This document shows positions 1-64,000 of a stretch of DNA of 64,000 nt, in pieces; within the stretch, counting starts at the first letter, position 1; each line of letters begins with the position of its first letter. Source of the stretch: Calothrix sp. NIES-3974 (lineage in GTDB: Bacteria > Cyanobacteriota > Cyanobacteriia > Cyanobacteriales > Nostocaceae); contig NZ_AP018254.1 of NCBI RefSeq assembly GCF_002368395.1, positions 4,526,001-4,590,000 of the forward strand, read 5' to 3'. The notes under the pieces were generated by a model, which was not told where the DNA came from, did not search any database, and saw nothing but the letters and a program-made list of their open reading frames with translations. The translations under genes were made by a program, and so were the position numbers.

Positions 1-229
1 GGGTTTTTAAAAAATTTCTGGTTGCATCGTCGATAATTTTGGTTCTAATAGCGACCATCAGTTGACTAATTTGATCGCGACTAAATTTAGACCAGTCTAC
101 ATCCTGAATCTGCTGGACAATATCTACAGATTGCATATCTTGAATCAGGCGATCGCTACGTAACGTTTCCAAGCAGCGAAAGTATAGAGTTACCAATAAT
201 GTTTCCGATATTCCTGTCAGCTTTTCCAT
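1..229 (-). CDS. SAM-dependent methyltransferase, LCM/COG3315-like (partial, N-terminus)
   Basis: The minus strand encodes an open N-terminal fragment of 76 residues that runs off the left edge. It starts at the ATG at 229 with MEKLTGISETLLVTLYFRCLE. The pattern LTG-SET-L-TLY-R--E is typical of the N-terminus of class I methyltransferases related to leucine carboxyl methyltransferase, often annotated as polyketide-synthesis O-methyltransferases. The SAM-binding glycine motif lies outside the window, so the substrate cannot be inferred. The assignment rests on the N-terminal motif alone. Confidence 0.6.
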   Translation of the reverse strand, partial: MEKLTGISETLLVTLYFRCLETLRSDRLIQDMQSVDIVQQIQDVDWSKFSRDQISQLMVAIRTKIIDDATRNFLKT

Positions 230-774
230 CTTTACTTTGCCAAATTTGAATTACATGTTAATTTATAATGACTTATGCAAATAGATATCCAGAATAATTT
301 TAGGGGGTAGGGAACAGAAGGAAAAATAAGCCATTACTCAATGTTTATCGTGAAGTCGTGAGAAATACGGGATTGTGACAATTTCTTTACTTTTGCTGAT
401 ACCTATGTGATTTAACGGGTAAACACTCAAATAATACATCACAAATCACAAAAATTAACTAAATATAGGAATTTGGTTTGATTTTTCAAATTATCTGTGT
501 GAGTAGGGAGTAGGGAACAGGTAGTAGAAATTAGGAAAAACACTTTTTCAGTTTACGGAGTTTTTAAGCGCAAGCTAGGCTAACAGAAATCAAAGATGAA
601 TCCTATATAGTAATCGTATTAATATCTTCAGATAGATATCGCCACGATAAGCTACCATAAAAAAAACTGAAAATCAAGAAAATTCTCTTTACTTTATATT
701 TTGTATTTCTACTTGCTCCTGGATGTGACATTTTCAAAATTAGGAAAATATCAAAATCGAAAAAAACATAATGT
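230..774. other. intergenic, no gene; degenerate repeat copies
   Basis: No credible coding frame. Positions 300-372 look like a degenerate copy of the short TIR element described at 18801 (GGAAAA-TAAGCCATTACTCAA followed by GTCGTGAGAAATA). Positions 500-550 carry the GAGTAGGGAGTAGGGA type of low-complexity spacer sequence seen repeatedly in the window. The rest is AT-rich. Confidence 0.5.
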
Positions 775-1863
775 ATGAAAAGAATTGATGTCGAAAATCG
801 AGCTATTTTAATTGGGTTAGTAGGTAGTCATGGTTATGGATTAAATCGTCCTGATTCGGATTTTGATTATCGAGGTGTGTTTATTGCTCCTAAACCTTAT
901 TATTTGGGTTTTGAACGGGTGGAGCAAAAAGATAGCGGTTGGGATGAACCAGGTATTCTAGCTTTTTTAGATGGGAATAAAGATACGGTTATTTATGAGC
1001 TACGAAAATATATTAGCTTATTAGCAGGTGCGAATCCCAATATTATCGAACTATTATGGTTAAAGGAATACCCTTTGATTACTCCTGTAGGAGAAACTTT
1101 AATTAATCACCGTCAGTTATTTTTAACCAAGAAGGTTAAGCATACCTATGCGGGATATGCATACGCACAAATCAAAAAAATTGAAAGTCACCGTAAATGG
1201 TTATTAAATCCTCCCCAAACTAAACCCAATCCTGCAGATTATGGCATTACGGATACGGAGGTATTAAGTAAGGAGGAATTAAATGCATTTTTGGAGTATT
1301 TATATTTATTAATTCGCGGCAAAATTGAATTTTTAGCAGAAGCAGAGCAATTATATCAATTACTCACAGGAGATATTGATTTTAAAGGAATTCTCAAACA
1401 GTATACATTACCAGAGGAAGCCTTAGAATACACCCAAAATTTAACCCATAGTCGCAAGGATTTTATTCGTTTGCTCCAACGTAGTCAAGCCTATCAGGGT
1501 GCATTACGGGAATGGAAAGCCTATCAAGATTGGCAAAAAAATCGTAACCCAGCAAGGGCAGAGACGGAACGTAAATCGGGTTATGATTTAAAACATGGGA
1601 TGCATTGTATCCGTTTACTGCGCAGTGGGGTGGAAATATTGCGTCACGGTCAGGTCTTTGTCAATCGATATGATGCTGGAGATGGAGATGATTTAAAGGC
1701 GATTTTAGCAGGGGAATACAGTTACGAGAAATTAATGCAAACCGCCGATAATTTAATGCAAGAAATGGATATTGCTTATCAAAATTCTCCCCTTCCCCAT
1801 CGTCCTGATATGGAAGCAATTAATCAATTATGTGTGCAATTAGTAGAAGATTATGGATTTTAG
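775..1863 (+). CDS. predicted nucleotidyltransferase, COG3541/YcgL-like
   Basis: A 362-aa protein. Its N-terminus has the polymerase-beta nucleotidyltransferase signature: GSHGYGL at residues 17-23, then DSDFDYRGVF, giving the G-S and D-x-D metal-binding elements. The following 300 residues are mostly helical and include a conserved-looking R-K-S-GYDLKHGMHCIRLL segment, as in stand-alone COG3541 proteins. Such proteins are predicted to move nucleotides onto an acceptor, but the substrate is generally unknown. No partner gene is adjacent: the upstream spacer is long and the downstream gene is convergent. The ATG at 775 has no strong Shine-Dalgarno sequence. Confidence 0.8.
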   Translation: MKRIDVENRAILIGLVGSHGYGLNRPDSDFDYRGVFIAPKPYYLGFERVEQKDSGWDEPGILAFLDGNKDTVIYELRKYISLLAGANPNIIELLWLKEYPLITPVGETLINHRQLFLTKKVKHTYAGYAYAQIKKIESHRKWLLNPPQTKPNPADYGITDTEVLSKEELNAFLEYLYLLIRGKIEFLAEAEQLYQLLTGDIDFKGILKQYTLPEEALEYTQNLTHSRKDFIRLLQRSQAYQGALREWKAYQDWQKNRNPARAETERKSGYDLKHGMHCIRLLRSGVEILRHGQVFVNRYDAGDGDDLKAILAGEYSYEKLMQTADNLMQEMDIAYQNSPLPHRPDMEAINQLCVQLVEDYGF

Positions 1864-1906
1864 ATTTTATCCGATTTTGAAACCAGAATACGACGGATGA
1901 ATTGTG

Positions 1907-1932
1907 TAGAGACGCGACATATCGCGTCTCTA
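1907..1932. terminator. bidirectional hairpin between convergent genes
   Basis: An 11-bp perfect stem TAGAGACGCGA / TCGCGTCTCTA encloses a 4-nt loop. It lies between the stop codon at 1863 and the end of the convergent gene at 1936. It belongs to the GAGACGCGATATATCGCGTCTC hairpin class that recurs in this window. Its position suggests a terminator or mRNA end for both genes; there is no U-run, so this is inference. Confidence 0.5.
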
Positions 1933-1935
1933 AAA

Positions 1936-2238
1936 CTAAATATGATGAATTAAATCCAAGTAACCGTAAAAACTAATCACCAGTAACAGTAATGCGGTAA
2001 TTTTTGTTACACGGGATTGGTGGGAAGGTGCGATCGCTTCCCTCACTAAAATAGATAGGGACGCTCCAACGACTAGACTTAATCCCAGTACCATATAAGC
2101 ATGTTCCTGGGGAAAAATAGTCGATAAAACCAACATGGCGATCGCGATTCCCAACATCAACAGTTCGATAAATCGAGGGGGGTTGGACTGACTCGATAAA
2201 ATAATCCCACGAATCCAAAATTGCCAACTTCGCATCAT
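1936..2238 (-). CDS. small multi-pass membrane protein, unknown function
   Basis: The frame is open from 2316, but I choose the ATG at 2238, giving about 100 aa beginning MMRSWQFWIRG. It has a GAAG ribosome-binding element just upstream, whereas the extra 26 residues are translated ATACAGG-type spacer repeats. Three hydrophobic segments follow: about residues 23-40 (IELLMLGIAIAMLVLSTIF), 47-63 (MVLGLSLVVGASLSILV) and 80-95 (ITALLLLVISFYGYLDL). It looks like a conserved small cyanobacterial integral membrane protein. I do not recognise the family and assign no function. An overlapping frame (1973-2332) is compositionally implausible. Confidence 0.6.
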   Translation of the reverse strand: MMRSWQFWIRGIILSSQSNPPRFIELLMLGIAIAMLVLSTIFPQEHAYMVLGLSLVVGASLSILVREAIAPSHQSRVTKITALLLLVISFYGYLDLIHHI

Positions 2239-2263
2239 CAACTTCACGATAAATGGGGAACAA

Positions 2264-2302
2264 AATAAGAATACAGGTGACAGGAGACAGAATACAGGAG
2301 AG
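2264..2302. repeat. short tandem repeat (ATACAGG class)
   Basis: GAATACAGGTGACAGGAGAC followed by AGAATACAGGAG are imperfect heptamer-like repeats of the short tandemly repeated type known from Nostocales spacers. Related runs occur at 29611, 33727, 44193, 52120 and 62725. Here the repeat artificially extends the upstream frame of the membrane protein. Confidence 0.6.
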
Positions 2303-2428
2303 GGTGAAAATTTCATTCTTGTTAAATCTCAACCGTCAACAAGAATAATTTCCATTTACACGTAAATGGAAGAGAAATAATTTTTACCAACTCCCGACTC
2401 CCAATTCCCTACTCCCTCTATTTCCAAC

Positions 2429-3547
2429 CTATCTCACTCCAGTCTTGACACCCGTGCCGTTGGTACTAGCAGTATCATCTACTACTTCCACCCCAAAAAC
2501 ACGACCGAATACTTTTTCGACTTTATAACCGGAATCAATGGATTCGAGGGGGTCTTTGCGAAGACGGTGACGCAAACACAGGGTAATTACCCGACGAATG
2601 TCATCAACGGTGACTTCGGTGCGTCCTTCAAAGGCTGCTAAGGCTTTGGCTGCACGATTGGTGACAATATCACCCCGTAAACCATCCACATCTAGTTCGG
2701 CACAGACCTCTGAGATTTTTACCCGCAGTTCATAATCTAGATTAACTTGTGGCAGAAGATTTTGAGCATTAATAATTTTTTGCTGGAGTTTGTCCTGTTC
2801 TGCTTGGTATTTGGCCAAAAATGGCAGGGGATTTTGGTCAAATTCGGAGCGTTGTTCAACGATTTGTACCCTTAAACTAGGTTCCTTGACTGTATGAATT
2901 TCGGCGTGCATCCCAAATCTATCCAGCAATTGGGGACGCAATTCTCCCTCTTCCGGGTTTCCAGAACCAACTAGGACAAATCTGGCTGGGTGACGAATGG
3001 AAATGCCCTCCCGTTCCACCGTATTCCAACCGCTAGCAGCCGAATCCAGTAAAACATCCACCAGGTGGTCATCGAGCAAGTTCACCTCGTCCACATACAA
3101 AATACCACGATTAGCCTTGGCTAGCAAACCGGGTTCAAAAGCTTTGACCCCTTCCGATAAAGCTTTCTCGATATCGATTGTGCCACATACCCGGTCTTCC
3201 GTTGCACCTAAAGGTAAATCAACCATTTGCACCTTACGTTGCACCACAGGTAGATTTACACCCTGTTCCACCAGCGATCGCACTTGATCACTCATCAATT
3301 CCGGGTCACTGGGGTGACTGTTAAAGGGGTCGTTTTCCACAACGGGGATGGATGGTAGTAAATCAGCTAATGCGCGGATTGTCGTCGATTTTCCCGTACC
3401 GCGATCGCCCATAATCATCACACCACCAATTTTGGGGTCAATCACATTTAACAGCAATGCCAGTTTCATCTCTTCTTGACCGACAATTGCTGTAAAGGGA
3501 AACACGACACGACGCGTAGTTGCTGTAACAGGGGCTGTAGAAGTCAC
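2429..3547 (-). CDS. chlI: magnesium chelatase subunit I (ATPase)
   Basis: The AAA+ subunit of Mg-protoporphyrin IX chelatase (ChlI/ChlH/ChlD), the first committed step of chlorophyll synthesis in the cytoplasm/stroma-like compartment. The 372-aa protein has the expected length. Walker [10 protein letters not shown] is at residues 47-55, Walker B ILYVDEVN at 149-156, then a sensor-type [19 protein letters not shown] stretch with the arginine-finger region. The C-terminal helical lid is complete. ATG start at 3547. The neighbour tonB ends upstream on the same strand, about 105 bp away with a hairpin between, so chlI is probably transcribed separately. No other chlorophyll genes are adjacent. 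Confidence 0.97.
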
Positions 3548-3594
3548 TAAATTACCTTTTAACCATATTTTTCTTATTACCGTATTTTATTGTG

Positions 3595-3612
3595 CCATAG
3601 CTCAGGCTATGG
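3595..3612 (-). terminator. hairpin after tonB
   Basis: A 7-bp perfect stem CCATAGC / GCTATGG with loop TCAG lies 41-58 bp beyond the tonB stop codon. On the tonB strand it is followed by an A-rich rather than a U-rich stretch, so it is either a weak terminator or an mRNA-stabilising hairpin. Confidence 0.4.
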
Positions 3613-3652
3613 AAAATCATTACGGTATAGTTAATCTGGTTAATTGCTGGAA

Positions 3653-5434
3653 TTATTCTCCATTGCCGCTTGTTTCGCTCGATTCTGCGGATGTACTCGA
3701 TTCTGGGGGTGTTGCTGGTTGGGATTCCCTACTGCGTCTTAATGCATTCCGCAAGCGAGTACCACTGTCGCTTTCTGGGGTGGATTGGTTTAATTGTCTT
3801 CTCCTGCGTCTAGTTGGTGTTGCTGGGGTTCCCGACGTTCTCTCATCGGAAGTAACTTCCCTGCGTCTACGTGTCGGTGTTGATGTTGTCACAGTATTAT
3901 TTTCGACTGCGGGTTGCTGACGTAAACGCTGACGGACGGAACTTTCTTCAGAATTTTGTCTGGCTGTGGTTTGCTGGGGTGTTTCTTGGGTCGTGGATGT
4001 GACTGGTTGTCTTCTGCGTCGCAATCTTTGGTTTAAGCTGCTGCTTGCTTCCGATTCACCCTGTCTGTTTGAGGTGGGTACATCTGTCACCTGATTGGTG
4101 GTGGTTGCTTCGATTCTGCGTCTACGTCTTGGGGATGTTTCGCTGACACCGTTGTTACTGTTATTACTGCTATTAGTGTTATTCGTGGAACTGGCTGCTG
4201 CTTCTGCCTGTCTTTGCCGCTCCTGCTGTTCTCGCTGCCGTTGTCGCTCCCTCACCTGACTATGGCGACGGGAACCTTCAATAGCATACTCCGTACCAAT
4301 TGTTACACCTTGCCTTCCCGACTCGGAGGGTTTAAGCCTCCATCTCTGGGCTTGTCTAATATGCTCTTGATCTAATTCCGCATCTCCACTGGAACGAGTC
4401 AGACGCACATTGGTGACATTACCCTGGGCATCCGTATCTACTGCTACTTCCACCCGACCTTCCGCACCTCTGCGTCTTGCCCGTTCTGAGTATCTAACGC
4501 TACATTCTTGACAGGCGGCTCGACCATCCCCGGAACCCCCCTCTGCACCTGAATTTTTCGGCTTTTCCGGGGCAGTTGGGGCGGTAATTTTGGGTTCGGT
4601 TGGTGCGGCGGTTATTTCGCGACGACGACGGGGTAGATTGACTGTATTAGCAGTAGTATTAGCCGTATTTCCACTGCTTTTGGGGGGAACTAGACCAATG
4701 CTGGTGTTATTATTTCCTGTTGTGGTAGTCGGTGCAGAATCGGTTTGGGAACTAGTTTGTTCTCCAGAGGTTTTTTCCTCAGAGGAACCTGTTGAAGTGG
4801 TAGTTTGACTAGTCCGACTATCACGAATTTGCGCTAGGGTGCTTCTTAGCTGGGAACTGGTATCGGTATTCCTATTTTCGCTGGGGGGTTGAACAGGGGC
4901 TGTGGTGGTAGTTGTGCTTCTGGCTACTGGCTGTTGGTTAACAGGCTTTTGAACTGGGGTTGTCTGAACTGGAGCTACTGGTGTAACAGGTTTAGTCGGT
5001 TGTACCTTGTTGACTGGCTGAGAAGGGGAAGGTGGTTCCGGTTTAACTGCTTGTTTCACAGGCTCCACTGGTTCCACTTTTCTGGTGGTATTAGTAATTT
5101 TTGAAACTGGTTGTGTACGGGTAATTACTGGTGATGGAGGCGAAACAGGAGCCGGATTGGTGGGAGGTGGGGTCAAAACCTTTGCCAACTCTGGTTTTTT
5201 GACTGGTTCTGGGGGGGGTTCCTTAACTTCCGGTGCTTTTTTTTCTGGTTCGATGAAAGTTAATTCTATCGGGTTTTCTTCCGGTTGCGGCTTTCTTGCG
5301 AGCCAATCTCCAATCCCGACTGCAAGAAGGGCAACATGCACAACCAATGAGCCAGTGACGCTAAAAGCTAGGAAGGTTTTGAGCGCCTTGACTTCCTTTT
5401 CTCGTTGCTCAATTGTGGTGCTGGAAAAGGTCAT
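3653..5434 (-). CDS. tonB: TonB-family energy transducer with long Arg-rich C-terminal tail
   Basis: A 593-aa periplasm-spanning protein with an N-in topology: cytoplasmic start, one membrane helix at about 21-41 (FLAFSVTGSLVVHVALLAVG), then a Pro/Val/Lys-rich spacer (residues 50-185) and a Ser/Thr-rich stretch. A TonB C-terminal-type domain is at about 308-385 (CQECSVRYSERARRRGAEG, then VEVAVDTDAQGNV and QAQRWRLKPS). TonB normally ends there. This protein continues for about 205 residues of low-complexity Q/S/T/E sequence punctuated by RRRRR clusters near 436, 472, 522 and 542. It is divergent from exbB-exbD, which encode its proton-channel partners, so it probably energises TonB-dependent outer-membrane receptors. 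No receptor gene is in the window. Confidence 0.88.
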   Translation of the reverse strand: MTFSSTTIEQREKEVKALKTFLAFSVTGSLVVHVALLAVGIGDWLARKPQPEENPIELTFIEPEKKAPEVKEPPPEPVKKPELAKVLTPPPTNPAPVSPPSPVITRTQPVSKITNTTRKVEPVEPVKQAVKPEPPSPSQPVNKVQPTKPVTPVAPVQTTPVQKPVNQQPVARSTTTTTAPVQPPSENRNTDTSSQLRSTLAQIRDSRTSQTTTSTGSSEEKTSGEQTSSQTDSAPTTTTGNNNTSIGLVPPKSSGNTANTTANTVNLPRRRREITAAPTEPKITAPTAPEKPKNSGAEGGSGDGRAACQECSVRYSERARRRGAEGRVEVAVDTDAQGNVTNVRLTRSSGDAELDQEHIRQAQRWRLKPSESGRQGVTIGTEYAIEGSRRHSQVRERQRQREQQERQRQAEAAASSTNNTNSSNNSNNGVSETSPRRRRRIEATTTNQVTDVPTSNRQGESEASSSLNQRLRRRRQPVTSTTQETPQQTTARQNSEESSVRQRLRQQPAVENNTVTTSTPTRRRREVTSDERTSGTPATPTRRRRRQLNQSTPESDSGTRLRNALRRSRESQPATPPESSTSAESSETSGNGE

Positions 5435-5651
5435 AGTTCTTGCTGGTAATTTTTTACTAATACTTCTCAGTATCCCACAGATATTTGAGAAAGTAAATCA
5501 CTCTCAATCACTTAAGTTATCGGAATTGTACCGGAGATGAGAGGGTGAATTTTCCCGCTTGCTATCAAAAAAATTCTGGATGAGACTTATATCTAGGGGA
5601 AGCGACCACAAATCCTTTATAGCAAATATTTCAGCGATTATTGTCAGGGAA

Positions 5652-5697
5652 ATCACACTCATCAAATATGACAAAATGTCGTATTGGCAGGTGTGAT
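5652..5697. promoter_or_regulatory. extended dyad between tonB and exbB
   Basis: Nested inverted repeats: outer arms ATCACAC (5652-5658) and GTGTGAT (5691-5697), inner arms AATATGACA (5665-5673) and TGTCGTATT (5677-5685; one G-T mismatch), with spacer AAA. It lies in the 471-bp divergent spacer, upstream of both genes. It could be an operator for a shared regulator or a hairpin in the tonB leader. I see no match to a canonical Fur box. Confidence 0.5.
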
Positions 5698-5747
5698 AAA
5701 TAAGTTATATACAACTTGTAACTAGATAGATTCAACTAGAGTAGATG

Positions 5748-5798
5748 TGATTAGTTAATCATATATTCTTGACAGAGTAAGTTCGAGCATCGTAATCT
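5748..5798 (+). promoter_or_regulatory. candidate exbB promoter with adjacent inverted repeat
   Basis: TTGACA at 5769-5774 and TAATCT at 5793-5798, spaced by 18 bp, resemble a sigma70 promoter for exbBD about 110 bp before its ATG. The inverted repeat TGATTA-GT-TAATCA (5748-5761) sits immediately upstream of the -35 box, a plausible regulator site. Predicted from sequence only. Confidence 0.4.
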
Positions 5799-5905
5799 TT
5801 ATTGCAAATAGATTGCAATATTTTCGATAAAACTAGTGCATCGCTTTGTGAGCATTTGTAACCAAGGTTTCGTTACGGATATTTACTTAAAATAAGGGAA
5901 AATAG

Positions 5906-6562
5906 ATGGGTATAGGTAAGTTATTTGCAGATGGGGGTTTGGTGATGTGGCCCCTGTTGGGTTTTTCTGTGTTGGCTTTGGCTTTGATTATTGAGCGATC
6001 GCGTTTTTGGTTGCGTATCAATCAGCGTCAAAATCGAGTTGTCCGCGATGTTTTAAATCTGTACCGGGCTGATAATGTGGTGGGTACATTGGATAAGTTA
6101 CGGAAAAATGTAGACCTTCCGATTGCCAGGATATTCCTCTCGGCATTGGAATTGGAAGAACCGACACCGGAAGAATTCCGACTAGCCTTAGAAAGTGAAG
6201 CTCAAGCCGAAATTCCCCAACTCAAGCGCTTTAATACCATTTTTGACACGATTATCAGCCTTTCTCCCTTACTGGGATTATTAGGGACAGTGTTGGGTTT
6301 AATTACATCCTTTGCATCTTTGAATTTAGGAAATGTGGGAGGAACTCAAACAATTGGTGTCACCTCTGGGATTAGTGAAGCCTTAGTATCCACTGCGACG
6401 GGTCTGATTGTCGCTATATTCACGCTGTTGTTTGCGAACATGTTTCGTGGCTTATACCAACGGCAAATGGCTTTAATTCAGGAATATGGTGGTCAGTTAG
6501 AATTACTTTATCGTCGTCGCTACGAACGGGGAGGAGAAAGAAACTATGCGTCTACAAGATGA
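5906..6562 (+). CDS. exbB: ExbB/TolQ/MotA-family proton channel protein
   Basis: The 218-aa inner-membrane channel component of a TonB energising complex. Three membrane helices are visible: about 11-31 (GLVMWPLLGFSVLALALIIE), 108-134 (TIISLSPLLGLLGTVLGLI) and 154-178 (ALVSTATGLIVAIFTLLFAN), in the MotA/TolQ/ExbB order with a large cytoplasmic loop between the first two. The TGLIVAI segment of the last helix is typical. It overlaps exbD by 17 bp, so the two are translationally coupled. Divergent tonB makes ExbB more likely than TolQ. Confidence 0.93.
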   Translation: MGIGKLFADGGLVMWPLLGFSVLALALIIERSRFWLRINQRQNRVVRDVLNLYRADNVVGTLDKLRKNVDLPIARIFLSALELEEPTPEEFRLALESEAQAEIPQLKRFNTIFDTIISLSPLLGLLGTVLGLITSFASLNLGNVGGTQTIGVTSGISEALVSTATGLIVAIFTLLFANMFRGLYQRQMALIQEYGGQLELLYRRRYERGGERNYASTR

Positions 6563-6950
6563 ACCAGATATTCCAGCACAGATTAACATTGTACCGATGA
6601 TCGACGTGATTTTCGCCATTTTGACGTTTTTCATCATGTCAACTTTGTTTTTGACCCGTCAAGAAGGCTTACCCGTCAATTTACCCCAAGCAAAGACATC
6701 CCAGCAGTCCCAAATCCCTAAAAGAATTACTGTCACCGTTGATACTGATGGTCAGGTAAGTGTGAATAAAAAAGCCACAACCGTAGAAGCTTTAAGTCAG
6801 GAAATTCGGACTTTAAAGGGAAGCGATTCGGAAACAGTGGTAATAATTAATGCCGATGAGGGTGTAAACCACGGTAAGGTTGTCGCAGTCATGGATCAGG
6901 TGCGTCAAGTTCCCGGAGCAAAACTTGCGATCGCGACTCAAAAGCCTTGA
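6546..6950 (+). CDS. exbD: ExbD/TolR-family biopolymer transport protein
   Basis: A 134-aa single-helix protein. N-terminal INIVPMIDVIFAILTFFIMS forms the helix, with the conserved membrane Asp at residue 20 that couples proton flow. The C-terminal domain of about 85 residues lies in the periplasm (VTVDTDGQVSVNKK, later VVIINADEGVNHGKVVAVMD). It starts inside the exbB 3' end, indicating one operon. Together with ExbB it would power the divergently encoded TonB. Confidence 0.93.
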   Translation: MRLQDEPDIPAQINIVPMIDVIFAILTFFIMSTLFLTRQEGLPVNLPQAKTSQQSQIPKRITVTVDTDGQVSVNKKATTVEALSQEIRTLKGSDSETVVIINADEGVNHGKVVAVMDQVRQVPGAKLAIATQKP

Positions 6951-7695
6951 GTAAGAATAATTTCAGTGATGACGACTCGATAGGTCGTCTCCTGATTCAA
7001 AACTCTCCGGTAAACTTTTTTTGAACTTGCGTCAGTGCAGTGGCTTTCCTGGGGATAGCTGGATAAATACTGGAATGATTTTTCTCTCAATCGAGCTAAA
7101 TTTCCAGACAAAAATGAACAGGAGCAAAAAGATTAAATTATTGTTAAATGTATACATATCAGCATTTACATTTGACTTTATTCTCATATATTAAGTGTGC
7201 CAGTAGATAACAGGGAGAACATTATAGTAACCCTAATTGCTAGTTCTCAAAAAGGGTCGATTTTCAATTACAAAATCGGCAAAATTCTTGTCTAACAGCA
7301 CATGAAAATCTTGAGTGTTTTGTAACGTAATAAAACTATTGAGAGGTATTAACTAGCAAATTCGGTTAGTACTAAATATTTGGTTTATGAAAAACACTTA
7401 GAACTGCAAATGCCCATCAAATCTAGATTTGGAAAGGCTACGGTTACTTGGATTTTTCTCCGAATCAAACTGAATTTCTAGTACTGCATCTAACTTCATT
7501 TTGATACTATTATTTGATTCTCAAAATATACATTGATTTTCTCGTGACAAAGCAATTGTTCGGGATTTTTTTGAGATGATTAAAAAATGCTTGCTTCCGG
7601 AATTAAAACATATCAAACTGTTGATAAATTGAAGTATATATTGTGCAGCAAATGGGAATGAGTACATACAACCATATCAAGACGACTTTCTAACT
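6951..7695. other. intergenic, no gene
   Basis: 745 bp without a credible reading frame. Near exbD, GACGAC-N7-GTCGTC (6971-6989) is a degenerate member of the GACGACCCGTCGGGTCGTC hairpin class and may terminate exbBD. The remainder is AT-rich with no recognisable RNA gene. Length and base composition leave room for a long 5' leader of the pspA-like gene. Confidence 0.45.
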
Positions 7696-8409
7696 ATGAA
7701 AAATTTTATTTACTGGTTGATGGGTGATAAAGCCGGGAGAACAATTGTTGGTACATGGAATTGGCTCTGGGGAAAACCGATAGAACAGGGTGGTAAACTA
7801 ACAGTTTCTATTGCCGAAGAATCTCTCAAAGAAATGCAAGAATCTGTACAGAAACTTGCTTCGGCCGTGGCTATGCAAATGGCTTCCTATGAAAAAGCCA
7901 AGAACAAATATGAGGAAAAAGTTGCAGAAATCAAACGACTCGAAGAAACTGTTGCGACTGCTAAAAAACTAGGTAACAATGATGCAGCCAGAGTTTCGAT
8001 GAGTAAAATAATTCAACTGGAAAATCTGTTGCCGCAACTAGAAGCACAGGTTAGGCAAGCAGAACAGTACGTTAATGCTTCTAAAGAAAAATTAAATCGA
8101 GAACGAATTAAATTGGAACAGTACAAGACGGAAATGGAAAACATGAAAGACTTGGCTGAAATCAATGAAGCTTTATCGACTATCGCCAAAGTGAATAACG
8201 AGTTTGATATTGGTTCTGCGCGATCGCAATTTGAGGAAGCTAAGAATGCTCTTCAAAATAAAAACCTGCGTCAAAATGCTTTAGCCGAATTATCTGAAAA
8301 TCCGGTAGAAAGAATGCAAGCGGAAATAGAACAATCCCAAATTGATGATGAGATTAATCGTCGCTTGCAAATGTTTGATGATTCTCAAACAAAAGAACTA
8401 CCTGAATAA
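7696..8409 (+). CDS. PspA/IM30-like coiled-coil protein
   Basis: A 237-aa, almost wholly alpha-helical, charged protein with heptad-like runs from about residue 45 to 175 (KEMQESVQKLASAVAMQMAS, later AQVRQAEQYVNASKEKLNRE). The general architecture matches PspA/IM30 (ESCRT-III-like membrane-remodelling) proteins, but the N-terminal 35 residues (FIYWLMGDKAGRTIVGTWNW) are hydrophobic and aromatic rather than the usual amphipathic helix. It is therefore a divergent paralogue rather than housekeeping Vipp1. Only 36 bp separate it from the next gene, a periplasmic-binding-type protein, so the two are probably cotranscribed. Role in membrane stress is an inference. Confidence 0.7.
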   Translation: MKNFIYWLMGDKAGRTIVGTWNWLWGKPIEQGGKLTVSIAEESLKEMQESVQKLASAVAMQMASYEKAKNKYEEKVAEIKRLEETVATAKKLGNNDAARVSMSKIIQLENLLPQLEAQVRQAEQYVNASKEKLNRERIKLEQYKTEMENMKDLAEINEALSTIAKVNNEFDIGSARSQFEEAKNALQNKNLRQNALAELSENPVERMQAEIEQSQIDDEINRRLQMFDDSQTKELPE

Positions 8410-8445
8410 ATTGAACTATAGCAAAATATTTCTTGGAAATTAATT

Positions 8446-9339
8446 ATGTCTAAATCTAGTGGTCCTCCTCCAATCGTATTTATTCTCATCTTGTTGGCAT
8501 TGTTAGGGGGTGGTTGGTGGTTTTTCTCCAAGCGAGATACTGGGTCACTTCCAGTAACTACTGCACCTGCTCCCAATTCTATCCCCGCTGGTAATATCAA
8601 TACTGCACCTGCTCCCAATTCTATCCCTGCTGGTACTAATATTCGGATTGATGGTTCTACCAGTATGGTGACAATTAATGAAAACATTAAAGCTGGATTT
8701 AGCAGTCAATATCCGGGTGTGAATGTGAATACCGCAGCAAGAGGAACCGATGCAGGAATTCAAGCCTTATTATCTGGTCAAATTGACATTGCAGCTATAT
8801 CCCGTCCGTTAACACCGACAGAAAAAGCTCAAGGACTAGTTGAAACACCGATTGCCATCGATGCCATTGCAATTGTAGTCGGTAGGAATAACCCTTTTAA
8901 TGGTAATTTGACTAGACAACAAGTCAGCGATATTTTCCAAGGAAAAATCAATACATGGTCAGCCGTTAACGGAAGTGGTGGTACAATCAAAGTCATTAAT
9001 CGTCCCTCCATTAGCGGAACCTATAAAACCTTTCAGGAATTAGTTCTCAATGGAGGTAACTTTGGTACAGGTGCAAATATTACTTCCTTGCCAACAGATG
9101 GTTCCACAATTTTATTTCAAGCTTTGGGAAATGATGGGATTGGTTATGCTACCTATGCTCAAGCTAGAGGCCAATCTACTGTTCGGGTTATTCCCATTGA
9201 TGGATTAAATCCTGATTCCCCTGCCTATCCCTACACTAGACAACTATACTACGCTTACAAAAATCCTGCCAGAACAGAAGTTCAGCAGTTTATGAATTAT
9301 GTCACCTCACCGGCAGGACAGCAAGCTTTAGCTCGATAA
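8446..9339 (+). CDS. membrane-anchored PstS-like substrate-binding protein
   Basis: 297 aa. An uncleaved-looking helix (IVFILILLALLGGGWWFFS, about 10-28) is followed by a short linker holding a 14-residue tandem duplication, APAPNSIPAG repeated twice, encoded by a 42-bp DNA repeat near 8557-8640. A type II periplasmic-binding domain follows: GSTSMVTINENIKAGF, ARGTDAGIQALLSGQIDIAAISR, DIFQGKINTW and GTYKTFQELVL are typical of phosphate-binding PstS/SphX-like proteins. No pstCAB genes are present, so transport may not be the role. Its partner in the presumed operon is the pspA-like gene, suggesting a sensor or envelope-stress function. Confidence 0.82.
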   Translation: MSKSSGPPPIVFILILLALLGGGWWFFSKRDTGSLPVTTAPAPNSIPAGNINTAPAPNSIPAGTNIRIDGSTSMVTINENIKAGFSSQYPGVNVNTAARGTDAGIQALLSGQIDIAAISRPLTPTEKAQGLVETPIAIDAIAIVVGRNNPFNGNLTRQQVSDIFQGKINTWSAVNGSGGTIKVINRPSISGTYKTFQELVLNGGNFGTGANITSLPTDGSTILFQALGNDGIGYATYAQARGQSTVRVIPIDGLNPDSPAYPYTRQLYYAYKNPARTEVQQFMNYVTSPAGQQALAR

Positions 9340-9531
9340 AAGTATTTTTCTGTAAAAAAATCGAATCATATGCGTCTCACAACCGTGGTCCCATCGCGAC
9401 TGCGGTTATTTTTTCATGCTGATGTAGTTAGCTCTGCCAATTTAGTACCTGTAAACGGGGATGAATCTGAGACAATAGACACAAGCGATAGATATATGGT
9501 TATTACCTTCAGGATATAGGTAGTCTCAAAA

Positions 9532-11457
9532 ATGGAAAGGTGGGAAATGGGGGAATTTGAATCACAGCCTAATTCTAATATTTCCGGTGACTCCTCGACC
9601 GAAACCGAGAATGCGCTACGGGTGTTGACCAGTGAATTGCAAAACCTGCAACGGAATTTACTGGAGTCTTTGCAAGCTGATGTGTCCCAACTACAGTCAG
9701 AAAAAGCTCGTCTGCATGACGATATCCGCAGATTACGTCAGGAAAGGGATGCTTTAATCGGGGAACAACATGCTTTAGTCCGACAGTTAGGACAGGTTTT
9801 AGCAAATCATATTTCTTCCAAGCTGGAGTCTTCCCTGGAGACCTTGTTTACTGTGGCAATGGAGCGGATTGATGCACGGGTTCCCAGTGTAGCCCCGACT
9901 CCCCCTCCAGAAATTGACGTGGAGGAGACCTTACAACCAATTCTACAATCTTTTCATCAAGCGATCGCTACTACTTTGACCCAAATCCAAGCTGATTTGG
10001 ATGATTACCACAGCGCCTTTTCCCAGCAACTAGGGCAAATGCAGGATGAACAAACGCGGGGTAAAGCAATTTTAAGCGAACTTGTCAACCGTCTGCGGTC
10101 TGAGTTGACAACAACATCTCCACCAATACATCCGATGGATATCGGGGGAAATGATGATGATGCTCCCCATGTGGAATTCGAGGAGACGGGTATTCCCCCA
10201 TTTAATCTGTTTGAGTCTGAGGATGAGGTATTGGAGTCATCAACCTCGGAGTATACTCCTGAGAGGGAGGTCGTGGCTAACGAGGTGACACCCCTGACTC
10301 CATCGGAATTATTTTCCCGTCCTTCCCCCAGCGCAACCGAAGACAATCTTCCCTCCCAAAATTCGCCGATGTATTTCCCCAGGGTGGAAGAGGAACCAAG
10401 TCACCCACCGACCCCTCCCCCAAAAAGCCAAAGTGGTTTGATGTTGGTGGGTTTATCGGCAATTTTTTCCGCACTCTACCATGTTGCCATTAAAGCAGTA
10501 TTTAATCCGCGATCGCAAATTTTGGGTGCATTCACCCTTGAGCAGTTAATGACACCGACTTTGGGTAATTGTTTGCTGATCCTAACTTTGCGGATGTTGG
10601 TGGTGGTTCCTTTGTTACTTGTATTAGCACCCATGATGCATATACGGGTATGGCACGATTTGCAGGTGTTATTTGATAGTTTTAAGTCACCTAGTCAGCG
10701 CCGTTACCCCGAAGCCAATGTCAACAAACGGATTGTAATTCTTTCGGTTGTGAGTGGAGGATTTTTATTTGTATCCCAAGTTCTGATATACTTTGCCATT
10801 AGCCAAATGCCCGTCGGTGTATCCATTGCCCTGTTTTTTGCCTACCCCATTGCCTCCGGACTGCTATCATGGTTGTTGCTGCAAGAGCGTTTTAGCCGCT
10901 TCCGTGTCACCGCGATCGCCACGATTTGTTTGGGTAATTTACTGGTTCTGACAAATCTGAATACAATCGCTAGTCCTGGAAATATTACCCTTGGCGGTTT
11001 GGCAGCCGTGTTTGCTGGTATCAGTTTTGCCATTAATATCTTATTTTCCCGGATTTGTGCCACTAGAGTTCATGCTATTTCCTATACCTTAATTAACTTC
11101 AGTACAATGCTCTTACTCGCATTAGCTAGTTGGCTGGTCTCCTTACCCTTGACCGGAGGAATTCAATCCAATGGCACTAAACTATTGGAAATTGTTCTGA
11201 GTGCCTTCGTCCTCGGTGTTCTCTCCGTCTGTGGCTATATTTTTAATTACTTTGGTATCCGTAAATTAGGCCCCACATCTGGCGCGATCGCAGGTGCAAC
11301 CGTCCCCGTCCTCACCGTATTTTTCGCCGGAATTATGATTCAAGAACAATTAACTCTTGTGCAAATTCTAGGTGTACTCATTGTCACCCTCGGTGTTGCT
11401 GGATTTAGCCTGGAAAAAATCCGTCACCGTCTTCGTCATCAACGAGCCATCAATTAA
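9532..11457 (+). CDS. coiled-coil protein fused to EamA/DMT-type transporter
   Basis: 641 aa. Residues about 20-190 form coiled coil (LQADVSQLQSEKARLHDDIR and downstream). Residues 190-300 are an acidic, Pro-rich linker. Residues about 300-632 contain around ten hydrophobic segments with two EamA-like halves (LSAIFSALYHVAIKAVF; later AGATVPVLTVFFAGIMIQEQ, LGVLIVTLGVAGF), as in the drug/metabolite transporter superfamily. Stand-alone DMT transporters are about 300 aa, so the N-terminal half is an extra soluble domain, probably cytoplasmic. A second start codon lies five codons downstream. The transported substrate is not inferable. Confidence 0.82.
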   Translation: MERWEMGEFESQPNSNISGDSSTETENALRVLTSELQNLQRNLLESLQADVSQLQSEKARLHDDIRRLRQERDALIGEQHALVRQLGQVLANHISSKLESSLETLFTVAMERIDARVPSVAPTPPPEIDVEETLQPILQSFHQAIATTLTQIQADLDDYHSAFSQQLGQMQDEQTRGKAILSELVNRLRSELTTTSPPIHPMDIGGNDDDAPHVEFEETGIPPFNLFESEDEVLESSTSEYTPEREVVANEVTPLTPSELFSRPSPSATEDNLPSQNSPMYFPRVEEEPSHPPTPPPKSQSGLMLVGLSAIFSALYHVAIKAVFNPRSQILGAFTLEQLMTPTLGNCLLILTLRMLVVVPLLLVLAPMMHIRVWHDLQVLFDSFKSPSQRRYPEANVNKRIVILSVVSGGFLFVSQVLIYFAISQMPVGVSIALFFAYPIASGLLSWLLLQERFSRFRVTAIATICLGNLLVLTNLNTIASPGNITLGGLAAVFAGISFAINILFSRICATRVHAISYTLINFSTMLLLALASWLVSLPLTGGIQSNGTKLLEIVLSAFVLGVLSVCGYIFNYFGIRKLGPTSGAIAGATVPVLTVFFAGIMIQEQLTLVQILGVLIVTLGVAGFSLEKIRHRLRHQRAIN

Positions 11458-13267
<1,810 letters not shown>

Positions 13268-13321
13268 GGAGTAATGGAGAGTAGAGAGATGTGGCCAGAC
13301 CATATCTCTCAGTTTTCATTT

Positions 13322-13933
13322 TTACCGAGGTTGATTAGGGGGGATAGGTGTAGTTTCAAAAACTGGTTGAAACTGAAAAGTACCCGGAGCCAAGGCTCCA
13401 CCCCAGCGATCGCTGGCATCAATACAGGTATCCATTGCCCTCGTCACACCTAGATCAATTTCGCTGCGCAAACCGACCACACACTGAGCAAACCGTCGCG
13501 GCAGTAAACTACGATTACAGTAATTAAGAATACTCGGGTCAAAGGCATCCCGACCTTGTTTAGAAATTCCCACCACACAGGCAGAAAAATCCAGGGGACG
13601 ACGAGCTTGTAGACAGGAACCAAAAAAATCTTGAGCAGCCACTTGGGTTTGTTTGTGAATTCGATGCACACACTCACCCAAATCACGGGGACGCAAAGCC
13701 GCAGCACAAGCTCCAGCCGCATTTTCCGCCGAAATCCCCAATTGTAATAAACGAGCTGCACAAGCTCGATAATCCCGTGATGTTTCCCTTGCAGCCAAAC
13801 TAGGTGTAGCCATCACCATGAATAATGAACTAGATGTAGCGATCGCGGCAATAACAGTTCCTAAATGTTTCCCATTCAGATTCCCACTACTTGATAATCG
13901 GTATAGATCGGCAAAAAGTTTCGGTAAACCCAT
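13322..13933 (-). CDS. secreted Cys-containing repeat protein, unknown function
   Basis: 203 aa. A Sec-type signal appears within residues about 25-48 (VIAAIATSSSLFMVMATPSLA followed by ARE), preceded by a 24-residue extension; an internal start would shorten it. The mature part has about seven cysteines in a recurring pattern, roughly one every 12-20 residues, with similar phrases such as CAARLLQLGISAENAAGAC, LGECVHRIHKQ, FSACVVGISKQ and FAQCVVGLRSE. This suggests three or four repeats of a short helical unit with disulfides. It ends in a Pro-rich tail. Family and function not recognised. It is convergent with hetR and lies alone. Confidence 0.7.
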   Translation of the reverse strand: MGLPKLFADLYRLSSSGNLNGKHLGTVIAAIATSSSLFMVMATPSLAARETSRDYRACAARLLQLGISAENAAGACAAALRPRDLGECVHRIHKQTQVAAQDFFGSCLQARRPLDFSACVVGISKQGRDAFDPSILNYCNRSLLPRRFAQCVVGLRSEIDLGVTRAMDTCIDASDRWGGALAPGTFQFQPVFETTPIPPNQPR

Positions 13934-14261
13934 ACAATTTTTTTAACAACATAACCACCGTCATGCTACCGCATCTCGATTATCAAGGGATAGATGATTC
14001 CTCCAGCAATTCTGAGGGCGAAAATATCCCCATTCCCTCCCTAGAAAATAGGGAGTGGGGAGTACAGAAGCGACATGTCGCTTCTGTAGGGGAATAGTGC
14101 CATAATTCGAGGATATGGGGAAAAACGACTTTCATGGGTTCTGGTGTCAGCTATTTCCATTTCCAACAAACATTTATCCCATTCCCTATTCCCTATTTCC
14201 GACAAACATTTATAATAGTATGTCTGGATAAAGTTTAAACAGGATTAGAATAAGGAAACCC
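13934..14261. other. spacer with palindrome upstream of rpsD
   Basis: 328 bp. Holds a 26-bp perfect palindrome at 14063-14088 (TACAGAAGCGACA and its complement), flanked by GGGAGTGGGGAGTA-type spacer sequence. The downstream end is the rpsD promoter. No gene seen. Confidence 0.6.
14159..14216 (+). promoter_or_regulatory. rpsD promoter region with duplicated segment
   Basis: A perfect TATAAT (14211-14216) lies 45 bp before the rpsD ATG, without a good -35 hexamer. The segment TTTCC(A/G)ACAAACATTTAT occurs twice, 37 bp apart (14159-14176 and 14196-14213), and the second copy overlaps the -10 box. Upstream of the ATG, AAGGAAA is a good ribosome-binding site. Confidence 0.5.
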
Positions 14262-14870
14262 ATGTCCCGATATAGAGGACCTCGCTTAAGAATTACTCGC
14301 CGTCTGGGAGAATTACCAGGCTTAAGTCGCAAACAAGCTCGTCGAGCCTATCCCCCTGGCCAACACGGGCAAAACCGTAAAAAACGCTCTGAGTATGCTA
14401 TTCGTCTAGAGGAAAAGCAAAAACTCCGGTTTAATTACGGATTAAGTGAAAAGCAATTGTTACGCTATGTCCGTCGCGCTCGTCGTGTGACTGGTTCCAC
14501 AGGACAAGTGCTATTACAACTATTGGAAATGCGGTTAGATAACACCGTATTCCGCTTGGGTATGGCTCCCACCATTCCTGCTGCACGTCAACTTGTGAGC
14601 CACGGTCATGTGACTGTAAATGGTAAGGTGTTGAATATCCCCAGTTATCAGGTTCGTCCTGGTGAGGTGATTGGTGTACGCAGTAATGAAGGTTCTAAAA
14701 AGCTTGTAGAAGCTAACTTGCAATATCCAGGATTGGCAAACCTCCCCAGCCACTTGGAGTTTGATAAAAGTAAACTCGAAGGAAAAGTCAACGGAGTTGT
14801 TGAGCGCGAATGGGTCGCTTTGCAAGTTAATGAACTACTAGTTGTTGAGTATTATTCACGACAAGCGTAA
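14262..14870 (+). CDS. rpsD: 30S ribosomal protein S4
   Basis: 202 aa, the standard length. S4 binds 16S rRNA early in small-subunit assembly. The N-terminus [20 protein letters not shown] and [20 protein letters not shown] is typical of cyanobacterial and plastid S4. The S4 RNA-binding domain lies at about 90-150 ([40 protein letters not shown]). It stands alone, not in an rpsM-rpsK-rpoA cluster, as in other cyanobacteria. Strong RBS and -10 box precede it. Confidence 0.98.
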
Positions 14871-14885
14871 ACAGTCATCAGCTAT

Positions 14886-14914
14886 CAGTTATCAGTTACT
14901 GTGCTTGATAACTG
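14886..14914 (+). terminator. hairpin after rpsD
   Basis: A 9-bp perfect stem CAGTTATCA / TGATAACTG with an 11-nt loop begins 16 bp after the rpsD stop and is followed by a T-containing tract (ACTTTT). A likely transcription terminator. Confidence 0.5.
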
Positions 14915-15209
14915 TTAGTGACTTTTCGCCGAAAATTAAGTATTTTGTTTAAATTTACCGAAACGCGACCAGGGCAAGGGTTATTGCTGCTAAATCGCGT
15001 TATTTTAGTTTATCGCTTTACTAGTGGTCTTTCCCATTCATTTTGATGGGTAAAGAAAGGTACGTAGTAGCGCTTTAGCACCCAATTATAATAAAAATAA
15101 TAAAACTTTTTTGGGACTGGAGCCACAACTACAAATTCCTCATCAACTAATGTGGGGAACTACTAGTACAATAATTCTGGATTCAGAATTACTTCTAGGG
15201 AAAAAATAA
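14915..15209. other. spacer with dispersed repeat copy
   Basis: Holds a partial reverse-oriented copy (15045-15081) of the repeat also seen at 44448-44508 and 58172-58231 (core AGCGCTACTACGTACCTTTC). Immediately upstream is ACTAGTGGTCTTTC (from 15020), resembling the terminal repeat of the element at 55957. No gene. Confidence 0.45.
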
Positions 15210-16421
15210 ATGGGGGAACGGGAAGCAAGTACCTTTGAGAAATCTGATGTGCAGTCTGTGGGAATGTACTCATCACGGATGTCCTCAGTACAATCACCAA
15301 TTATTCCTGTAGTGGGTGAACTAATTCGTTCCCATCCGGGGACAATCTCCCTGGGACAAGGTGTGGTATCCTACCCTCCCCCCGCAACAGCGATGGAAAT
15401 GCTATCCCAGTTTTTCGCCCAGTCGCAAAACCATTTGTACCAACCAGTGGAGGGTATTCCACGATTAATTGAGGTAATAGGAGAGAAGCTAACAGGGTTT
15501 AACCAGATTGATTGTCGCGATCGCCATATCATTGTCACGGCTGGAAGTAATATGGGGTTTGTGAATGCCTTATTAGCAATTAGTACTCCCGGAGATGAAA
15601 TTATCCTCAACGCACCCTATTATTTCAACCATGAAATGGCGGTGACAATGGCTAGTTGTCAACCTGTAGTTGTTGCAACGGATGCTAATTATCAGTTGGA
15701 TGTGGAGGCGATCCGCAAAGCGATCACACCCAAAACCAAGGCTATTGTCACCATTTCCCCCAATAACCCCACTGGTGCAGTTTACTCCTTAGAAAGTTTA
15801 AGGGAAATAAATCAAATTTGCCGTGATCGCTCGATTTACCACATTAGCGATGAAACCTACGAATATTTTACCTACGAAGGGGCTAAACATGTTTCCCCTG
15901 CTGCATTTACAGATAGCCACGACCAGACAATTTGTCTTTATAGTCTCTCGAAAGCTTACGGATTTGCAAGTTGGCGCATCGGTTATATGGTCATCCCCCA
16001 CCATTTGCTATTAGCAGTCAAAAAAGTCCAAGACACGATTTTAATTTGTCCCCCTGTTATTTCCCAATATGCAGCCATCGGTGCATTATCCGCTCCACCT
16101 AGTTATCTACAAACAAATATTGGCGCGATCGCTCAAGTCCGTAAAGAAGTTTTAAATTTACTTGCGCCTTTAGCCGATATCTGTAAGATTGCTCCAGCCC
16201 CAGGTGCATTTTATTTCTTTCTCAAAATACATCTGGATATAGATTCATGGGAATTGGTGAAAATATTAATTCAAAAATACCAAGTCGCAGTCATCCCCGG
16301 AAACACCTTTGGGATGGAGCAAGGATGCTATCTCCGGGTTGCCTATGGCGCACTTCAAGCCGAAACCGCCTGTGAAGGAATTACGCGATTAGTTCGGGGT
16401 TTGCGGGATATCGCTAAATAA
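15210..16421 (+). CDS. PLP-dependent class I/II aminotransferase
   Basis: 403 aa, fold-type I aminotransferase. Visible elements: ISLGQGVVSYPPP near the N-terminus, the cofactor-binding TAGSNMGF, NNPTGAVYS (substrate-binding Asn), DETYEYF (Asp and Tyr for the pyridine ring), and SLSKAYGFASWRIGY with the Schiff-base lysine. The Arg of CYLRVAYG near the end binds the substrate carboxylate. It acts on an amino acid and a 2-oxo acid in the cytoplasm; specificity (aspartate, aromatic or branched) cannot be assigned. Monocistronic, with long spacers on both sides. Confidence 0.88.
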   Translation: MGEREASTFEKSDVQSVGMYSSRMSSVQSPIIPVVGELIRSHPGTISLGQGVVSYPPPATAMEMLSQFFAQSQNHLYQPVEGIPRLIEVIGEKLTGFNQIDCRDRHIIVTAGSNMGFVNALLAISTPGDEIILNAPYYFNHEMAVTMASCQPVVVATDANYQLDVEAIRKAITPKTKAIVTISPNNPTGAVYSLESLREINQICRDRSIYHISDETYEYFTYEGAKHVSPAAFTDSHDQTICLYSLSKAYGFASWRIGYMVIPHHLLLAVKKVQDTILICPPVISQYAAIGALSAPPSYLQTNIGAIAQVRKEVLNLLAPLADICKIAPAPGAFYFFLKIHLDIDSWELVKILIQKYQVAVIPGNTFGMEQGCYLRVAYGALQAETACEGITRLVRGLRDIAK

Positions 16422-16732
16422 ATAGGGTCTGGGGTAATAAGTAGGAGATAGGGAGAGACGCGATATATCGCATCTGTACTAGTTACGTTGCGGTTTTATG
16501 TTTGATTGCGCCCACCAACTTACCGTTTTACTTTGGAGTTGATACCCGACGGGGAGCTTTCGGGAGCAGGGGAAGAAAATGTCTCAAAATACGAGTGAAA
16601 TAGCATAACAGTACACATGTATTGCTGACACCAATTTTCTCTGCTTTATCCGCAAAAAATCCTTGACAAAATCCCGTTATATGTAGATAATAATGAAGTT
16701 GCAAAAAACGCAATCAAAAATAAAAGACATAA
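16422..16732. other. spacer upstream of tRNA-Asp
   Basis: Holds a GAGACGCGATATATCGCATC hairpin repeat at about 16453-16475 and the tRNA promoter. A 61-codon minus-strand frame here is not credible. Confidence 0.5.
16663..16691 (+). promoter_or_regulatory. tRNA-Asp promoter
   Basis: TTGACA (16663-16668) and GATAAT (16686-16691) separated by exactly 17 bp form a strong sigma70-type promoter. The predicted start is about 35 nt upstream of the mature tRNA. Confidence 0.65.
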
Positions 16733-16806
16733 GGGACTGTAGTTCAATTGGTTAGAGCACCGCCCTGTCACGGCGGAAGTTGCGGGTTCGAGCCCCGTCA
16801 GTCCCG
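16733..16806 (+). tRNA. tRNA-Asp (GTC)
   Basis: A 74-nt cloverleaf: acceptor GGGACTG pairs with CAGTCCC, D-arm with GGTTAGAGC, anticodon stem CCGCC/GGCGG with loop CTGTCAC (anticodon GTC), T-arm GCGGG-TTCGAGC-CCCGT, discriminator G. CCA is not encoded. An imperfect hairpin follows (16828-16870; CCTCA-GCCCC and GGGG-TT-TGAGG arms). Confidence 0.96.
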
Positions 16807-17014
16807 TTTAAGATTATCCATAAAGTTCCTCAGCCCCCACCTTATGCAGTGGAGGCATAGGGGTTTGAGGTGCAGCCTCGAACAATGGGTCCCCACGTGG
16901 AGCATGGGGAAAAATAAGTGGTGATTGGGGAATTTTCATCAGCATGATTCCACACTCAGCACTAAGATAAAAAAGAAGTGAATCCAAAATCTAAAATCCA
17001 AAATCCAAAATCGA

Positions 17015-18451
17015 ATGACTGTTAGAGTCCGTATAGCCCCCAGTCCCACAGGGAATTTACATATAGGTACCGCTCGCACTGCGGTTTTTAACTGGTTATT
17101 TGCGCGTCATCATGGCGGCAAATTTATCCTACGCATCGAAGACACAGACCAAGAGCGATCGCGTCCTGAATTTACAGAAAATATATTAAACGGCTTGCGC
17201 TGGTTAGGTTTACATTGGGATGAGGGGCCATTTTTCCAATCCCAACGTTTAGATATATATAAGCAAGCAGTACAAAAGCTGTTAGATCAGGGTTTAGCCT
17301 ATCGTTGCTATACCACAAGCGAGGAACTTGATGCGATGCGAGAAGCGCAACAAGCACGCAAACAAGCACCTCGCTACGATAACCGTCACCGCGACCTGAC
17401 CCCTGAACAGGAAACTGCTTTTCAAGCAGAAGGACGCAGCTTTGTGATTCGCTTCAAAATCGATGATGAGCGAGAAATCATTTGGAACGATTTAGTTCGT
17501 GGCAAAATGGTCTGGAAAGGTAGCGATTTAGGGGGTGATATGGTCATCGCTCGTGCTAGCGAAGGGGGTATCGGTCAACCTCTGTATAATTTTGCCGTGG
17601 TTGTGGATGACATGGATATGGCAATTACCCATGTGATTCGAGGGGAAGACCATATCGCCAACACCGCCAAACAAATTCTCCTTTACGAAGCTTTTGGTGC
17701 AAAACCACCAGAATTTGGCCATACACCCCTAATTCTCAACAAAGACGGTAGTAAATTATCAAAACGTGACGGTGCAACATCGGTTACAGAATTTCAGCAA
17801 CTAGGTTTTACCGCCGAAGCGATTGTTAACTATATGATGTTATTGGGATGGTCTCCACCAGACACCACCCAGGAAATTTTTAGCCTCGAAGAAGCAGCCA
17901 AAATTTTCAGTTTTGACCGGGTGAATAAAGCCGGAGCAAAATTCGATTGGGACAAACTTGATTGGATTAATAGTCAGTATATCCACGCAATGCCTGTGGA
18001 GAAATTAACGGATATGCTCCTCCCCTACATGGAAGCATCTGGACAAAAAATTGAGGGGAAATACGACCGAGCTTGGTTTGAGCAATTAGTTGCCATGATT
18101 GGAGCCAGTTTAACACGCTTACCGGAAGCAGTGGAAATGGCCAAACCCTTCTTTAGTGATACTATTACCTACAGCGAAGAAGCCCAAACCCAGCTGCAAA
18201 ATCCCCAAGCCAAAGACATACTAACAGCTGTCACCCAAGCCTTAGCCAACGGCGAACCACTCACCGCAGAATCAGCCAACGCCATCATCAAGCAAATCAT
18301 GAAGGCTCATAACCTCAAAAAAGGTGCAGTCATGAAAACCATTCGCGCTGCACTCACCGGAGAAGTGCATGGCCCAGATTTAATCCAATCCTGGCTATTA
18401 CTGCATCAAATTGGCCAAGATCAACCACGATTTGCCAATGCGATCGCTTGA
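17015..18451 (+). CDS. gltX: glutamyl-tRNA synthetase
   Basis: 478-aa class Ic aminoacyl-tRNA synthetase that charges tRNA-Glu, and in cyanobacteria usually tRNA-Gln, supplying tetrapyrrole synthesis as well as translation. [12 protein letters not shown] (10-20) contains the HIGH motif, KLSKR (247-251) is the KMSKS equivalent, and RIEDTDQER is typical. C-terminal helical anticodon-binding domain is complete. The start follows a CCAAAATC tandem-repeat tract (16982-17013), which leaves little room for a normal ribosome-binding site. Confidence 0.97.
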
Positions 18452-18718
18452 TTTATCAAATTAAGGTTGCCTTTCCTGTCACCGTTTCCCCAAGCAGTAA
18501 ATAGAGATATAGAAGCTAAACCCGTACAACTTAACACGGCTTCTCTCTCTTTACTGCGGTCATAATCTCGACCGATAGGCACAATTGAGGTGAATTCCAC
18601 AACAAACAACCCAATTGTGTCCATCGGATACACTGATTGCATCTACCTTTTTTATACCAATACGGATTAGTTCCGGATAATTTAATTGTGATTCAGGATT
18701 ATTATATGTTGGATCGGC

Positions 18719-18923
18719 GTAATATCGATTCTCTTGTACTTTGCAATCAATGAAACTAGAATAATCAATGGTTACAGACCCTAATATGTAGCAAGCATTA
18801 TCCGCATTTCTCACAAAACCCTATAACCCACAGGGAGTAGTGAATAGAAGGAAAATGAATTCGTTACTCAAGGTTTACGACTTACTCGTGAGAAATCCAG
18901 GATTAGCGTAAACGATATAAAAG
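18719..18923 (+). repeat. dispersed repeat A, copy 1 (interrupted)
   Basis: The segment from GTAATATCGATTCTCTTG to GCAAGCATTA, then GCGTAAACGATATAA after the inserted element, matches the uninterrupted copy at 62023-62118 and a diverged copy at 30128-30199. The first 24 bp also match exactly the 3' end of the gene at 54940. Confidence 0.75.
18801..18901 (+). mobile_element. TIR element family B, copy 1 (nested in repeat A)
   Basis: A 101-bp noncoding element with inverted ends containing ATTTCTCAC (18806) and GTGAGAAAT (18888). ATTA flanks it on both sides (18797-18800 and 18902-18905). The uninterrupted repeat A at 62023 has a single ATTA at this point, so this is an insertion with a 4-bp target duplication. 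It has no coding capacity, so mobility would need a transposase in trans. Confidence 0.75.
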
Positions 18924-19091
18924 ATATCAATCCAAAATCCAAAATCCAACGAGTATCCCCACAAATATCCAGTCAAGCAGCCAAATAACTCAATCAGTAA
19001 TTGATTATATAGCCAACCTTACTGTATACCGTGGGGAACAAATGGGGTATGTTATTGGTATTTTATTCGGAAGAATTATCAAACTGCTCAA

Positions 19092-19577
19092 TTAGGACAT
19101 TGCTTGCACCATATAATCGAAATATGGTGCAGCAACAGCCGCGTCTTCAGAACTCAAAAGTTCCAAAGCAGCATTTTTGAGACAGTTGATCGCTTCCACC
19201 ATCCCTGGTAAAGGAACACCCAAGGAATTGTACATTTCCCGCGCTCCAATTAGCCCGATTTTCTCGATGACTTCAATTTCACCCGCAAGAACACCGTAGG
19301 TAGCAAGACGCAGATACCAGCCGAAATCGCGGATACATTGCGCTCTTTCCCTTTGTCCGTAGGCATTTCCACCGGGAGAAATGAAATCAGGGCGTTTTTG
19401 CCAGAGATTTTTGGTTGCTTCTTGGACAATTTTCTTTTCGTTCTCGCCCATTGTAGACGCTATGCGAATCCGTTGTTCACCGGTTTGCATAAAGTCTTGG
19501 ATGCTTTTGAGTTCGCCACTGCTAGGATAGCGCAGTTCATCGTCGGCTTTGAGAATAACTTGGCTTACTACAGTCAT
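19092..19577 (-). CDS. apcD: allophycocyanin-B alpha subunit (phycobilisome terminal emitter)
   Basis: 161 aa from the ATG at 19577 ([10 protein letters not shown]); an upstream in-frame ATG would add five residues that homologues lack. Phycobiliprotein fold, with the chromophore-attaching cysteine at 81 in [15 protein letters not shown]. The pattern [19 protein letters not shown], then NAYGQR and [14 protein letters not shown], fits ApcD rather than ApcA. ApcD is a phycobilisome-core emitter that passes energy mainly to photosystem I. It is monocistronic here, as in other Nostocales, and not in the apcAB cluster. Confidence 0.93.
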
Positions 19578-19941
19578 GATTAATGCAATCACGTTGAATA
19601 TTAATACTAGTTAGTTTAGCGATTCTTGTGGGCACAAGTAAACTAACTTGGGAGTCAGGAATTGGGAATTGGGAGTTGGGAGTTAGGGATTGGGGTTAAA
19701 GTTGGGAGTCAATACAGTTCAGATCGGAAAGTCGTAAACCCCAAATAATTGTAGAGACGCGTATATCGCGTCTCCTTCCCGAAATCACCACGAAAAATCA
19801 TGAACCGAACCATATTGGTTGGGAGTTGGAGGTTAGGTAATAAGAATTGTTTCAGATCCCTGATCTCAACTTACCAATACAAAAATGCAGATGTATCTTC
19901 CATCACATCTGCACATCCCAGGATAATGAATATCATCTAGA
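19578..19941. other. spacer with TTGGGAGT repeats and a TIR element
   Basis: No gene. 19650-19709 is a run of TTGGGAGT/TTGGGAAT tandem repeats; the family F element copy 1 is inserted at its end. Confidence 0.6.
19710..19817 (+). mobile_element. TIR element family F, copy 1
   Basis: 108 bp with ends CAATACAGTTCAG and CCGAACCATATTG (inverted, about 10 of 13 pairs) and a central GAGACGCG-TATATCGCGTCTC hairpin. Flanked by GTTGGGAGT at 19701-19709 and 19818-19826, consistent with a 9-bp target duplication, although the target is itself a repeat tract. No coding capacity. Confidence 0.7.
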
Positions 19942-20880
19942 TTACTCACAACAGCGAGCAGCTGCAATTGCGATCGCAGCGAGTTGGGCTGAAGAATTAA
20001 TGAGTTTGAGCCGATCTTCGTTGAGATCAAAGGGTATTTTCCATTGCAGTGATAAAACAGCTAGTAGTTGCTCTTTGTAAATCACGGGTATGGCCATGTG
20101 GGCTTGGATGTTATGGTCAAGGTAGTGAGGAAGATTGGCAAAATTCTCATCCTTGATAATATTTGTCACCGCTTTGATTTGCTTGCTGGTAATTACCTCC
20201 TTCACCATCGGGTCTTGCGCTACCCAATTATCTAGTACATTTTGTTGTCCATTCCCATCGGGATAGATACCCTGACAAGCTATTAAACGGTCGGCTTCCA
20301 CTAATTGCAGAACACATGTATCAGCACCAACACTTTCACCAAATGTGCGTGCAATTGGAGCAAGGGTCGCTTCTAAACTGCTAGCTGATTGGGTGACATG
20401 GACTAGGGAGGTTAGTAGGGACATTTGGGAATTGGCTAACCGTAGTTCTTCGGTACGCTGTTTGAGCAAATCATAGGTTTCAGCTGCACGCTGGACGACA
20501 GCCTTCAGTTCCCCTGGGTCCCAAGGTTTGGTAATATACTTGTAAACTTGTCCAGCATTAATTGCCTCAACTAAATCCTCAATATCGGTAAAACCTGTCA
20601 AAATAATTCTGACGGTATCGGGAAACTGGGGTACGGTTTTACTCAGGAATTCTGTTCCTTTCATTTCTGGCATTCTCTGGTCAGAAATGATAACCGCAAC
20701 TTCCCCCTCCGTGGCTAAAACTTGCAATGCATTGATACCACTGTCAGCTTTGAGGACATGGAAATCTCGTCGAAACGTCCGATATAGTAAATCCAAGTTA
20801 TCGGGTTCGTCGTCAACAACTAACAGTTTCAGTTTTTTGGATTTGGTAGTTATCATTGGTTCACAGATGGTACTTATCAA
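19942..20880 (-). CDS. response regulator with C-terminal GAF-like domain
   Basis: 312 aa. Receiver domain at about 17-135: acidic pair DDE, phospho-acceptor Asp67 in VIISDQRMPEMKG, switch Thr in ILTGFTDI and conserved Lys in YKYITKPWDPGEL. A short helix (140-165) links to a GAF-like domain at 170-310 (IARTFGESVGADTCVLQLVE; HMAIPVIYKEQLLAVLSLQW). There is no output HTH or enzymatic domain, so signalling is probably by protein contact or by a partner kinase not in the window. M9 is a possible alternative start. No chromophore-attachment Cys is obvious. Confidence 0.85.
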   Translation of the reverse strand: MISTICEPMITTKSKKLKLLVVDDEPDNLDLLYRTFRRDFHVLKADSGINALQVLATEGEVAVIISDQRMPEMKGTEFLSKTVPQFPDTVRIILTGFTDIEDLVEAINAGQVYKYITKPWDPGELKAVVQRAAETYDLLKQRTEELRLANSQMSLLTSLVHVTQSASSLEATLAPIARTFGESVGADTCVLQLVEADRLIACQGIYPDGNGQQNVLDNWVAQDPMVKEVITSKQIKAVTNIIKDENFANLPHYLDHNIQAHMAIPVIYKEQLLAVLSLQWKIPFDLNEDRLKLINSSAQLAAIAIAAARCCE

Positions 20881-21125
20881 AAAAGCTGGAAAATAGAAAA
20901 ATCCATTTGTACTATCGAGAATAGATACTCTTTTCTATAGTTTTTATCAGGATTTGACTGTGATATGCATTACCAACGATAACGTGAGTGTCGGATAATG
21001 TCGCATGGTGAATGTGCTGAAAATATAAGCTTTTAAGCAAAATGATTATAGGAAATTGCTTAATTATATTTCTCAGGTGTCTTATTAATCATCAGTGGAA
21101 ACAGGGAATTAGGTCGGAGTGCGGG

Positions 21126-21253
21126 CAATACGGTTCGGATAAGAAAATTCATAAACCGCAAATAATTGTAGAGACGAGATATATCGCGTCTCCCGAAACC
21201 ATATATCGCGTCTCCCGAAACCACAACGAAAAATCATTAACCGAACCGTATTG
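21126..21253 (+). mobile_element. TIR element family F, copy 2
   Basis: 128 bp with perfect 13-bp terminal inverted repeats CAATACGGTTCGG / CCGAACCGTATTG. The extra length relative to the 108-bp copy is explained by a 22-bp internal tandem duplication (ATATATCGCGTCTCCCGAAA unit). Flanks GGAGTGCGG (21116-21124) and GGAATGCGG (21254-21262) differ at one of nine bases, consistent with a target duplication. Confidence 0.8.
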
Positions 21254-21421
21254 GGAATGCGGAAAGAAGTGATTGTATGAAAATTTGCAGTAAATGGTGT
21301 GGGAGGTTGTTTATGGTGTAAGCATTGCATGTAAGCTACTCACCAATCCCTCTGCATCACATCAAGGAAGGATGTTAGCAAAAAAAAAGATAGGTGTTGC
21401 ACCTACCTTTGAAAGACTTTC

Positions 21422-21562
21422 CCTGGATTTCTCATGAGTAAGTCGTAAGCCTTGAGTAACGAATTCATTTTCCTTCTATTCACTACTCCCGTACAGACGA
21501 CCCGTCGGGTCGTCTGTACTCCCTACTCCCTGTGATTTTTAGGGTTTTGTGAGAAATGCGGG
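21422..21562 (-). mobile_element. TIR element family B, copy 2
   Basis: Reverse-oriented copy, 141 bp, ends CCTGGATTTCTCAT and GTGAGAAATGCGGG. Flanked by TTTC on each side (21418-21421 and 21563-21566), a 4-bp target duplication. A 29-bp palindrome (21491-21519, GTACAGACGACCCG arms) is inserted in its middle. Confidence 0.75.
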
Positions 21563-21576
21563 TTTCTCGATACCTT

Positions 21577-23472
21577 TCATCCTGCTTTCAATAATTGCTG
21601 GGTTTCTGATGCTCCCAACTGATTAATTTGTTCCACCAAAGTGTAATTCAACAGGGCAAATACCAATACTTCTGCAAGAATTGCCATAATTACCATGAAA
21701 TTATTCACACCTGCTAATCCAATCCAGGGTAAAGCCGTTGTCAACCAGGGTAAACCTTCCACAGCAGGGTTGATATTCAGGAGGCTATAAATTAGAGGTG
21801 GGAAGCAAATTAAAGCACTGACAATTCCCACAGCCCAAAAATAACGTTTAGGGCTTTTCATCAGTAACAGTTTTTGACCAATGCTTGCCAGTATCATGGC
21901 AATGGTAAATTGTAAAACAATACCTAATAAACCCTTAAAGCGACCGACATCGTTGATAAAATAGCGCACACTAGAGGAGTATTCTGTATTAAACCCAGGC
22001 ATAATAATGAACCACACCGCAACCGGGAGACAAATCATCGCCAGGTTAATAGCGATCGCCACAATTGCTGGACTTTTCTCTCCCCAGGTTAAATCACCCA
22101 GCAGGTTATGTTGCCAACCATGACGGTTCCCTTGTTCGTAGTGACGAAATCTAGCCCAATCAATTACGGTTTGACGAACTGGTGTCAAAATGATACACAA
22201 TCCAAACATCAAAGCCGTATTGACAATGAACATATACGGCAAATTTTCAGAAATCTGTTGGGCTACATCGTAAATATAAGTGTCACTTTTAACGTAAACA
22301 TTATTATGGGCTTGGAGGGTAAATCCCCATAATATTGCCTGGGTGCTAGCAACAAGGACATAACTTTGCCCCTTACTAAACATAGCTGCATTGGGGTTGC
22401 GGAAACGACGTTCTAAGGCTAGCCAACACCAGTAACTCCAAAAACCGTAGTTGACTACATGAACAACCAGCAATCCCACCAGGGAAGCACCGACGGGGAG
22501 ATGGAAGAATTGCAATGATTGAAAATTTTCCCACTGATAACGGTTATATAGGTTGGGGAATAAATAACCAGTCATGTCTATTGGACTCAAAATCCTGATC
22601 CAGGCAGTAGCATGGTTGATGTAGGGTCCACTCCATGCCATTGAGGTGGACATCAACAGGAAAATTAACACCACACCGCTACCTAACCAGCGTTGGAAAC
22701 CATCTAAAAACCTGGTAAATAGTCCGTAGACAACGGATGCGCTAAACCAGAACCAACAACTAGCAGCTAAAACTAGGTAGTAACTAATAATATGGGTCCA
22801 AGCAATACCAGCGCTGCGTCCGGAAATTACATGGAGGGGAACCGCTAAAGCTGCAAATAAATATACCAGAATTGGTACACCAAAAATTTTACCAATAAAA
22901 ATACCGCGTTCCGATTGGGGACTGAGGCGAATAAAGTTTAATGTTCCCTTCCGTTCTTCTTGGATCAAGTTATTAATAATTAAATAACTGCCAGCGACTA
23001 ACAGAACAAAAATAAAAATTACATTCAGGGTTTGGAAAATATACTCCCAATGGTCTCTCCACCATGCAGCATAATTTATTTGATCCAGGGGACAAAACTT
23101 ACTCCAGTAGGCTTGATTCAGATTATCTAGCAGTGCAGTAGTATCAGCAATTTGCTGCTTCACATTAGCCAGTTTTTCCGCATCAAAATGTTGCTTACTG
23201 TTATAAAAGTTTTTTTGAACTTCAAGTTTATTTAGAGCAGCGCTGAGTTCTTCAACTCTCCTGCGACCGGACTCCGCTAAGTTGCAATATCTTTGTGATA
23301 GGGGATACTCTTCTCCCGGAAATTCCCGGATTTGATATAGACAAATAAAAAACTGTCCCATCAAGGATGTAATAGTTGCAACAGCTATTGTAAACGGTTT
23401 GAGGCGACCTTTGATTTCCCGAAATAATTGGGGGTTCAAGTCTCCCAATCGGTCAATTAGATTGAGTCTCAT
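21577..23472 (-). CDS. ABC transporter permease
   Basis: 631 aa. One N-terminal helix (about 28-48), a large extracytoplasmic loop with helical charged sequence (about 55-145), then at least ten more hydrophobic segments, beginning with TLNVIFIFVLLVAGSYLIIN and ending with VIMAILAEVLVFALLNYTLV. The motif LIQEERKGTLNFIRLSPQSE after the second helix is typical of ABC-2 type exporter permeases. It probably works with the ATPase gene encoded 294 bp upstream on the same strand. Substrate unknown; comparable pairs in cyanobacteria are annotated only as ABC transporters. Confidence 0.85.
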   Translation of the reverse strand: MRLNLIDRLGDLNPQLFREIKGRLKPFTIAVATITSLMGQFFICLYQIREFPGEEYPLSQRYCNLAESGRRRVEELSAALNKLEVQKNFYNSKQHFDAEKLANVKQQIADTTALLDNLNQAYWSKFCPLDQINYAAWWRDHWEYIFQTLNVIFIFVLLVAGSYLIINNLIQEERKGTLNFIRLSPQSERGIFIGKIFGVPILVYLFAALAVPLHVISGRSAGIAWTHIISYYLVLAASCWFWFSASVVYGLFTRFLDGFQRWLGSGVVLIFLLMSTSMAWSGPYINHATAWIRILSPIDMTGYLFPNLYNRYQWENFQSLQFFHLPVGASLVGLLVVHVVNYGFWSYWCWLALERRFRNPNAAMFSKGQSYVLVASTQAILWGFTLQAHNNVYVKSDTYIYDVAQQISENLPYMFIVNTALMFGLCIILTPVRQTVIDWARFRHYEQGNRHGWQHNLLGDLTWGEKSPAIVAIAINLAMICLPVAVWFIIMPGFNTEYSSSVRYFINDVGRFKGLLGIVLQFTIAMILASIGQKLLLMKSPKRYFWAVGIVSALICFPPLIYSLLNINPAVEGLPWLTTALPWIGLAGVNNFMVIMAILAEVLVFALLNYTLVEQINQLGASETQQLLKAG

Positions 23473-23766
23473 GGTGGTGATTCTCCCACATTTGCAAACT
23501 GAAATTTGAGTGATAGACGATTTTATTTACTTGGTGGCAAGGTGTGGTTACAGTTTGTTTTATTACATCTATGATAGTTGTTATTTCCTAATATCTGCCA
23601 ATATTAAAATTTTGTTTATTTATCGCTAGTGACACTGATTCGAGATTTTAGAATTAGTGAAGATGCAATTTTTGAGGAATAAACTTACCAATCAGTAAAA
23701 CCCCTCAAAATAGGTGTGATGGAAATAGGGTCAATCCTGGAATTGATGAATTGAGAGTAATTTAAT

Positions 23767-24723
23767 CTAAGATGCTTGCTTATGACCTAACTTTAGGAAG
23801 ATTTTTTCTAAATCTTCTTTTGTACAATGGAAGTTTGTCAGTGACACTCCGGCAACAATTAGCGATCGCAATAGTTCGGCTGCTTCTGCTTCGTCTCCAG
23901 AAAAGTCGGCTCGGATTTGGGTTTTAGTTGGTAAAACCTCCCAGCTATGCACTAAGGAGTTATTTTTCAGTTCCCCAATCAATACATCCATTTGGCTAGA
24001 GTCCAGAATGCTGATTTCAATTTGCTGACGTGATAATCGTTGATAGAGTTGGTTTAATGATGCACTTTCGACTAAATACCCCAGTTCCATAATCCCTACT
24101 GAACTACAAAGTTCGGCTAAGTCACTCAAAACATGGGAGGAAATGACAATAGTCATCCCCGCTTCCCGCAAGGCTTTGATTATTTCCCGAAATTGCATCC
24201 GCGCAATCGGGTCAAGTCCAGAAACTGGTTCGTCAAGGAGGAGAACTATCGGTTCGTGGATGATTGTCCGAGCAAGGCTCAATCGCTGCTTCATCCCCCG
24301 TGATAGGGTGGAAATTAAACTGTGACGTTTGTTGCCGAGTTGGATTAAATCAATCACCTCGTGTAATCTTTGGCTTCGTTTGGGTTCTTTGAGGTTGTAC
24401 AACCGAGCAAAATAATCCAAATAATCCCAAACAGTTAATTCGTCATAGAGGGGATAATCGTCAGGAAGATAGCCTATTCGCCGTTTCAGCTTGGGGTTAC
24501 TTTTATCACGCAACAAGCGATCGCCGTTGATATAAATTTCTCCCATTGTCGGTTCTTCTGCGGTGGCTAGCATCCGAATTAGTGTTGTTTTTCCTGCACC
24601 GTTCGGACCAATCAAACCGTATACCTCACCAGTTTGAATCTCTAAATCAATCTGATTGACTGCTATATGACGTTCAAACTGCTTCGTTAAACCCGTAGTG
24701 CGAATCGCTAACTCTGTCACCAT
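23767..24723 (-). CDS. ABC transporter ATP-binding protein
   Basis: 318 aa. Walker A GPNGAGKTT at about 38-46, Q-loop region, signature LSRGMKQRLS, Walker B IVLLLDEPVSGLD and switch His in ISSHVLSDLAEL. The first 230 residues are the nucleotide-binding domain, and the last 85 (IEISILDSSQMDVLIGELKN onward) are the C-terminal extension common in ABC-2 exporters of the CcmA/NatA class. It pairs with the downstream permease gene. Substrate unknown. Confidence 0.92.
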   Translation of the reverse strand: MVTELAIRTTGLTKQFERHIAVNQIDLEIQTGEVYGLIGPNGAGKTTLIRMLATAEEPTMGEIYINGDRLLRDKSNPKLKRRIGYLPDDYPLYDELTVWDYLDYFARLYNLKEPKRSQRLHEVIDLIQLGNKRHSLISTLSRGMKQRLSLARTIIHEPIVLLLDEPVSGLDPIARMQFREIIKALREAGMTIVISSHVLSDLAELCSSVGIMELGYLVESASLNQLYQRLSRQQIEISILDSSQMDVLIGELKNNSLVHSWEVLPTKTQIRADFSGDEAEAAELLRSLIVAGVSLTNFHCTKEDLEKIFLKLGHKQAS

Positions 24724-24982
24724 TGCTGTACCGATGGAGGATGGAATACCAACTAACTTAGCCTTGATCTACAGCGATTGTCATAGAGGTTACGGAAATT
24801 GCAACCGTTTTCATTAAAACTTGATATTTCCACTACAATTCTCATCGCCAATATATATCAAAAAAAATTGATGTATTTGAATTTGAGAGATTTGTCACAG
24901 ATCGTGGGAATACTAAGGTCAGGTTAAGGAACATTTAAGTTCGATTCAGTCTGAATTAGCTAGGTACGATATAAACTTTTTT

Positions 24983-25603
24983 ATGGATTTTGAATCGCTA
25001 GTAAAACATCCGATTACAGGGCAAACAATTACTACAGCCATAGAAGATGGACGGGAATGGGGACAGCGTTTTCTTAACGATCCATCATGGCATCAAAATA
25101 AACGGAGAATGGCAGACTATGTGATGAAAGAATCAAAACGTTCGAGTCACTCTTCGCAAAAGCTGATGATGGGGGTGGATGATGTGCAGGACTCGTTCAC
25201 CAATCAAGAAGTTGATCAGGAGTTGCACAGCCATTTGTATCAGCAGGTAAAATTAGCAGCAACATTATTTACGATTTATGAAATAGACACAAAATCCCCA
25301 CTCATGCATCCTTTAATTATTGCTGCGGCTGCGGGAATGGAGATAACGGAGTTGGCAGATTATTTAGGAACTCAGACCCAAAAAGCAGCGATTAAAAAAG
25401 CCTTAATGGCGAAGCGGGGTATGGGTTTTTGGGAAATGCACCGGAGTTTTGGTCTGAAGTTGATTTCCCAGGTGTATCAAAGAACCGGAATGAAGATGGC
25501 AAAGTTGATCCCCCATCCATCTTCAGTTCCCCAGCATCGTCAACCAGTGGACAGTTGTGGTCAGTCGGTGATGTCATTTATTCATGCTTGGAACGCGTCG
25601 TGA
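24983..25603 (+). CDS. conserved-looking hypothetical protein
   Basis: 206 aa, soluble. The centre (about 80-150) is rich in hydrophobic helices (QQVKLAATLFTIYEIDTKSP; MHPLIIAAAAGMEITELADY). There is no signal peptide, and the C-terminus is polar with a Pro/His stretch. Codon use and length look genuine and no convincing overlapping frame exists. Family not recognised; function unknown. Confidence 0.6.
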   Translation: MDFESLVKHPITGQTITTAIEDGREWGQRFLNDPSWHQNKRRMADYVMKESKRSSHSSQKLMMGVDDVQDSFTNQEVDQELHSHLYQQVKLAATLFTIYEIDTKSPLMHPLIIAAAAGMEITELADYLGTQTQKAAIKKALMAKRGMGFWEMHRSFGLKLISQVYQRTGMKMAKLIPHPSSVPQHRQPVDSCGQSVMSFIHAWNAS

Positions 25604-25720
25604 ATCGGCTGTGAACTAGTGTGAACTAAGTTGAATAATTATATCCGCAGCGACTGGGTGAATACCTGTTAGATACAATTGTGGGTACACAATGATGTTC
25701 AGACGATGGGAGAATGAACT

Positions 25721-25837
25721 ATGTCAGAACATACTCAGAAAATGACGACCCATGATCACAGTGTTGCGAATTTAATTATTGCCAGCTTTTTAGTTTTGTG
25801 TGGCATCACAGTGATTTTTCTGTTAGGTCTGTTTTAG
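25721..25837 (+). CDS. small single-helix membrane protein (38 aa)
   Basis: A short frame MSEHTQKMTTHDHSVANLII continuing with ASFLVLCGITVIFLLGLF. The polar, His-containing N-terminus is followed by one membrane helix that ends at the stop codon. A GGGAG ribosome-binding element precedes the ATG by 8 bp. Cyanobacteria carry many such one-helix proteins attached to photosystems, NDH or ATP synthase, but I cannot place this one in a family. Probably real; could be tested by proteomics or conservation. Confidence 0.55.
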   Translation: MSEHTQKMTTHDHSVANLIIASFLVLCGITVIFLLGLF

Positions 25838-25873
25838 GGAAATTTTTTCACTCAAGGGAAACCCATTATCTGG

Positions 25874-25960
25874 AAGAGACGACCCGTCGGGTCGTCTCTT
25901 CCTACATTGTAATTTCGTAATTTCGGGTCGTCTCTAGATTTTAATTTCGGGTCGTCTCCA
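25874..25960. repeat. GACGACCC palindrome cluster
   Basis: AAGAGACGACCC-GTC-GGGTCGTCTCTT (25874-25900) is a perfect palindrome except for its 3-nt centre. It is followed by two half copies (TTTCGGGTCGTCTC at about 25922 and 25945). It lies 36 bp after the small membrane-protein gene and faces the end of hisZ, so it may act as a terminator for both. Confidence 0.6.
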
Positions 25961-25972
25961 ATTAACAAAAAT

Positions 25973-27184
25973 TCAACCTACGGTTTCCAAAACCGGATTA
26001 CCGTCATCTTCAATCCAAACGATTTGAGTAATCTGACGACTACGCGCATATTCTCGTACTCCATCGGGGTTGCGATCGCCAAAATCAATTTCCACCCGCA
26101 CTAGATGGTCAGAATTGCGTAATTTAGCGGCATAATTAAAGGCGGCAGCATAGGCATTTGCTGTTTGGGGAGCCACCAACCAATTTGTGACCGGGAGAGT
26201 TTGCGGTAGCTGCTGGGATGCGGTTAATACCTCGTATAAATCATCAATCAGAAAAACAAAGCCGATCCCCGGAATATTTTCCCCCTGGGGATGGTAGTGA
26301 CTTAGGAGGGTGTCATAGCGTCCACCCCGTCCGATAACCCGGACTTGATTGTTGGCTTGACTGACAACTTCAAACACGATTCCCGTATAGTAATCAAAGG
26401 TTTGGATCAAGCTTAAATCCAGGACAATGGGGAACTGGTGATTGGCATTTAATAAATCGAGTAAAGCCTGTAAATTATTGATCGCTGTTAACTGTTCCGG
26501 TGTTGTCACCAGGGTTTGTAACTTCGAGAGGACATCCTCCGGTTGACCCCGCAAATCGATGATGGTCAGAGCGCGATCGCGTAATTCATCGCCAAGTGGT
26601 AAAGTTTCCACAGCAACTCGATCCAAATTGGCGATCGCATGACGAATTTGCGGTTGAAGTTGTGCGGGAAAAGCTGTTAATAGGGATTGGGTAATACCTG
26701 CTTCCCCTAAAACCAGACTCCAATCAGGTACATCTAATCCCTGGAGACAATCAGCAACTAGGGTGAGGATTTCCCCATTGGCAATTAATCCCCCTCCCCC
26801 CAACAGTTCCACACCCGCTTGATAAAACTCCTGCTGACGGTTGTGTCGCGATTCGCGGGTACGTTGGAACACATTGGCATTGTAATATAGCCTTTGGGGA
26901 TACTTTGTTGTCCCCATCCGTGTCACCGCAGTTCTGGCAATTGAGGCTGTTAATTCTGGACGCAAACCCAAATCCTCATCTTCGCCATTCTGTAATTGAA
27001 TCACAGTCCGACGCTGGATAGCTCCACCAGCCATTAAAGTATCCATCCGTTCCAAGGTCGAGGTAATAATCCGATGGTATCCCCACCGGTGAAACACCAA
27101 TTGTAAACGTTCCTCAATCCAACGTTTTTGTGCTACATCTAACGGCAGTAAATCTCTTGCACCCGTAGCTGGTTGATACACCAT
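25973..27184 (-). CDS. hisZ: ATP phosphoribosyltransferase regulatory subunit
   Basis: 403-aa HisRS paralogue that forms the HisG-HisZ complex for the first step of histidine synthesis in species with short HisG. The class II synthetase-like fold is visible: ATGARDLLPLDVAQKRWIEE at the N-terminus, GLRPELTASIARTA (motif 2 region) and GRGGRYDTLL near the C-terminus. It is too divergent and short to be HisS, which would carry an anticodon-binding domain. It overlaps the upstream dnaJ-like gene by one base (TAATG), indicating translational coupling. hisG is not in the window. Confidence 0.92.
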   Translation of the reverse strand: MVYQPATGARDLLPLDVAQKRWIEERLQLVFHRWGYHRIITSTLERMDTLMAGGAIQRRTVIQLQNGEDEDLGLRPELTASIARTAVTRMGTTKYPQRLYYNANVFQRTRESRHNRQQEFYQAGVELLGGGGLIANGEILTLVADCLQGLDVPDWSLVLGEAGITQSLLTAFPAQLQPQIRHAIANLDRVAVETLPLGDELRDRALTIIDLRGQPEDVLSKLQTLVTTPEQLTAINNLQALLDLLNANHQFPIVLDLSLIQTFDYYTGIVFEVVSQANNQVRVIGRGGRYDTLLSHYHPQGENIPGIGFVFLIDDLYEVLTASQQLPQTLPVTNWLVAPQTANAYAAAFNYAAKLRNSDHLVRVEIDFGDRNPDGVREYARSRQITQIVWIEDDGNPVLETVG

Positions 27185-28176
27185 TATTTTTTCTTCCCAC
27201 CAAACAAACCAAATAAACCGCCCCCCTCGGATTTATTATCAGGCTTTTTGGTCGCCGATGCAGCTGTTCCCGTCGTTGGTTTTGGTTTAACATCGGTTTT
27301 TGTACCAGATTTAGCCGCAGATAACTTTTCCAGTTTACCCATCCATTCCAAGGCTGTTTCGTCTTGGGGGTTGAGCTTGAGGGCACGTTCAAAATGAACT
27401 TTAGCCATTGTCATTTGATTTTGCTTCAAATAGACCACTCCGATCAAGCTATGGGCCCGACTTTCATTGGGTGCTAATTTAATGGCATCCTGTAATTCTA
27501 CCCTTGCCTGTGCCAATTGATTCTTGGTCATTAATTCTTGGGCGCGGCGTAAATATTGGATTACGGTTGTATCTTCTTTGTTTGGGGCTGGTTCTGATGG
27601 TTGAGCTTGCGTATTTACACTTGCATTAGAAGATGGAGAAGTATGATTTAGAGTATTACTAGAAGGAGATGAATTATTTGTAAATTTTTTCCCAGCCGTC
27701 CGCATCAAATACACCATATTTAGCTCACTGATATGGGCAATAATGGGAATAACTTTTTCCAAGGACTCAAACTGGGTTTCGGCAATTTTGGCGATCGCAA
27801 CTCGATATAATTGGTCTACATTGGCTGCTGCTGCTAGTTGACGAGCCATATCTGTAGAAATATCAATGGAAGCTGAATCCTGCACTAGACGCTTACCAAA
27901 CTGGGACAAAACCACCATATACTCCGTATAGGAGCGCTCCTGGGAAAGTTTTTCATAGGCTGGATTTACCAACTTTGATAGTAAGGCACTAGCCAGTTTC
28001 TTCTCCTTCTCGCTAGCATTCGTACAACTATCTGGATGCAACCTTCTGGCAATTTTTAAATAACGCTTCCGGATTGTCTTTAAATCCGCATCCACTGGAA
28101 CGCACAACACTGCGTGATGGTCTATAAAATCGTATTTGAAAAGTCCACGTTCTATTTTAATTGACATACGGCGCAA
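27184..28176 (-). CDS. DnaJ-domain/TPR protein
   Basis: 330 aa. An N-terminal J-domain spans about 15-80 (HAVLCVPVDADLKTIRKRYL; HPD at 47-49). A middle helical region of about 100 residues and a Ser/Asn-rich linker follow, then two to three TPR-like repeats at about 205-290 (YLRRAQELMTKNQLAQARVE; AKVHFERALKLNPQDETAL). The C-terminus is Lys/Gly-rich. M4 is a plausible start. Such proteins recruit Hsp70 to specific clients, and the TPR part would choose the client. The one-base overlap with hisZ is conserved-looking operon structure, but a functional link is unproven. Confidence 0.85.
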   Translation of the reverse strand: MRRMSIKIERGLFKYDFIDHHAVLCVPVDADLKTIRKRYLKIARRLHPDSCTNASEKEKKLASALLSKLVNPAYEKLSQERSYTEYMVVLSQFGKRLVQDSASIDISTDMARQLAAAANVDQLYRVAIAKIAETQFESLEKVIPIIAHISELNMVYLMRTAGKKFTNNSSPSSNTLNHTSPSSNASVNTQAQPSEPAPNKEDTTVIQYLRRAQELMTKNQLAQARVELQDAIKLAPNESRAHSLIGVVYLKQNQMTMAKVHFERALKLNPQDETALEWMGKLEKLSAAKSGTKTDVKPKPTTGTAASATKKPDNKSEGGGLFGLFGGKKK

Positions 28177-29006
28177 ATCTAAAATTAATTTTCTTTAGTT
28201 TTTCTAGTTTACTTCCCATCTCCCGAATCTTTGTGAATTTGATACTCGTGTTTTTACTGATTTTTTAAAACTATTTTGAAGAGGAAGTATTTTCTGTTTG
28301 AGATTAGGGAATAGGGAGTAGGAAGTAGGGGAAATAGCTGGGAAGGATTCAATAAATCCAGTCAACTGGTGATAAGTCTGTTTTTGACCAAAAATCATGT
28401 AAACCTCGCGGAAGCTTGGACACCCCATACCTTTAGGTTGTTGACATACTCACGGGTCAGTTTGGTAGAGTATACTTTACTTATAGTCTTTCAGTGGTGT
28501 TGTTGTCTTTACTTAAATTAACAGCCTACGCCCTGATAGCTTTTTTTACTCAATTGCTGACTTTTCAAACATCCTCCCACACAAAGTCCTAAATTCTCGC
28601 CAACCTTGCTGACCAATCACTCTAGAAAGTTTTCAGATAAGTCCTGAGAAGCTCAAAAACCTTACATCTGTAGTTTTTTTGGTCTTGTGAAAATTGGAAT
28701 TCCTGGGGTTAAAACTACTCCCTGTACAAACGACCCGACGGGTCGTCTGTACCTACTCCCTGTTCCCTACCTTCACGAAAAGACTTTTTCCGCACACCCT
28801 ACACAGCAAGCTTGTTGCATAGCGCGTCTATGGCTCTAAAAAATTTATAGATGCAAAGTTTTTTTGCTTTATAGGTTCATGTTGTTTGCACTTTTGGCCA
28901 CTAAAACAGCTTCAAAAGCTTTCAATATCAATATATGAGACCCAATATATCGCGTCTTGATCATACTATAGTTTTCAGCAAGCCCTAATTGTGCATGGGT
29001 AATGAA
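28177..29006. other. 830-bp intergenic region; repeats only
   Basis: No credible gene. Contains GGGAATAGGGAGTAGG-type spacer (28308-28332) and repeat D copy 2 (28694-28796). That copy carries a GACGACCCGACGGGTCGTC palindrome which copy 1, at 11561, has in degraded form. A hairpin repeat ATATATCGCGTC is at 28941. Confidence 0.55.
28694..28796 (+). repeat. dispersed repeat D, copy 2
   Basis: Shares with 11561-11645 the order TGGAAT-CC-GGGTTAAAACTA, TCCCTGTACA, a palindrome, TCCCTACC-TC-CGAAAA and ACTTTTTCC. About 100 bp, noncoding, function unknown. Confidence 0.6.
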
Positions 29007-29591
29007 TTAACCATGAAAATAGCTGGGTTCGTTTCCTGGTATCCATTTGATATTGCAACCAATACTTGGTTTCTGTTCACTGGAAACTGCTTCATCTGCA
29101 AGGGTTGCATCAATGGCTTTCCTTAAATCTTCACCAGTGACGGGTATGTCGTTACTTGGACGACTACCATCTAACTGTCCGCGATAAACTAGCTTTCTTT
29201 GAGCATCAAACAGGAAAAAATCTGGTGTACAAGCGGCGGTATAAAGTTTTGCTATTTCTTGGGTTTGGTCGTAGCAAAGGGGAAATTTAAACCCTAATTC
29301 AGCCGCCATTTGCTTTAATGATTCCGGTGCATCATCAGGGTATTTACTAGCATCATTGGCACTAATGGCAACAATTCCTAAGCCGGTTGCGAAATAATCA
29401 TTGCCTAACTTTGCTAATTCGGTTTGAATATGTTTGACAAATGGACAATGACGACAAATAAACATTACCAATAGGGCTTTTTTATCGGCAAAGCTAGCTA
29501 GGGAAATAATTTCACCTGATGTGACATCCGCTAGCTGAAAATCCGGTGCTGATGTACCTAAGCCTAACATGGTGGAAGCTGTTAAAACCAT
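29007..29591 (-). CDS. thioredoxin-fold redoxin (AhpC/TlpA-like)
   Basis: 194 aa. A thioredoxin-like fold starts with LGTSAPDFQLADVTSGE; the active-site CRHCP (Cys46, Cys49) resembles a CxxC redoxin, and downstream CTPDFFLFD is the cis-Pro region. No signal peptide, so it acts in the cytoplasm. It belongs to the AhpC/TSA/redoxin-domain group whose cyanobacterial members are annotated as thioredoxin-family or peroxiredoxin-like; substrate not known. The nearest gene, hupS, is divergent and 843 bp away. Confidence 0.85.
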   Translation of the reverse strand: MVLTASTMLGLGTSAPDFQLADVTSGEIISLASFADKKALLVMFICRHCPFVKHIQTELAKLGNDYFATGLGIVAISANDASKYPDDAPESLKQMAAELGFKFPLCYDQTQEIAKLYTAACTPDFFLFDAQRKLVYRGQLDGSRPSNDIPVTGEDLRKAIDATLADEAVSSEQKPSIGCNIKWIPGNEPSYFHG

Positions 29592-30434
29592 AGTTCACCC
29601 TAGTCGAAGAATACAGGATACAAAATACAGGATACAAGAGAAATAGCTGCTTGCTGGTCAAATCAAAGTAAAGCTTCTAAATCCGAAGTATTGGAAAGTC
29701 TGAAATGTAAATAATACCATTGTACTGCAATTATATCTTGCGATCGCAACACAAACGCAAGATACCTGTCTAATATTTGTGTTGCAGCGAGTTAATAAAT
29801 ACAAATGCTACTGATGCAGGTATTTTTTTACTTTAATTCAAAGCAAAATAGTCTAGTTAATCATCACAAAAAGACGAACGTTACTTAAATTGTAAATACC
29901 CATCCTATATCACCAAAATCAATCAAGGTATACTGAGCAAGTAAATGTAAACCTAAATTCTCATTGGTAAGAGGTTGTTTAAAAAGTCATTTTTCATACT
30001 TGAATTATCGTTTTTGGGAATGGGGAGTACTCTCGAAGGAAAAATCAGCTTTATAACCCCATGTCCAGGGTCAGGAAGATAGTCAAAATAGTGATAATCA
30101 ATACTTGAGAAACAACCCCTAAACCTTATACCGATTCTCTTTTACTTTGGAAACTAGAATAATCAAAGGTTATAGCCCCTGATATGTAGCGACCATTAGA
30201 GTCAACTATATTACATACTTATTTGTTTACACTTTTTGCGACTCAAATGTTCTCTAATTCCCGAAATATGGAGACGCAATATATCGCGTCTCCATATTTC
30301 AGCAAAACCTAAATAGATACTCGTAGTTAACTGTTAACACCAAAAATTTAATTTTTCCCAAATAATTTTAGAAGAATACACTCGTTAATCAATCCATACC
30401 CCCATCCAACATAAAACTTAACATCAACCAGCCC
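29592..30434. other. 843-bp spacer upstream of hupS; repeats, no gene
   Basis: Contains an ATACAGGATACAAA tandem tract (29611-29638), a possible element with short inverted ends GGTTGTTT / AAACAACC (29973-30117), repeat A copy 2 (30128-30199), and a 38-bp palindrome (30263-30300) with 15-bp arms ending GAAATATGGAGACGC. I found no clear NtcA site or -10 box for hupS by eye. Confidence 0.55.
30263..30300. repeat. long hairpin (GAGACGC class) upstream of hupS
   Basis: Perfect 15-bp arms GAAATATGGAGACGC / GCGTCTCCATATTTC around an 8-nt AATATATC loop. It is the longest perfect stem of this hairpin class in the window and lies 135 bp upstream of hupS. Confidence 0.65.
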
Positions 30435-31397
30435 ATGACAAACGTACTCTGGTTACAAGGTGGTGCTTGTAGCGGCAACACAATGTCCTTCCTGAACGCC
30501 GAAGAACCCACCGCTTGTGATTTGATGACCGACTTTGGTATTAAATTACTTTGGCATCCATCTCTAGGATTAGAAATGGGTGAAAATTTACAAAACCTGC
30601 TTTGGAACTGTGTCCTCGGTAACACACCTGTTGATATACTCGTATTTGAGGGTTCGGTAATTAGGGCACCCAATGGCAAAGGAGAATGGAATCGCTTCGC
30701 AGATCGTCCGATGCAAGATTGGTTACTTGACCTATCCAAAGTTGCCAACTACATTGTAGCGGTTGGAGACTGTGCTACTTGGGGGGGAATTCCCGCAATG
30801 GCTCCCAATCCCAGTGAATCCACAGGACTGCAATTTCTCAAGCGTCAACATGGTGGTTTTTTAGGACAGGATTTTCGCAGTAAATCGGGATTACCCGTGA
30901 TTAATATTCCCGGATGTCCTGCACACCCGGATTGGATCACACAAATTTTAATTGCGATCGCTACTGGTAGAATTGGTGATATCACCCTGGATGAGTTGCA
31001 GCGTCCCCAAACCTTTTTCAAAAGCTTTACCCAAACAGGTTGTACCCGCAATCTTCACTTTGCCTATAAAGCTTCCACTACGCAGTTTGGACAACGCACG
31101 GGATGTTTGTTTTACGATTTAGGTTGTCGTGGACCAATGACTCGTTCATCCTGTAACCGGATTCTCTGGAACCGTGTCTCCTCCAAAACTCGTGTGGGAA
31201 TGCCTTGTATTGGCTGTACGGAACCAGAATTTCCCTTCTACGACCTCAAACCAGGAACAGTGTTTAAGACCCAAACCATTATGGGTGTACCGAAAGATTT
31301 ACCCCCCGGAGTCAATAAAAAAGATTATGCCATCCTGACAATGGTTTCCAAAGATACTATGCCAGATTGGGCAGAAGAAGACTTTTTTATTGTCTAA
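30435..31397 (+). CDS. hupS: uptake [NiFe]-hydrogenase small subunit
   Basis: The 320-aa electron-transfer subunit of the uptake hydrogenase, which recycles H2 made by nitrogenase. It carries the cysteines for three Fe-S clusters, including WLQGGACSGNT (Cys12), VAVGDCATWGG, IPGCPAHP and GCLFYDLGCRGP / MPCIGCTEPEFPF. It has no N-terminal Tat signal peptide and no C-terminal membrane anchor, which is the known cyanobacterial form. hupL follows on the same strand after a 156-bp spacer. In heterocyst formers expression is restricted to nitrogen-fixing conditions. Confidence 0.97.
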   Translation: MTNVLWLQGGACSGNTMSFLNAEEPTACDLMTDFGIKLLWHPSLGLEMGENLQNLLWNCVLGNTPVDILVFEGSVIRAPNGKGEWNRFADRPMQDWLLDLSKVANYIVAVGDCATWGGIPAMAPNPSESTGLQFLKRQHGGFLGQDFRSKSGLPVINIPGCPAHPDWITQILIAIATGRIGDITLDELQRPQTFFKSFTQTGCTRNLHFAYKASTTQFGQRTGCLFYDLGCRGPMTRSSCNRILWNRVSSKTRVGMPCIGCTEPEFPFYDLKPGTVFKTQTIMGVPKDLPPGVNKKDYAILTMVSKDTMPDWAEEDFFIV

Positions 31398-31553
31398 TTC
31401 ATTATCTAATATCTTATTACCCAAATTAGAGAACACACCTGGATTAGCAATTCGGAGTAACATGTATTCCTTACTCTCAATTCCAAAATCTATAGACGCA
31501 CGTAGTGCGGATCGACCGAAGAGTAATCTAAAATCTCAAATCAGGAGAGGAGA
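31398..31553 (+). promoter_or_regulatory. hupS-hupL intergenic region with small hairpin and strong RBS
   Basis: 156 bp. Contains CGCAC-GTA-GTGCG (31497-31509) and the ribosome-binding site AGGAGAGGAG (31543-31552) just before the hupL ATG. Stem-loops in the hupS-hupL spacer are known in other heterocystous strains. Confidence 0.5.
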
Positions 31554-33149
31554 ATGGGAGTTCAAACATTAGATATATCGCCCGTTGGTAGAGTTGAAGG
31601 CGATTTAGATGTACGTGTAGAAATCGAAGACGGAGTAGTAGTTAATGCCTGGACCCATGCGGAAATGTTCCGAGGTTTTGAACTGTTACTTAAAGGAAAA
31701 GACCCCCAAGCGGGATTAATTGTCACACCCAGGGTATGTGGAATTTGCGGAGCTTCCCACCTGAGTAGTGCAGTCTGGGCACTAGACACAGTTTGGGAAA
31801 CCCAAGTTCCCCGTAACGCCATTCTTGCTCGTAACCTGGGACAAATTGTGGAAACCCTACAAAGTATTCCCCGGTATTTTTACGCCTTATTTGCCATCGA
31901 TTTAACCCACCGTAAATATCGTCATAGTCCCTATTATTTGGAAGCTTGTAAACGGTTTAGTGCCTTCACTGGTACATCCTATGAAAAAGGAGTGACAATT
32001 TCCGCCAAACCAGTAGAAATATATGCCCTATTTGGTGGACAATGGCCCCACAGCAGTTATATGGTTCCTGGTGGAGTTATGTGCGCTCCCACTTTGACCG
32101 ATGTCACCCGCGCTTGGGCGATTTTGGAGTATTTCCGTCGCAATTGGTTGGAACCAGTTTGGTTGGGTTGTTCCCTAGAACGGTATGAGGAAATCAAAAC
32201 CTATGATGATTTCATGACTTGGTTAAACGAAAAACCAGAACATTGGAATTCGGATTTGGGTTTATATTGGCGGATGGGTTTGGATATTGGTTTGGATAAA
32301 TACGGTGCAGGTATCGGTCGCTATGTCAGTTGGGGATATTTACCCCATGAGTTGAAATATCAAAAGCCGACGATTGCGGGAAGAAATGCGGCGACAATTA
32401 TGAAGGGTGGTGTGTACGATAGCTTCACTGATACCCATACTGCGATGGATCAAGCCTTTATTCGCGAAAATACTAGCCACTCCTGGTATGAGGAAAGTGA
32501 AGGTGATATCCATCCCTTTGACCGCACTACAAAACCAAGGGTGAATAATCAAAAAGACTTTGAAGGAGCCTATTCCTGGTCTACTGCGGTATCTCACCAA
32601 AATCTCGGACGACTGGAAGCAGGACCATTTGCGCGTCAGTTAATTGCTGGAGGAAAACACGGTGAACCTTGGCAGCACTATGATGGATTTATTCTCGATG
32701 CATTTAAATCGATGGGTGGTGCTAGCGTCCATTTACGTCAATTAGGACGACTCCATGAATTAGTGAAACTGTATCGTCAAGCAGAACATTGTCTGCGGGA
32801 ATTCCGTTTGAATGAGGAATGGTACATCAAACCGGAAGAACAGGACGGACGGGGATGGGGTGCAACGGAAGCAGCGCGAGGTGCTTTGTCCCACTGGATT
32901 GAAATTCAGGGAGGTAAGATAAAAAATTACCAAATTATTACTCCGGGAACCTGGAATATTGGTCCCCGTGATGGGAAGGGGATGCGTGGACCGATTGAAG
33001 AAGCTTTGGTGGGTACTCCTGTTGCTGACCCGACGGATCCGATTGAAATTGGACATATTGCGAGGTCTTTTGATTCCTGCTTGGTATGTACTGTACATGC
33101 TCATGATGCGAAGACAGGGGAGGAATTAGCTAGATTTCGGACTGCGTGA
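31554..33149 (+). CDS. hupL: uptake [NiFe]-hydrogenase large subunit
   Basis: 531 aa, continuous. The NiFe active-site cysteines are in RVCGICG (Cys62, Cys65) and DSCLVCTVH (Cys509, Cys512). The final 16 residues after His515 (AHDAKTGEELARFRTA) would be removed by the maturation protease HupW. Some heterocyst formers, such as Anabaena 7120, carry an excisable element inside hupL; this copy has none. It is cotranscribed with hupS. hyp maturation genes are not in the window. Confidence 0.98.
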   Translation: MGVQTLDISPVGRVEGDLDVRVEIEDGVVVNAWTHAEMFRGFELLLKGKDPQAGLIVTPRVCGICGASHLSSAVWALDTVWETQVPRNAILARNLGQIVETLQSIPRYFYALFAIDLTHRKYRHSPYYLEACKRFSAFTGTSYEKGVTISAKPVEIYALFGGQWPHSSYMVPGGVMCAPTLTDVTRAWAILEYFRRNWLEPVWLGCSLERYEEIKTYDDFMTWLNEKPEHWNSDLGLYWRMGLDIGLDKYGAGIGRYVSWGYLPHELKYQKPTIAGRNAATIMKGGVYDSFTDTHTAMDQAFIRENTSHSWYEESEGDIHPFDRTTKPRVNNQKDFEGAYSWSTAVSHQNLGRLEAGPFARQLIAGGKHGEPWQHYDGFILDAFKSMGGASVHLRQLGRLHELVKLYRQAEHCLREFRLNEEWYIKPEEQDGRGWGATEAARGALSHWIEIQGGKIKNYQIITPGTWNIGPRDGKGMRGPIEEALVGTPVADPTDPIEIGHIARSFDSCLVCTVHAHDAKTGEELARFRTA

Positions 33150-33392
33150 GTCGATGTGGGATTAGGGGAGTCTGGGAATTTTCCACCTGATTCCTTTCTC
33201 CTTTCATCAAAACCTCTGAAATACCCTATTTTTCACAAAATGGGAAGAATATCAATGTTGATAGACGTAGCGAAATTAACGAAAAAAAAAGATTATCCAG
33301 GTTAATCTTGCTTATCCAGGGTATAGCGTTACTGAGAACCATTAATTGACCATCAGGTATTTATTTCTCTCCCGAATAGAGGCATTGGAACT

Positions 33393-33719
33393 ATGCTATT
33401 TGTTAACAATGAAAGCTTCCCTGTTAATATTACGGTACAGATTAAAAAGAATATTTATACAGCAGAAGTTTGGTTTGACGATAAAGTGAATGTTGCTTAT
33501 TATCATCCCATTAGTGAGGCTGAGGATTATTATATTAAATTAATTTTGACAGAGCTGGTGGCAAAATACCAGGGTAAAGGTAAATATTTTCTGCTGTTAG
33601 ATTTACGAAATATGCCGAAGGTGGGTATTATTATTGTCCCCTTAGAAAAGCTGAGTGAATTGTATACTCTTACCAAAAATTCGGAATCGGAAAATATTTT
33701 ACTCAATACTAGTAGCTAA
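33393..33719 (+). CDS. hypothetical protein (108 aa)
   Basis: A small, soluble, mixed alpha/beta protein (VNITVQIKKNIYTAEVWFDD; FLLLDLRNMPKVGIIIVPLE) with alternating hydrophobic strands, possibly one compact domain. No recognised family, signal peptide or metal motif. It begins 243 bp after hupL, with no close operon spacing. Function unknown. Confidence 0.55.
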   Translation: MLFVNNESFPVNITVQIKKNIYTAEVWFDDKVNVAYYHPISEAEDYYIKLILTELVAKYQGKGKYFLLLDLRNMPKVGIIIVPLEKLSELYTLTKNSESENILLNTSS

Positions 33720-33951
33720 GTAAAAGAATGAAGAATACAGAATACAGGAAAAATTACTACTAGTTTGTCTTTTCCCGAGGCGTTCATCTAGAATTTATTT
33801 ATCATCGGTGAATGGTAAGGGTTGAGTTGGGGATTGATTTGCTTCCTACTCCCTGCAATTTTGAGAATTTAGGAAATAGACAAAAACGACATATTGCATC
33901 TTGATAAGTACCATCATAATTTCATCAATATTTCATCAATAAAGGTTAATT

Positions 33952-34386
33952 GTGTCTGAAATCGCATTACATCCCCATCTTCCCAAATTACCAGTTGATG
34001 CTCTCAAGGAGTTTACTGAATGGTGTATCCTAGAGCAAGCTGTTGAGGCTGGATATGAATTTACTGCTGATAATAGTAAATTGATTAATCTCGCACCTGA
34101 TTATTACATTGAAGAATTGGTAGACCAGTTTATTAAGGCGACTCGTAATTCTATTGAGGGTGGGATGGCTGCATTAGCAGCAGGTAAACAAGCTGATAAT
34201 CATGGACTTCAGGGGATACCCATCGTAGTAGATTTTGTTTCTCTCTATGTGAGATATTTGGTTCCAAAGGGTCGCAACAATATGCATCCTAGTCAGGAGA
34301 CAACCAATCAGGTGTATGAACTAGCTTGTCAGCAACAATGGGATAAATTATCGGAAATAGGAAAAAAATATCATGTCGTTTTTTGA
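33952..34386 (+). CDS. hypothetical protein (144 aa)
   Basis: Starts at GTG (33952); the sequence MSEIALHPHLPKLPVDALKE reads as a natural N-terminus. The protein is largely helical (FTEWCILEQAVEAGYEF; DYYIEELVDQFIKATRNSIE) with a C-terminal helix ending KKYHVVF. I recognise no family or catalytic motif. It lies between hupL and the phosphatase gene, with 232 bp and 180 bp spacers. A role in hydrogenase function is only a neighbourhood guess. Confidence 0.6.
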   Translation: MSEIALHPHLPKLPVDALKEFTEWCILEQAVEAGYEFTADNSKLINLAPDYYIEELVDQFIKATRNSIEGGMAALAAGKQADNHGLQGIPIVVDFVSLYVRYLVPKGRNNMHPSQETTNQVYELACQQQWDKLSEIGKKYHVVF

Positions 34387-34566
34387 TTAAATTATCAGAA
34401 TGCAACCTATGCGGCATTTAAAATCTTGATAAATATGATACTATTCCCTGACGAATCATATCTTTATGGATGTGAGATTTTGGATAATACATCCTTGTCT
34501 ATTAAGGACTGTATCTATCTGCCATATCTTGTTTAAATTGGTATTGAATCAGTAAAGGGGAATAGG

Positions 34567-35229
34567 ATGGCTAGGGTGTGGTTAATTCGACATGGTGAAA
34601 GTGAAGCGAATGCGGGAATGCCAACTGGTGAACCTGCTACTATCAAGTTAACTGCTAAGGGACATAAACAAGCACAGGAAATTGCGGATGCTTTTGTAAC
34701 TGCGCCATCTTTGATTGTCACCTCACCTTTTCTACGGACAAAGGAAACAGCGCAACCGACGATTGAACGTTTTAGGTCTGTTCCCAGTTTCGAGTGGCAA
34801 ATTCAGGAGTTTAATTATTTAGCTGATTCTCGTCGCAAAAATACCACCTTGGAACAACGCCAACCAATGGCTGAGGAATATTGGTCACGAGGTGATGTGA
34901 ATTATGTGGATGGAGATGGGGCTGAATCTTTTGTGGAAATGATGGGACGGATTCACGATTTGTGGACAAAAATACGGTGTTTGGAGGATGATTTTGTTGC
35001 ACTGTTTACCCACGGATTATTTATACGTATTTTTATTTGGTTTTTATTAGTAAAGCCCCAGGAAATTACTTCAGAAACTATGTCTAATATTCGGGTTTTT
35101 CTGACTTCATTTCCGATTCCTAATGGGGCGATTTTACCGTTACAAGTTCAATCCCAAGAGATTTGGCTTGGTAGTATCATGATTTCCCATTTACAGGAGT
35201 TTAAGTTACAGAGTAATTGGGATGATTAG
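34567..35229 (+). CDS. histidine phosphatase family protein
   Basis: 220 aa. N-terminal VWLIRHGESEANAG has the RHGE catalytic motif (His9 phosphorylated); the second basic cluster is in PFLRTKETAQPT, and DFVALFTHGLFIRIF supplies the downstream catalytic His. This is the phosphoglycerate-mutase-like superfamily; sequence does not tell which phosphate ester is used. An AAAGGGGA ribosome-binding site precedes the start. Its place between hupL and the hydrogenase protease gene may be coincidental. Confidence 0.82.
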   Translation: MARVWLIRHGESEANAGMPTGEPATIKLTAKGHKQAQEIADAFVTAPSLIVTSPFLRTKETAQPTIERFRSVPSFEWQIQEFNYLADSRRKNTTLEQRQPMAEEYWSRGDVNYVDGDGAESFVEMMGRIHDLWTKIRCLEDDFVALFTHGLFIRIFIWFLLVKPQEITSETMSNIRVFLTSFPIPNGAILPLQVQSQEIWLGSIMISHLQEFKLQSNWDD

Positions 35230-35673
35230 GGTATTGGGTTGAGGATTTTGCATTTCTCACAAAACCCTAAAAGTTACGGGGAATTAGGGAGTAGGGAGTA
35301 GTGAATAGAAGGAAAATGAATTCGTTGCTCAAGGTTTACGAATTACTCGTGAGAAATCCAGGGTAATAAATCTAGGATAGGAGACAATACAGTTCAGTTA
35401 GACTTAAAAGCCTGATTATTGGTTAGGTTGGGTTGAAGAATGTAGAGAGAGGCAGTAGCCCTCGTGGTATGCGTCCCCACGCGGAGCATCGGGACGAGAT
35501 AGTCACAAAAACTGTGTGAACTTATGGGTAAATTTCCACAAAATCAACAGTCTATGCCAAGTCTCAACCCAACCTACAGTTATCTTTAACACCAAGCGTA
35601 TTGGGATAGGAGAGAAATTTCATTTTCTGGAATCTAAAATCCAACATCTAAAATCCAAAATCTAAAATTAACT
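35230..35673. other. 444-bp spacer; TIR element and other repeats
   Basis: Family B copy 3 (35247-35362). Then CAATACAGTTCAG at about 35392, which resembles one end of family F, and AAGCGTATTGGG at about 35594, which resembles an inverted end and may be a decayed F element. A CCCCACGCGGAGCATCGGG segment is at about 35470. A CCAAAATC tandem tract (35635-35668) abuts the hupW start. Confidence 0.55.
35247..35362 (+). mobile_element. TIR element family B, copy 3
   Basis: Inverted ends around ATTTCTCAC (35252) and GTGAGAAAT (35349), with internal GAATAGAAGGAAAATGAATT shared with copies 1 and 2. No target duplication is recognisable, so it is probably an older copy. Confidence 0.65.
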
Positions 35674-36147
35674 GTGTTGACTATTATTGGTTGTGGTAAT
35701 TTAAATCGTTGCGATGATGGGGTGGGGGTAATTATTGCTCAACGCTTACAAAGTTATTTGCAGCAGTATCCCTGTGGGAATGTGCAGGTATTGGAATGTG
35801 GTACGGGGGGAATGGAGGTGATGTTTCAAGCACGAGGTAGTAGTCAGTTGATTGTGGTTGATGCAAGTTTTACTGGTTCTCCACCTGGGGCTATATTTGA
35901 GGTTCCGGGGGATGAACTGATAGCTCTGCCGGAACCTAGTTATAATTTACATGATTTTCGTTGGGATAATGCGATCGCAGTGGGCAAAAAAATTTTTCGC
36001 GATGATTTCCCGGAAGATGTGTTGGTCTATTTAATTGAGGCAGAAAATTTGGATTTTGGTTGGGAGTTAAGTGCTGAAGTGCAAATTGCCGCAGAGTCTG
36101 TGTTGGAGAAGCTGAAAGCTCGAATCGCAAATTACAATCGCAGTTAG
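35674..36147 (+). CDS. hupW: hydrogenase maturation protease (HupW-like)
   Basis: 157 aa, GTG start (35674; TTG next). IIGCGNLNRCDDGVGV carries the conserved N-terminal GxGN and the metal-binding Asp pair; VVDASFTGSPPGAIFEV and later YNLHDFRW contain the remaining ligands expected for a nickel-binding hydrogenase protease. The family cleaves the C-terminal peptide of the [NiFe] large subunit after the nickel is inserted. Location about 2.5 kb from hupL supports HupW over HoxW, and no hox genes are present. Assignment rests on neighbourhood; HoxW is the alternative. Confidence 0.8.
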   Translation: MLTIIGCGNLNRCDDGVGVIIAQRLQSYLQQYPCGNVQVLECGTGGMEVMFQARGSSQLIVVDASFTGSPPGAIFEVPGDELIALPEPSYNLHDFRWDNAIAVGKKIFRDDFPEDVLVYLIEAENLDFGWELSAEVQIAAESVLEKLKARIANYNRS

Positions 36148-36190
36148 AAGCGATTTGAAAATTAACCCCTGGAGAAATAATAACTCTAGT

Positions 36191-36556
36191 CTATTCTTGA
36201 CGATAGATTCCTAGTTCATCAACCCGCATTTCAAAGGGCATTCCTTCTCCTGTGGGGGGATAAATTCGGATTTTGCCACTGATACTCATTTCTTGCAGCA
36301 GTTTAGCCATTGATGGAAGCTTACGCAATATTTGCCAGTTACTAATTTCGTCGGGACACTCGATGACGAGGGTGACTGCGCTTGCTGTACTGGTCATATA
36401 CCAACGACATCGGGAGAGTAATTCTTGAAGAATGCGATCGCATGATTCAAAAAAATAACGGCAAATTGATGCTTCAAGTTGCTGTCTGAGAATAATATCC
36501 GCAGATGTTAACTGTACTGGATGGGAATCTTCGTTGGTGAAAAAATTCTCTGTCAT
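36191..36556 (-). CDS. hypothetical protein (121 aa)
   Basis: A small soluble protein. An N-terminal helix with Cys residues (ICRYFFESCDRILQELLSRC) is followed by beta-rich sequence (AVTLVIECPDEISNWQIL; GKIRIYPPTGEGMPFEMRVD). No membrane segments, signal or known motif. It faces hupW convergently with a 43-bp gap, and the real end of hupW is close. Family not recognised. Confidence 0.6.
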   Translation of the reverse strand: MTENFFTNEDSHPVQLTSADIILRQQLEASICRYFFESCDRILQELLSRCRWYMTSTASAVTLVIECPDEISNWQILRKLPSMAKLLQEMSISGKIRIYPPTGEGMPFEMRVDELGIYRQE

Positions 36557-37484
36557 TTCCTCCTCTCTTGGTAATTCATGGATGTCTATCTATTGGAGAA
36601 ATGGATTGGGATTGCTATATGCGTGACTGTTTTACACTTTGCACGCTGATTGATTTTCCTTGGCGTTTGTTGACTGCTGATGGGTGACAGTAAAGACCTG
36701 GAAATCCCCCGTCTCTTCTAGCATTAACCATCTGTAAGGACAAGCTCACTTTTTGACCGTGTAAAGTATAAACTGGTGATACACGCACTTTTAAAGGCGC
36801 ATACCGATGGTTGCACACGCCGCAATAATTAATTATTCAGATTTTAAAAAACATTTACGAAGCCAAAATTATCAATTTTGACTCTTTTTGCAATCATGTC
36901 GGCGATTGTTTCATCACTGCTATTGTTTGCAATCCTCATCACATAATCCCTGGTTAGACCTATGATAAGGGTAAACAAATAAAAAAAAGCAGTCTTTGAT
37001 ACGATATCTGCACACCTTGAATATTTTATTTTGTAAATTCCTCAGTCTGGAAGCAGAGATTAACTATGAGATTTTTAGTTGATTTCACTATCTCATGCTT
37101 CGGTTAATTCTTGGTAAAGATGAGTATAAATTTTTCCAAATTATTGTTTGGTGTTTAACACTACAAACTCCTAAGAGGATGTTGTAAAAGTCGATTTTAA
37201 TACTTAACAAGCTCGTTTTTTTGGGAGTAGGGAATAAAAAGAAAACTAAGCCATCACTCAACGCTGACCCTTAACTCGTGAAAAATACAGGATTATTTAC
37301 AGTGTCACATATTCTACAATTATAGATGCGCTGTTGCTGCTTTTGCTAATTTTTCAAAACAAAAAGGAGAACTCGAAAATCATGATTTCGGTTCATCCTT
37401 TTTATGATTATTGAAAATAATCAGTATGGAAAGACAGAATACAGGAAACATTATTTTGTGTACCTATATAACTGCCAACCAAGA
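36557..37484. other. 928-bp intergenic region; no confident gene
   Basis: A 67-codon GTG frame (36615-36818, minus) is the only sizeable one and is weak. 37171-37200 (TAAGAGGATGTTGTAAAAGTC) resembles the end at 29970. 37218-37292 is a degenerate half copy of family B. Otherwise AT-rich. Confidence 0.45.
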
Positions 37485-38099
37485 CTACTGTTGAGAACCA
37501 GCAGTCACTAATTCATTTGCAACTCCATTGTCTGCAAATTGTTCGCGGGAACTGCGATCGAGTTTTGGCATACCGTGGAAGCAAGCTTCTGCTTCAATTT
37601 CATCAACGGTTTCCCAAGCTTCAATGGCTTCAAGGGAATCCTCTCCCATGCTAGCTGCAATTGAACGAGCGTTGGAAATTGCTTTGTGGAGTTCTTTTTT
37701 CAAGAAGTGAATTTTTGGTGTTTCTGTGAAGTCACCTTTAGTGATAATATCGGTGACGGATATAACGCCAAGTAGTTCACCTTGAATGACTGGAGCGCGC
37801 CAAATACCAGTATTTGCAAATAACCGAGCAACGTATTCAATCCCTAAATCCGGGTTAACAACGATGCAGGGTTTGGTCATGATTTCGTAAATGTAGGTGT
37901 CTTGCGGATCTTTACCGTAAGCAACCACTTTCGCAGCAATATCGGTTTCGGTGACAATTCCGTAAGCATCTTCTGGAGTACGAGGTTCGACGATTAGCGA
38001 TCGCAATCCGCGCAACCGCATTAAACGAACTGCTTCAGCTACGGTTGCGGAACCTTTGACGGTTACTACGTCCTGGGTCATGATTTCTTTTGCTCGCAT
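37485..38099 (-). CDS. CBS-pair protein with C-terminal CP12-like region
   Basis: 204 aa. A tandem CBS pair occupies about 1-125 (MTQDVVTVKGSATVAEAVRL; MTKPCIVVNPDLGIEYVARL; GVISVTDII repeats), likely to bind adenine nucleotides. Residues about 137-185 (ELHKAISNARSIAASMGEDS, AWETVDEIEAEACFHGMPK) match the first half of CP12, including the AW(D/E)xVxE core, but have one cysteine and lack the C-terminal cysteine pair. CP12 controls GAPDH and phosphoribulokinase of the Calvin cycle. CBS-CP12 fusions are known in cyanobacteria; the partner and redox response of this one are inferred. Confidence 0.85.
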   Translation of the reverse strand: MRAKEIMTQDVVTVKGSATVAEAVRLMRLRGLRSLIVEPRTPEDAYGIVTETDIAAKVVAYGKDPQDTYIYEIMTKPCIVVNPDLGIEYVARLFANTGIWRAPVIQGELLGVISVTDIITKGDFTETPKIHFLKKELHKAISNARSIAASMGEDSLEAIEAWETVDEIEAEACFHGMPKLDRSSREQFADNGVANELVTAGSQQ

Positions 38100-38720
38100 G
38101 GTTCTTACTCCTTCGATTCCTGCTTTGAATGTAAAATTGCGTCTAAATTACAGCAATTAATTCCAACTTAGATGAGTCTTCATCAAAATCGAGCATTTTA
38201 TTGCAGATAATGTGCTGATTCTGATGCTTGTTGATAGTGATTTAAGTTGGATCTAATCTAATTCCGCTAATTTCATTCAGTCAATTTGAGCTATTTTCTG
38301 AAAACTTACGCAGGCAGAGGATTTTATTGTTAAATCTCCGGTTAATTCCCCGTTTTATTGGATTTAAAACTGATTACAAATGAAAGGGAATGAGATTTTA
38401 TCGGGCGCTTAAAACACTTTGATTTGTTTTTAAGCGTTGGAGAACTGCTAACAACTTAGCTTATTTACATCCTATCCTTTTATTTTTTGAATGGCAAATT
38501 CATTTATAAAACTTTGCATTTTCCCAGCTTTTTTAAAATATTAAATCAATCTTTAGTTCAAGGTGTTTTGACTATTTTTAGTTATATCAATAGTTGAACT
38601 AATTAATAAAAACTTCAGAAAATAAGTGACAAATTAGGTAATTAAGACCATGACAGATGAAATTGATAATTTTCAAGATTAATTTAGTTATCAAGACCTA
38701 CAAAAAAGCAGGCTAAGTTT
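38100..38720. other. 621-bp AT-rich spacer
   Basis: No credible reading frame or strong repeat. It is upstream of both minus-strand CBS-CP12 and downstream of a minus-strand methyltransferase, so may include a long leader for the former. Confidence 0.4.
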
Positions 38721-39326
38721 CTACTTTTTGCAGGCAACAATATGGAAAATATGCCAGTATTTTTCCTCCCCCAGGGCTGTTTTACCGAGGTATTCCTGTT
38801 CCTCAATAACTTCAATTGCAAAGGGAACTAGGAGGGTTTCAACTTGGGTACGGCTATGGAAAGTCATGGATGGAGAAGAACTCCAGGAGTCTCGTATACC
38901 AAATAATTGACCGGCAAATCTTCCTCCTGGCTTTAATGCTTTGACTATTTTTTCCCATAGTTGGAGAAAGTCATCGGGATGACAAAATGGTAAGGAATAA
39001 CTAGCATTAATTAAATCAACATCTTCAGGTAATTCCACAGCATTAAACTGGCTAACTTGAGTTTGTAGTCGATTAGTATCCCCAGATATTAATTGATGCA
39101 ATTGTTGAATTGCTAACTCTTCCCCATCAATTGCCAGTACAAACCAACCATGTTTAATTAATTCTTGTGTATCAATCCCGTTTCCACAACCTAAATCTAC
39201 TGCTAATTTTCCCCAGGCTTTCTGTTCAAAATTTGTTAAGGCTGTTAGTAGGGTTTTGCGAGGTGGACTACCAGCGATCGCATGGTAATATGCAGACCAA
39301 TCTCTGTTATTAGTGGAATTACTCAT
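38721..39326 (-). CDS. class I SAM-dependent methyltransferase
   Basis: 201 aa. Motif I VDLGCGNGIDT with flanking acid in VLAIDGEELA, motif IV region INASYSLPFCH, and LKPGGRFAGQLFG post-motif make a standard Rossmann methyltransferase. Substrate cannot be inferred. It is alone, with a divergent hydrolase gene 108 bp away. Confidence 0.85.
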   Translation of the reverse strand: MSNSTNNRDWSAYYHAIAGSPPRKTLLTALTNFEQKAWGKLAVDLGCGNGIDTQELIKHGWFVLAIDGEELAIQQLHQLISGDTNRLQTQVSQFNAVELPEDVDLINASYSLPFCHPDDFLQLWEKIVKALKPGGRFAGQLFGIRDSWSSSPSMTFHSRTQVETLLVPFAIEVIEEQEYLGKTALGEEKYWHIFHIVACKK

Positions 39327-39434
39327 GGGAATTCAGGTGATAAAATTTTGGTGTCACTTATTGTTAATCTGAAAATTCCAAATATAATACTGACATCAGC
39401 CCAGGGAAAATAGATTCGATACAAATGGGGATGG

Positions 39435-40469
39435 ATGAGGATGGGAGTACAACTATTAAAAATATTAAAAATCGGTGGTTTGATTATATCCGTACCGATA
39501 ATTTTACTGGTATTATTTTATTTGTGGGGAAGTTCTGGTTCCTATCCCCAGGAAAAATATAATCAAATCACCAAATATGACACAGAAAGCATACCAGGTG
39601 AAGACGGAATTTTGACAGTTATTTCCTATAATATCGGTTATCTATCTGGTTTAGAAAATGCCGCTACTAGTAATAATGCAACTCAAGCGAGCAAAGAATT
39701 TTACGAGCAGAATTTGCAAACCGTAATTACCGCTTTTAAATCCCTCAATCCTGATTTTATTGGTCTACAGGAAGTTGATATTCAGTCCAAACGTTCCTAC
39801 AAGGTGAATCAAGTTGCTGAATTAGCAAAAAATTTAGGTTTACCAACAGCTTTAATTGGAATTAACTGGGATAAAAATTACATTCCCTTTCCCTATTTTC
39901 CCCTAAATGCCCATTTTGGTCGTACAGTAGCAGCTCAATCCATCCTCAGTCGCTACCCAATTACAAAAGGTACAAGAATCGTCTTAGAACCTGTCCAAAG
40001 TCAACCTTTCTACTACAGAGCATTTTATCTGGATCGAATTGCTCAAATTGCCGAAATTGATGTCAAAGGTCAACCCTTAATTATTATTAACGTGCATTTA
40101 GAAGCATTCGATGAACCAACCCGGACAAACCAAACAGAGGAAATTAAAGAATTAGCAGAGGAATATGCGCAAAAATATCCAGTATTGCTAATTGGAGACT
40201 TTAACAGTTCCCTCAATCATCAAGAAGAAAGCCAAACATCGATTCAACTGCTCTTAAAATCCGCCATATTCCAATCAGCCATTAATCCAGACCAATTAAA
40301 ATCCGGTAAATTTGCCACCTATCCATCCAACCAACCCAAATATACCCTCGATTATATATTTTATAACCGCGATCGCATTCAACTAATTGATGCACAGGTC
40401 ATCACCTCCACTGAAACCGCATCTGATCATCTACCAGTCATGATGAGGTTCCGTCTGGGGAATTTTTGA
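39435..40469 (+). CDS. membrane-anchored endonuclease/exonuclease/phosphatase family protein
   Basis: 344 aa. One helix at about 13-31 (GLIISVPIILLVLFYLWG) anchors a soluble EEP domain: VISYNIGYLSG, FIGLQEVDIQSKRSY (catalytic Glu), VHLEAFDEPTR, LLIGDFNSS (catalytic Asp and Asn) and ASDHLPVMMRF (catalytic His). The family includes nucleases, phosphatases and sphingomyelinase-like hydrolases; specificity unknown. The domain probably faces the periplasm. Possible start is M1 or M3. Confidence 0.85.
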   Translation: MRMGVQLLKILKIGGLIISVPIILLVLFYLWGSSGSYPQEKYNQITKYDTESIPGEDGILTVISYNIGYLSGLENAATSNNATQASKEFYEQNLQTVITAFKSLNPDFIGLQEVDIQSKRSYKVNQVAELAKNLGLPTALIGINWDKNYIPFPYFPLNAHFGRTVAAQSILSRYPITKGTRIVLEPVQSQPFYYRAFYLDRIAQIAEIDVKGQPLIIINVHLEAFDEPTRTNQTEEIKELAEEYAQKYPVLLIGDFNSSLNHQEESQTSIQLLLKSAIFQSAINPDQLKSGKFATYPSNQPKYTLDYIFYNRDRIQLIDAQVITSTETASDHLPVMMRFRLGNF

Positions 40470-40484
40470 TTTGAGATTTTACCT

Positions 40485-41726
40485 TTACATCATACTGGTA
40501 AAAAAGTCAACTGTATCCTTCAAGGCATGGATGAACATGTCAATTTCCCTATGGGTATTATAGAATGATAAACTGGCACGGGCGGAACCGGATGCTTGAA
40601 TGTATCTGTGTAAAGGCTGGGTGCAGTGGTGTCCGGAACGGATGGCTACTCCTTCCTGGTCTAGTAAAGCTGATAGGTCACTAGCGTGGATTTTGCCGAC
40701 GTTAAATGATGCTAATGCTGCGCGTCCTTCTCCTTTTGCGTCGGGTAGGGGTCCATAGAGATGAATATCGGGGATTTTTGCGAGTTGCTGGAAGAGATAG
40801 CTGGTTAATTCCGCTTCGTAGGCATGAATTCTATCCATGCCGATTTTGGTAAGATAATCCACAGCCGCACCTAATGCGATCGCTTCTCCAATTGCTGGGG
40901 TTCCGGCTTCAAATTTATGGGGTAATTCTGCGTAGGTTGAATGTTCTAAGTATACATCGGCTATCATTTCCCCCCCACCGAGGAAGGGGGGCATTTCTGT
41001 GAGAATTTCCTCTTTGCCGTATAAGAAGCCAATTCCTGTCGGGGCACACATTTTATGTCCTGATGCCACTAGCCAATCGCAGTCTATTTCCTGGACGTTG
41101 ATGGGCATATGGGGGACACTTTGACAGGCATCAATTAATACCTTGGCTCCCGATTGATGGGCTAATTGACAAATTTCCGTTACCGGGTTAGTACATCCCA
41201 GGGTGTTGGATACGTGGACAATGGCTACGAGTTTGGTGTTAGTTGATAGTAAATTTTTAAATTCTTGAATATCTAAGGTTTGTTCGCTTGTTAAACCCAC
41301 ATATTTCAGGGTTGCACCGGTTTTTTGAGCGACAAATTGCCAAGGAACTAAATTACTATGGTGTTCCATCACCGAGAGGATGATTTCATCCCCCGGTTTG
41401 AGGTTATTCATTCCCCAGCTGTAAGCTACTAAGTTTATCGCTTCGGAGGCATTGCGAGTATAAACTATTTCATTACGAGATTTAGCATTGATAAAGGCTG
41501 CAACCTTGTCCCTAGCTGCTTCGTAAGCATCGGTAGCCTTTGTACTCAGGGTATGGGCACCGCGATGCACGTTAGCATTATAACGCTCGTAGTAGTCCCG
41601 TAGGGTATCCAGGACAAAGCGCGGTTTTTGCGATGTAGCTGCACTATCTAGGTAAATGAGGGGTTTACCATTGATTTCCTGGTGCAAAATCGGGAAATCG
41701 TCACGAATTTGTTCAGCGAGAGTCAT
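40485..41726 (-). CDS. sufS: cysteine desulfurase SufS
   Basis: 413-aa group II cysteine desulfurase that transfers sulfur from cysteine to SufBCD for Fe-S assembly. PLP lysine is in [14 protein letters not shown], and the persulfide cysteine in [11 protein letters not shown] lies near the C-terminus. N-terminal [20 protein letters not shown] is typical of SufS. It is last in the minus-strand sufB-sufC-sufD-sufS order, 275 bp after sufD. The spacer carries a GAGAGACGCGATATATCGCA hairpin (about 41776-41801) and CCAAAATC repeats, so it might be partly independently transcribed. Confidence 0.96.
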
Positions 41727-42001
41727 GGGATTTTGGATTTTGGATTGGTAATTTGGTAATAATATTTTTTTTACGGAGAGACGCGATATATCGCATCTCT
41801 AGGTATATCTGGATATGTTGGAAAAATTTTCTGAATCGGTATCACATGACATTAACGTGAAACAATCTGAATACCCTTGTACAGAAGTAAACAACATTCC
41901 AGAAGTCGGATTTTGATGATAATTTTCTTTATTGTAAATATTTACCTGAAAAATTCGATTTCTCACCCACTCCCCATTCCCCATTCCTGACTCCCTTCCA
42001 T

Positions 42002-43357
42002 CTACAATTGTTTGGCTTGTATAAGTAACTTCTCAGACAATGATTTTACGGGAATTTGCTGGATAACTTCAGCCGCAAAAGCATTGATGAGCAACCTACG
42101 GGAACCATCTTGATTAATCCCTCGACTTTGGAGATAAAATATCTCGTCGTCTTCCAGTTGACTAACGGTTGCTCCGTGGGCACATTTGACATTATCGGCG
42201 GTAATTTCTAGTTGGGGTTTGGTGTCAACACGGGCTTTTGTAGACAAGAGTAAATTCCGGTTTAATTGGGATGCGTCGGTAAGTTGGGCTGGTCTGGGAA
42301 CCAGTATCTTACCATTAAATATAGCATGGGCCCTATCAGCTATAATGTTTTTCTGGATTTGCTTGCTGACACCATAGGGATAGTTGAGGGCGATCGCACT
42401 ATGGGTATCGTTGACTTGTTTGTCTTTGGCAATGCTCAACCCATTGAGATAGGTTTCGGTTTGTTCCCCGGTTTGCAGGATTTCCAGGTGATGACGGGAT
42501 AGTTGTCCACCGATGTTAATCGCGTTGCAGGTATAGCGACTGTAACGGGATTGGGTGACAGCTGTTTTGCCGATGTGAAAGGCTGTTGCTGCTTCTGTTT
42601 GGATACGGGTATGGTTAATACTAGCGTTGTCTGCTAGCCAAATTTCACTGACACTATTGGTAAAGTAGGTGTCGGTGTCGATGGGGATAAATTCCTCTAC
42701 CAAGGTCATTTCTGCCCCGGTTTCGGCAATAATTAGGGTACGGGGTAAATTTATGGTTCGGGGTTGACCAGTGGCGATATATACCAGGTGGATAGGGGTG
42801 TCCACAATGACGTTTTTGGGGATGTAGATGACTGCTCCGTCCTTCACCCCAGCCGTGTTTAAGGCTGTAAATACCTCTAAAGCCCCTTCCGCTTGGGCAA
42901 AACAAGCTGAGATTTTGCCTGTATATTCACTGGGCAAGTTGGTTAAGCTAGTTACCAATACCCCTGGTGGTAAATTCTGCACACAGGATAATTGGGGAGC
43001 AAACCGACCATTGACGAACACCAGACGACTGTTTGCTGTTTCCGGTGTCCCAATTTGTGCTTCTACCTGGTTTAGTTTGACATCCTCTGCTGCGGTAAAC
43101 TTTACCTGCTGCAAACCAGATAAATCCGTAAACCGCCATTCCTCGTCACGGGTGGTCGGTAAGGTGGAGTGACGCACCCAATTTGCAGCTTGGGTTTGAA
43201 TTTCTCCCAACCAGTCGATGTTAGAACCAGTGTGTACCGTTGTCAATAATTGACCCAGATACACATCCCGATCCAACAGGGTTTTAGTTAAACTTGCTAC
43301 TTCTGAATTAGCGATCGCGCTGGGTGAAACCAGACTATTAACGGTACTAGTAGTCAT
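42002..43357 (-). CDS. sufD: Fe-S cluster assembly protein SufD
   Basis: 451 aa from the ATG at 43357, which starts one base after the sufC stop; an upstream in-frame start at 43381 would overlap sufC by 23 bp. SufD is the SufB paralogue in the SufBC2D scaffold. Visible: right-handed beta-helix repeats in the middle and the conserved C-terminal SQLEDDEIFYLQSRGI-NQDGSRRLLINAFAAEVI segment. No cofactor-binding cysteine cluster. Confidence 0.95.
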   Translation of the reverse strand: MTTSTVNSLVSPSAIANSEVASLTKTLLDRDVYLGQLLTTVHTGSNIDWLGEIQTQAANWVRHSTLPTTRDEEWRFTDLSGLQQVKFTAAEDVKLNQVEAQIGTPETANSRLVFVNGRFAPQLSCVQNLPPGVLVTSLTNLPSEYTGKISACFAQAEGALEVFTALNTAGVKDGAVIYIPKNVIVDTPIHLVYIATGQPRTINLPRTLIIAETGAEMTLVEEFIPIDTDTYFTNSVSEIWLADNASINHTRIQTEAATAFHIGKTAVTQSRYSRYTCNAINIGGQLSRHHLEILQTGEQTETYLNGLSIAKDKQVNDTHSAIALNYPYGVSKQIQKNIIADRAHAIFNGKILVPRPAQLTDASQLNRNLLLSTKARVDTKPQLEITADNVKCAHGATVSQLEDDEIFYLQSRGINQDGSRRLLINAFAAEVIQQIPVKSLSEKLLIQAKQL

Positions 43358-43358
43358 G

Positions 43359-44147
43359 TTACACCCCCACGGTTTCTGCATATTGGTCTAAAATCCAGTC
43401 ATAACCACGGGATTCTAATTCTAGGGCTAATTCCTTACCACCACTAGTTAAAATCTTACCCCGTGCCATCACATGGACGTAATCGGGGATAATATAATTC
43501 AACAAACGTTGGTAGTGGGTAATCATCACCACTGCATTATCGGGACGGGTTAATTGATTGACTCCGTTCGCAACAATTTTTAATGCGTCGATATCCAATC
43601 CGGAATCGGTTTCATCCAAAATAGCCAAGGTTGGTTCCAGTAAAGCCATTTGTAGGATTTCGTTGCGTTTTTTCTCCCCTCCAGAAAACCCTTCATTTAC
43701 GCTCCGGTTTAAAAAGGATGGATCCATTTTCACCACATCCAACCGTTCATAAACCAAATCTTCAAAGTCAAAGGGTTCCAATTCTTCTAAACCATTGGCT
43801 TTACGTTTAGAATTATATGCCACCCGCAGAAAATCCAAATTGGTGACACCGGGAATTTCCAAGGGATATTGGAACGCGAGAAATACACCACTACGCGCTC
43901 TTTCTTCCGGTTCCATTTCCAAGAGGTTTTGTCCTTTAAATATTACTTCCCCACCAGTTACTTCATAAGCAGGGTGTCCAGCTAAAACCTTGGAAAATGT
44001 ACTTTTACCGGAACCGTTGGGACCCATGATGGCATGGATTTCCCCAGCTCGTACTTCTAAGTTTACACCTTTGAGGATTTGGTTTCCTTCTACTTCTGCG
44101 GTCAAATCGCGTACCGACAGGATAATTTCACTATTTTCGATAATCAT
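43359..44147 (-). CDS. sufC: Fe-S cluster assembly ATPase SufC
   Basis: 262 aa, ABC-type ATPase of the SufBCD scaffold. Walker [11 protein letters not shown], signature [10 protein letters not shown], Walker [17 protein letters not shown] and switch His in MITHYQRLL are all present. It powers conformational change that exposes the cluster-assembly site. The next gene sufB lies 616 bp upstream, an unusually wide spacer, whereas sufD follows after one base. Confidence 0.97.
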
Positions 44148-44209
44148 CAGTCTGATTTTGGATTTTGGATTTTAGATTTTGGATTGGGGAAAGAATACAG
44201 GATACAAAA

Positions 44210-44319
44210 CCCGCATTTCTCACAAAACCCTAAAACTCATAGGGAATAGTCCGTGACGGGAGTATAGGGGAAATTAGTCCGTCACTCAAGGCTTACAACT
44301 TACTCGTGAGAAATCCAGG
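44210..44319 (+). mobile_element. TIR element family B, copy 4
   Basis: 110 bp, ends CCCGCATTTCTCAC and GTGAGAAATCCAGG, flanked by AAAA at 44206-44209 and 44320-44323 as a 4-bp target duplication. The internal sequence is more diverged than copies 1-3. It lies inside the suf operon spacer. Confidence 0.7.
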
Positions 44320-44447
44320 AAAAGACGGGAGATGTCAAATAAAAATGCACAACAGCTTATCCATCGTTTATTATCTTGACCTACTAGTAGTCCACCGCAC
44401 AATTTCTCAGGGGTTCGTAAGTTGTGGCCGAAAAAGCTTTAATATAA

Positions 44448-44508
44448 AGGCGCTATACTCGCAAGGTTGTCGTTGACTAGCGCAACTATGTACCTTTCCT
44501 CACCCATT
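44448..44508 (+). repeat. dispersed repeat H, copy 2
   Basis: AAGGCGCTATACTCGCAAGG through TAGCGCAACTATGTACC is closely similar to 58172-58231 and, inverted in part, to 15045-15081. Noncoding, about 60 bp. Confidence 0.6.
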
Positions 44509-44763
44509 AATCTAGTAGGGGAGCGATCGCTCGCAAAGACTTGATGTTGATTTCGAGTTTATCGGTTCTGTTGTAATTACAGGTCGTCTTGATCAAAATC
44601 CAACTTAATTACCCTACAAAGATTTGAAAACCGCTTCATGTATGACACCTGGATGGGAAGGGGGAGAAAATTACATCACGATATAATTTCTTCCCTATTA
44701 CCTAGTACGGACGACCTATCGGGGTGGAGACGACCCATCGGGTCGTCTCTACTACTATCCCAA

Positions 44764-46203
44764 TCAACCCACACTACCTTCTAACTTCAAACTCAATAAC
44801 TTATCCGCTTCCACTGCAAACTCCATCGGTAACTGATTGAACACATCCTTACAGAAACCGCTAATCATCATGGATACTGCGTCTTCTGCGGAGATTCCCC
44901 GTTGACTAAAGTAAAATAACTGGTCTTCACCGATTTTGGATGTGGATGCTTCGTGTTCCACTTTTCCAGTGTTGTTTTGTACCTGAATGTAGGGAAACGT
45001 GTTAGCATGGGCGCGATCGCCGATTAACATCGAGTCACATTGGGAATAATTCCGCGCTCCTTCTGCATTTGGTCCAACTTTCACCAATCCCCGGTAGCTG
45101 TTACTTGACTCTCCAGCAGAAATCCCCTTGGAAATAATTGTACTACGGGTGTTTTTCCCGATGTGAATCATCTTGGTCCCCGTATCAGCTTGTTGCTTAT
45201 TATTAGTCAACGCGACCGAGTAAAACTCACCTACGGAATTATCCCCCACCAATACACAACTAGGATATTTCCAAGTAATCGCAGAACCGGTTTCCACCTG
45301 CGTCCAGGAAATTTTCGAGTTTTTCCCCTGACACAATCCCCGTTTGGTGACAAAGTTGTAAATTCCCCCTTTACCGTTCTCATCCCCTGCATACCAGTTT
45401 TGCACGGTCGAGTACTTGATTTCGGCATTTTCCAACGCTACCAATTCCACCACCGCAGCGTGTAATTGGTTACTATCATACATCGGTGCAGTACAACCTT
45501 CTAAATAGGAAACGTAACTGTCATCCTCCGCAATAATCAATGTCCGCTCAAATTGCCCCGTATCCCCACTATTAATCCGGAAATAGGTAGACAGTTCCAT
45601 CGGACACTTCACACCCTTGGGAATATACACAAATGACCCGTCGCTAAATACCGCCGAATTCAAGGCCGCAAAATAATTATCGGCGATTGGCACCACGCTC
45701 CCTAAATATTTTTTCACCAATTCGGGATGTTCCTGCAAAGCTTCGGAGATCGAGCAGAAAATCACCCCATCTTCCGCTAATTTTTCCTTGAAGGTCGTCG
45801 CAATAGATACGCTATCGAAAATCGCATCCACCGCTACATTTGCCAAGCGTTTTTGCTCACTCAAGGGAATTCCCAGTTTCTCAAAGGTTTCCAATAAAGT
45901 CGGATCAACCTCATCGAGACTATTTAGTTTCTTTTTCGCTTGCTTGGGAGCAGAATAATAAATAATATCTTGATAATTAATCGGTGGATAGTGTACGCTC
46001 GGCCATGTCGGTTCGGTCATCTTCAACCATTGACGGTAAGCACGCAAACGGAACTCCAACATGAACTCTGGTTCATTTTTCTTGGCGGAAATTAAACGAA
46101 TTACATCCTCGCTCAATCCACGGGGAATCGTATCCGTCTCTATGTCGGTGACAAAACCGTACTTGTATGGTTGATTTACCAAGGTTTTGACAGTGGCACT
46201 CAT
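44764..46203 (-). CDS. sufB: Fe-S cluster assembly protein SufB
   Basis: 479 aa, core scaffold on which Fe-S clusters form with SufC and SufD. Typical stretches: [58 protein letters not shown]-like and the C-terminal [20 protein letters not shown]. Complete. It is first in the minus-strand suf order and divergent from sufR, separated by 211 bp that contain two SufR-type dyads. Confidence 0.98.
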
Positions 46204-46323
46204 TGGATCTCTCTCGTATTCTGGTTGGGACTCTCTTTAATCGGAACGGAGATAGGTGTATTCAGCACTTCTCACTTTTTTTACCGAGTTGTCATACGGC
46301 TGCTATTATGTATATATACACTA

Positions 46324-46343
46324 AAACAACAGGTTTGTTGTTT
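46324..46343. promoter_or_regulatory. SufR-type operator 1
   Basis: CAAC-AGGTTT-GTTG (46327-46340), extended by AAA/TTT on each side. This is the CAAC-N6-GTTG dyad described for Synechocystis SufR, in the sufB-sufR divergent region. Confidence 0.8.
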
Positions 46344-46367
46344 AATGTATCTTCATTGTACGCTAAA

Positions 46368-46389
46368 TTAACAACAATAATGTTGTTAA
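46368..46389. promoter_or_regulatory. SufR-type operator 2
   Basis: TTAACAAC-AATAAT-GTTGTTAA, a 22-bp dyad with CAAC-N6-GTTG at 46372-46385. It lies 45 bp from operator 1 (start to start) and 35 bp before the sufR ATG. Confidence 0.8.
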
Positions 46390-46423
46390 AGTCAAATTTC
46401 CTGATAATTTTTTTGTGGCGAAC

Positions 46424-47080
46424 ATGGCAACTTCGCAGCAGGCTTCAACCAAACAAGATATTCTCAAGTATCTGGCGAAACAATCACAGACAACGGCACT
46501 GGAACTGGCGGAAGCTCTGGAAATTAGTCCCCAGGCGGTTCGTCGTCACTTGAAGGATTTAGAGGCGGATGATTTAGTTGTATACGCTAGCACATCGCAA
46601 ACGGGGATGGGTCGTCCTCAACATATATACAGATTAAGTCAAAAAGGACGCGATCGCCTACGACGGGATGTGGCAGATAGCTACGGAGAGTTTGCGGTTT
46701 CCCTATTGGATACTTTAGCGGAAACGGTAGGGCATGAGCAAGTTAGTTCCATTTTGCGCAAACAATGGGAAAGGAAGGCATTAGAATATCGGCAAAAGGT
46801 TGGTAATGGTTCGTTACAAGAACGGGTGGAAACCCTGGTGGAGTTGCGCAAAGCAGAAGGATTTATGGCTGAGTGTCACCCGGTGGAGTTGGAAGGAGGG
46901 GAAGGTTTTATTTTAACTGAGCATAATTGTGCTATATCCAATGTGGCGGAGTCTTTTCCCAGTGTTTGTGGTCACGAATTGGAAATGTTTGCAGCGATTT
47001 TACCAGATTGTACTGTGGAGCGTACCCATTGGATTATTAATGGGGAGCATCGTTGTGGTTATTTAGTGAAGTTGCAGTAG
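46424..47080 (+). CDS. sufR: SufR, Fe-S-sensing repressor of the suf operon
   Basis: 218 aa from the ATG at 46424 (MATSQQASTKQD); a GTG at 46415 would add three residues. DeoR-type winged helix at about 10-75 (STKQDILKYLAKQ; TALELAEALEISPQAVRRHL). The C-terminal region holds the cluster-binding cysteines: HNCAISNVAESFPSVCGHEL, LPDCTVERTH and EHRCGYL. It represses sufBCDS and itself when Fe-S supply is adequate. Divergent from sufB, as in other cyanobacteria. Confidence 0.94.
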   Translation: MATSQQASTKQDILKYLAKQSQTTALELAEALEISPQAVRRHLKDLEADDLVVYASTSQTGMGRPQHIYRLSQKGRDRLRRDVADSYGEFAVSLLDTLAETVGHEQVSSILRKQWERKALEYRQKVGNGSLQERVETLVELRKAEGFMAECHPVELEGGEGFILTEHNCAISNVAESFPSVCGHELEMFAAILPDCTVERTHWIINGEHRCGYLVKLQ

Positions 47081-47303
47081 GGAATAACCTTGAAGTTACC
47101 GTATATAAACCTCATTTATAAATCAAAACTGGAGTTTTCGTCATTTCGACCAAAGGGAAGCAATCTCATCTTCTTGACTAAGAACTGTGTCAAACAGAAT
47201 CGGTTTACTAAATAAATATAGTAATTTAGTAATTATAGATTTCTCCCAGTGGTTATAGCACTACAATAAACCTATCGCAGCTATATCTCCACCTATTCAA
47301 ACC

Positions 47304-48029
47304 ATGACCATTGCTCCAGAATTAGAAGCTATTCAACAAGCAAACGAAGATGTTATCCTACCCCCAAGTGATTTATTGAGTGATGAACCACCCTTGGAAA
47401 CGGAACTGCATCTGCGACAAATTATCCTGTTGCTCAAATGTTTAGAATGGTTATGGCGAGATAGAAGTGATTTTTATGCTGCGGGGAATCTGAGCATTTA
47501 CTATAGTCCCAAGAAAATCAAAAATCGCGACTTTCGTGGACCAGATTTTTTTGTTGTCTTAGATACAGAACGCAAGCTACGTAAAAGTTGGACAGTTTGG
47601 CAAGAAGATGGTAAATATCCCCATGTGATAGTGGAAATACTTTCAGATTCGACAGCAGAAACCGACCGGGGAGAAAAGAAAAAACTCTATCAGGATATAT
47701 TTCGCACACCAGATTACTTTTGGTTTGACCCTTACACATTAGAATTTACCGGATTTCATTTGGTAGATGGAAAATATCAACCTCTACAAGCAAATCCTCA
47801 AGGTCAGTTATGGAGTCAGCAGTTAGGTTTGTATTTGGGTATCCATCAGGGATTATTAAGATTTTTTACGGCAGATGGGGAATTGGTTCCCACTCCAGAA
47901 GAAACTGCAATCCAGGAAGCTCAACAGAAGGAAATAGAGCGTCAGCAGAAGGAAATAGCTCAACAAAAGCTGGAAAAGTTAGCTGCTAAACTACGGGAAT
48001 TAGATATAGAACCAGATGAACTGGAATAA
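47304..48029 (+). CDS. Uma2-family (DUF820) endonuclease-like protein
   Basis: 241 aa. A PD-(D/E)XK fold is suggested by FRGPDFFVVLD (catalytic Asp), HVIVEILSDSTAETDRGEKK (E-x-L... plus Lys) and DYFWFDPYTLEFTGFHL. The C-terminal 50 residues are Gln/Glu/Lys-rich coiled coil (EAQQKEIERQQKEIAQQKLE). Dozens of Uma2 paralogues occur in filamentous cyanobacteria; biological role not established. Confidence 0.88.
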   Translation: MTIAPELEAIQQANEDVILPPSDLLSDEPPLETELHLRQIILLLKCLEWLWRDRSDFYAAGNLSIYYSPKKIKNRDFRGPDFFVVLDTERKLRKSWTVWQEDGKYPHVIVEILSDSTAETDRGEKKKLYQDIFRTPDYFWFDPYTLEFTGFHLVDGKYQPLQANPQGQLWSQQLGLYLGIHQGLLRFFTADGELVPTPEETAIQEAQQKEIERQQKEIAQQKLEKLAAKLRELDIEPDELE

Positions 48030-48118
48030 TTTTTCAATTTTATTCTTGTTTCCGGAAATATTAATAGAATTTCAGATGATTTACAGTAAATGAATACTAT
48101 TTTATCAAGAAACAATTT

Positions 48119-48394
48119 TTGATGTTTGCTTTACACCCTTTCATCAAGTATTTACACGTATGTAGGGGAATGGGTATATTTGTGGAAAATAATGGTAATT
48201 GTATCATCGATCCGGGACATCGGCGACCTTTATTAAAAGACCCAGATGACGATTTTTTGCTAGATTTAGCTGTAGAATCTCAGGCAGATTATATCATCAC
48301 CTATAATCAGAAAGATTTACAGCCATCTGAAATATTTGGGATTAAAGTTGTCACACCAAAGCAGTTTTTACAAGCGATGGGAGAGATTCAATGA
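48119..48394 (+). pseudogene. PIN-domain toxin remnant (N-terminus missing)
   Basis: The last about 55 codons match the C-terminal half of COG1569-type PIN toxins: LLKDPDDDFLLDLAVESQAD (acidic active-site residues), ADYIITYNQKDL and IKVVTPKQFL. The N-terminal half, with the first catalytic Asp (the usual V-I-D-T-N type start), is absent, and the first 40 codons look unrelated. It overlaps the next frame by ATGA, the normal spacing for the intact pair. Confidence 0.65.
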
Positions 48395-48627
48395 CTAATT
48401 GAAATGTACAAATTCCTGATTCCCTATATAAACAAATTGAAGATTTAGCCGCGAAAGAAAATATCCCAATTGAACAACTTGTTGCAGTTGCATTATCAGC
48501 ACAAGTTGCAGCACGGACTACTAAAGATTATTTAGAAGAGAAAGCCAAGCTTGGTAGTTGGCAGAAATTTCAAAATGTTCTCAATAAAGTACCCGATATA
48601 GAGCCAGAAGAGTACGATAAACTGTAA
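48391..48627 (+). pseudogene. antitoxin-like gene with nonsense codon at position 4
   Basis: 79 codons: MTN, stop, then NVQIPDSLYKQIEDLAAKEN and a continuous frame to EPEEYDKL. It resembles the small cyanobacterial protein paired with PIN toxins (ribbon-helix-helix-like antitoxin). The TGA at 48400-48402 has no nearby in-frame ATG or GTG after it, so translation is unlikely. Together with the truncated toxin this is a decayed toxin-antitoxin module. Confidence 0.65.
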
Positions 48628-48678
48628 TAATTACTAATTTTTTATTAACACACTTAAATTCTCACAAAGTCAACTATC

Positions 48679-48753
48679 ATGAGCATCAAAGAACAACTCC
48701 TTCAAGAACAGGGCTTACGCAAGGACAACGTAAACACCGTCATTGCGACGTGA
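48679..48753 (+). pseudogene. short remnant resembling DUF2281-type antitoxin start
   Basis: MSIKEQLLQEQGLRKDNVNT (24 codons): the first ten residues look like the N-terminus of small DUF2281 proteins, then sequence merges into GTCATTGCGA-CGTGAGTAAGCAATCC, a widespread intergenic repeat type. Probably a fragment cut by the repeat. Weak evidence. Confidence 0.3.
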
Positions 48754-49021
48754 GTAAGCAATCCTAAACATTTGATGTCTCGTAACGAGTGGGTAAGTCC
48801 GAAAGAAATAGAATCCAGTCCAGATAAAATTCTGGCAGAAACCTTGAACTTTTAACTTTTTCTCAAAACTAAGGAAACATCTGTACAAGAAACATAAACC
48901 ATAAACATGGAGGGATTGAGCGTTGCGATCGCTCAACTTGTCAACTTGTACAGAATTCTATAAGCAAAAAGGGCATACAAACGTATACCCTTGTGCGCAA
49001 AAACGTTTCCAACACAGAACA
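48754..49021. other. spacer, nothing recognisable
   Basis: Includes the tail of the GTCATTGCGA repeat and AT-rich sequence up to the convergent CAP-protein stop codon. Confidence 0.4.
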
Positions 49022-50656
49022 TTAAGCAGCACCAAAATTTTGTGTCCAGTAGTGGTTATAGTTAACTTCTCCGGTGTCGTGGGCAAGATAGTAATAGCCA
49101 ATACCAATTTCTTTGTATTTGGAGTTCAGAATGTTCTTGCGGTGACCAGGACTCTCCATCCAAGCTTGGACAACTTCTTCCGGTGTAGTTTGACCCGCAG
49201 CAATATTTTCCGCAGCATAGGTGTATTTATAACCACTAGCGTAAATGCGATCGCCGACACTAGAACCATTATACCCTCGATGGCTAAAGTAATCTGAGTT
49301 AGCCATGTCTTCACTGTGTAGTTGAGCTGCTTTGGTTAATTGGGAGTTTAATTTGAGGGGGGATAATCCTGCTTTGGTTCGTTCTGCGTTGGTTAAGTCT
49401 AAAACCCGTCTAATGAAAGAATGAAGTTGACTCGATGAAGATGGGGATTCGGTGGTGATTGATGTTGTTTGGTTGGATGGGGAAGTAGCTGCAACTAGAG
49501 TGGTGAAAAAACTCAGGTTGTAGTTACTAACAGCTTCTGAATTACCGGGATAAATCTGAAGGTAGTAAGTACCTGTTCCTAATGCTTGAATGTCAATTAC
49601 TTCACTACCATTTGCTGGATTCAAGGATGTCGCTAAGACCGTTCCGTCGCTTCCCAATAATTGCAGGTCTATGTTTGCACCTAACCCGTTCAGTTCCACT
49701 CGCAGATTGGTTCCCTCTTGACCAATACTCAAGCGATAGATATCCCCTGTATCCCCTCCACCGACAGCATCCCGAATTGTTGTCCAATTAGAACTAATCG
49801 CAATTTCACGAGCGGTTTCTAAGCTATTTCCAGCGAAGTCACTGGTGATGAGATGACTTGCATTTTTTCCTTCCTTCAGTCCGTACTGGATGAAATGTTC
49901 GTAAGCTTGACGGTAGTTAAAGCCAATATTCCGGAGATCGGGATTATTCTCTAGGTAATATCTCACATTAAATTTATCAGTGGCTACCCTTCCCTCGTCT
50001 AAACCAGATATCTGAAAATGGTTCAGTAAATCGCGATTACTCAGTCTTCTTAAATCCCTATTGCTGTTACGGTAGGAATTGACATCAAAACTAATCGTAG
50101 CGCTACGTCCTTCCTCTAACCCGTAGATTGTATAGTGTTTTAGTCCTTCGACTCGATTTCCACTATAGAAATGATTTACGTCCGGATTGACTGCAAGATA
50201 GTAATTAACATCAAATACAGTTGAAAATAGCCGACCTTCACTGACTCCACTGGTGACTAGATGGGTAAATAACTCTTCGTTACTCAAATTAGTCAAGTCT
50301 GCATTCGCGCTGCGATAAAAATTTAAGTCGATCACAGGTGAAAATCGCCTACCTTCAGCAATCCCCGTACTAGATAAATGGTCGTATAACTGGGAATTGG
50401 AAAATTCCCCTAAGTCAGGGTTTGCAGCACGATAAAAAGATAAATTTACATAGGGAGAAAATAAACGTCCAGCATTTAAACCTTCGCTCTGAAAGTGGGA
50501 TTGGACTTCTTGGTCATTTAATCCCTGTAGGTCGGAATTAGCACTGCGATAATAACTCGCATCAAATAAATTTACAGGCATAGGTGTATCTTCAGGTGAA
50601 CTGGATACAAGGTTTAATGTTGGTATTCCCCTATGCCAATGGGCAATTCGGCTCAA
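49022..50656 (-). CDS. exoprotein with six YR-NPDL repeats, PPC and CAP domain
   Basis: 544 aa; a start at M26 (50581) is also possible. Residues about 29-270 hold six repeats of 37-44 residues with the pattern Y-(R/L)-x-x-NPDL ... H-(x)4-G-x-x-EGR. A PPC-type beta domain lies at about 275-385 (GDTGDIYRLSIGQEGTNLRV; TYYLQIYPGNSEAVSNYNLS). A CAP/SCP domain at about 415-544 has EDMANSDYFSHRGYNGSSVG, AAENIAAG and WMESPGHRKNILNSKYKEIG. No cleavable signal peptide, so export would be nonclassical (type I is a candidate). CAP domains are typical of extracellular proteins; function unknown. Confidence 0.8.
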   Translation of the reverse strand: MSRIAHWHRGIPTLNLVSSSPEDTPMPVNLFDASYYRSANSDLQGLNDQEVQSHFQSEGLNAGRLFSPYVNLSFYRAANPDLGEFSNSQLYDHLSSTGIAEGRRFSPVIDLNFYRSANADLTNLSNEELFTHLVTSGVSEGRLFSTVFDVNYYLAVNPDVNHFYSGNRVEGLKHYTIYGLEEGRSATISFDVNSYRNSNRDLRRLSNRDLLNHFQISGLDEGRVATDKFNVRYYLENNPDLRNIGFNYRQAYEHFIQYGLKEGKNASHLITSDFAGNSLETAREIAISSNWTTIRDAVGGGDTGDIYRLSIGQEGTNLRVELNGLGANIDLQLLGSDGTVLATSLNPANGSEVIDIQALGTGTYYLQIYPGNSEAVSNYNLSFFTTLVAATSPSNQTTSITTESPSSSSQLHSFIRRVLDLTNAERTKAGLSPLKLNSQLTKAAQLHSEDMANSDYFSHRGYNGSSVGDRIYASGYKYTYAAENIAAGQTTPEEVVQAWMESPGHRKNILNSKYKEIGIGYYYLAHDTGEVNYNHYWTQNFGAA

Positions 50657-50955
50657 AATATCTATCTTGCAGCCAATTATTAATTAATTCTAAAGAGGGA
50701 ACACACGCAGCATATTGTATCAAAATAAATATACATAAGTGTGTAACCATGATTAGATATATTCACTTAATGCCTCAATTATTAATCTCCGTACACAAAA
50801 TGAAATGACTGTAATCTAGATTCAGAAACAGTTTTACCCATCGAAGACCGATTTTATCCTGGAAATGTTAATTTTTATGAATTAATATTCTCTGGACAGA
50901 ACAAAATCATTAAGTATAAGTCATAATTATACATTAGGCGATAAAATTTAAAAGA
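50657..50955. other. AT-rich spacer, nothing recognisable
   Basis: 299 bp without gene or repeat that I can identify. Confidence 0.4.
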
Positions 50956-51912
50956 TTATTCTTCCACTCGATATCCCAACTCTGCCAACCGAATGCGGGA
51001 TTGTCGCCATTTCGGTTGCACCTTGACAAATAATTCTAAATAAACCTTCCCAGCAATTAGTTTCTGAATTTGTTGACGTGCGGCACTACCGATATTTTTC
51101 AACATTAACCCTTTTTTCCCAATCAGAATCCCTTTCTGGGAATCCCGTTCCACATGAATCGTTGCCAGCACACGGGTAATTTTCTCCGTTTCTTCCACTA
51201 AATCAATGGCGATCGCAACTGAATGGGGTACTTCTTCACGGGTATGTAGTAATACCTGTTCTCGAATCAGTTCACCCATAATAAACCGTTCCGGTTGGTC
51301 GGTGACTAAATCTGGAGGGTAATAATAGGGACCCAGAGCTAAATTTTCAATCAGAATATTTTGTAAGTTTGATAACTCAGTACCAACTTTGGCGGAGAAT
51401 TTCACCAATTGCCAATTGTATTCCCCAGCGAGTTGTTGATAGCTAGCATCAAGGACAGATGCGGTGTGAGGAGCTTGTAGATCAATCTTGTTTAGACCCA
51501 AAATCACAGGGGTTTGACTGTGGGCTAATAATTCTGCCACATAGCGATCGCCCTTACCACATGCTACAGACCCATCCACCACAAATAGCACCACATCCAC
51601 CGATTCAATGGCGATTTTGGCATTTTGCACCAGTACTTCCCCCAATTGGTGATGGGGTTTATGGATACCGGGTGTGTCCACAAAAATTAATTGGGCTGTA
51701 TCCGTAGTCACAATGCCCCGCAGACGATTGCGGGTGGTTTGGGCTGTGGGTGATGTGATGGCGATTTTTTGCCCAACCAACTGATTCATTAAGGTAGATT
51801 TACCGACATTGGGACGACCAATGATACCGATAAATCCGGATTTAAAACCAGCAGGAGTTGGCGGAATCAGCGATGTGGTTGAGAGTTCAGGGTTAGGTGG
51901 GTGTTCTAGCAT
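50956..51912 (-). CDS. era: GTPase Era
   Basis: 318 aa. Ras-like GTPase with G1 GRPNVGKST (32-40), G3 DTPGIHKPHHQLGE and G4 LNKIDL, plus a C-terminal KH domain (GILIGKKGLMLKNIGSAARQ; LFVKVQPKWRQSRIRL). Era binds the 3' end of 16S rRNA for 30S maturation. An N-terminal extension of about 27 Pro-rich residues is seen in cyanobacteria. Monocistronic, with GACGACCC hairpins behind its start. Confidence 0.97.
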   Translation of the reverse strand: MLEHPPNPELSTTSLIPPTPAGFKSGFIGIIGRPNVGKSTLMNQLVGQKIAITSPTAQTTRNRLRGIVTTDTAQLIFVDTPGIHKPHHQLGEVLVQNAKIAIESVDVVLFVVDGSVACGKGDRYVAELLAHSQTPVILGLNKIDLQAPHTASVLDASYQQLAGEYNWQLVKFSAKVGTELSNLQNILIENLALGPYYYPPDLVTDQPERFIMGELIREQVLLHTREEVPHSVAIAIDLVEETEKITRVLATIHVERDSQKGILIGKKGLMLKNIGSAARQQIQKLIAGKVYLELFVKVQPKWRQSRIRLAELGYRVEE

Positions 51913-52179
51913 AGTAGGTGGGGTGGAGACGACCCATCGGGTGTCTGGACGAGAAGTATAGCGGGTAGGTGAGACGATCCATCGGGTGTCTGTAGGAGAA
52001 GTATAGTGGGTGGGTGGAGACGACCCGATGGGTCGTCTGTACCAAGAGGGAGAAGGGGTAGCAAAGATAGGGGATGTATATTATTGCAAATTGCTCCTCC
52101 GCTCCTTCTTCCCTACTGTCTCCTGCATTCTGTATTCTGTTTCCTCATAAATTCCCTTCGCACCATCTCCCTTTTTTGA
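51913..52179. repeat. three GACGACCC-type palindromes in tandem
   Basis: GGTGGAGACGACCCATCGGG near 51921, GGTGAGACGATCCATCGGG near 51970 and GGAGACGACCCGATGGGTCG near 52016, each preceded by a TAGCGGGTAGGTG-like unit, are about 48 bp apart. This is a local tandem amplification of the hairpin unit. An ATTCTGTATTCTG tract follows (52120-52142). Confidence 0.65.
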
Positions 52180-53742
52180 CTAACTACTATAATTAAAACC
52201 TTTCATAAAGGCGACGACCGTACCAACACAGAAGGGTGTTAACTTGACCGCTTCATGGTAGGTATCAGCAAATACAGATTCATTAATATCGGAACGGTTG
52301 GCTAAACGCTGGCCGAAATTGGGGTGTTCGTGAAGGATAATGGTTTGAGCGCTGGAGTTACTGAGGATAATTTGGGTAGGTGCATGAAAAAAGGGAATTT
52401 TTGTAACTAGGGTCAAAATATTCTGCATCTGTTTAATATTATCGGCATTGGTGAGGGCATTTTCAATAGCTTGGGTAATTCTTTGGATACGATAGAAAGG
52501 GATACAACCATCATTGGCTGTATCTTCACTTTTGAGTAGTTCCAACAGACGCAGGGAATTTTGATGGGCGATCGCTGCATCTTTCCAGGGGAGGGTAGCA
52601 ATACAAGCGGTAGGGAAAAGAGCTTCATCGTTGTCAACCCGGAAGGAAAACACTGTACGTCGTCGGTCGATATCTAAAGTTGGGGGATGTTTGAGTTCGG
52701 GATATTTTTGGGAAATTTGATAATATGCCCCAGCGATCGCAAAATGGGCTTCGTGGTCGAGGGGTCGATCAACTATAATCCGAATTAGGGGAGGATGGGC
52801 ATTAAAGAAATCACGGGCTTCATCGATGTGAAAATACTTAATCAGGGAACCATCACCCGTAGGACTTAAATCCACCCATTCACAGATAATTCCCTCGGTT
52901 TTTAAGCCAAATCGGGATGTGGCGAATAATTTGGCTGCGGTCAGGGTTGCACCACTTAAATCTGCACCGACCCAATCGGCTTGAATTAGTTTCGCTTGGT
53001 GTAAATTAGCATGAACTAAACTGGTATTGGTTAGGTTAGCGTGACTGAGATTAGCATAACTCAGATTGGCTCCACTCAGCTTTGCCCCACTTAAATCTGC
53101 CCAACTGAGATTCGCACCACTTAAATCTGCCCAGCGTAAATTTGCACCACTGAGATTCGCACCACTGAGGTTTGCCCGTGTCAAATTTGCTTGTCGTAAT
53201 TCCGCATCTCGCAAATTCGCACCACTCAAATCACTTTTAGTCAAATCCACATTGGCCAAATTCGCATTTTCCAGATTTGCCCCTGTTAAAAAACCCCCCT
53301 TCAAACAAGCTAGACTCAGATTCGCTTCCCGTAAATTAGCTTGACGTAAAGAAGCTTCCCGTAAATCCGCATTCCGCAAATTTGCCTTGTGTAAATCAGC
53401 ACGACTCAAATTGGCACGAATTAATTCTGCTCGAATTAGGGAGGTCTTACGCATTTGCGCACGACTTAAATCCGCACGGATTAAATTAGCCACATTTAAA
53501 CTTGCTCCCTTCAAGTCAGCATTACTTAAATGAGCGCCACTTAAACGGGCCACATTCAGCTTCGCATATCTTAAATTAGCACCATTGAGGATAGCCCCAC
53601 TCAAATTCACCACATTGAGATTAGCATGGGTGAGAATAACCTCACTTAATTTAGCACCATTTAAATTTGCCTCCGCCAAATCCACCCCACTAAAATCGCG
53701 GATACCAACAGTATATTTTTCGAGAAATTCCTCAACAGTCAT
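52180..53742 (-). CDS. pentapeptide-repeat protein with unique C-terminal domain
   Basis: 520 aa. Residues about 15-285 consist of A(D/N)Lxx pentapeptide repeats (ANLRNADLREASLRQANLRE is representative), forming a right-handed quadrilateral beta-helix. Residues about 290-520 are a non-repetitive domain (GSLIKYFHIDEARDFFNAHP; HPPTLDIDRRRTVFSFRVDN; FMKGFNYSS at the end) that I do not recognise. Cyanobacteria have many pentapeptide proteins; function is usually unknown. No signal peptide. Confidence 0.88.
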   Translation of the reverse strand: MTVEEFLEKYTVGIRDFSGVDLAEANLNGAKLSEVILTHANLNVVNLSGAILNGANLRYAKLNVARLSGAHLSNADLKGASLNVANLIRADLSRAQMRKTSLIRAELIRANLSRADLHKANLRNADLREASLRQANLREANLSLACLKGGFLTGANLENANLANVDLTKSDLSGANLRDAELRQANLTRANLSGANLSGANLRWADLSGANLSWADLSGAKLSGANLSYANLSHANLTNTSLVHANLHQAKLIQADWVGADLSGATLTAAKLFATSRFGLKTEGIICEWVDLSPTGDGSLIKYFHIDEARDFFNAHPPLIRIIVDRPLDHEAHFAIAGAYYQISQKYPELKHPPTLDIDRRRTVFSFRVDNDEALFPTACIATLPWKDAAIAHQNSLRLLELLKSEDTANDGCIPFYRIQRITQAIENALTNADNIKQMQNILTLVTKIPFFHAPTQIILSNSSAQTIILHEHPNFGQRLANRSDINESVFADTYHEAVKLTPFCVGTVVAFMKGFNYSS

Positions 53743-53988
53743 TTCTGCTTCCCCTCGGTAGGCAACACTGATAAACTCAAATCCAGGTTCATTTGCACCA
53801 TCTTGTATTTGTCATCCCGATTCCCAAATTGATATCACCACAACCAGCACCATATAGGAGTCTGATTTTAAGATTGAACAAAACATCCTCTCATCCCATC
53901 TTGTCGCTACGCTTCTACAGTCAAGTTTCTACTCACCCCTCCCTGACCCTAACAGATAGATTTAAAAACCAAAATAGATTCCCATATC

Positions 53989-54858
53989 ATGAACATAGGC
54001 ATTATCGGACTAGGATTAATCGGCGGTTCCCTGGGACTAGATTTGCGATCGCACGGACATCACGTCATCGGAGTCAGTCGTCGTCAATCCACCTGTGAAA
54101 CAGCCATGACAAGGGGTTGTGTTGATTGCGCATCAACCCATCTATCCTCCCTGACCACAGTCGAGGTTGTATTTGTTTGCACCCCTCTTGGGCTTATTAT
54201 TCCCACCGTCACAGAATTGATCACGTTTTTACCAAAAACTACGGTAATTACCGATGTTGGCTCCGTCAAAACACCAATAGTCCAAGCCATCACCCCCCAT
54301 TGGCAAAACTTCATCGGTGGTCATCCCATGGCCGGAACCGCAGAAACCGGAATCGACGCAGCTATCCCCGCTTTATTTGTCAATCGTCCCTACGTACTTA
54401 CTCCTACCTCCACCACTCCAGAATCAGCTACTGCCACCATTGCAGGTATAATTCAACAATTAAAAAGTCAAATTTATTACTGCCAACCCCAAGAACACGA
54501 CCAAGCCGTGAGTTGGATTTCCCACCTACCCGTCATGGTGAGTGCAGCTCTCATCTCAGCTTGCAGCCAAGAACGCGATCGCCACATCCTCAATTTAGCC
54601 CAAAATCTAGCCAGCACAGGTTTCCGTGACACCAGTCGCGTCGGTGGTGGAAATCCCGAATTAGGTCGAATGATGGCAGAACACAACCAGGAAGCCCTGT
54701 TAAATTCCCTACATCAATACCGTCACCATTTAGATGAGTTAATTAATTTAATCGAAACCAAAAACTGGCAAAAATTACAGCAAAAACTCCAATCCACCCA
54801 ACAGGAACGTTCCCATTTTGTCAAGGAAAAATACAGGAGGAGGGGAGGTATCGAATAA
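53989..54858 (+). CDS. tyrA: prephenate/arogenate dehydrogenase
   Basis: 289 aa. NAD(P)-binding GLGLIGGSLGLDLRSHG at the N-terminus and HPMAGTAETGIDAAIPALFV form the dehydrogenase signature, with TGFRDTSRVGGGNPELGRMM in the C-terminal helical domain. Cyanobacterial TyrA is commonly arogenate-specific, giving tyrosine. ATG at 53989. Downstream is a perfect 29-bp GACGACCC palindrome and then the next gene. Confidence 0.95.
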   Translation: MNIGIIGLGLIGGSLGLDLRSHGHHVIGVSRRQSTCETAMTRGCVDCASTHLSSLTTVEVVFVCTPLGLIIPTVTELITFLPKTTVITDVGSVKTPIVQAITPHWQNFIGGHPMAGTAETGIDAAIPALFVNRPYVLTPTSTTPESATATIAGIIQQLKSQIYYCQPQEHDQAVSWISHLPVMVSAALISACSQERDRHILNLAQNLASTGFRDTSRVGGGNPELGRMMAEHNQEALLNSLHQYRHHLDELINLIETKNWQKLQQKLQSTQQERSHFVKEKYRRRGGIE

Positions 54859-54871
54859 TCCACAATCCATA

Positions 54872-54938
54872 GTAGAGACGACCCGTCGGGTCGTCTCTAC
54901 GGTAATCCAAAATCCAAAATCCAAAATCTAAAATCCAA
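54872..54938. repeat. 29-bp palindrome plus CCAAAATC tract
   Basis: GTAGAGACGACCC-GTC-GGGTCGTCTCTAC (54872-54900), 13-bp arms, then AATCCAAAATCC tandem units up to the start of the next gene at 54940. The palindrome may be the tyrA terminator. Confidence 0.65.
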
Positions 54939-54939
54939 A

Positions 54940-55698
54940 ATGTATTGGCGACTCATCCCTCCCCTACAACTCAATGGAGAATTACAAATGGCAATTGATA
55001 CCTGGTTATTCCAACAACATATTGCCGGAAATCATCCTCCCACCCTACGATTTTACACCTGGTCATCACCGACAATTTCCCTCGGATATCACCAAAAAAC
55101 CTATCCTCCGCAATGGGAAAACCTGCAATGGCAAGGACAAAAAATTAATTTAGTTCGTCGTCCGACGGGGGGAAGAGCAGTTTTACACCAAGGTGATTTA
55201 ACCTATGCAGTTATCACCTCTGGATTAAGTTCAAAACGTATAGAAGCTTATCAACAAATCTGTAAATTTTTAATCCTTGGTTGGCAAAAATTCGGGATTA
55301 AATTACATTACGGTCAAGCTGGAAGGGGCTATATCCATAATCCCAATTGTTTCGGTACAGCTACAGGTGCTGATTTAGTTACAGAAAATGGTTATAAATT
55401 TATTGGTAGTGCCCAATTACGCCAAGGTCAAAACATTCTGCAACACGGTTCCATGCGCATCAATCAAAGTTTTGAATTATATCAACAAGTTTTTCATCCC
55501 CAAGCACGGGAATTAATCATTAATCATTCCATCAATCCCGTGTCAATTGATCAAGATTTACCAACTATTATTGATACCCTCCAAACCACAGCCGCAGAAT
55601 ATTTTCAAATTAAGTTAGAAATTCAACCCTTCACACCCCAAGAATGGCAAGAAATCATGAAAATATCGGGTTTTAATATCGATTCTCTTGTACTTTGA
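54940..55698 (+). CDS. lipoate/octanoyl-protein ligase family protein
   Basis: 252 aa of the LplA/LipM superfamily, which acylates the lipoyl domains of pyruvate dehydrogenase, GcvH or relatives. RRPTGGRAVLHQGDLTYAVI holds the biotin/lipoate ligase signature, and YKFIGSAQLRQGQNILQHGS the conserved Lys-containing segment. Sequence cannot separate lipoate ligase from octanoyltransferase. The last seven codons (NIDSLVL) coincide with the first 24 bp of dispersed repeat A, so the original C-terminus may have been replaced. Confidence 0.88.
   Translation: MYWRLIPPLQLNGELQMAIDTWLFQQHIAGNHPPTLRFYTWSSPTISLGYHQKTYPPQWENLQWQGQKINLVRRPTGGRAVLHQGDLTYAVITSGLSSKRIEAYQQICKFLILGWQKFGIKLHYGQAGRGYIHNPNCFGTATGADLVTENGYKFIGSAQLRQGQNILQHGSMRINQSFELYQQVFHPQARELIINHSINPVSIDQDLPTIIDTLQTTAAEYFQIKLEIQPFTPQEWQEIMKISGFNIDSLVL
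55674..55697 (+). repeat. dispersed repeat A fragment at gene end
   Basis: 24 bp identical to the start of repeat A copy 1 at 18720-18743 (TAATATCGATTCTCTTGTAC, then TTTG). It diverges immediately afterwards. Confidence 0.7.
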
Positions 55699-56250
55699 TA
55701 TGCGTGAGTTCGATGAGTTATAAAGCCTGAAACTCTTGCCCAGTAGCATTCGTAGAAAATAGAAGTTTCTAAAAACCTCCGAGTATGATGTTGAGAATAA
55801 AATCATTAAACCGGAAATCAGTCAGTTATTGAGTTTGTTCTCAACTAATGGATGAGGTTACTTTAAACCTTAACTTTCAAAATCATGGATTCACAGGGAT
55901 TGTAGCGTTTATAATCCGTCGAATTCACTTTTCGGGTAAGCGCAGTGTTGTTGGAGACTAGTGGTCTGTCAACTTTATTTTGATGGATGGTGGTGGTGCA
56001 GACATCCTGCTCGCATTTGAGTTATAAATAAATGTATCCATCGTTTCTGTGTTGACAAACCACTAGTACCGCGCGGCGTAAATACACCTAGCTTTCCCCT
56101 CGCTCCCATGCTCCGCGTGGGAGCAGAATCTGCGAGGCTCCTGCTTCGTGAATGGAGGCAGAGCCTTCAACTCACTAAGCGACCACGCGGAGCATGGTCA
56201 CTAGATAAAAAATCTATCCATTGTTTCTGCGTTGACAAACCACTAGTATC
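55699..56250. other. 552-bp spacer with TIR element and G+C-rich repeats
   Basis: No gene. Element at 55957-56067, a second right-end copy (56231-56247), and CGCTCCCATGCTCCGCGTGG / GCGACCACGCGGAGCATGGT segments (56100-56200), which are GC-rich compared with surroundings. Confidence 0.55.
55957..56067 (+). mobile_element. TIR element family K
   Basis: 111 bp with 17-bp terminal inverted repeats ACTAGTGGTCTGTCAAC / GTTGACAAACCACTAGT (one mismatch). The terminal CTAG is palindromic, so it could be a target duplication. The right end occurs again at 56231-56247. Noncoding. Confidence 0.6.
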
Positions 56251-57486
56251 TCAAGCTTTAAATTTATCGATAATTCTGGCCATTGCGGTTTCGACATTTT
56301 GGCGACTGTTAAAGGCAGAAATTCGGAAATAGCCTTCACCCGCAGCACCGAAACCGGAACCAGGAGTTCCGACTACATTGCAAGTATGTAGGAGCTTATC
56401 AAAGAAATCCCAACTGGATAAACCGTTAGGGGTTTTCACCCAGACGTAGGGTGCATTCACTCCACCGTAAACCTGTAAACCTGCTGCGGTTAATTGTTCC
56501 CGGATAATTTTGGCATTTTCCATGTAGAAATTAATTAAAGCTTTAACCTGTGCTTGACCTGCATCGGAGTAAACTGCTTCTGCACCTCGTTGGACGATGT
56601 AGGATACACCGTTAAATTTGGTGGATTGACGACGGTTCCACAGTTTCCATAGTTCTACATCGCTACCGTCGCTGGCTTTGGCTGTGAGGGTTTTGGGAAC
56701 AACGGTTAGCGCACAACGGGTTCCGGTAAACCCGGCATTTTTGGAAAATGAACGGAATTCGATGGCACATTCCCTTGCTCCGGGAATTTCGTAGATAGAA
56801 TGGGGAAGGTTGGAATCGCTAATAAAGGCTTCGTAGGCTGCGTCAAAGAATATGATTGAGTTATGAGCGCGGGCGTAATCAACCCAGGCTTGTAGGTGTT
56901 CCTTGGTAGCCGTTGCACCTGTGGGGTTGTTGGGGAAACAGAGATAAATTAAATCAACTCTTTGGTTGGGAATTTCGGCAGTAAAGTTATTTTCGGCGGA
57001 AATTGGTAAATAGACTAAACCCGCATATTCACCCTTTTCGTTCACTTCGCCAGTATTTCCCGCCATGACATTTGTGTCTACATACACAGGATACACGGGG
57101 TCAGTGACGGCAATGGTATTATCTTTACCAAAGATATCGAGAATATTACCACAATCACATTTAGAGCCATCGGAGATAAAAATTTCCGATGCGTCGATAT
57201 CACAACCACGGGCTTGGAAATCGTGTTGAGCGATTTTTTCCCGTAACCATTCATACCCCTGTTCTGGACCATATCCTTTAAAGGTTTCCCGGTTCCCCAT
57301 CTCGGCTACCGCTTGCACCATTGCTAGGCGACAGGCTTCCGGGAGGGGTTCAGTGACATCACCGATACCAAGGCGAATAATTGCGGCATCGGGGTTTGCT
57401 TGGGCAAAGGCATTGACTCGACGAGCAATTTCCGGGAATAGGTAGCCTGCTTTGAGTTTGAGGTAATTATCGTTAATTTTTGCCAT
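56251..57486 (-). CDS. dapL: LL-diaminopimelate aminotransferase
   Basis: 411 aa. DapL converts tetrahydrodipicolinate to LL-diaminopimelate in the plant/cyanobacterial lysine and peptidoglycan pathway. Fold-type I PLP enzyme: N-terminal [17 protein letters not shown] and [14 protein letters not shown] are characteristic, [27 protein letters not shown], and the PLP lysine in [19 protein letters not shown]. Complete, ATG at 57486. Confidence 0.97.
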
Positions 57487-57723
57487 AACTGCTTGCGGAT
57501 AGGTTTAATCGGAAGTAATTACACGTCTGTTAATAATGCGTTGTTGATGGGGAATCAGTCAACTGATTGCTGTGTCAGCTTTTCACATTTATATACTTTT
57601 ATATACTTTACACGATCAATGAGTAGAGACGTAGCAATGCGATATCTCTACACAACGTCAAATTTTCGATTCACGATTCATATTTGTATTCAGCAACGCC
57701 AAAAATTTCATCTGTCCTACTAG
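57487..57723. other. dapL upstream spacer
   Basis: 237 bp. Contains a GTAGAGACGTAGCAATGCGA-type hairpin (about 57622-57650). No gene. Confidence 0.4.
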
Positions 57724-57753
57724 TTAGGCAAAATGCTTAATTTTCTTGCCTAA
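57724..57753 (-). terminator. hairpin at end of 54-aa ORF
   Basis: Stem TTAGGCAA / TTGCCTAA with further AAAT/ATTT pairing, overlapping the stop codon of the 57750-57914 frame. It would act as a strong hairpin on the minus strand. Confidence 0.45.
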
Positions 57754-57914
57754 TCTTCATCATGTTTCAAAACTAAAACTTGATAATTTTTGTTGTATTT
57801 GAGGTTATCTCGCTCGATTTTATCTTTTTTTCTCTGTTCTGGATGATCGCGACAACGCACAATGGAAGCGGGTTGTATATTTTGTTTTTCTTTCTGTTCG
57901 AGGGTGTCTGTCAT
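57750..57914 (-). CDS. small charged protein (54 aa), possible gene
   Basis: MTDTLEQKEKQNIQPASIVR then CRDHPEQRKKDKIERDNLKY, ending VLVLKHDED. Hydrophilic, Lys/Asp/Glu-rich, no membrane segment. The amino-acid sequence looks protein-like and the stop is inside a strong hairpin, but no ribosome-binding site is visible. Family not recognised. Moderate to low confidence. Confidence 0.4.
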   Translation of the reverse strand: MTDTLEQKEKQNIQPASIVRCRDHPEQRKKDKIERDNLKYNKNYQVLVLKHDED

Positions 57915-58294
57915 AAGTTGATAGAACAGCAGCCCAGAGCGGCATGAGAATCCTAAATGTTCTCTGCCTTGCTCAAAGCTATGGTGAAATTACCTATTTT
58001 TTTGTATTTTTGAAAATATTCTTTTTGGAGGTGCCCGGGGAAAGTTTTTGCTGTGAATGTGATTTTTATTGCAAGATTGATTGCGATCGCTGACAATGGC
58101 AAATAGGTGGTGCAGGTTTCTTCTGTACCAACTATCGTCATATTTTTGGCTGCGACTATGTACTTTTTCTCAGGCGCTATAGCCGCAGGGTTGTCGTAGA
58201 CTAGCGCTACTACGTGTCTTTCATTACTCATCAAAATTAATGGGACAGACCGGTAGTTCCCGATAAACGGAGTTTTCCAGGTATATTTTGCTAT
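57915..58294. other. spacer with repeat H copy 3
   Basis: 380 bp. Repeat H at 58172-58231 (AGGCGCTATAGCCGCAGGG through ACTACGTGTC). A 93-codon minus frame (57953-58234) starts inside this repeat and is therefore not credible. Confidence 0.5.
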
Positions 58295-60622
58295 TTAATT
58301 GATTCTGGTTGCGGTTTCGGCGATAATTTGTCGAATTTGAGCATGGCTCAGGTGGGGGTTGGCATCTAATATTAATGCGACGGTTCCAACTACGTGGGGT
58401 GCAGCCATTGATGTACCTCGATAATTTGCGTAGGAACTGCTACCAGCAACGGTGGATCTAATATCTTGTCCTGGAGCGACGACATGGAGCATATCGGGGT
58501 TGGAACCAGCGCGGTTAGAGAAGGATGTGATGTTGCCATTAATATTAATTGCACCGACGGAAATACCGTAGTTTGTTGCTAAATATGCGGGGGCATAGGG
58601 GAAGCTACCAGCATCATTTCCTGCTGCAACTACAATCATCACATTGCGACTAGCTGCGTAGGCAAATGCTCGTTCTAATTCATCACTAACAAAGAGCAAA
58701 CCTAAACTCATATTAATCACCCGCGCACCGTTATCGACTGCGTAACGGATTGCTGTTGCCAAATTTCCTGTATTGAGAAAGTATCCTTCTTCTGTTCTAC
58801 CTATTCTCAATCCCATAATCTGGGAATCATAGGCAACTCCTGTTATCCCCTCACCGTTATTCGCAGCAGCAATTGTCCCAGCAATGTGGGTTCCGTGACT
58901 GTTCCACTCACCCTGTGAATCTCTGACAGGGTTGACATCGCTATTATTGCCGTTGATACCAGTACTAAAATTCCAGCCATTGATGTCATCCACATAGCCA
59001 TTGCGATCGCTGTCTATACCGTTGCGAATTTCCCCTGGATTACGCCAAATATTTCTACTTAAATCGGGGTGGCTAATAAATACTCCGTCGTCAATCACCG
59101 CGACAGTGATGTCTTTTCCTGTATATCCCCGTGACCACGCATTGGGTGCGTTAATGGCATCATTACCCCAGTTTCCACCGGTTCTTCTTGACCAGTTACT
59201 GGTGTTGATGGTGTTGTTTCCGTTAAGGTTTTGTCCTAAAGCCCTACTAACTGCATCATCTGCATTGACTAAACCATATCCATAGGTGCTGTTAAAGCCA
59301 CTTAGCAAGGATAAATTGAGGGTATAGCTACTGTTAGCACTACCATATCTGTAAACTCTAACGTAATAGTTTCCCGCAGCTAATTCCCGTCGAATTGATT
59401 CATTCGAGGTAGCACCTCTTTCCGATGAGGTAATTCTTCTACCGCTAGCATCAAATAAGGCAACATCCACATCTGCATTCAAACCGAATAAATCCAGGCT
59501 GAATCTGCTGGGTGAATTTACGGTAAAGCGAAAATAATCATCTACATCATTATTACCAACGTAGTTAGTAATCGTTGTTAAACCGTTAATTACACCCAAG
59601 TTGGATGCGGTGCTTAAAGTATTATTATTTTCAATGGTATTACGCTTGATCACCCCTGCGATTTGCCAATCCATCTCACCAATGGTGGTGAGGACGACAT
59701 TTTCTCTCAAGTTAGTACCGTTCATTTGCCAAACGGAGTTTTGACCTGTTTGATAATTGCGCCAAAGTATATCTACCTGACCATCTCCATTAAAGTCGGC
59801 GGTGGCTTCGATTTGCCAGTTGCTACTCCGGGATTCTAACCAAATACCATTTTTGAGAGTCGATCCATTCATTTCCCAGATGGCGTTTTGACCGGTTTGA
59901 TGATTTCGCCAGAGTATATCTACTTGACCGTCACGGTTAAAATCGGTGGTTGATTCTATTTTCCAGTTGGTGTCGTGAACTTGGGTGATAAATACACCAC
60001 GGGAAAGATTGGTACCGTTCATTTCCCAGATGGCGTTTTGACCGGTTTGGTAATTGCGCCAAAGTATATCTACTTGACCGTCACGGTTAAAATCGGCGGT
60101 GGATTCTATTTTCCAGTTGGTGTCGTGAACTTGGGTAATGAATACACCACGGGAAAGATTAGTACCATTCATTTCCCAGATGGCGTTTTGACCGGTTCGG
60201 TAATTGCGCCAAAGTATATCTACTCGACCATCCCGATTAAAGTCTGTCACCGCTTCAATTTGCCAGTTGGTGTCGTGAACCTGAATTAACCAAACTCCTT
60301 CCTCAATGGTAGAACTATCCCTCATCACCCAAATGGCATTTTGTCCTGTAAGTGAATTGCGCCACAGAATATCATCTTGTCCATTATTATTAAAATCTGC
60401 GATCGCAGCTATTTTCCATGATGGGTCATGACTAACCATCATTAACCCCGCTTCATGGGTTGTTCCGTTCATTAACCAAGCGGCATTACTACCTGTAGAA
60501 GAATTGCGCCAGAGTATATCTACGTTAAAATTATTGCTGGTGAGATTATTTACGGACTGCTGAACTAGAGGTTTTGTGGTAAGCTGAGACTCGGTAACGG
60601 TGGAGTTTTGTTGGACTGCCAT
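58295..60622 (-). CDS. subtilisin-like serine protease with N-terminal FG-GAP/VCBS-type repeats
   Basis: 775 aa, start MAVQQNSTVTESQLTTKPLV with no signal peptide. Residues about 33-345 hold six to seven repeats of about 50 residues (DILWRNSxTGQNAIWxMNGT ... DFNxDGQVDILWR), calcium-binding propeller-like. A PPC domain is at about 355-440. The S8 domain at about 495-765 has catalytic Asp in ITVAVIDDGVF, His in SHGTHIAGTIAA and Ser738 in GTSMAAPHVVG. All three catalytic residues are present. Three adjacent repeats are almost identical at DNA level (about 59850-60290, 150-bp period). Likely a calcium-dependent secreted protease. Confidence 0.88.
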   Translation of the reverse strand: MAVQQNSTVTESQLTTKPLVQQSVNNLTSNNFNVDILWRNSSTGSNAAWLMNGTTHEAGLMMVSHDPSWKIAAIADFNNNGQDDILWRNSLTGQNAIWVMRDSSTIEEGVWLIQVHDTNWQIEAVTDFNRDGRVDILWRNYRTGQNAIWEMNGTNLSRGVFITQVHDTNWKIESTADFNRDGQVDILWRNYQTGQNAIWEMNGTNLSRGVFITQVHDTNWKIESTTDFNRDGQVDILWRNHQTGQNAIWEMNGSTLKNGIWLESRSSNWQIEATADFNGDGQVDILWRNYQTGQNSVWQMNGTNLRENVVLTTIGEMDWQIAGVIKRNTIENNNTLSTASNLGVINGLTTITNYVGNNDVDDYFRFTVNSPSRFSLDLFGLNADVDVALFDASGRRITSSERGATSNESIRRELAAGNYYVRVYRYGSANSSYTLNLSLLSGFNSTYGYGLVNADDAVSRALGQNLNGNNTINTSNWSRRTGGNWGNDAINAPNAWSRGYTGKDITVAVIDDGVFISHPDLSRNIWRNPGEIRNGIDSDRNGYVDDINGWNFSTGINGNNSDVNPVRDSQGEWNSHGTHIAGTIAAANNGEGITGVAYDSQIMGLRIGRTEEGYFLNTGNLATAIRYAVDNGARVINMSLGLLFVSDELERAFAYAASRNVMIVVAAGNDAGSFPYAPAYLATNYGISVGAININGNITSFSNRAGSNPDMLHVVAPGQDIRSTVAGSSSYANYRGTSMAAPHVVGTVALILDANPHLSHAQIRQIIAETATRIN
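59850..60290 (-). repeat. near-identical 150-bp coding tandem repeats
   Basis: About three successive copies of the 150-bp unit encoding NYQTGQNAIWEMNGTNLSRG and the following half-repeat differ at only a few bases, indicating recent duplication or gene conversion within the protease gene. Confidence 0.7.
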
Positions 60623-61186
60623 ATGTATAATTACTTTTGTGTAGAGTACGTATTTTTATGGTCTACGAGATATCAATACCGGAAACAAAAGCACCAAAGA
60701 CCTGCACATTTCAATACAGGACTAATACGGCAGATTACGCAAAAGGGACAGGAAGAATTAGAGTTTTTTAACAATAAATATACTTAAATCTTGCACCTTA
60801 CGAATTAAAACGCAAGTAAATATATTTAGAGTAATTAATTACTCTCATGATTGATGTTTTATTTGTAGTCGATTGTAATGGACTTACACTTTTAGCCAAG
60901 GATTTACAATCTCTAGCGGACGGGAGCGTAGTTGAATAATTAAAACGTACACCAGTCAAATTTATTTTGAATTTGCTCAAGGTGCAAGATGGGAATATAC
61001 TGAAAAATATCTATTTATCAATACATTACTTTTCAGTTAAAATACCCATAAAATTTGCAAATATTTGCTTGCAAATTGAGAAATATTTGATATAAATTTA
61101 CTTGAATTTAATCACGATTTTATACTACCAAATCAATTCTGTCATTCCCTGAAGATGACCCACGTCCCTACTCCCCACTCCCGTAC
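60623..61186. other. 564-bp spacer, no gene
   Basis: AT-rich; a 60-codon minus frame (60798-60980) has no support. Contains the 3' tail of spacer repeats CTACTCCCCACTCCC (61168). Confidence 0.4.
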
Positions 61187-61834
61187 TTACAAATTTTCCC
61201 TAGCCCAGAGAGCAGCTTGAGTGCGATCGCGTAATTCGAGGTGGTTAAGGATTTGGGTGACGTAGTTTTTGACGGTTCCTTCGCTGAGAAAGAGGATTTG
61301 GGCGATTTCCCGGTTACTTTTTCCTTGAGCAATTAGGCTTAATACTTGCTGTTCTCGCTCGCTGAGGTTTGCTAATTGCTGGGATGGGGAAGGTTTGCAG
61401 GGTTCTTCCTGGGGATATCGCAGTTGAGCGAATAATTTGGGAGCGATAGTAGGACCGAGTTGACAGTGACCTTGATGGAGGGTGCGGATGGCGGTTGCAA
61501 GTTGGATTGCAGGTGTGCTTTTCAGTAAATATCCGGATGCACCAGCTTGGAGAGATTTCCAAATATACTCGTCTTCGTCAAAGGTGGTGAGAACTAGGAT
61601 TTTCATCCAGGGAAAGCGTTGGTGAATTTCCTGGGTAGCGACAACTCCGTCGCAAATTGGCATTCTGATATCCATTAAAATCACATCCGGCTGTAATTCG
61701 TGACTTAATGCGATCGCTTGTTTTCCGTTTGCTGCTTCTCCGACTACTTCTAGGTCGTCTTCTAGGGATAATAGGGATGCTAATCCTTGGCGAAAAATTT
61801 CTTGATCATCTACAAGTAACAGCCGAATCTTCAT
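61187..61834 (-). CDS. NarL/FixJ-family response regulator
   Basis: 215 aa. Receiver domain with acidic DDQEIFRQG, phospho-acceptor Asp55 in VILMDIRMP, Thr in LVLTTFDEDEYIW and Lys in GYLLKSTPA. LuxR-type HTH at about 150-210 (LSEREQQVLSLIAQGKSNREI; LFLSEGTVKNYVTQILNHLEL). Acts as a DNA-binding output regulator for a cognate histidine kinase not found nearby. Its upstream region is full of repeats, so promoter elements are not obvious. Confidence 0.95.
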   Translation of the reverse strand: MKIRLLLVDDQEIFRQGLASLLSLEDDLEVVGEAANGKQAIALSHELQPDVILMDIRMPICDGVVATQEIHQRFPWMKILVLTTFDEDEYIWKSLQAGASGYLLKSTPAIQLATAIRTLHQGHCQLGPTIAPKLFAQLRYPQEEPCKPSPSQQLANLSEREQQVLSLIAQGKSNREIAQILFLSEGTVKNYVTQILNHLELRDRTQAALWARENL

Positions 61835-62020
61835 AATTCGTAATTTGTAATTTGTAATACCCGCTACGCGGGAAGCAAGCTACGTAGTTTGTAATAGCCT
61901 ACGGCAACGCTTCGCGTACGTAATTGGTAATTTGTAATAGCCTGCGGTAAGGGTTCGCGTACTTAATTTGTATAGCTACGCGGGAAGGAAGCTAGGTAAT
62001 GACGCAGTGTGGTTACTTTT

Positions 62021-62118
62021 GCGTAATATCGATTATCTTGTACTTGGCAATAAATGAAACTAGAATAATCAACGGTTACAGCCCCTGATATGTAGCAAGC
62101 ATTAGCGTAAACTATATA
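62021..62118 (+). repeat. dispersed repeat A, copy 3 (uninterrupted)
   Basis: About 98 bp matching 18719-18800 and 18906-18923; it has the single ATTA that is duplicated around the inserted element at 18801. It ends next to family F copy 3. Confidence 0.75.
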
Positions 62119-62128
62119 AGTCCTATTT

Positions 62129-62234
62129 CAATAGGGTTCGGATAAGAAAATTCATAAACCCCAAATAATTGTAGAGACTAGATATATCGCATCTCCCGAA
62201 ACCACAAAGAAGAATCATTAACTGAACTGTATTG
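62129..62234 (+). mobile_element. TIR element family F, copy 3
   Basis: 106 bp; ends CAATAGGGTTCGG and CTGAACTGTATTG. Flanks AGTCCTATT (62119-62127) and AGTCCTGTT (62235-62243) differ at one of nine bases. Central GAGACTAGATATATCGCATC hairpin as in the other copies. Confidence 0.75.
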
Positions 62235-62724
62235 AGTCCTGTTGATGAAAAATCCGGGCATGGGGATGGTGACAGATATTCTCAATATAGCGGAGTTTTG
62301 AGGGCTAATTGTAAAGTTAATTTAAAACCAATGTCCGATGATGGCTGTTTCGGTTAGATATGGAGTGTGGATAAATCCTATATTTCTCTCAAGGGAGTGA
62401 TAAGCCTTGAGTAATGGGTTGATTTTCCTATTTGATGTGGAGGGAGTGGGGAGTAGGGAGTTGTGAGTGGTGTAATAATGTGGGACACTTGTGAAGTATT
62501 CAGGAAAAAGGTACTGTTAGGGAAATATTCCACACCTAAACATGGCTGCTAATTTGAATTCTCCGCGACTTCTCTCCACATTTCTCAAAATCTGATCAAA
62601 CTTAGATTCATGGGTTTTGCACTGCGACAAAGTTATGACCAGTTAAAAAGGGTTGAAATACCTTCTGAATAAAGATTACCATATGGGCGATCGCTCTGAC
62701 TCGTGAGAAATGGGGATTCTGTCT

Positions 62725-62757
62725 CCTATCTCCTGTATCCTGTATCCTGTATTCTTT
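62725..62757. repeat. TATCCTG heptamer tract
   Basis: CTCCTATCTCCTGTATCCTG and TATCCTGTATTC units in tandem just before the dnaB start; the reverse complement of the ATACAGG class at 29611. Confidence 0.65.
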
Positions 62758-62768
62758 CCAGATTGTTT

Positions 62769-64000
62769 ATGTCCGACGAGTTAAAGTTTCAAGGTTCAGG
62801 GATAGACCGCTTACCACCACAGAATATTGAAGCGGAGGAGGCGATTTTAGGAGGAATTTTACTTGATCCGGAGGCAATTAGTCGAGTTAGCGATCGCTTG
62901 GTTGCGGATGCTTTTTATTTAAGCGCTCATCAGGAAATATACCAAGCTGCGTTACGTCTACATGCTCAGGGGAAACCGACGGATTTGCTGACGATGATTG
63001 CATGGTTAACTGACCATGATTTATTAACTAAAATTGGTGGACGCAGTAAGTTAATTTCTCTGCTGGATCAAACTGTTTCGGCAGTTAATGTGGATGTACT
63101 AGCGCAATTGGTGATGGATAAATATACCCGTCGGCAGTTGATTAAGGCGGGGAATGAGGTGGTGCAATTAGGGTATGAGACGGAAACGGAGTTACCAAGG
63201 GTTTTAGATCAGGCTGAACAGAAGATTTTTGGGGTGACTCAGGAACGTAGTCAATCGGGTTTGGTGCATATTGCGGAAACCTTAATTGCGAATTTTCAGG
63301 ATATTGAGGAGCGAAATCAGGGGGTTGCCTTACCGGGGATTACCTGTGGTTTCTATGATTTGGATGCGATGATTAATGGTGGTTTTCAACGGTCGGATCT
63401 AATTATTGTTGCGGGTAGACCAGCGATGGGGAAAACCAGTTTCTCGATGAATATAGCCCATTATATTTCTGGACATGTGCGCTTACCCGTGGCGATTTTT
63501 AGTTTGGAAATGTCGAAGGAACAGTTAGCATTACGGATGCTTTCGTCGGAAGCGGGGATTGAAAGTAGTTATTTAAAAAGTGGTAGGATTAGTCAGAACC
63601 AGTGGGAGTCTTTAACTAGGGCGATTGGTTTACTGTCGGAAATGCCCATTTATATCGACGATACCCCTAATATTACCATTAATGAAATGCGATCGCAAGC
63701 CCGAAGATTGCAAGCTGAACAGGGTATGGATTTAGGTTTGATTTTAATTGATTATTTGCAATTAATGGAAGGTGCAGGGGATAACCGGGTGCAGGAATTA
63801 TCCAAAATTACCCGTAATCTCAAAGGATTAGCTAGGGAATTAAATGTACCCGTGATTGCCCTATCCCAGTTAAGTAGAGGTGTGGAAGCAAGAACAAATA
63901 AACGTCCAATGCTGTCCGATTTACGGGAATCGGGTTCCATTGAACAGGATGCGGATTTAGTCATGATGTTATACCGGGATGATTACTACAACCCGGATAC
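62769..64000 (+). CDS. dnaB: replicative DNA helicase DnaB (partial)
   Basis: 410 codons to the window end. N-terminal DnaG-interacting domain (LPPQNIEAEEAILGGILLDP), a linker, then RecA-like domain from about 185: Walker A GRPAMGKT (216-223), Walker B region LGLILIDYLQLMEG, and LSQLSRGVEARTNKRPMLSD. The helicase unwinds DNA ahead of the replication fork as a hexamer. The segment RESG|SIEQDADLV is continuous; in Synechocystis PCC 6803 an intein sits at this G-S junction. The Walker-A site is also uninterrupted. Start ATG at 62769 is 12 bp after the heptamer tract, without visible SD. Confidence 0.96.
   Translation, partial: MSDELKFQGSGIDRLPPQNIEAEEAILGGILLDPEAISRVSDRLVADAFYLSAHQEIYQAALRLHAQGKPTDLLTMIAWLTDHDLLTKIGGRSKLISLLDQTVSAVNVDVLAQLVMDKYTRRQLIKAGNEVVQLGYETETELPRVLDQAEQKIFGVTQERSQSGLVHIAETLIANFQDIEERNQGVALPGITCGFYDLDAMINGGFQRSDLIIVAGRPAMGKTSFSMNIAHYISGHVRLPVAIFSLEMSKEQLALRMLSSEAGIESSYLKSGRISQNQWESLTRAIGLLSEMPIYIDDTPNITINEMRSQARRLQAEQGMDLGLILIDYLQLMEGAGDNRVQELSKITRNLKGLARELNVPVIALSQLSRGVEARTNKRPMLSDLRESGSIEQDADLVMMLYRDDYYNPD

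Follow-up and report, generated by a model that had tools for sequence, protein, structure and literature searches.

How bacterial ESCRT-III proteins reach particular membrane sites is a largely open question. As set out in passages of recent papers, PspA and Vipp1 are anchored in lipid by helix α0 (PMC12358876; PMC13051332), and the membrane partners described for the PspA family include PspBC in E. coli (PMC13051332), the Lia system (PMC11237479) and, in B. subtilis, an SPFH-domain link (PMC8581546); ESCRT-III background is also given in part of PMC8281802. A 2026 review puts forward PspBC in E. coli, together with certain interactors of Vipp1, as candidates for site targeting, and states that cyanobacterial PspA and Vipp1 bind membranes without intermediaries (PMC13051332).

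Sections of two PSP surveys and of one further paper describe related gene contexts. Over half of cyanobacterial PspA proteins are monocistronically encoded (PMC9239133), and one known operon combines PspA/Snf7, an AAA+ ATPase, an ABC ATPase, a permease and a PBPB-OmpA protein (PMC11237479). ECF sigma factor and DUF1822 genes occur near caspase-type systems (PMC8195603), in a paper whose main text does not use the term PspA (count 0). Here we describe a pair of genes in Calothrix sp. NIES-3974 that encodes a PspA-like protein and a single-pass membrane protein with a PstS-like domain, referred to below as the receptor. Such a pair was not found in the portions consulted of the two PSP surveys (PMC11237479, PMC9239133), their supplementary files and web application aside, and no description of it was found in the open-licence literature that we searched; to that extent, the remark in the first-pass annotation that no system of this composition had been described holds.

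Results

The pair lies in a 64,000-nucleotide stretch of contig NZ_AP018254.1 (positions 4,526,001 to 4,590,000), hereafter the window. Both open reading frames named in the first-pass annotation are present on the + strand: the pspA-like gene (7696..8409, 237 aa) and the receptor gene (8446..9339, 297 aa), separated by 36 bp (8410..8445) as read from the sequence. This spacing suggests that the two genes are cotranscribed. Terminator-like sites are as frequent in the region as in shuffled sequences, and one of them (9381-9407) lies 3′ of the receptor gene. A Pfam scan placed TonB, ExbB and ExbD genes upstream of the pair and a gene for an EamA protein downstream. Among these neighbouring reading frames we did not find pstCAB, in line with the earlier description of a binding-protein gene without its transporter, and the two pstSCAB operons of this genome are located elsewhere. 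The six reading frames scanned, the pair included, contain no pspB, pspC or pspF and thus do not make up a classical Psp system. CHAT, DUF1822 and sigma-70 genes are likewise absent within 6 kb of the window pair.

The first protein had been called PspA-like from its letters, and a profile search bears out the homology: residues 39-224 (7810..8367, +) match PF04012 (PspA_IM30) at 52.3 bits, where the curated cut-off is 33.9, and 37 of 39 members of the group match the same family at E ≤ 0.001. Identity to Vipp1 and PspA is about 21-26%, and the best sequence match to solved Vipp1/PspA chains has an E-value of 1.4e-5. An AlphaFold2 model built from 39 aligned rows (mean pLDDT 76.7) predicts a long helical hairpin followed by two more helices (33-91, 95-169, 172-199 and 203-229), and the best 17 PDB matches of this model in Foldseek are all Vipp1 or PspA; by its predicted helices and these matches, the protein has the helical topology of ESCRT-III. 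The canonical Vipp1 and PspA of the same genome adjoin each other elsewhere (L108, 6752-8385). In a tree of the 39 rows plus these two proteins, which form long outgroup branches, the PspA-like rows separate from both with a split support of 100/100, and the protein is not their orthologue by this grouping. Given this split and the genome's own Vipp1 and PspA, the PspA-like protein is a third, distinct subfamily of PspA/IM30 (bacterial ESCRT-III) proteins. We rejected a degenerate copy of Vipp1 or PspA, since the gene occurs in 20 of 142 genera and both its N-terminal segment and its core are conserved in the 39 aligned rows. The nearest relatives of the window protein in the tree come from Calothrix.

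Residues 1-28 (7696..7779, +; MKNFIYWLMGDKAGRTIVGTWNWLWGKP), for which we coin the name docking segment, stand where Vipp1 and PspA carry the amphipathic α0 (MGLF...), which is missing. The first-pass annotation had already read an aromatic N-terminus in place of the amphipathic helix, and the alignments agree with it: the PF04012 match leaves out residues 1-38, and across 39 aligned orthologues G10, W21, W23 and G26 are invariant. Over 17 rows the segment follows the pattern Y-W-L-M-G-x-x-A-G-R-x5-W-x-W-L-W-G-x-P, with G10, W21, W23, L24, W25 and G26 invariant, and it is net-positive (on average 3.7 K/R and 1.0 D/E over 26 columns). At E ≤ 1e-14, a docking-segment profile finds 36 of 386 cyanobacterial genomes, all of which have a pspA-like gene; the pspA-like genome that it misses, G113, has a gene without the first 19 residues. 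All matches in the 386 genomes are to pspA-like genes, to a remnant in G036, to the G113 fragment or weak and few (E of at least 0.0028). On this distribution, we dropped the idea that the segment is a tag common to many proteins. Outside this search, one Ser/Thr kinase, encoded 393 bp upstream of the pspA-like gene in G022, has the segment as its C-terminal tail. The docking segment is of low confidence (pLDDT below or around 50) in the model of the PspA-like protein and in that of a natural fusion described below, and neither predicted model displays a contact made by it.

The neighbourhood check proposed with the first-pass annotation came out in favour of the pair. We scanned one genome per species (84,980 species), a procedure that recovers close relatives only, and obtained 51 pspA-like loci, whose titles or genus names are cyanobacterial throughout. 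A separate receptor gene follows on the same strand in 49 of them, and in L075 the two genes are fused; only L039 has no receptor within its 16.7-kb locus. The gap between the genes has a median of 10 bp over the scan loci, and three pairs overlap by 4 bp. With the receptor gene adjacent in 50 of 51 loci, once as a fusion, adjacency is well beyond chance. Of 386 cyanobacterial genomes drawn evenly, 37 carry the pspA-like gene, and the receptor is linked to it in 32 (22 PstS-type, 9 type-I and 1 fusion; G333 has two pairs). Of the others, G047 has a receptor gene that is divergently transcribed 21 bp from its pspA-like gene, while G323, G216, G368 and G401 encode receptors with the transmembrane (TM) segment elsewhere in the genome and no linked one was counted; in G368 the contig ends 121 bp downstream of the pspA-like gene, and linkage cannot be judged. 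Some frames are damaged: the pspA-like frame is interrupted in L035, L079 and L078 and the receptor frame in L032, the receptor is short in L057, and a frame in L191 (G282) is apparently broken. The pspA-like and receptor genes are a conserved two-gene unit.

The receptor consists of a short N-terminal tail, a TM helix, a linker and a PstS-like type-II binding domain. Its single hydrophobic stretch is N-terminal, the linker (8560..8634, +) contains a short duplication in which TAPAPNSIPAG occurs twice (residues 39-49 and 53-63), and residues 61-289 (8626..9312, +) match PBP_like_2 (PF12849, E 1e-41). Among solved structures the receptor comes closest to Sll0540 of Synechocystis (9l8j, E 1.5e-78), an entry titled putative phosphate-binding protein. 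Against the PstS family model TIGR02136 the receptor scores 146.3 bits, below the cut-off of 206.6, and two PstS proteins encoded within the pstSCAB operons of this genome score 314.6 and 295.3. An alignment with phosphate-bound 4gd5 shows that the anion-site motifs S119 R120 and S190 G191 T192 are kept; S119, S190, G191 and T192 are invariant in 22 receptor rows and R120 nearly so. From PstS work, we take these SR and SGT motifs to be the phosphate/anion-site residues, and the ligand of the PstS-type receptor would probably be an oxyanion such as phosphate. A role as a component of Pst transport was dropped: the score lies below the PstS cut-off, no pstCAB accompanies the gene, and other outer domains occur on the same TM segment. 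Across 89 receptors, net charge averages +1.57 ahead of the TM segment and +0.65 behind it, with 50 favouring an N-inside orientation, 9 the reverse and 30 tied. Because of this bias, and because related architectures place CHAT, kinase and PspA domains on the N-terminal side of the outer domain, the receptor N-terminus is probably cytoplasmic and the binding domain outside.

The constant part of the receptor is the TM segment and not the PstS-like domain. Of the membrane-anchored PstS-like partner proposed at first, the single TM stretch and the PBP_like_2 domain stand, and the domain does not define the partner. In the window, the constant segment (GPPPIVFILILLALLGGGWWFF; 8461..8526, +; receptor residues 6-27) has the motif GPPPIVFIL..., and P8, P9 and I10 at its start are invariant in 24 aligned N-termini. 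We built a 32-residue profile (A1; here the triplet is numbered P7 P8 I9) from receptor N-termini encoded beside pspA-like genes. At E ≤ 1e-5, it matches 36 of the 386 cyanobacterial genomes, all among the 37 with a pspA-like gene, and none of the 349 others; co-occurrence was assessed by a Fisher test that ignores kinship. The one pspA-like genome missed, G175, has a variant KIPPILWF receptor adjoining its gene, and a G143 receptor has PSPI, departing from the PPI motif, which is therefore not absolute. Between 1e-5 and 1e-3 only G036 is added (E 5.2e-4). This genome, one of 386, has kept a receptor with the TM segment while its pspA-like gene is reduced to a 20-codon remnant, beyond which neither a pspA-like gene nor a PstS-type relative was found there. 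Ten genomes without a pspA-like gene give matches at E 0.003-0.009; in seven of the ten the match begins no earlier than model position 9, and the matches in G191, G371 and G261 reach the PPI columns. Two or more TM-segment matches (E ≤ 0.001) occur in 11 of the 36 genomes, and 10 of these 11 have one pspA-like match.

The PstS-like domain alone is found in 91 of the 386 genomes (E ≤ 1e-35), 58 of them without a pspA-like gene. As controls we took 20 anchored PstS-like proteins encoded in a subset of 19 of the 58, selected because their frames are short, and PPI is absent from the TM start in all 20; two PPI flags raised by a regular expression fell in the linker after the TM segment. A hold-out profile made from 17 PstS-type rows only still recovers receptors with other outer domains (L187, 1.4e-14; plasmid L239, 4e-12; the propeller receptor L186, 7.2e-9). 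Sll0540-type controls are matched as well, by way of the second half of the TM segment, at E-values between 1e-4 and 1.6, and the weakest type-I receptors score only 0.01-1.4; the hold-out test separates receptor types by the PPI half and not by E-value alone. When the full TM profile was run on a plasmid outside its training set, it returned one match, a receptor adjoining a pspA-like gene (1.1e-12).

Several outer domains are joined to this TM segment. Besides PBP_like_2 in the PstS-type receptors, we found Peripla_BP_6 in L098, L134, L136, L140 (twice), L187, L188, L189, L190 and L192 as well as in L194-L197 and L239, with TPR detected in some of these receptors, and a PQQ_2 beta-propeller in L186. 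In L193, PBP_like_2 stands behind a CxxC-rich tail that looks zinc-ribbon-like by eye. On the pspA-like tree, the type-I label requires at least two changes. A shared docking partner would be expected to leave one TM segment with several outer domains; operon inheritance by itself would not. The fusion in L075, known from one draft genome, joins PspA residues 1-185 in frame to the TM segment and binding domain; it retains APPPIVFIL and has lost the C-terminal part of PspA. Its model, made with receptor rows only (A6) and with one sequence for the PspA part, predicts a hairpin, a TM helix at 189-207 and the binding domain.

To look for further partners, we examined neighbours at 81 loci, some of which may represent the same species twice and many of which are cut by contig ends. 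At 19 of the 81, a gene encoding CHAT, a TM segment and a binding domain lies no more than 6 kb away, and the other 62, the window included, have no CHAT neighbour within that distance. BLAST placed DUF1822 near all 19 CHAT loci and a small HTH gene near 13. In the loci scanned with Pfam, the outer-domain class of the CHAT or kinase protein equals that of the receptor in five CHAT loci (PBP_like_2 in L045; Peripla_BP_6 in L098, L134, L136 and L239) and in one kinase locus (Peripla_BP_6 in L140). A Planktothrix pseudagardhii plasmid carries in one run the pspA-like gene, the receptor gene, a small gene, a gene annotated as sigma-70, DUF1822 and a CHAT-receptor gene; the sigma-70-annotated product has no Pfam or NCBIfam match. 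In 19 of the 81 loci, an acyltransferase gene (PF01553 in L043, the one scanned) lies downstream at a distance of 0.9-2.2 kb. A known defence protein was considered and set aside, as PADLOC matched neither the pair nor two CHAT-receptor proteins.

Discussion

We favour, with moderate confidence, a model in which the receptor TM segment recruits a coat of the PspA-like protein through the docking segment, gated by a ligand outside. The PspA-like protein would form the cytoplasmic coat or filament of its family, and its aromatic docking segment would pack against the GPPPIV segment of the single-pass receptor. Binding or loss of the ligand outside may alter the state or clustering of the receptor, which could then nucleate, position or release the coat on that membrane, where the coat might remodel or reseal the membrane or organise signalling. 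A single PspA-like protein could act with several receptors that have this TM segment in common and differ in their outer domains. We are less sure of any particular output of this module than of a partnership with contact. A tentative extension, which we regard as possible though doubtful, is a ligand-gated bacterial ESCRT-III with interchangeable-sensor receptors that, in CHAT/DUF1822 islands, would seal or cut membranes as part of a response in defence or cell fate. With the same reserve, the coat may act in one pathway with a caspase-like protease that senses the same ligand class, in islands that include one on a plasmid. The loci that bear on this CHAT-linked reading are a minority.

The same neighbourhoods invite a different account, in which the polymer is an adaptor that clusters receptors and CHAT or kinase proteins in an array and is not a membrane-remodelling effector. 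CHAT-TM-binding-domain genes within 6 kb of 19 of 81 loci, the matched outer-domain class in five CHAT loci and one kinase locus scanned, and the Ser/Thr kinase in G022 that ends in a docking segment just upstream of the pspA-like gene all suit an array. We nevertheless consider it unlikely: 62 of the 81 loci, many of them cut by contig ends and the window among them, have no such CHAT neighbour, the PspA-like protein retains ESCRT-III topology, and a lipid-type acyltransferase gene lies 0.9-2.2 kb downstream in 19 loci.

A link to phosphate is suggested by the title of 9l8j, by the kept anion-site motifs and by a Nodularia paper in which a table groups an Sll0540-like protein with inorganic phosphate transport (PMC3610870). 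The receptor would then be an anchored phosphate-capture protein like Sll0540, with the PspA-like protein protecting or organising the adjacent membrane. Such a role is improbable in our view, as unrelated outer domains share the TM segment, the EamA gene is the only transporter gene among the scanned neighbours, two pstSCAB operons are found elsewhere in the genome, and Sll0540-type proteins of genomes without a pspA-like gene lack PPI in 20 of 20 cases. It is about equally hard to credit that the pair involves no contact at all, with the aromatic segment binding lipid as α0 does, PPI aiding TM insertion and co-inheritance reflecting operon inheritance. The segment is indeed aromatic and net-positive, and according to a review the N-terminal stretches that some ESCRT-III proteins use are hydrophobic and positive, with membrane binding predicted for them (PMC13051332). 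In our judgement, however, near-invariance of W21, W23, W25, G10 and G26 seems stricter than lipid binding requires, and unlinked receptors whose outer domains are unrelated keep the motif (E ≤ 0.001) only in genomes with a pspA-like gene or with the G036 remnant. Recruitment of the coat by the receptor is thus the reading that we retain.

Comparative genomics points here to a dedicated receptor family, with candidate contact residues on both sides, and recruitment and gating of a bacterial ESCRT-III protein thereby become testable through point mutation, in a cyanobacterium that can be cultured or with purified components. It also suggests a possible function for anchored binding proteins whose annotation may read ABC transporter component, for example on the Planktothrix plasmid. 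In many cyanobacteria, signals from outside may control where the PspA-like protein assembles.

Compared with described systems, the receptor resembles PspBC, Lia and SPFH partners in being a membrane protein that would recruit or regulate a PspA-family protein; to our knowledge, none of those partners combines a single membrane pass, a ligand-binding domain outside and interchangeability of the outer domains. Like Sll0540-type anchored proteins (9l8j), the receptor combines a TM anchor and a binding domain, but it has the PPI start that is missing from the 20 such proteins examined, which come from genomes without a pspA-like gene. The PspA/Snf7-PBPB-OmpA operon likewise places a PspA-family gene near a solute-binding protein; it is a long transport operon with ATPases, whereas the pair consists of two genes with no ABC transporter genes beside them. 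The caspase, ECF sigma factor and DUF1822 neighbourhoods share DUF1822, a small HTH gene, which bears the sigma-70 annotation on the plasmid, and CHAT with the surroundings of some pairs, with none of them within 6 kb in the window. With Vipp1/IM30 and PspA of cyanobacteria, the PspA-like protein has in common the core fold, helix order, PF04012 match and structural matches; unlike them, it carries the docking segment in place of α0 and is tied to single-pass receptors.

Possible rearrangements and relatives of the pair

In locus L073 (6250-7334), a PspA-like hairpin and a transmembrane (TM) segment share a single frame, and a PBP_like_2 domain lies in an overlapping one. This is the second locus with the hairpin and TM arrangement together with PBP_like_2, and it looks like a hairpin-TM-binding-domain fusion that was broken by a frameshift. 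The aromatic docking segment of the PspA-like N-terminus also forms the C-terminal tail of a Ser/Thr kinase in genome G022 (L090, 5292-6416).

Genome G036 retains a remnant of the pspA-like gene, its initial 20 codons (L217, 2971-3033), shortly followed by an acyltransferase-like frame; both members of the pair appear to have been lost jointly. In G113 (L142), the pspA-like gene lacks the beginning of its docking segment, and the other strand carries a 20-residue match to that segment at a distance of about 3 kb, possibly through an inversion or a misassembly.

A Planktothrix plasmid carries a six-gene run (L239, NZ_LR882968.1, 42526-52993) consisting of pspA-like, type-I receptor (Peripla_BP_6 outer domain), a small gene, a sigma-70-annotated gene, DUF1822 and CHAT-Peripla_BP_6, adjoined by a tyrosine recombinase.

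Within the window, the receptor linker contains a short duplication (TAPAPNSIPAG twice, 8560-8634), and the downstream 641-aa protein (9532-11457) combines a probable coiled coil with an EamA transporter domain. Elsewhere in the Calothrix sp. NIES-3974 genome, the PstS-like domain of a 1578-aa protein (L103, 6932-11668) is followed by many SGLDVNVDVPQT-type repeat copies. The N-terminal domain of a 951-aa protein (L102) is similar to that of the 1578-aa protein.

Follow-up and report, generated by a model that had tools for sequence, protein, structure and literature searches.

Element B is a MITE: it is short, lacks a transposase gene, has terminal inverted repeats and target duplications, shows empty sites and occurs in many dispersed copies. 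In the window, i.e., the whole stretch of 64,000 nucleotides that was analyzed, one copy is inserted in a second repeat, repeat A. We consider it highly probable (roughly 0.93) that B is a MITE with ends recognized by the IS1380 machinery and mobilized in trans by an IS1380-family transposase. According to this model, a DDE transposase of that family would recognize only the 14-16-bp ends of B, excise or copy the element in trans, and allow it to insert at AT-rich C|TWWA|G sites, duplicating 4 and sometimes 5 bp; at position 18801, B would have landed in the ATTA of an older MITE, repeat A. The element is a parasitic mobile element of an ordinary, already known kind, and this example of it is well documented.

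The arrangement at the insertion site can be read directly from the sequence, with two ATTA tetranucleotides flanking the 101-bp element that interrupts repeat A (Table 1). The intact repeat A (62021-62118) reads GCAAGCATTAGCGTAAAC at the corresponding point. The first-pass annotation had described this insertion and its empty site in the same window, and both were right to the base. It had also listed four copies of B, three of them with perfect 4-bp duplications (ATTA, TTTC and AAAA), and this holds as well, the copy at about 35248-35362 being the one without a duplication. Its list lacked four decayed fragments, and the inverted ends it gave belong to a real element but stop 5 bp short of the true termini. 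Profile searching recovered nine B matches in the window.

Table 1. Features of MITE B and repeat A in the window; the congener is a second species of the same genus (G001).
Feature	Position	Strand	Remarks
MITE B copy 1, 101 bp, in repeat A	18801-18901	+	ends TCCGCATTTCTCAC / GTGAGAAATCCAGG; absent at orthologous locus of congener
Left target-site duplication ATTA	18797-18800	.	one ATTA at same point of intact repeat A and in congener
Right target-site duplication ATTA	18902-18905	.	sequence and congener comparison
Repeat A (MITE A) left part, broken by B	18723-18800	+	own TAA duplication at 18720-18722
Repeat A right part	18906-18917	+	own TAA duplication next, at 18918-18920
Repeat A intact copy, 90 bp	62027-62116	+	TAA at 62024-62026 and 62117-62119
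MITE B copy 2, 141 bp	21422-21562	-	TTTC at 21418-21421 and 21563-21566; common to congener
MITE B copy 3, with a decayed left end and lacking a duplication	about 35248-35362	+	common to congener
MITE B copy 4, 110 bp	44210-44319	+	AAAA at 44206-44209 and 44320-44323; absent from orthologous locus of congener
Decayed MITE B fragment	295-371	+	nhmmer E 1e-7
Decayed MITE B fragment	33797-33870	-	nhmmer E 1.1e-5
Decayed MITE B fragment	37221-37291	+	nhmmer E 2e-8
Decayed MITE B fragment	62377-62430	-	nhmmer E 9e-8

Copy 2 contains a palindrome that is missing from its orthologue in the congener. This perfect 29-bp palindrome (GTACAGACGACCCGTCGGGTCGTCTGTAC, 21491-21519) resembles palindromes in other B copies. 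Directly downstream of copy 3 (35385-35608) is yet another dispersed repeat, the third, about 220 bp long; it gave 38 BLAST matches in 2.0 Mb of the host chromosome plus the window, internal parts being missing in some copies, and in the congener it occupies more than 30 sites, mostly with 90-95% identity.

Comparison with the congener established that the insertion at 18801 is recent and lineage-specific. The orthologous locus does not have the same arrangement: with flanks that are 90-96% identical, it carries an intact repeat A and one ATTA, and the B insertion therefore postdates the species split. Likewise, the copies at 44210 and at 2952943-2953148 are missing in the congener, which has a single AAAA and a single TAGT at the respective sites, while the copies at 21422, 35248 and 2948791 are common to both species. 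Thus, three of the six tested copies were either inserted after the split or precisely lost in the congener, and the single targets fit insertion better.

The B family was surveyed in 2.0 Mb (1.4-3.4 Mb) of the chromosome holding the window (G000; a single contig of 5.99 Mb). The pairing of B ends is not due to chance, since the window holds one ATTTCTCAC...GTGAGAAAT pair and 100 shuffled versions of it hold none, and exact 9-bp end pairs occur 96 times genome-wide versus 0 times for the reversed pattern. The true ends read CC[CT]G[CG]ATTTCTCAC, directed inward at both termini. Searching for non-overlapping pairs of CC.G.ATTTCTCAC with two mismatches allowed gave 78 two-ended copies in the 2.0 Mb, and their flanks are not random: 52 have an exact 4-bp duplication, whereas shuffled flanks gave 2.2 on average and, over 10,000 shuffles, never more than 9. 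A 5-bp duplication was found in a further seven copies. Because flank matching was far lower at every other offset, the ends of B are fixed at CC[CT]G[CG]. Insertion targets form an AT-rich palindrome, with C at position -1 in 63% of half-sites followed by T/A, giving the consensus C|TWWA|G. The remaining 19 of the 78 copies, which have neither a 4-bp nor a 5-bp duplication, could be taken as a sign that recombination produces or spreads B-like palindromes, or that the ATTA repeats are fortuitous. The excess of duplications argues against such an origin and the three precise empty sites in the congener refute it, leaving it a negligible probability.

Profile searching of the 2.0 Mb identified 168 loci with a copy or fragment of B, amounting to 0.8% of the sequence, with no match in the reversed-sequence control. 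Most copies are 94-141 bp long, and longer ones include nested insertions. The 101-bp element could encode at most 33 amino acids and has no transposase gene. Copy lengths fall into classes of 94, 100/101, 107/108 and 114/115 bp, i.e., 7-bp steps in line with the internal GGGAGTA units, and these point to a heptanucleotide repeat inside B that gains and loses units.

Only three of the 168 loci lie mostly inside ORFs of at least 150 amino acids, whereas 114 would be expected at random placement. Together with the ability of the ends to pair into a hairpin, this near-exclusion from long ORFs could mean that B is retained as a terminator, small RNA or regulatory hairpin and that its spread is adaptive. 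We regard such a role as very unlikely, since the intergenic bias is explained by removal of insertions that hit genes and three of the six copies compared between the species occur in one of them only. A structured-RNA function was rejected on the basis of the absence of any Rfam match and of weak folding, single copies of B folding only modestly better than shuffled sequences (z -1.1 to -2.6).

Repeat A is a second, MITE-like mobile element. It is 90 bp long with ends TATCGATT and TATCGTTT (TATCG[AT]TT), and its matches number at least 45 in the host chromosome and 41 or more in the congener. An exact 3-bp T[AT]A duplication flanks 25 of 33 copies and is likely its target duplication; this evidence is weaker than for B because the constrained target gives a shuffled mean of 13.8. 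The congener holds a copy of repeat A at the site matching window position ~21320, where the host chromosome is empty. Furthermore, copies of repeat A lie within B copies at 1718630, 1820722 and 2952943, an order of nesting opposite to that seen in the window.

A CC start, as in the ends of ISEcp1, combined with a 4-bp duplication raised IS1380 as the candidate partner type of B. Searching 293 genomes of the order with PF13701 recovered full-length transposases in other genera, and the protein matched the NCBIfam IS1380 model (NF033539, E 5.6e-123). The cyanobacterial IS1380 elements have ends CCCGGATTTCTCACAA on both sides. Thirty IS1380 loci were of sufficient length for a comparison of ends, and in 18 of them the B motif points inward on both sides, as compared with none of 31 loci of other transposases given the same treatment. 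Duplications were examined at 20 IS1380 loci of two genomes (G015 and G284), of which 19 gave 21 candidate end pairs; ten pairs have 4-bp and four have 5-bp duplications, against a shuffled mean of 1.3, with two of the 21 being spurious second pairings (loci L320 and L325). The target consensus, C|TWWA|G, equals that of B. From the ends, the duplication length and the target, the autonomous partner type of B was identified as the IS1380 family. With similarity limited to the terminal 14-17 bp, so that B shares only its ends with the autonomous elements, B is classified by sequence as a type II MITE.

In one of these genomes (G015, loci L314-L329), two TAG codons, corresponding to Tyr61 and Tyr425 of the reference, recur in almost every full-length IS1380 copy. 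TAA codons, partly common to several copies, also occur, and many copies have clean duplications. This would be a dead insertion sequence that went on spreading, or else a case of readthrough. As the copies share inactivating stops yet have duplications, it seems that IS1380-family copies can spread even when their gene is defective, presumably in trans.

The search for an autonomous element with the same ends and duplication, which the first-pass annotation had called for, thus succeeded in other genomes, but no such element was detected in this one. Neither the host chromosome nor the congener has a PF13701 match over the cut-off, or an IS1380 protein match at E≤1, not even a relic; two weak PF13701 matches belong to elements with other ends. 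These transposase searches spanned the whole genome. The search for long elements with B ends and a duplication covered 2.0 of 6.0 Mb (1.4-3.4 Mb) and returned only a spurious pair, and neither the B consensus nor its ends had a meaningful blastn match among plasmids and phages. Because the same genome has no IS1380 transposase, B is classed as a MITE with IS1380-type ends and not as an IS1380 element. That an IS1380 transposase was the mover also in this host we infer from sequence likeness. The enzyme may have been lost after bursts of transposition, may reside on a replicon absent from the assembly, or a different mover may have acted.

One such mover could be a resident transposase of the IS4/IS5/IS701/IS1634 type that came to use similar ends by convergence and acts on B in this host. 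Many transposases of these types are present in the genome, and B copies have inserted since the two species separated though no IS1380 transposase is present. On the other hand, the ends of multi-copy elements of non-IS1380 type, such as GCTGAAGGGGTGACGAAA or CTATCCATTA, visibly differ, the B motif was not found at both ends of any locus of other transposases, and the ends, duplication length and target of B all agree with IS1380. We therefore give a converged resident system only a slim chance. As candidate partners, IS4/IS5-type (PF01609, 28 matches) and IS701-type (PF13546, three relics) elements were rejected because their ends differ. It is unlikely that B is still transposing without a resident IS1380 transposase, be it through an enzyme of a different family encoded in the genome or through brief visits of plasmid-borne IS1380 elements. 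If true, this would mean that the loss of its partner need not stop a MITE from giving species-specific insertions.

MITEs with B-type ends were also found in Plectonema LEGE 06105, a Calothrix MAG, Rivularia, Richelia and Nostoc, with duplications at 23 of the 35 loci scanned. The nearest named carrier is the Calothrix MAG, whose copies are 86-97% identical to B over nearly the whole element. Outside the cyanobacteria, a Pirellulales MAG (L250, 5075-5156) contains an element with IS1380-type ends, a TTAG duplication and an unrelated interior.

Several known systems resemble B. The IS1380 family, with ISEcp1, IS1247, ISPme1 and the cyanobacterial members, has similar ends (CCCGGATTTCTCACAA versus CC[CT]G[CG]ATTTCTCAC of B), and the cyanobacterial members have the 4-5-bp duplication and the C|TWWA|G target in common with B; B differs in lacking a transposase gene and in sharing the terminal 14-17 bp alone. 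For IS1247, 5-bp duplications have been reported (PMC3281130). IS1380 serves as an outgroup for piggyBac (PMC10813416), which like B makes a 4-bp duplication, at TTAA or the variants ATTA, TAAA and TTAG, and has ends often starting with CCC. Unlike B, piggyBac is eukaryotic, and the B target is a preference with no fixed TTAA.

Compared by description, the type II MITEs of Anabaena sp. 90 (PMC3542288) are short, repeated and mostly intergenic with inverted ends, like B, and Nezha of Anabaena variabilis, as cited in PMC10969869, is likewise a short cyanobacterial type II MITE. In layout only, and in another host, a Porphyromonas gingivalis MITE described as containing a minisatellite (PMC4596501) recalls the 7-bp steps of B. 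The Anabaena 90 MITEs have no partner insertion sequence in the same genome, and an autonomous mechanism was suggested for them (PMC3542288). In contrast, the partner family of B could be identified across genomes.

What the present analysis adds is this partner-family assignment and the proof of recent insertion. With IS1380 supplied as the partner family by cross-genome comparison, an autonomous mechanism is unnecessary for the B family. For the genus, the copies of B and of repeat A are usable as insertion-polymorphism markers.
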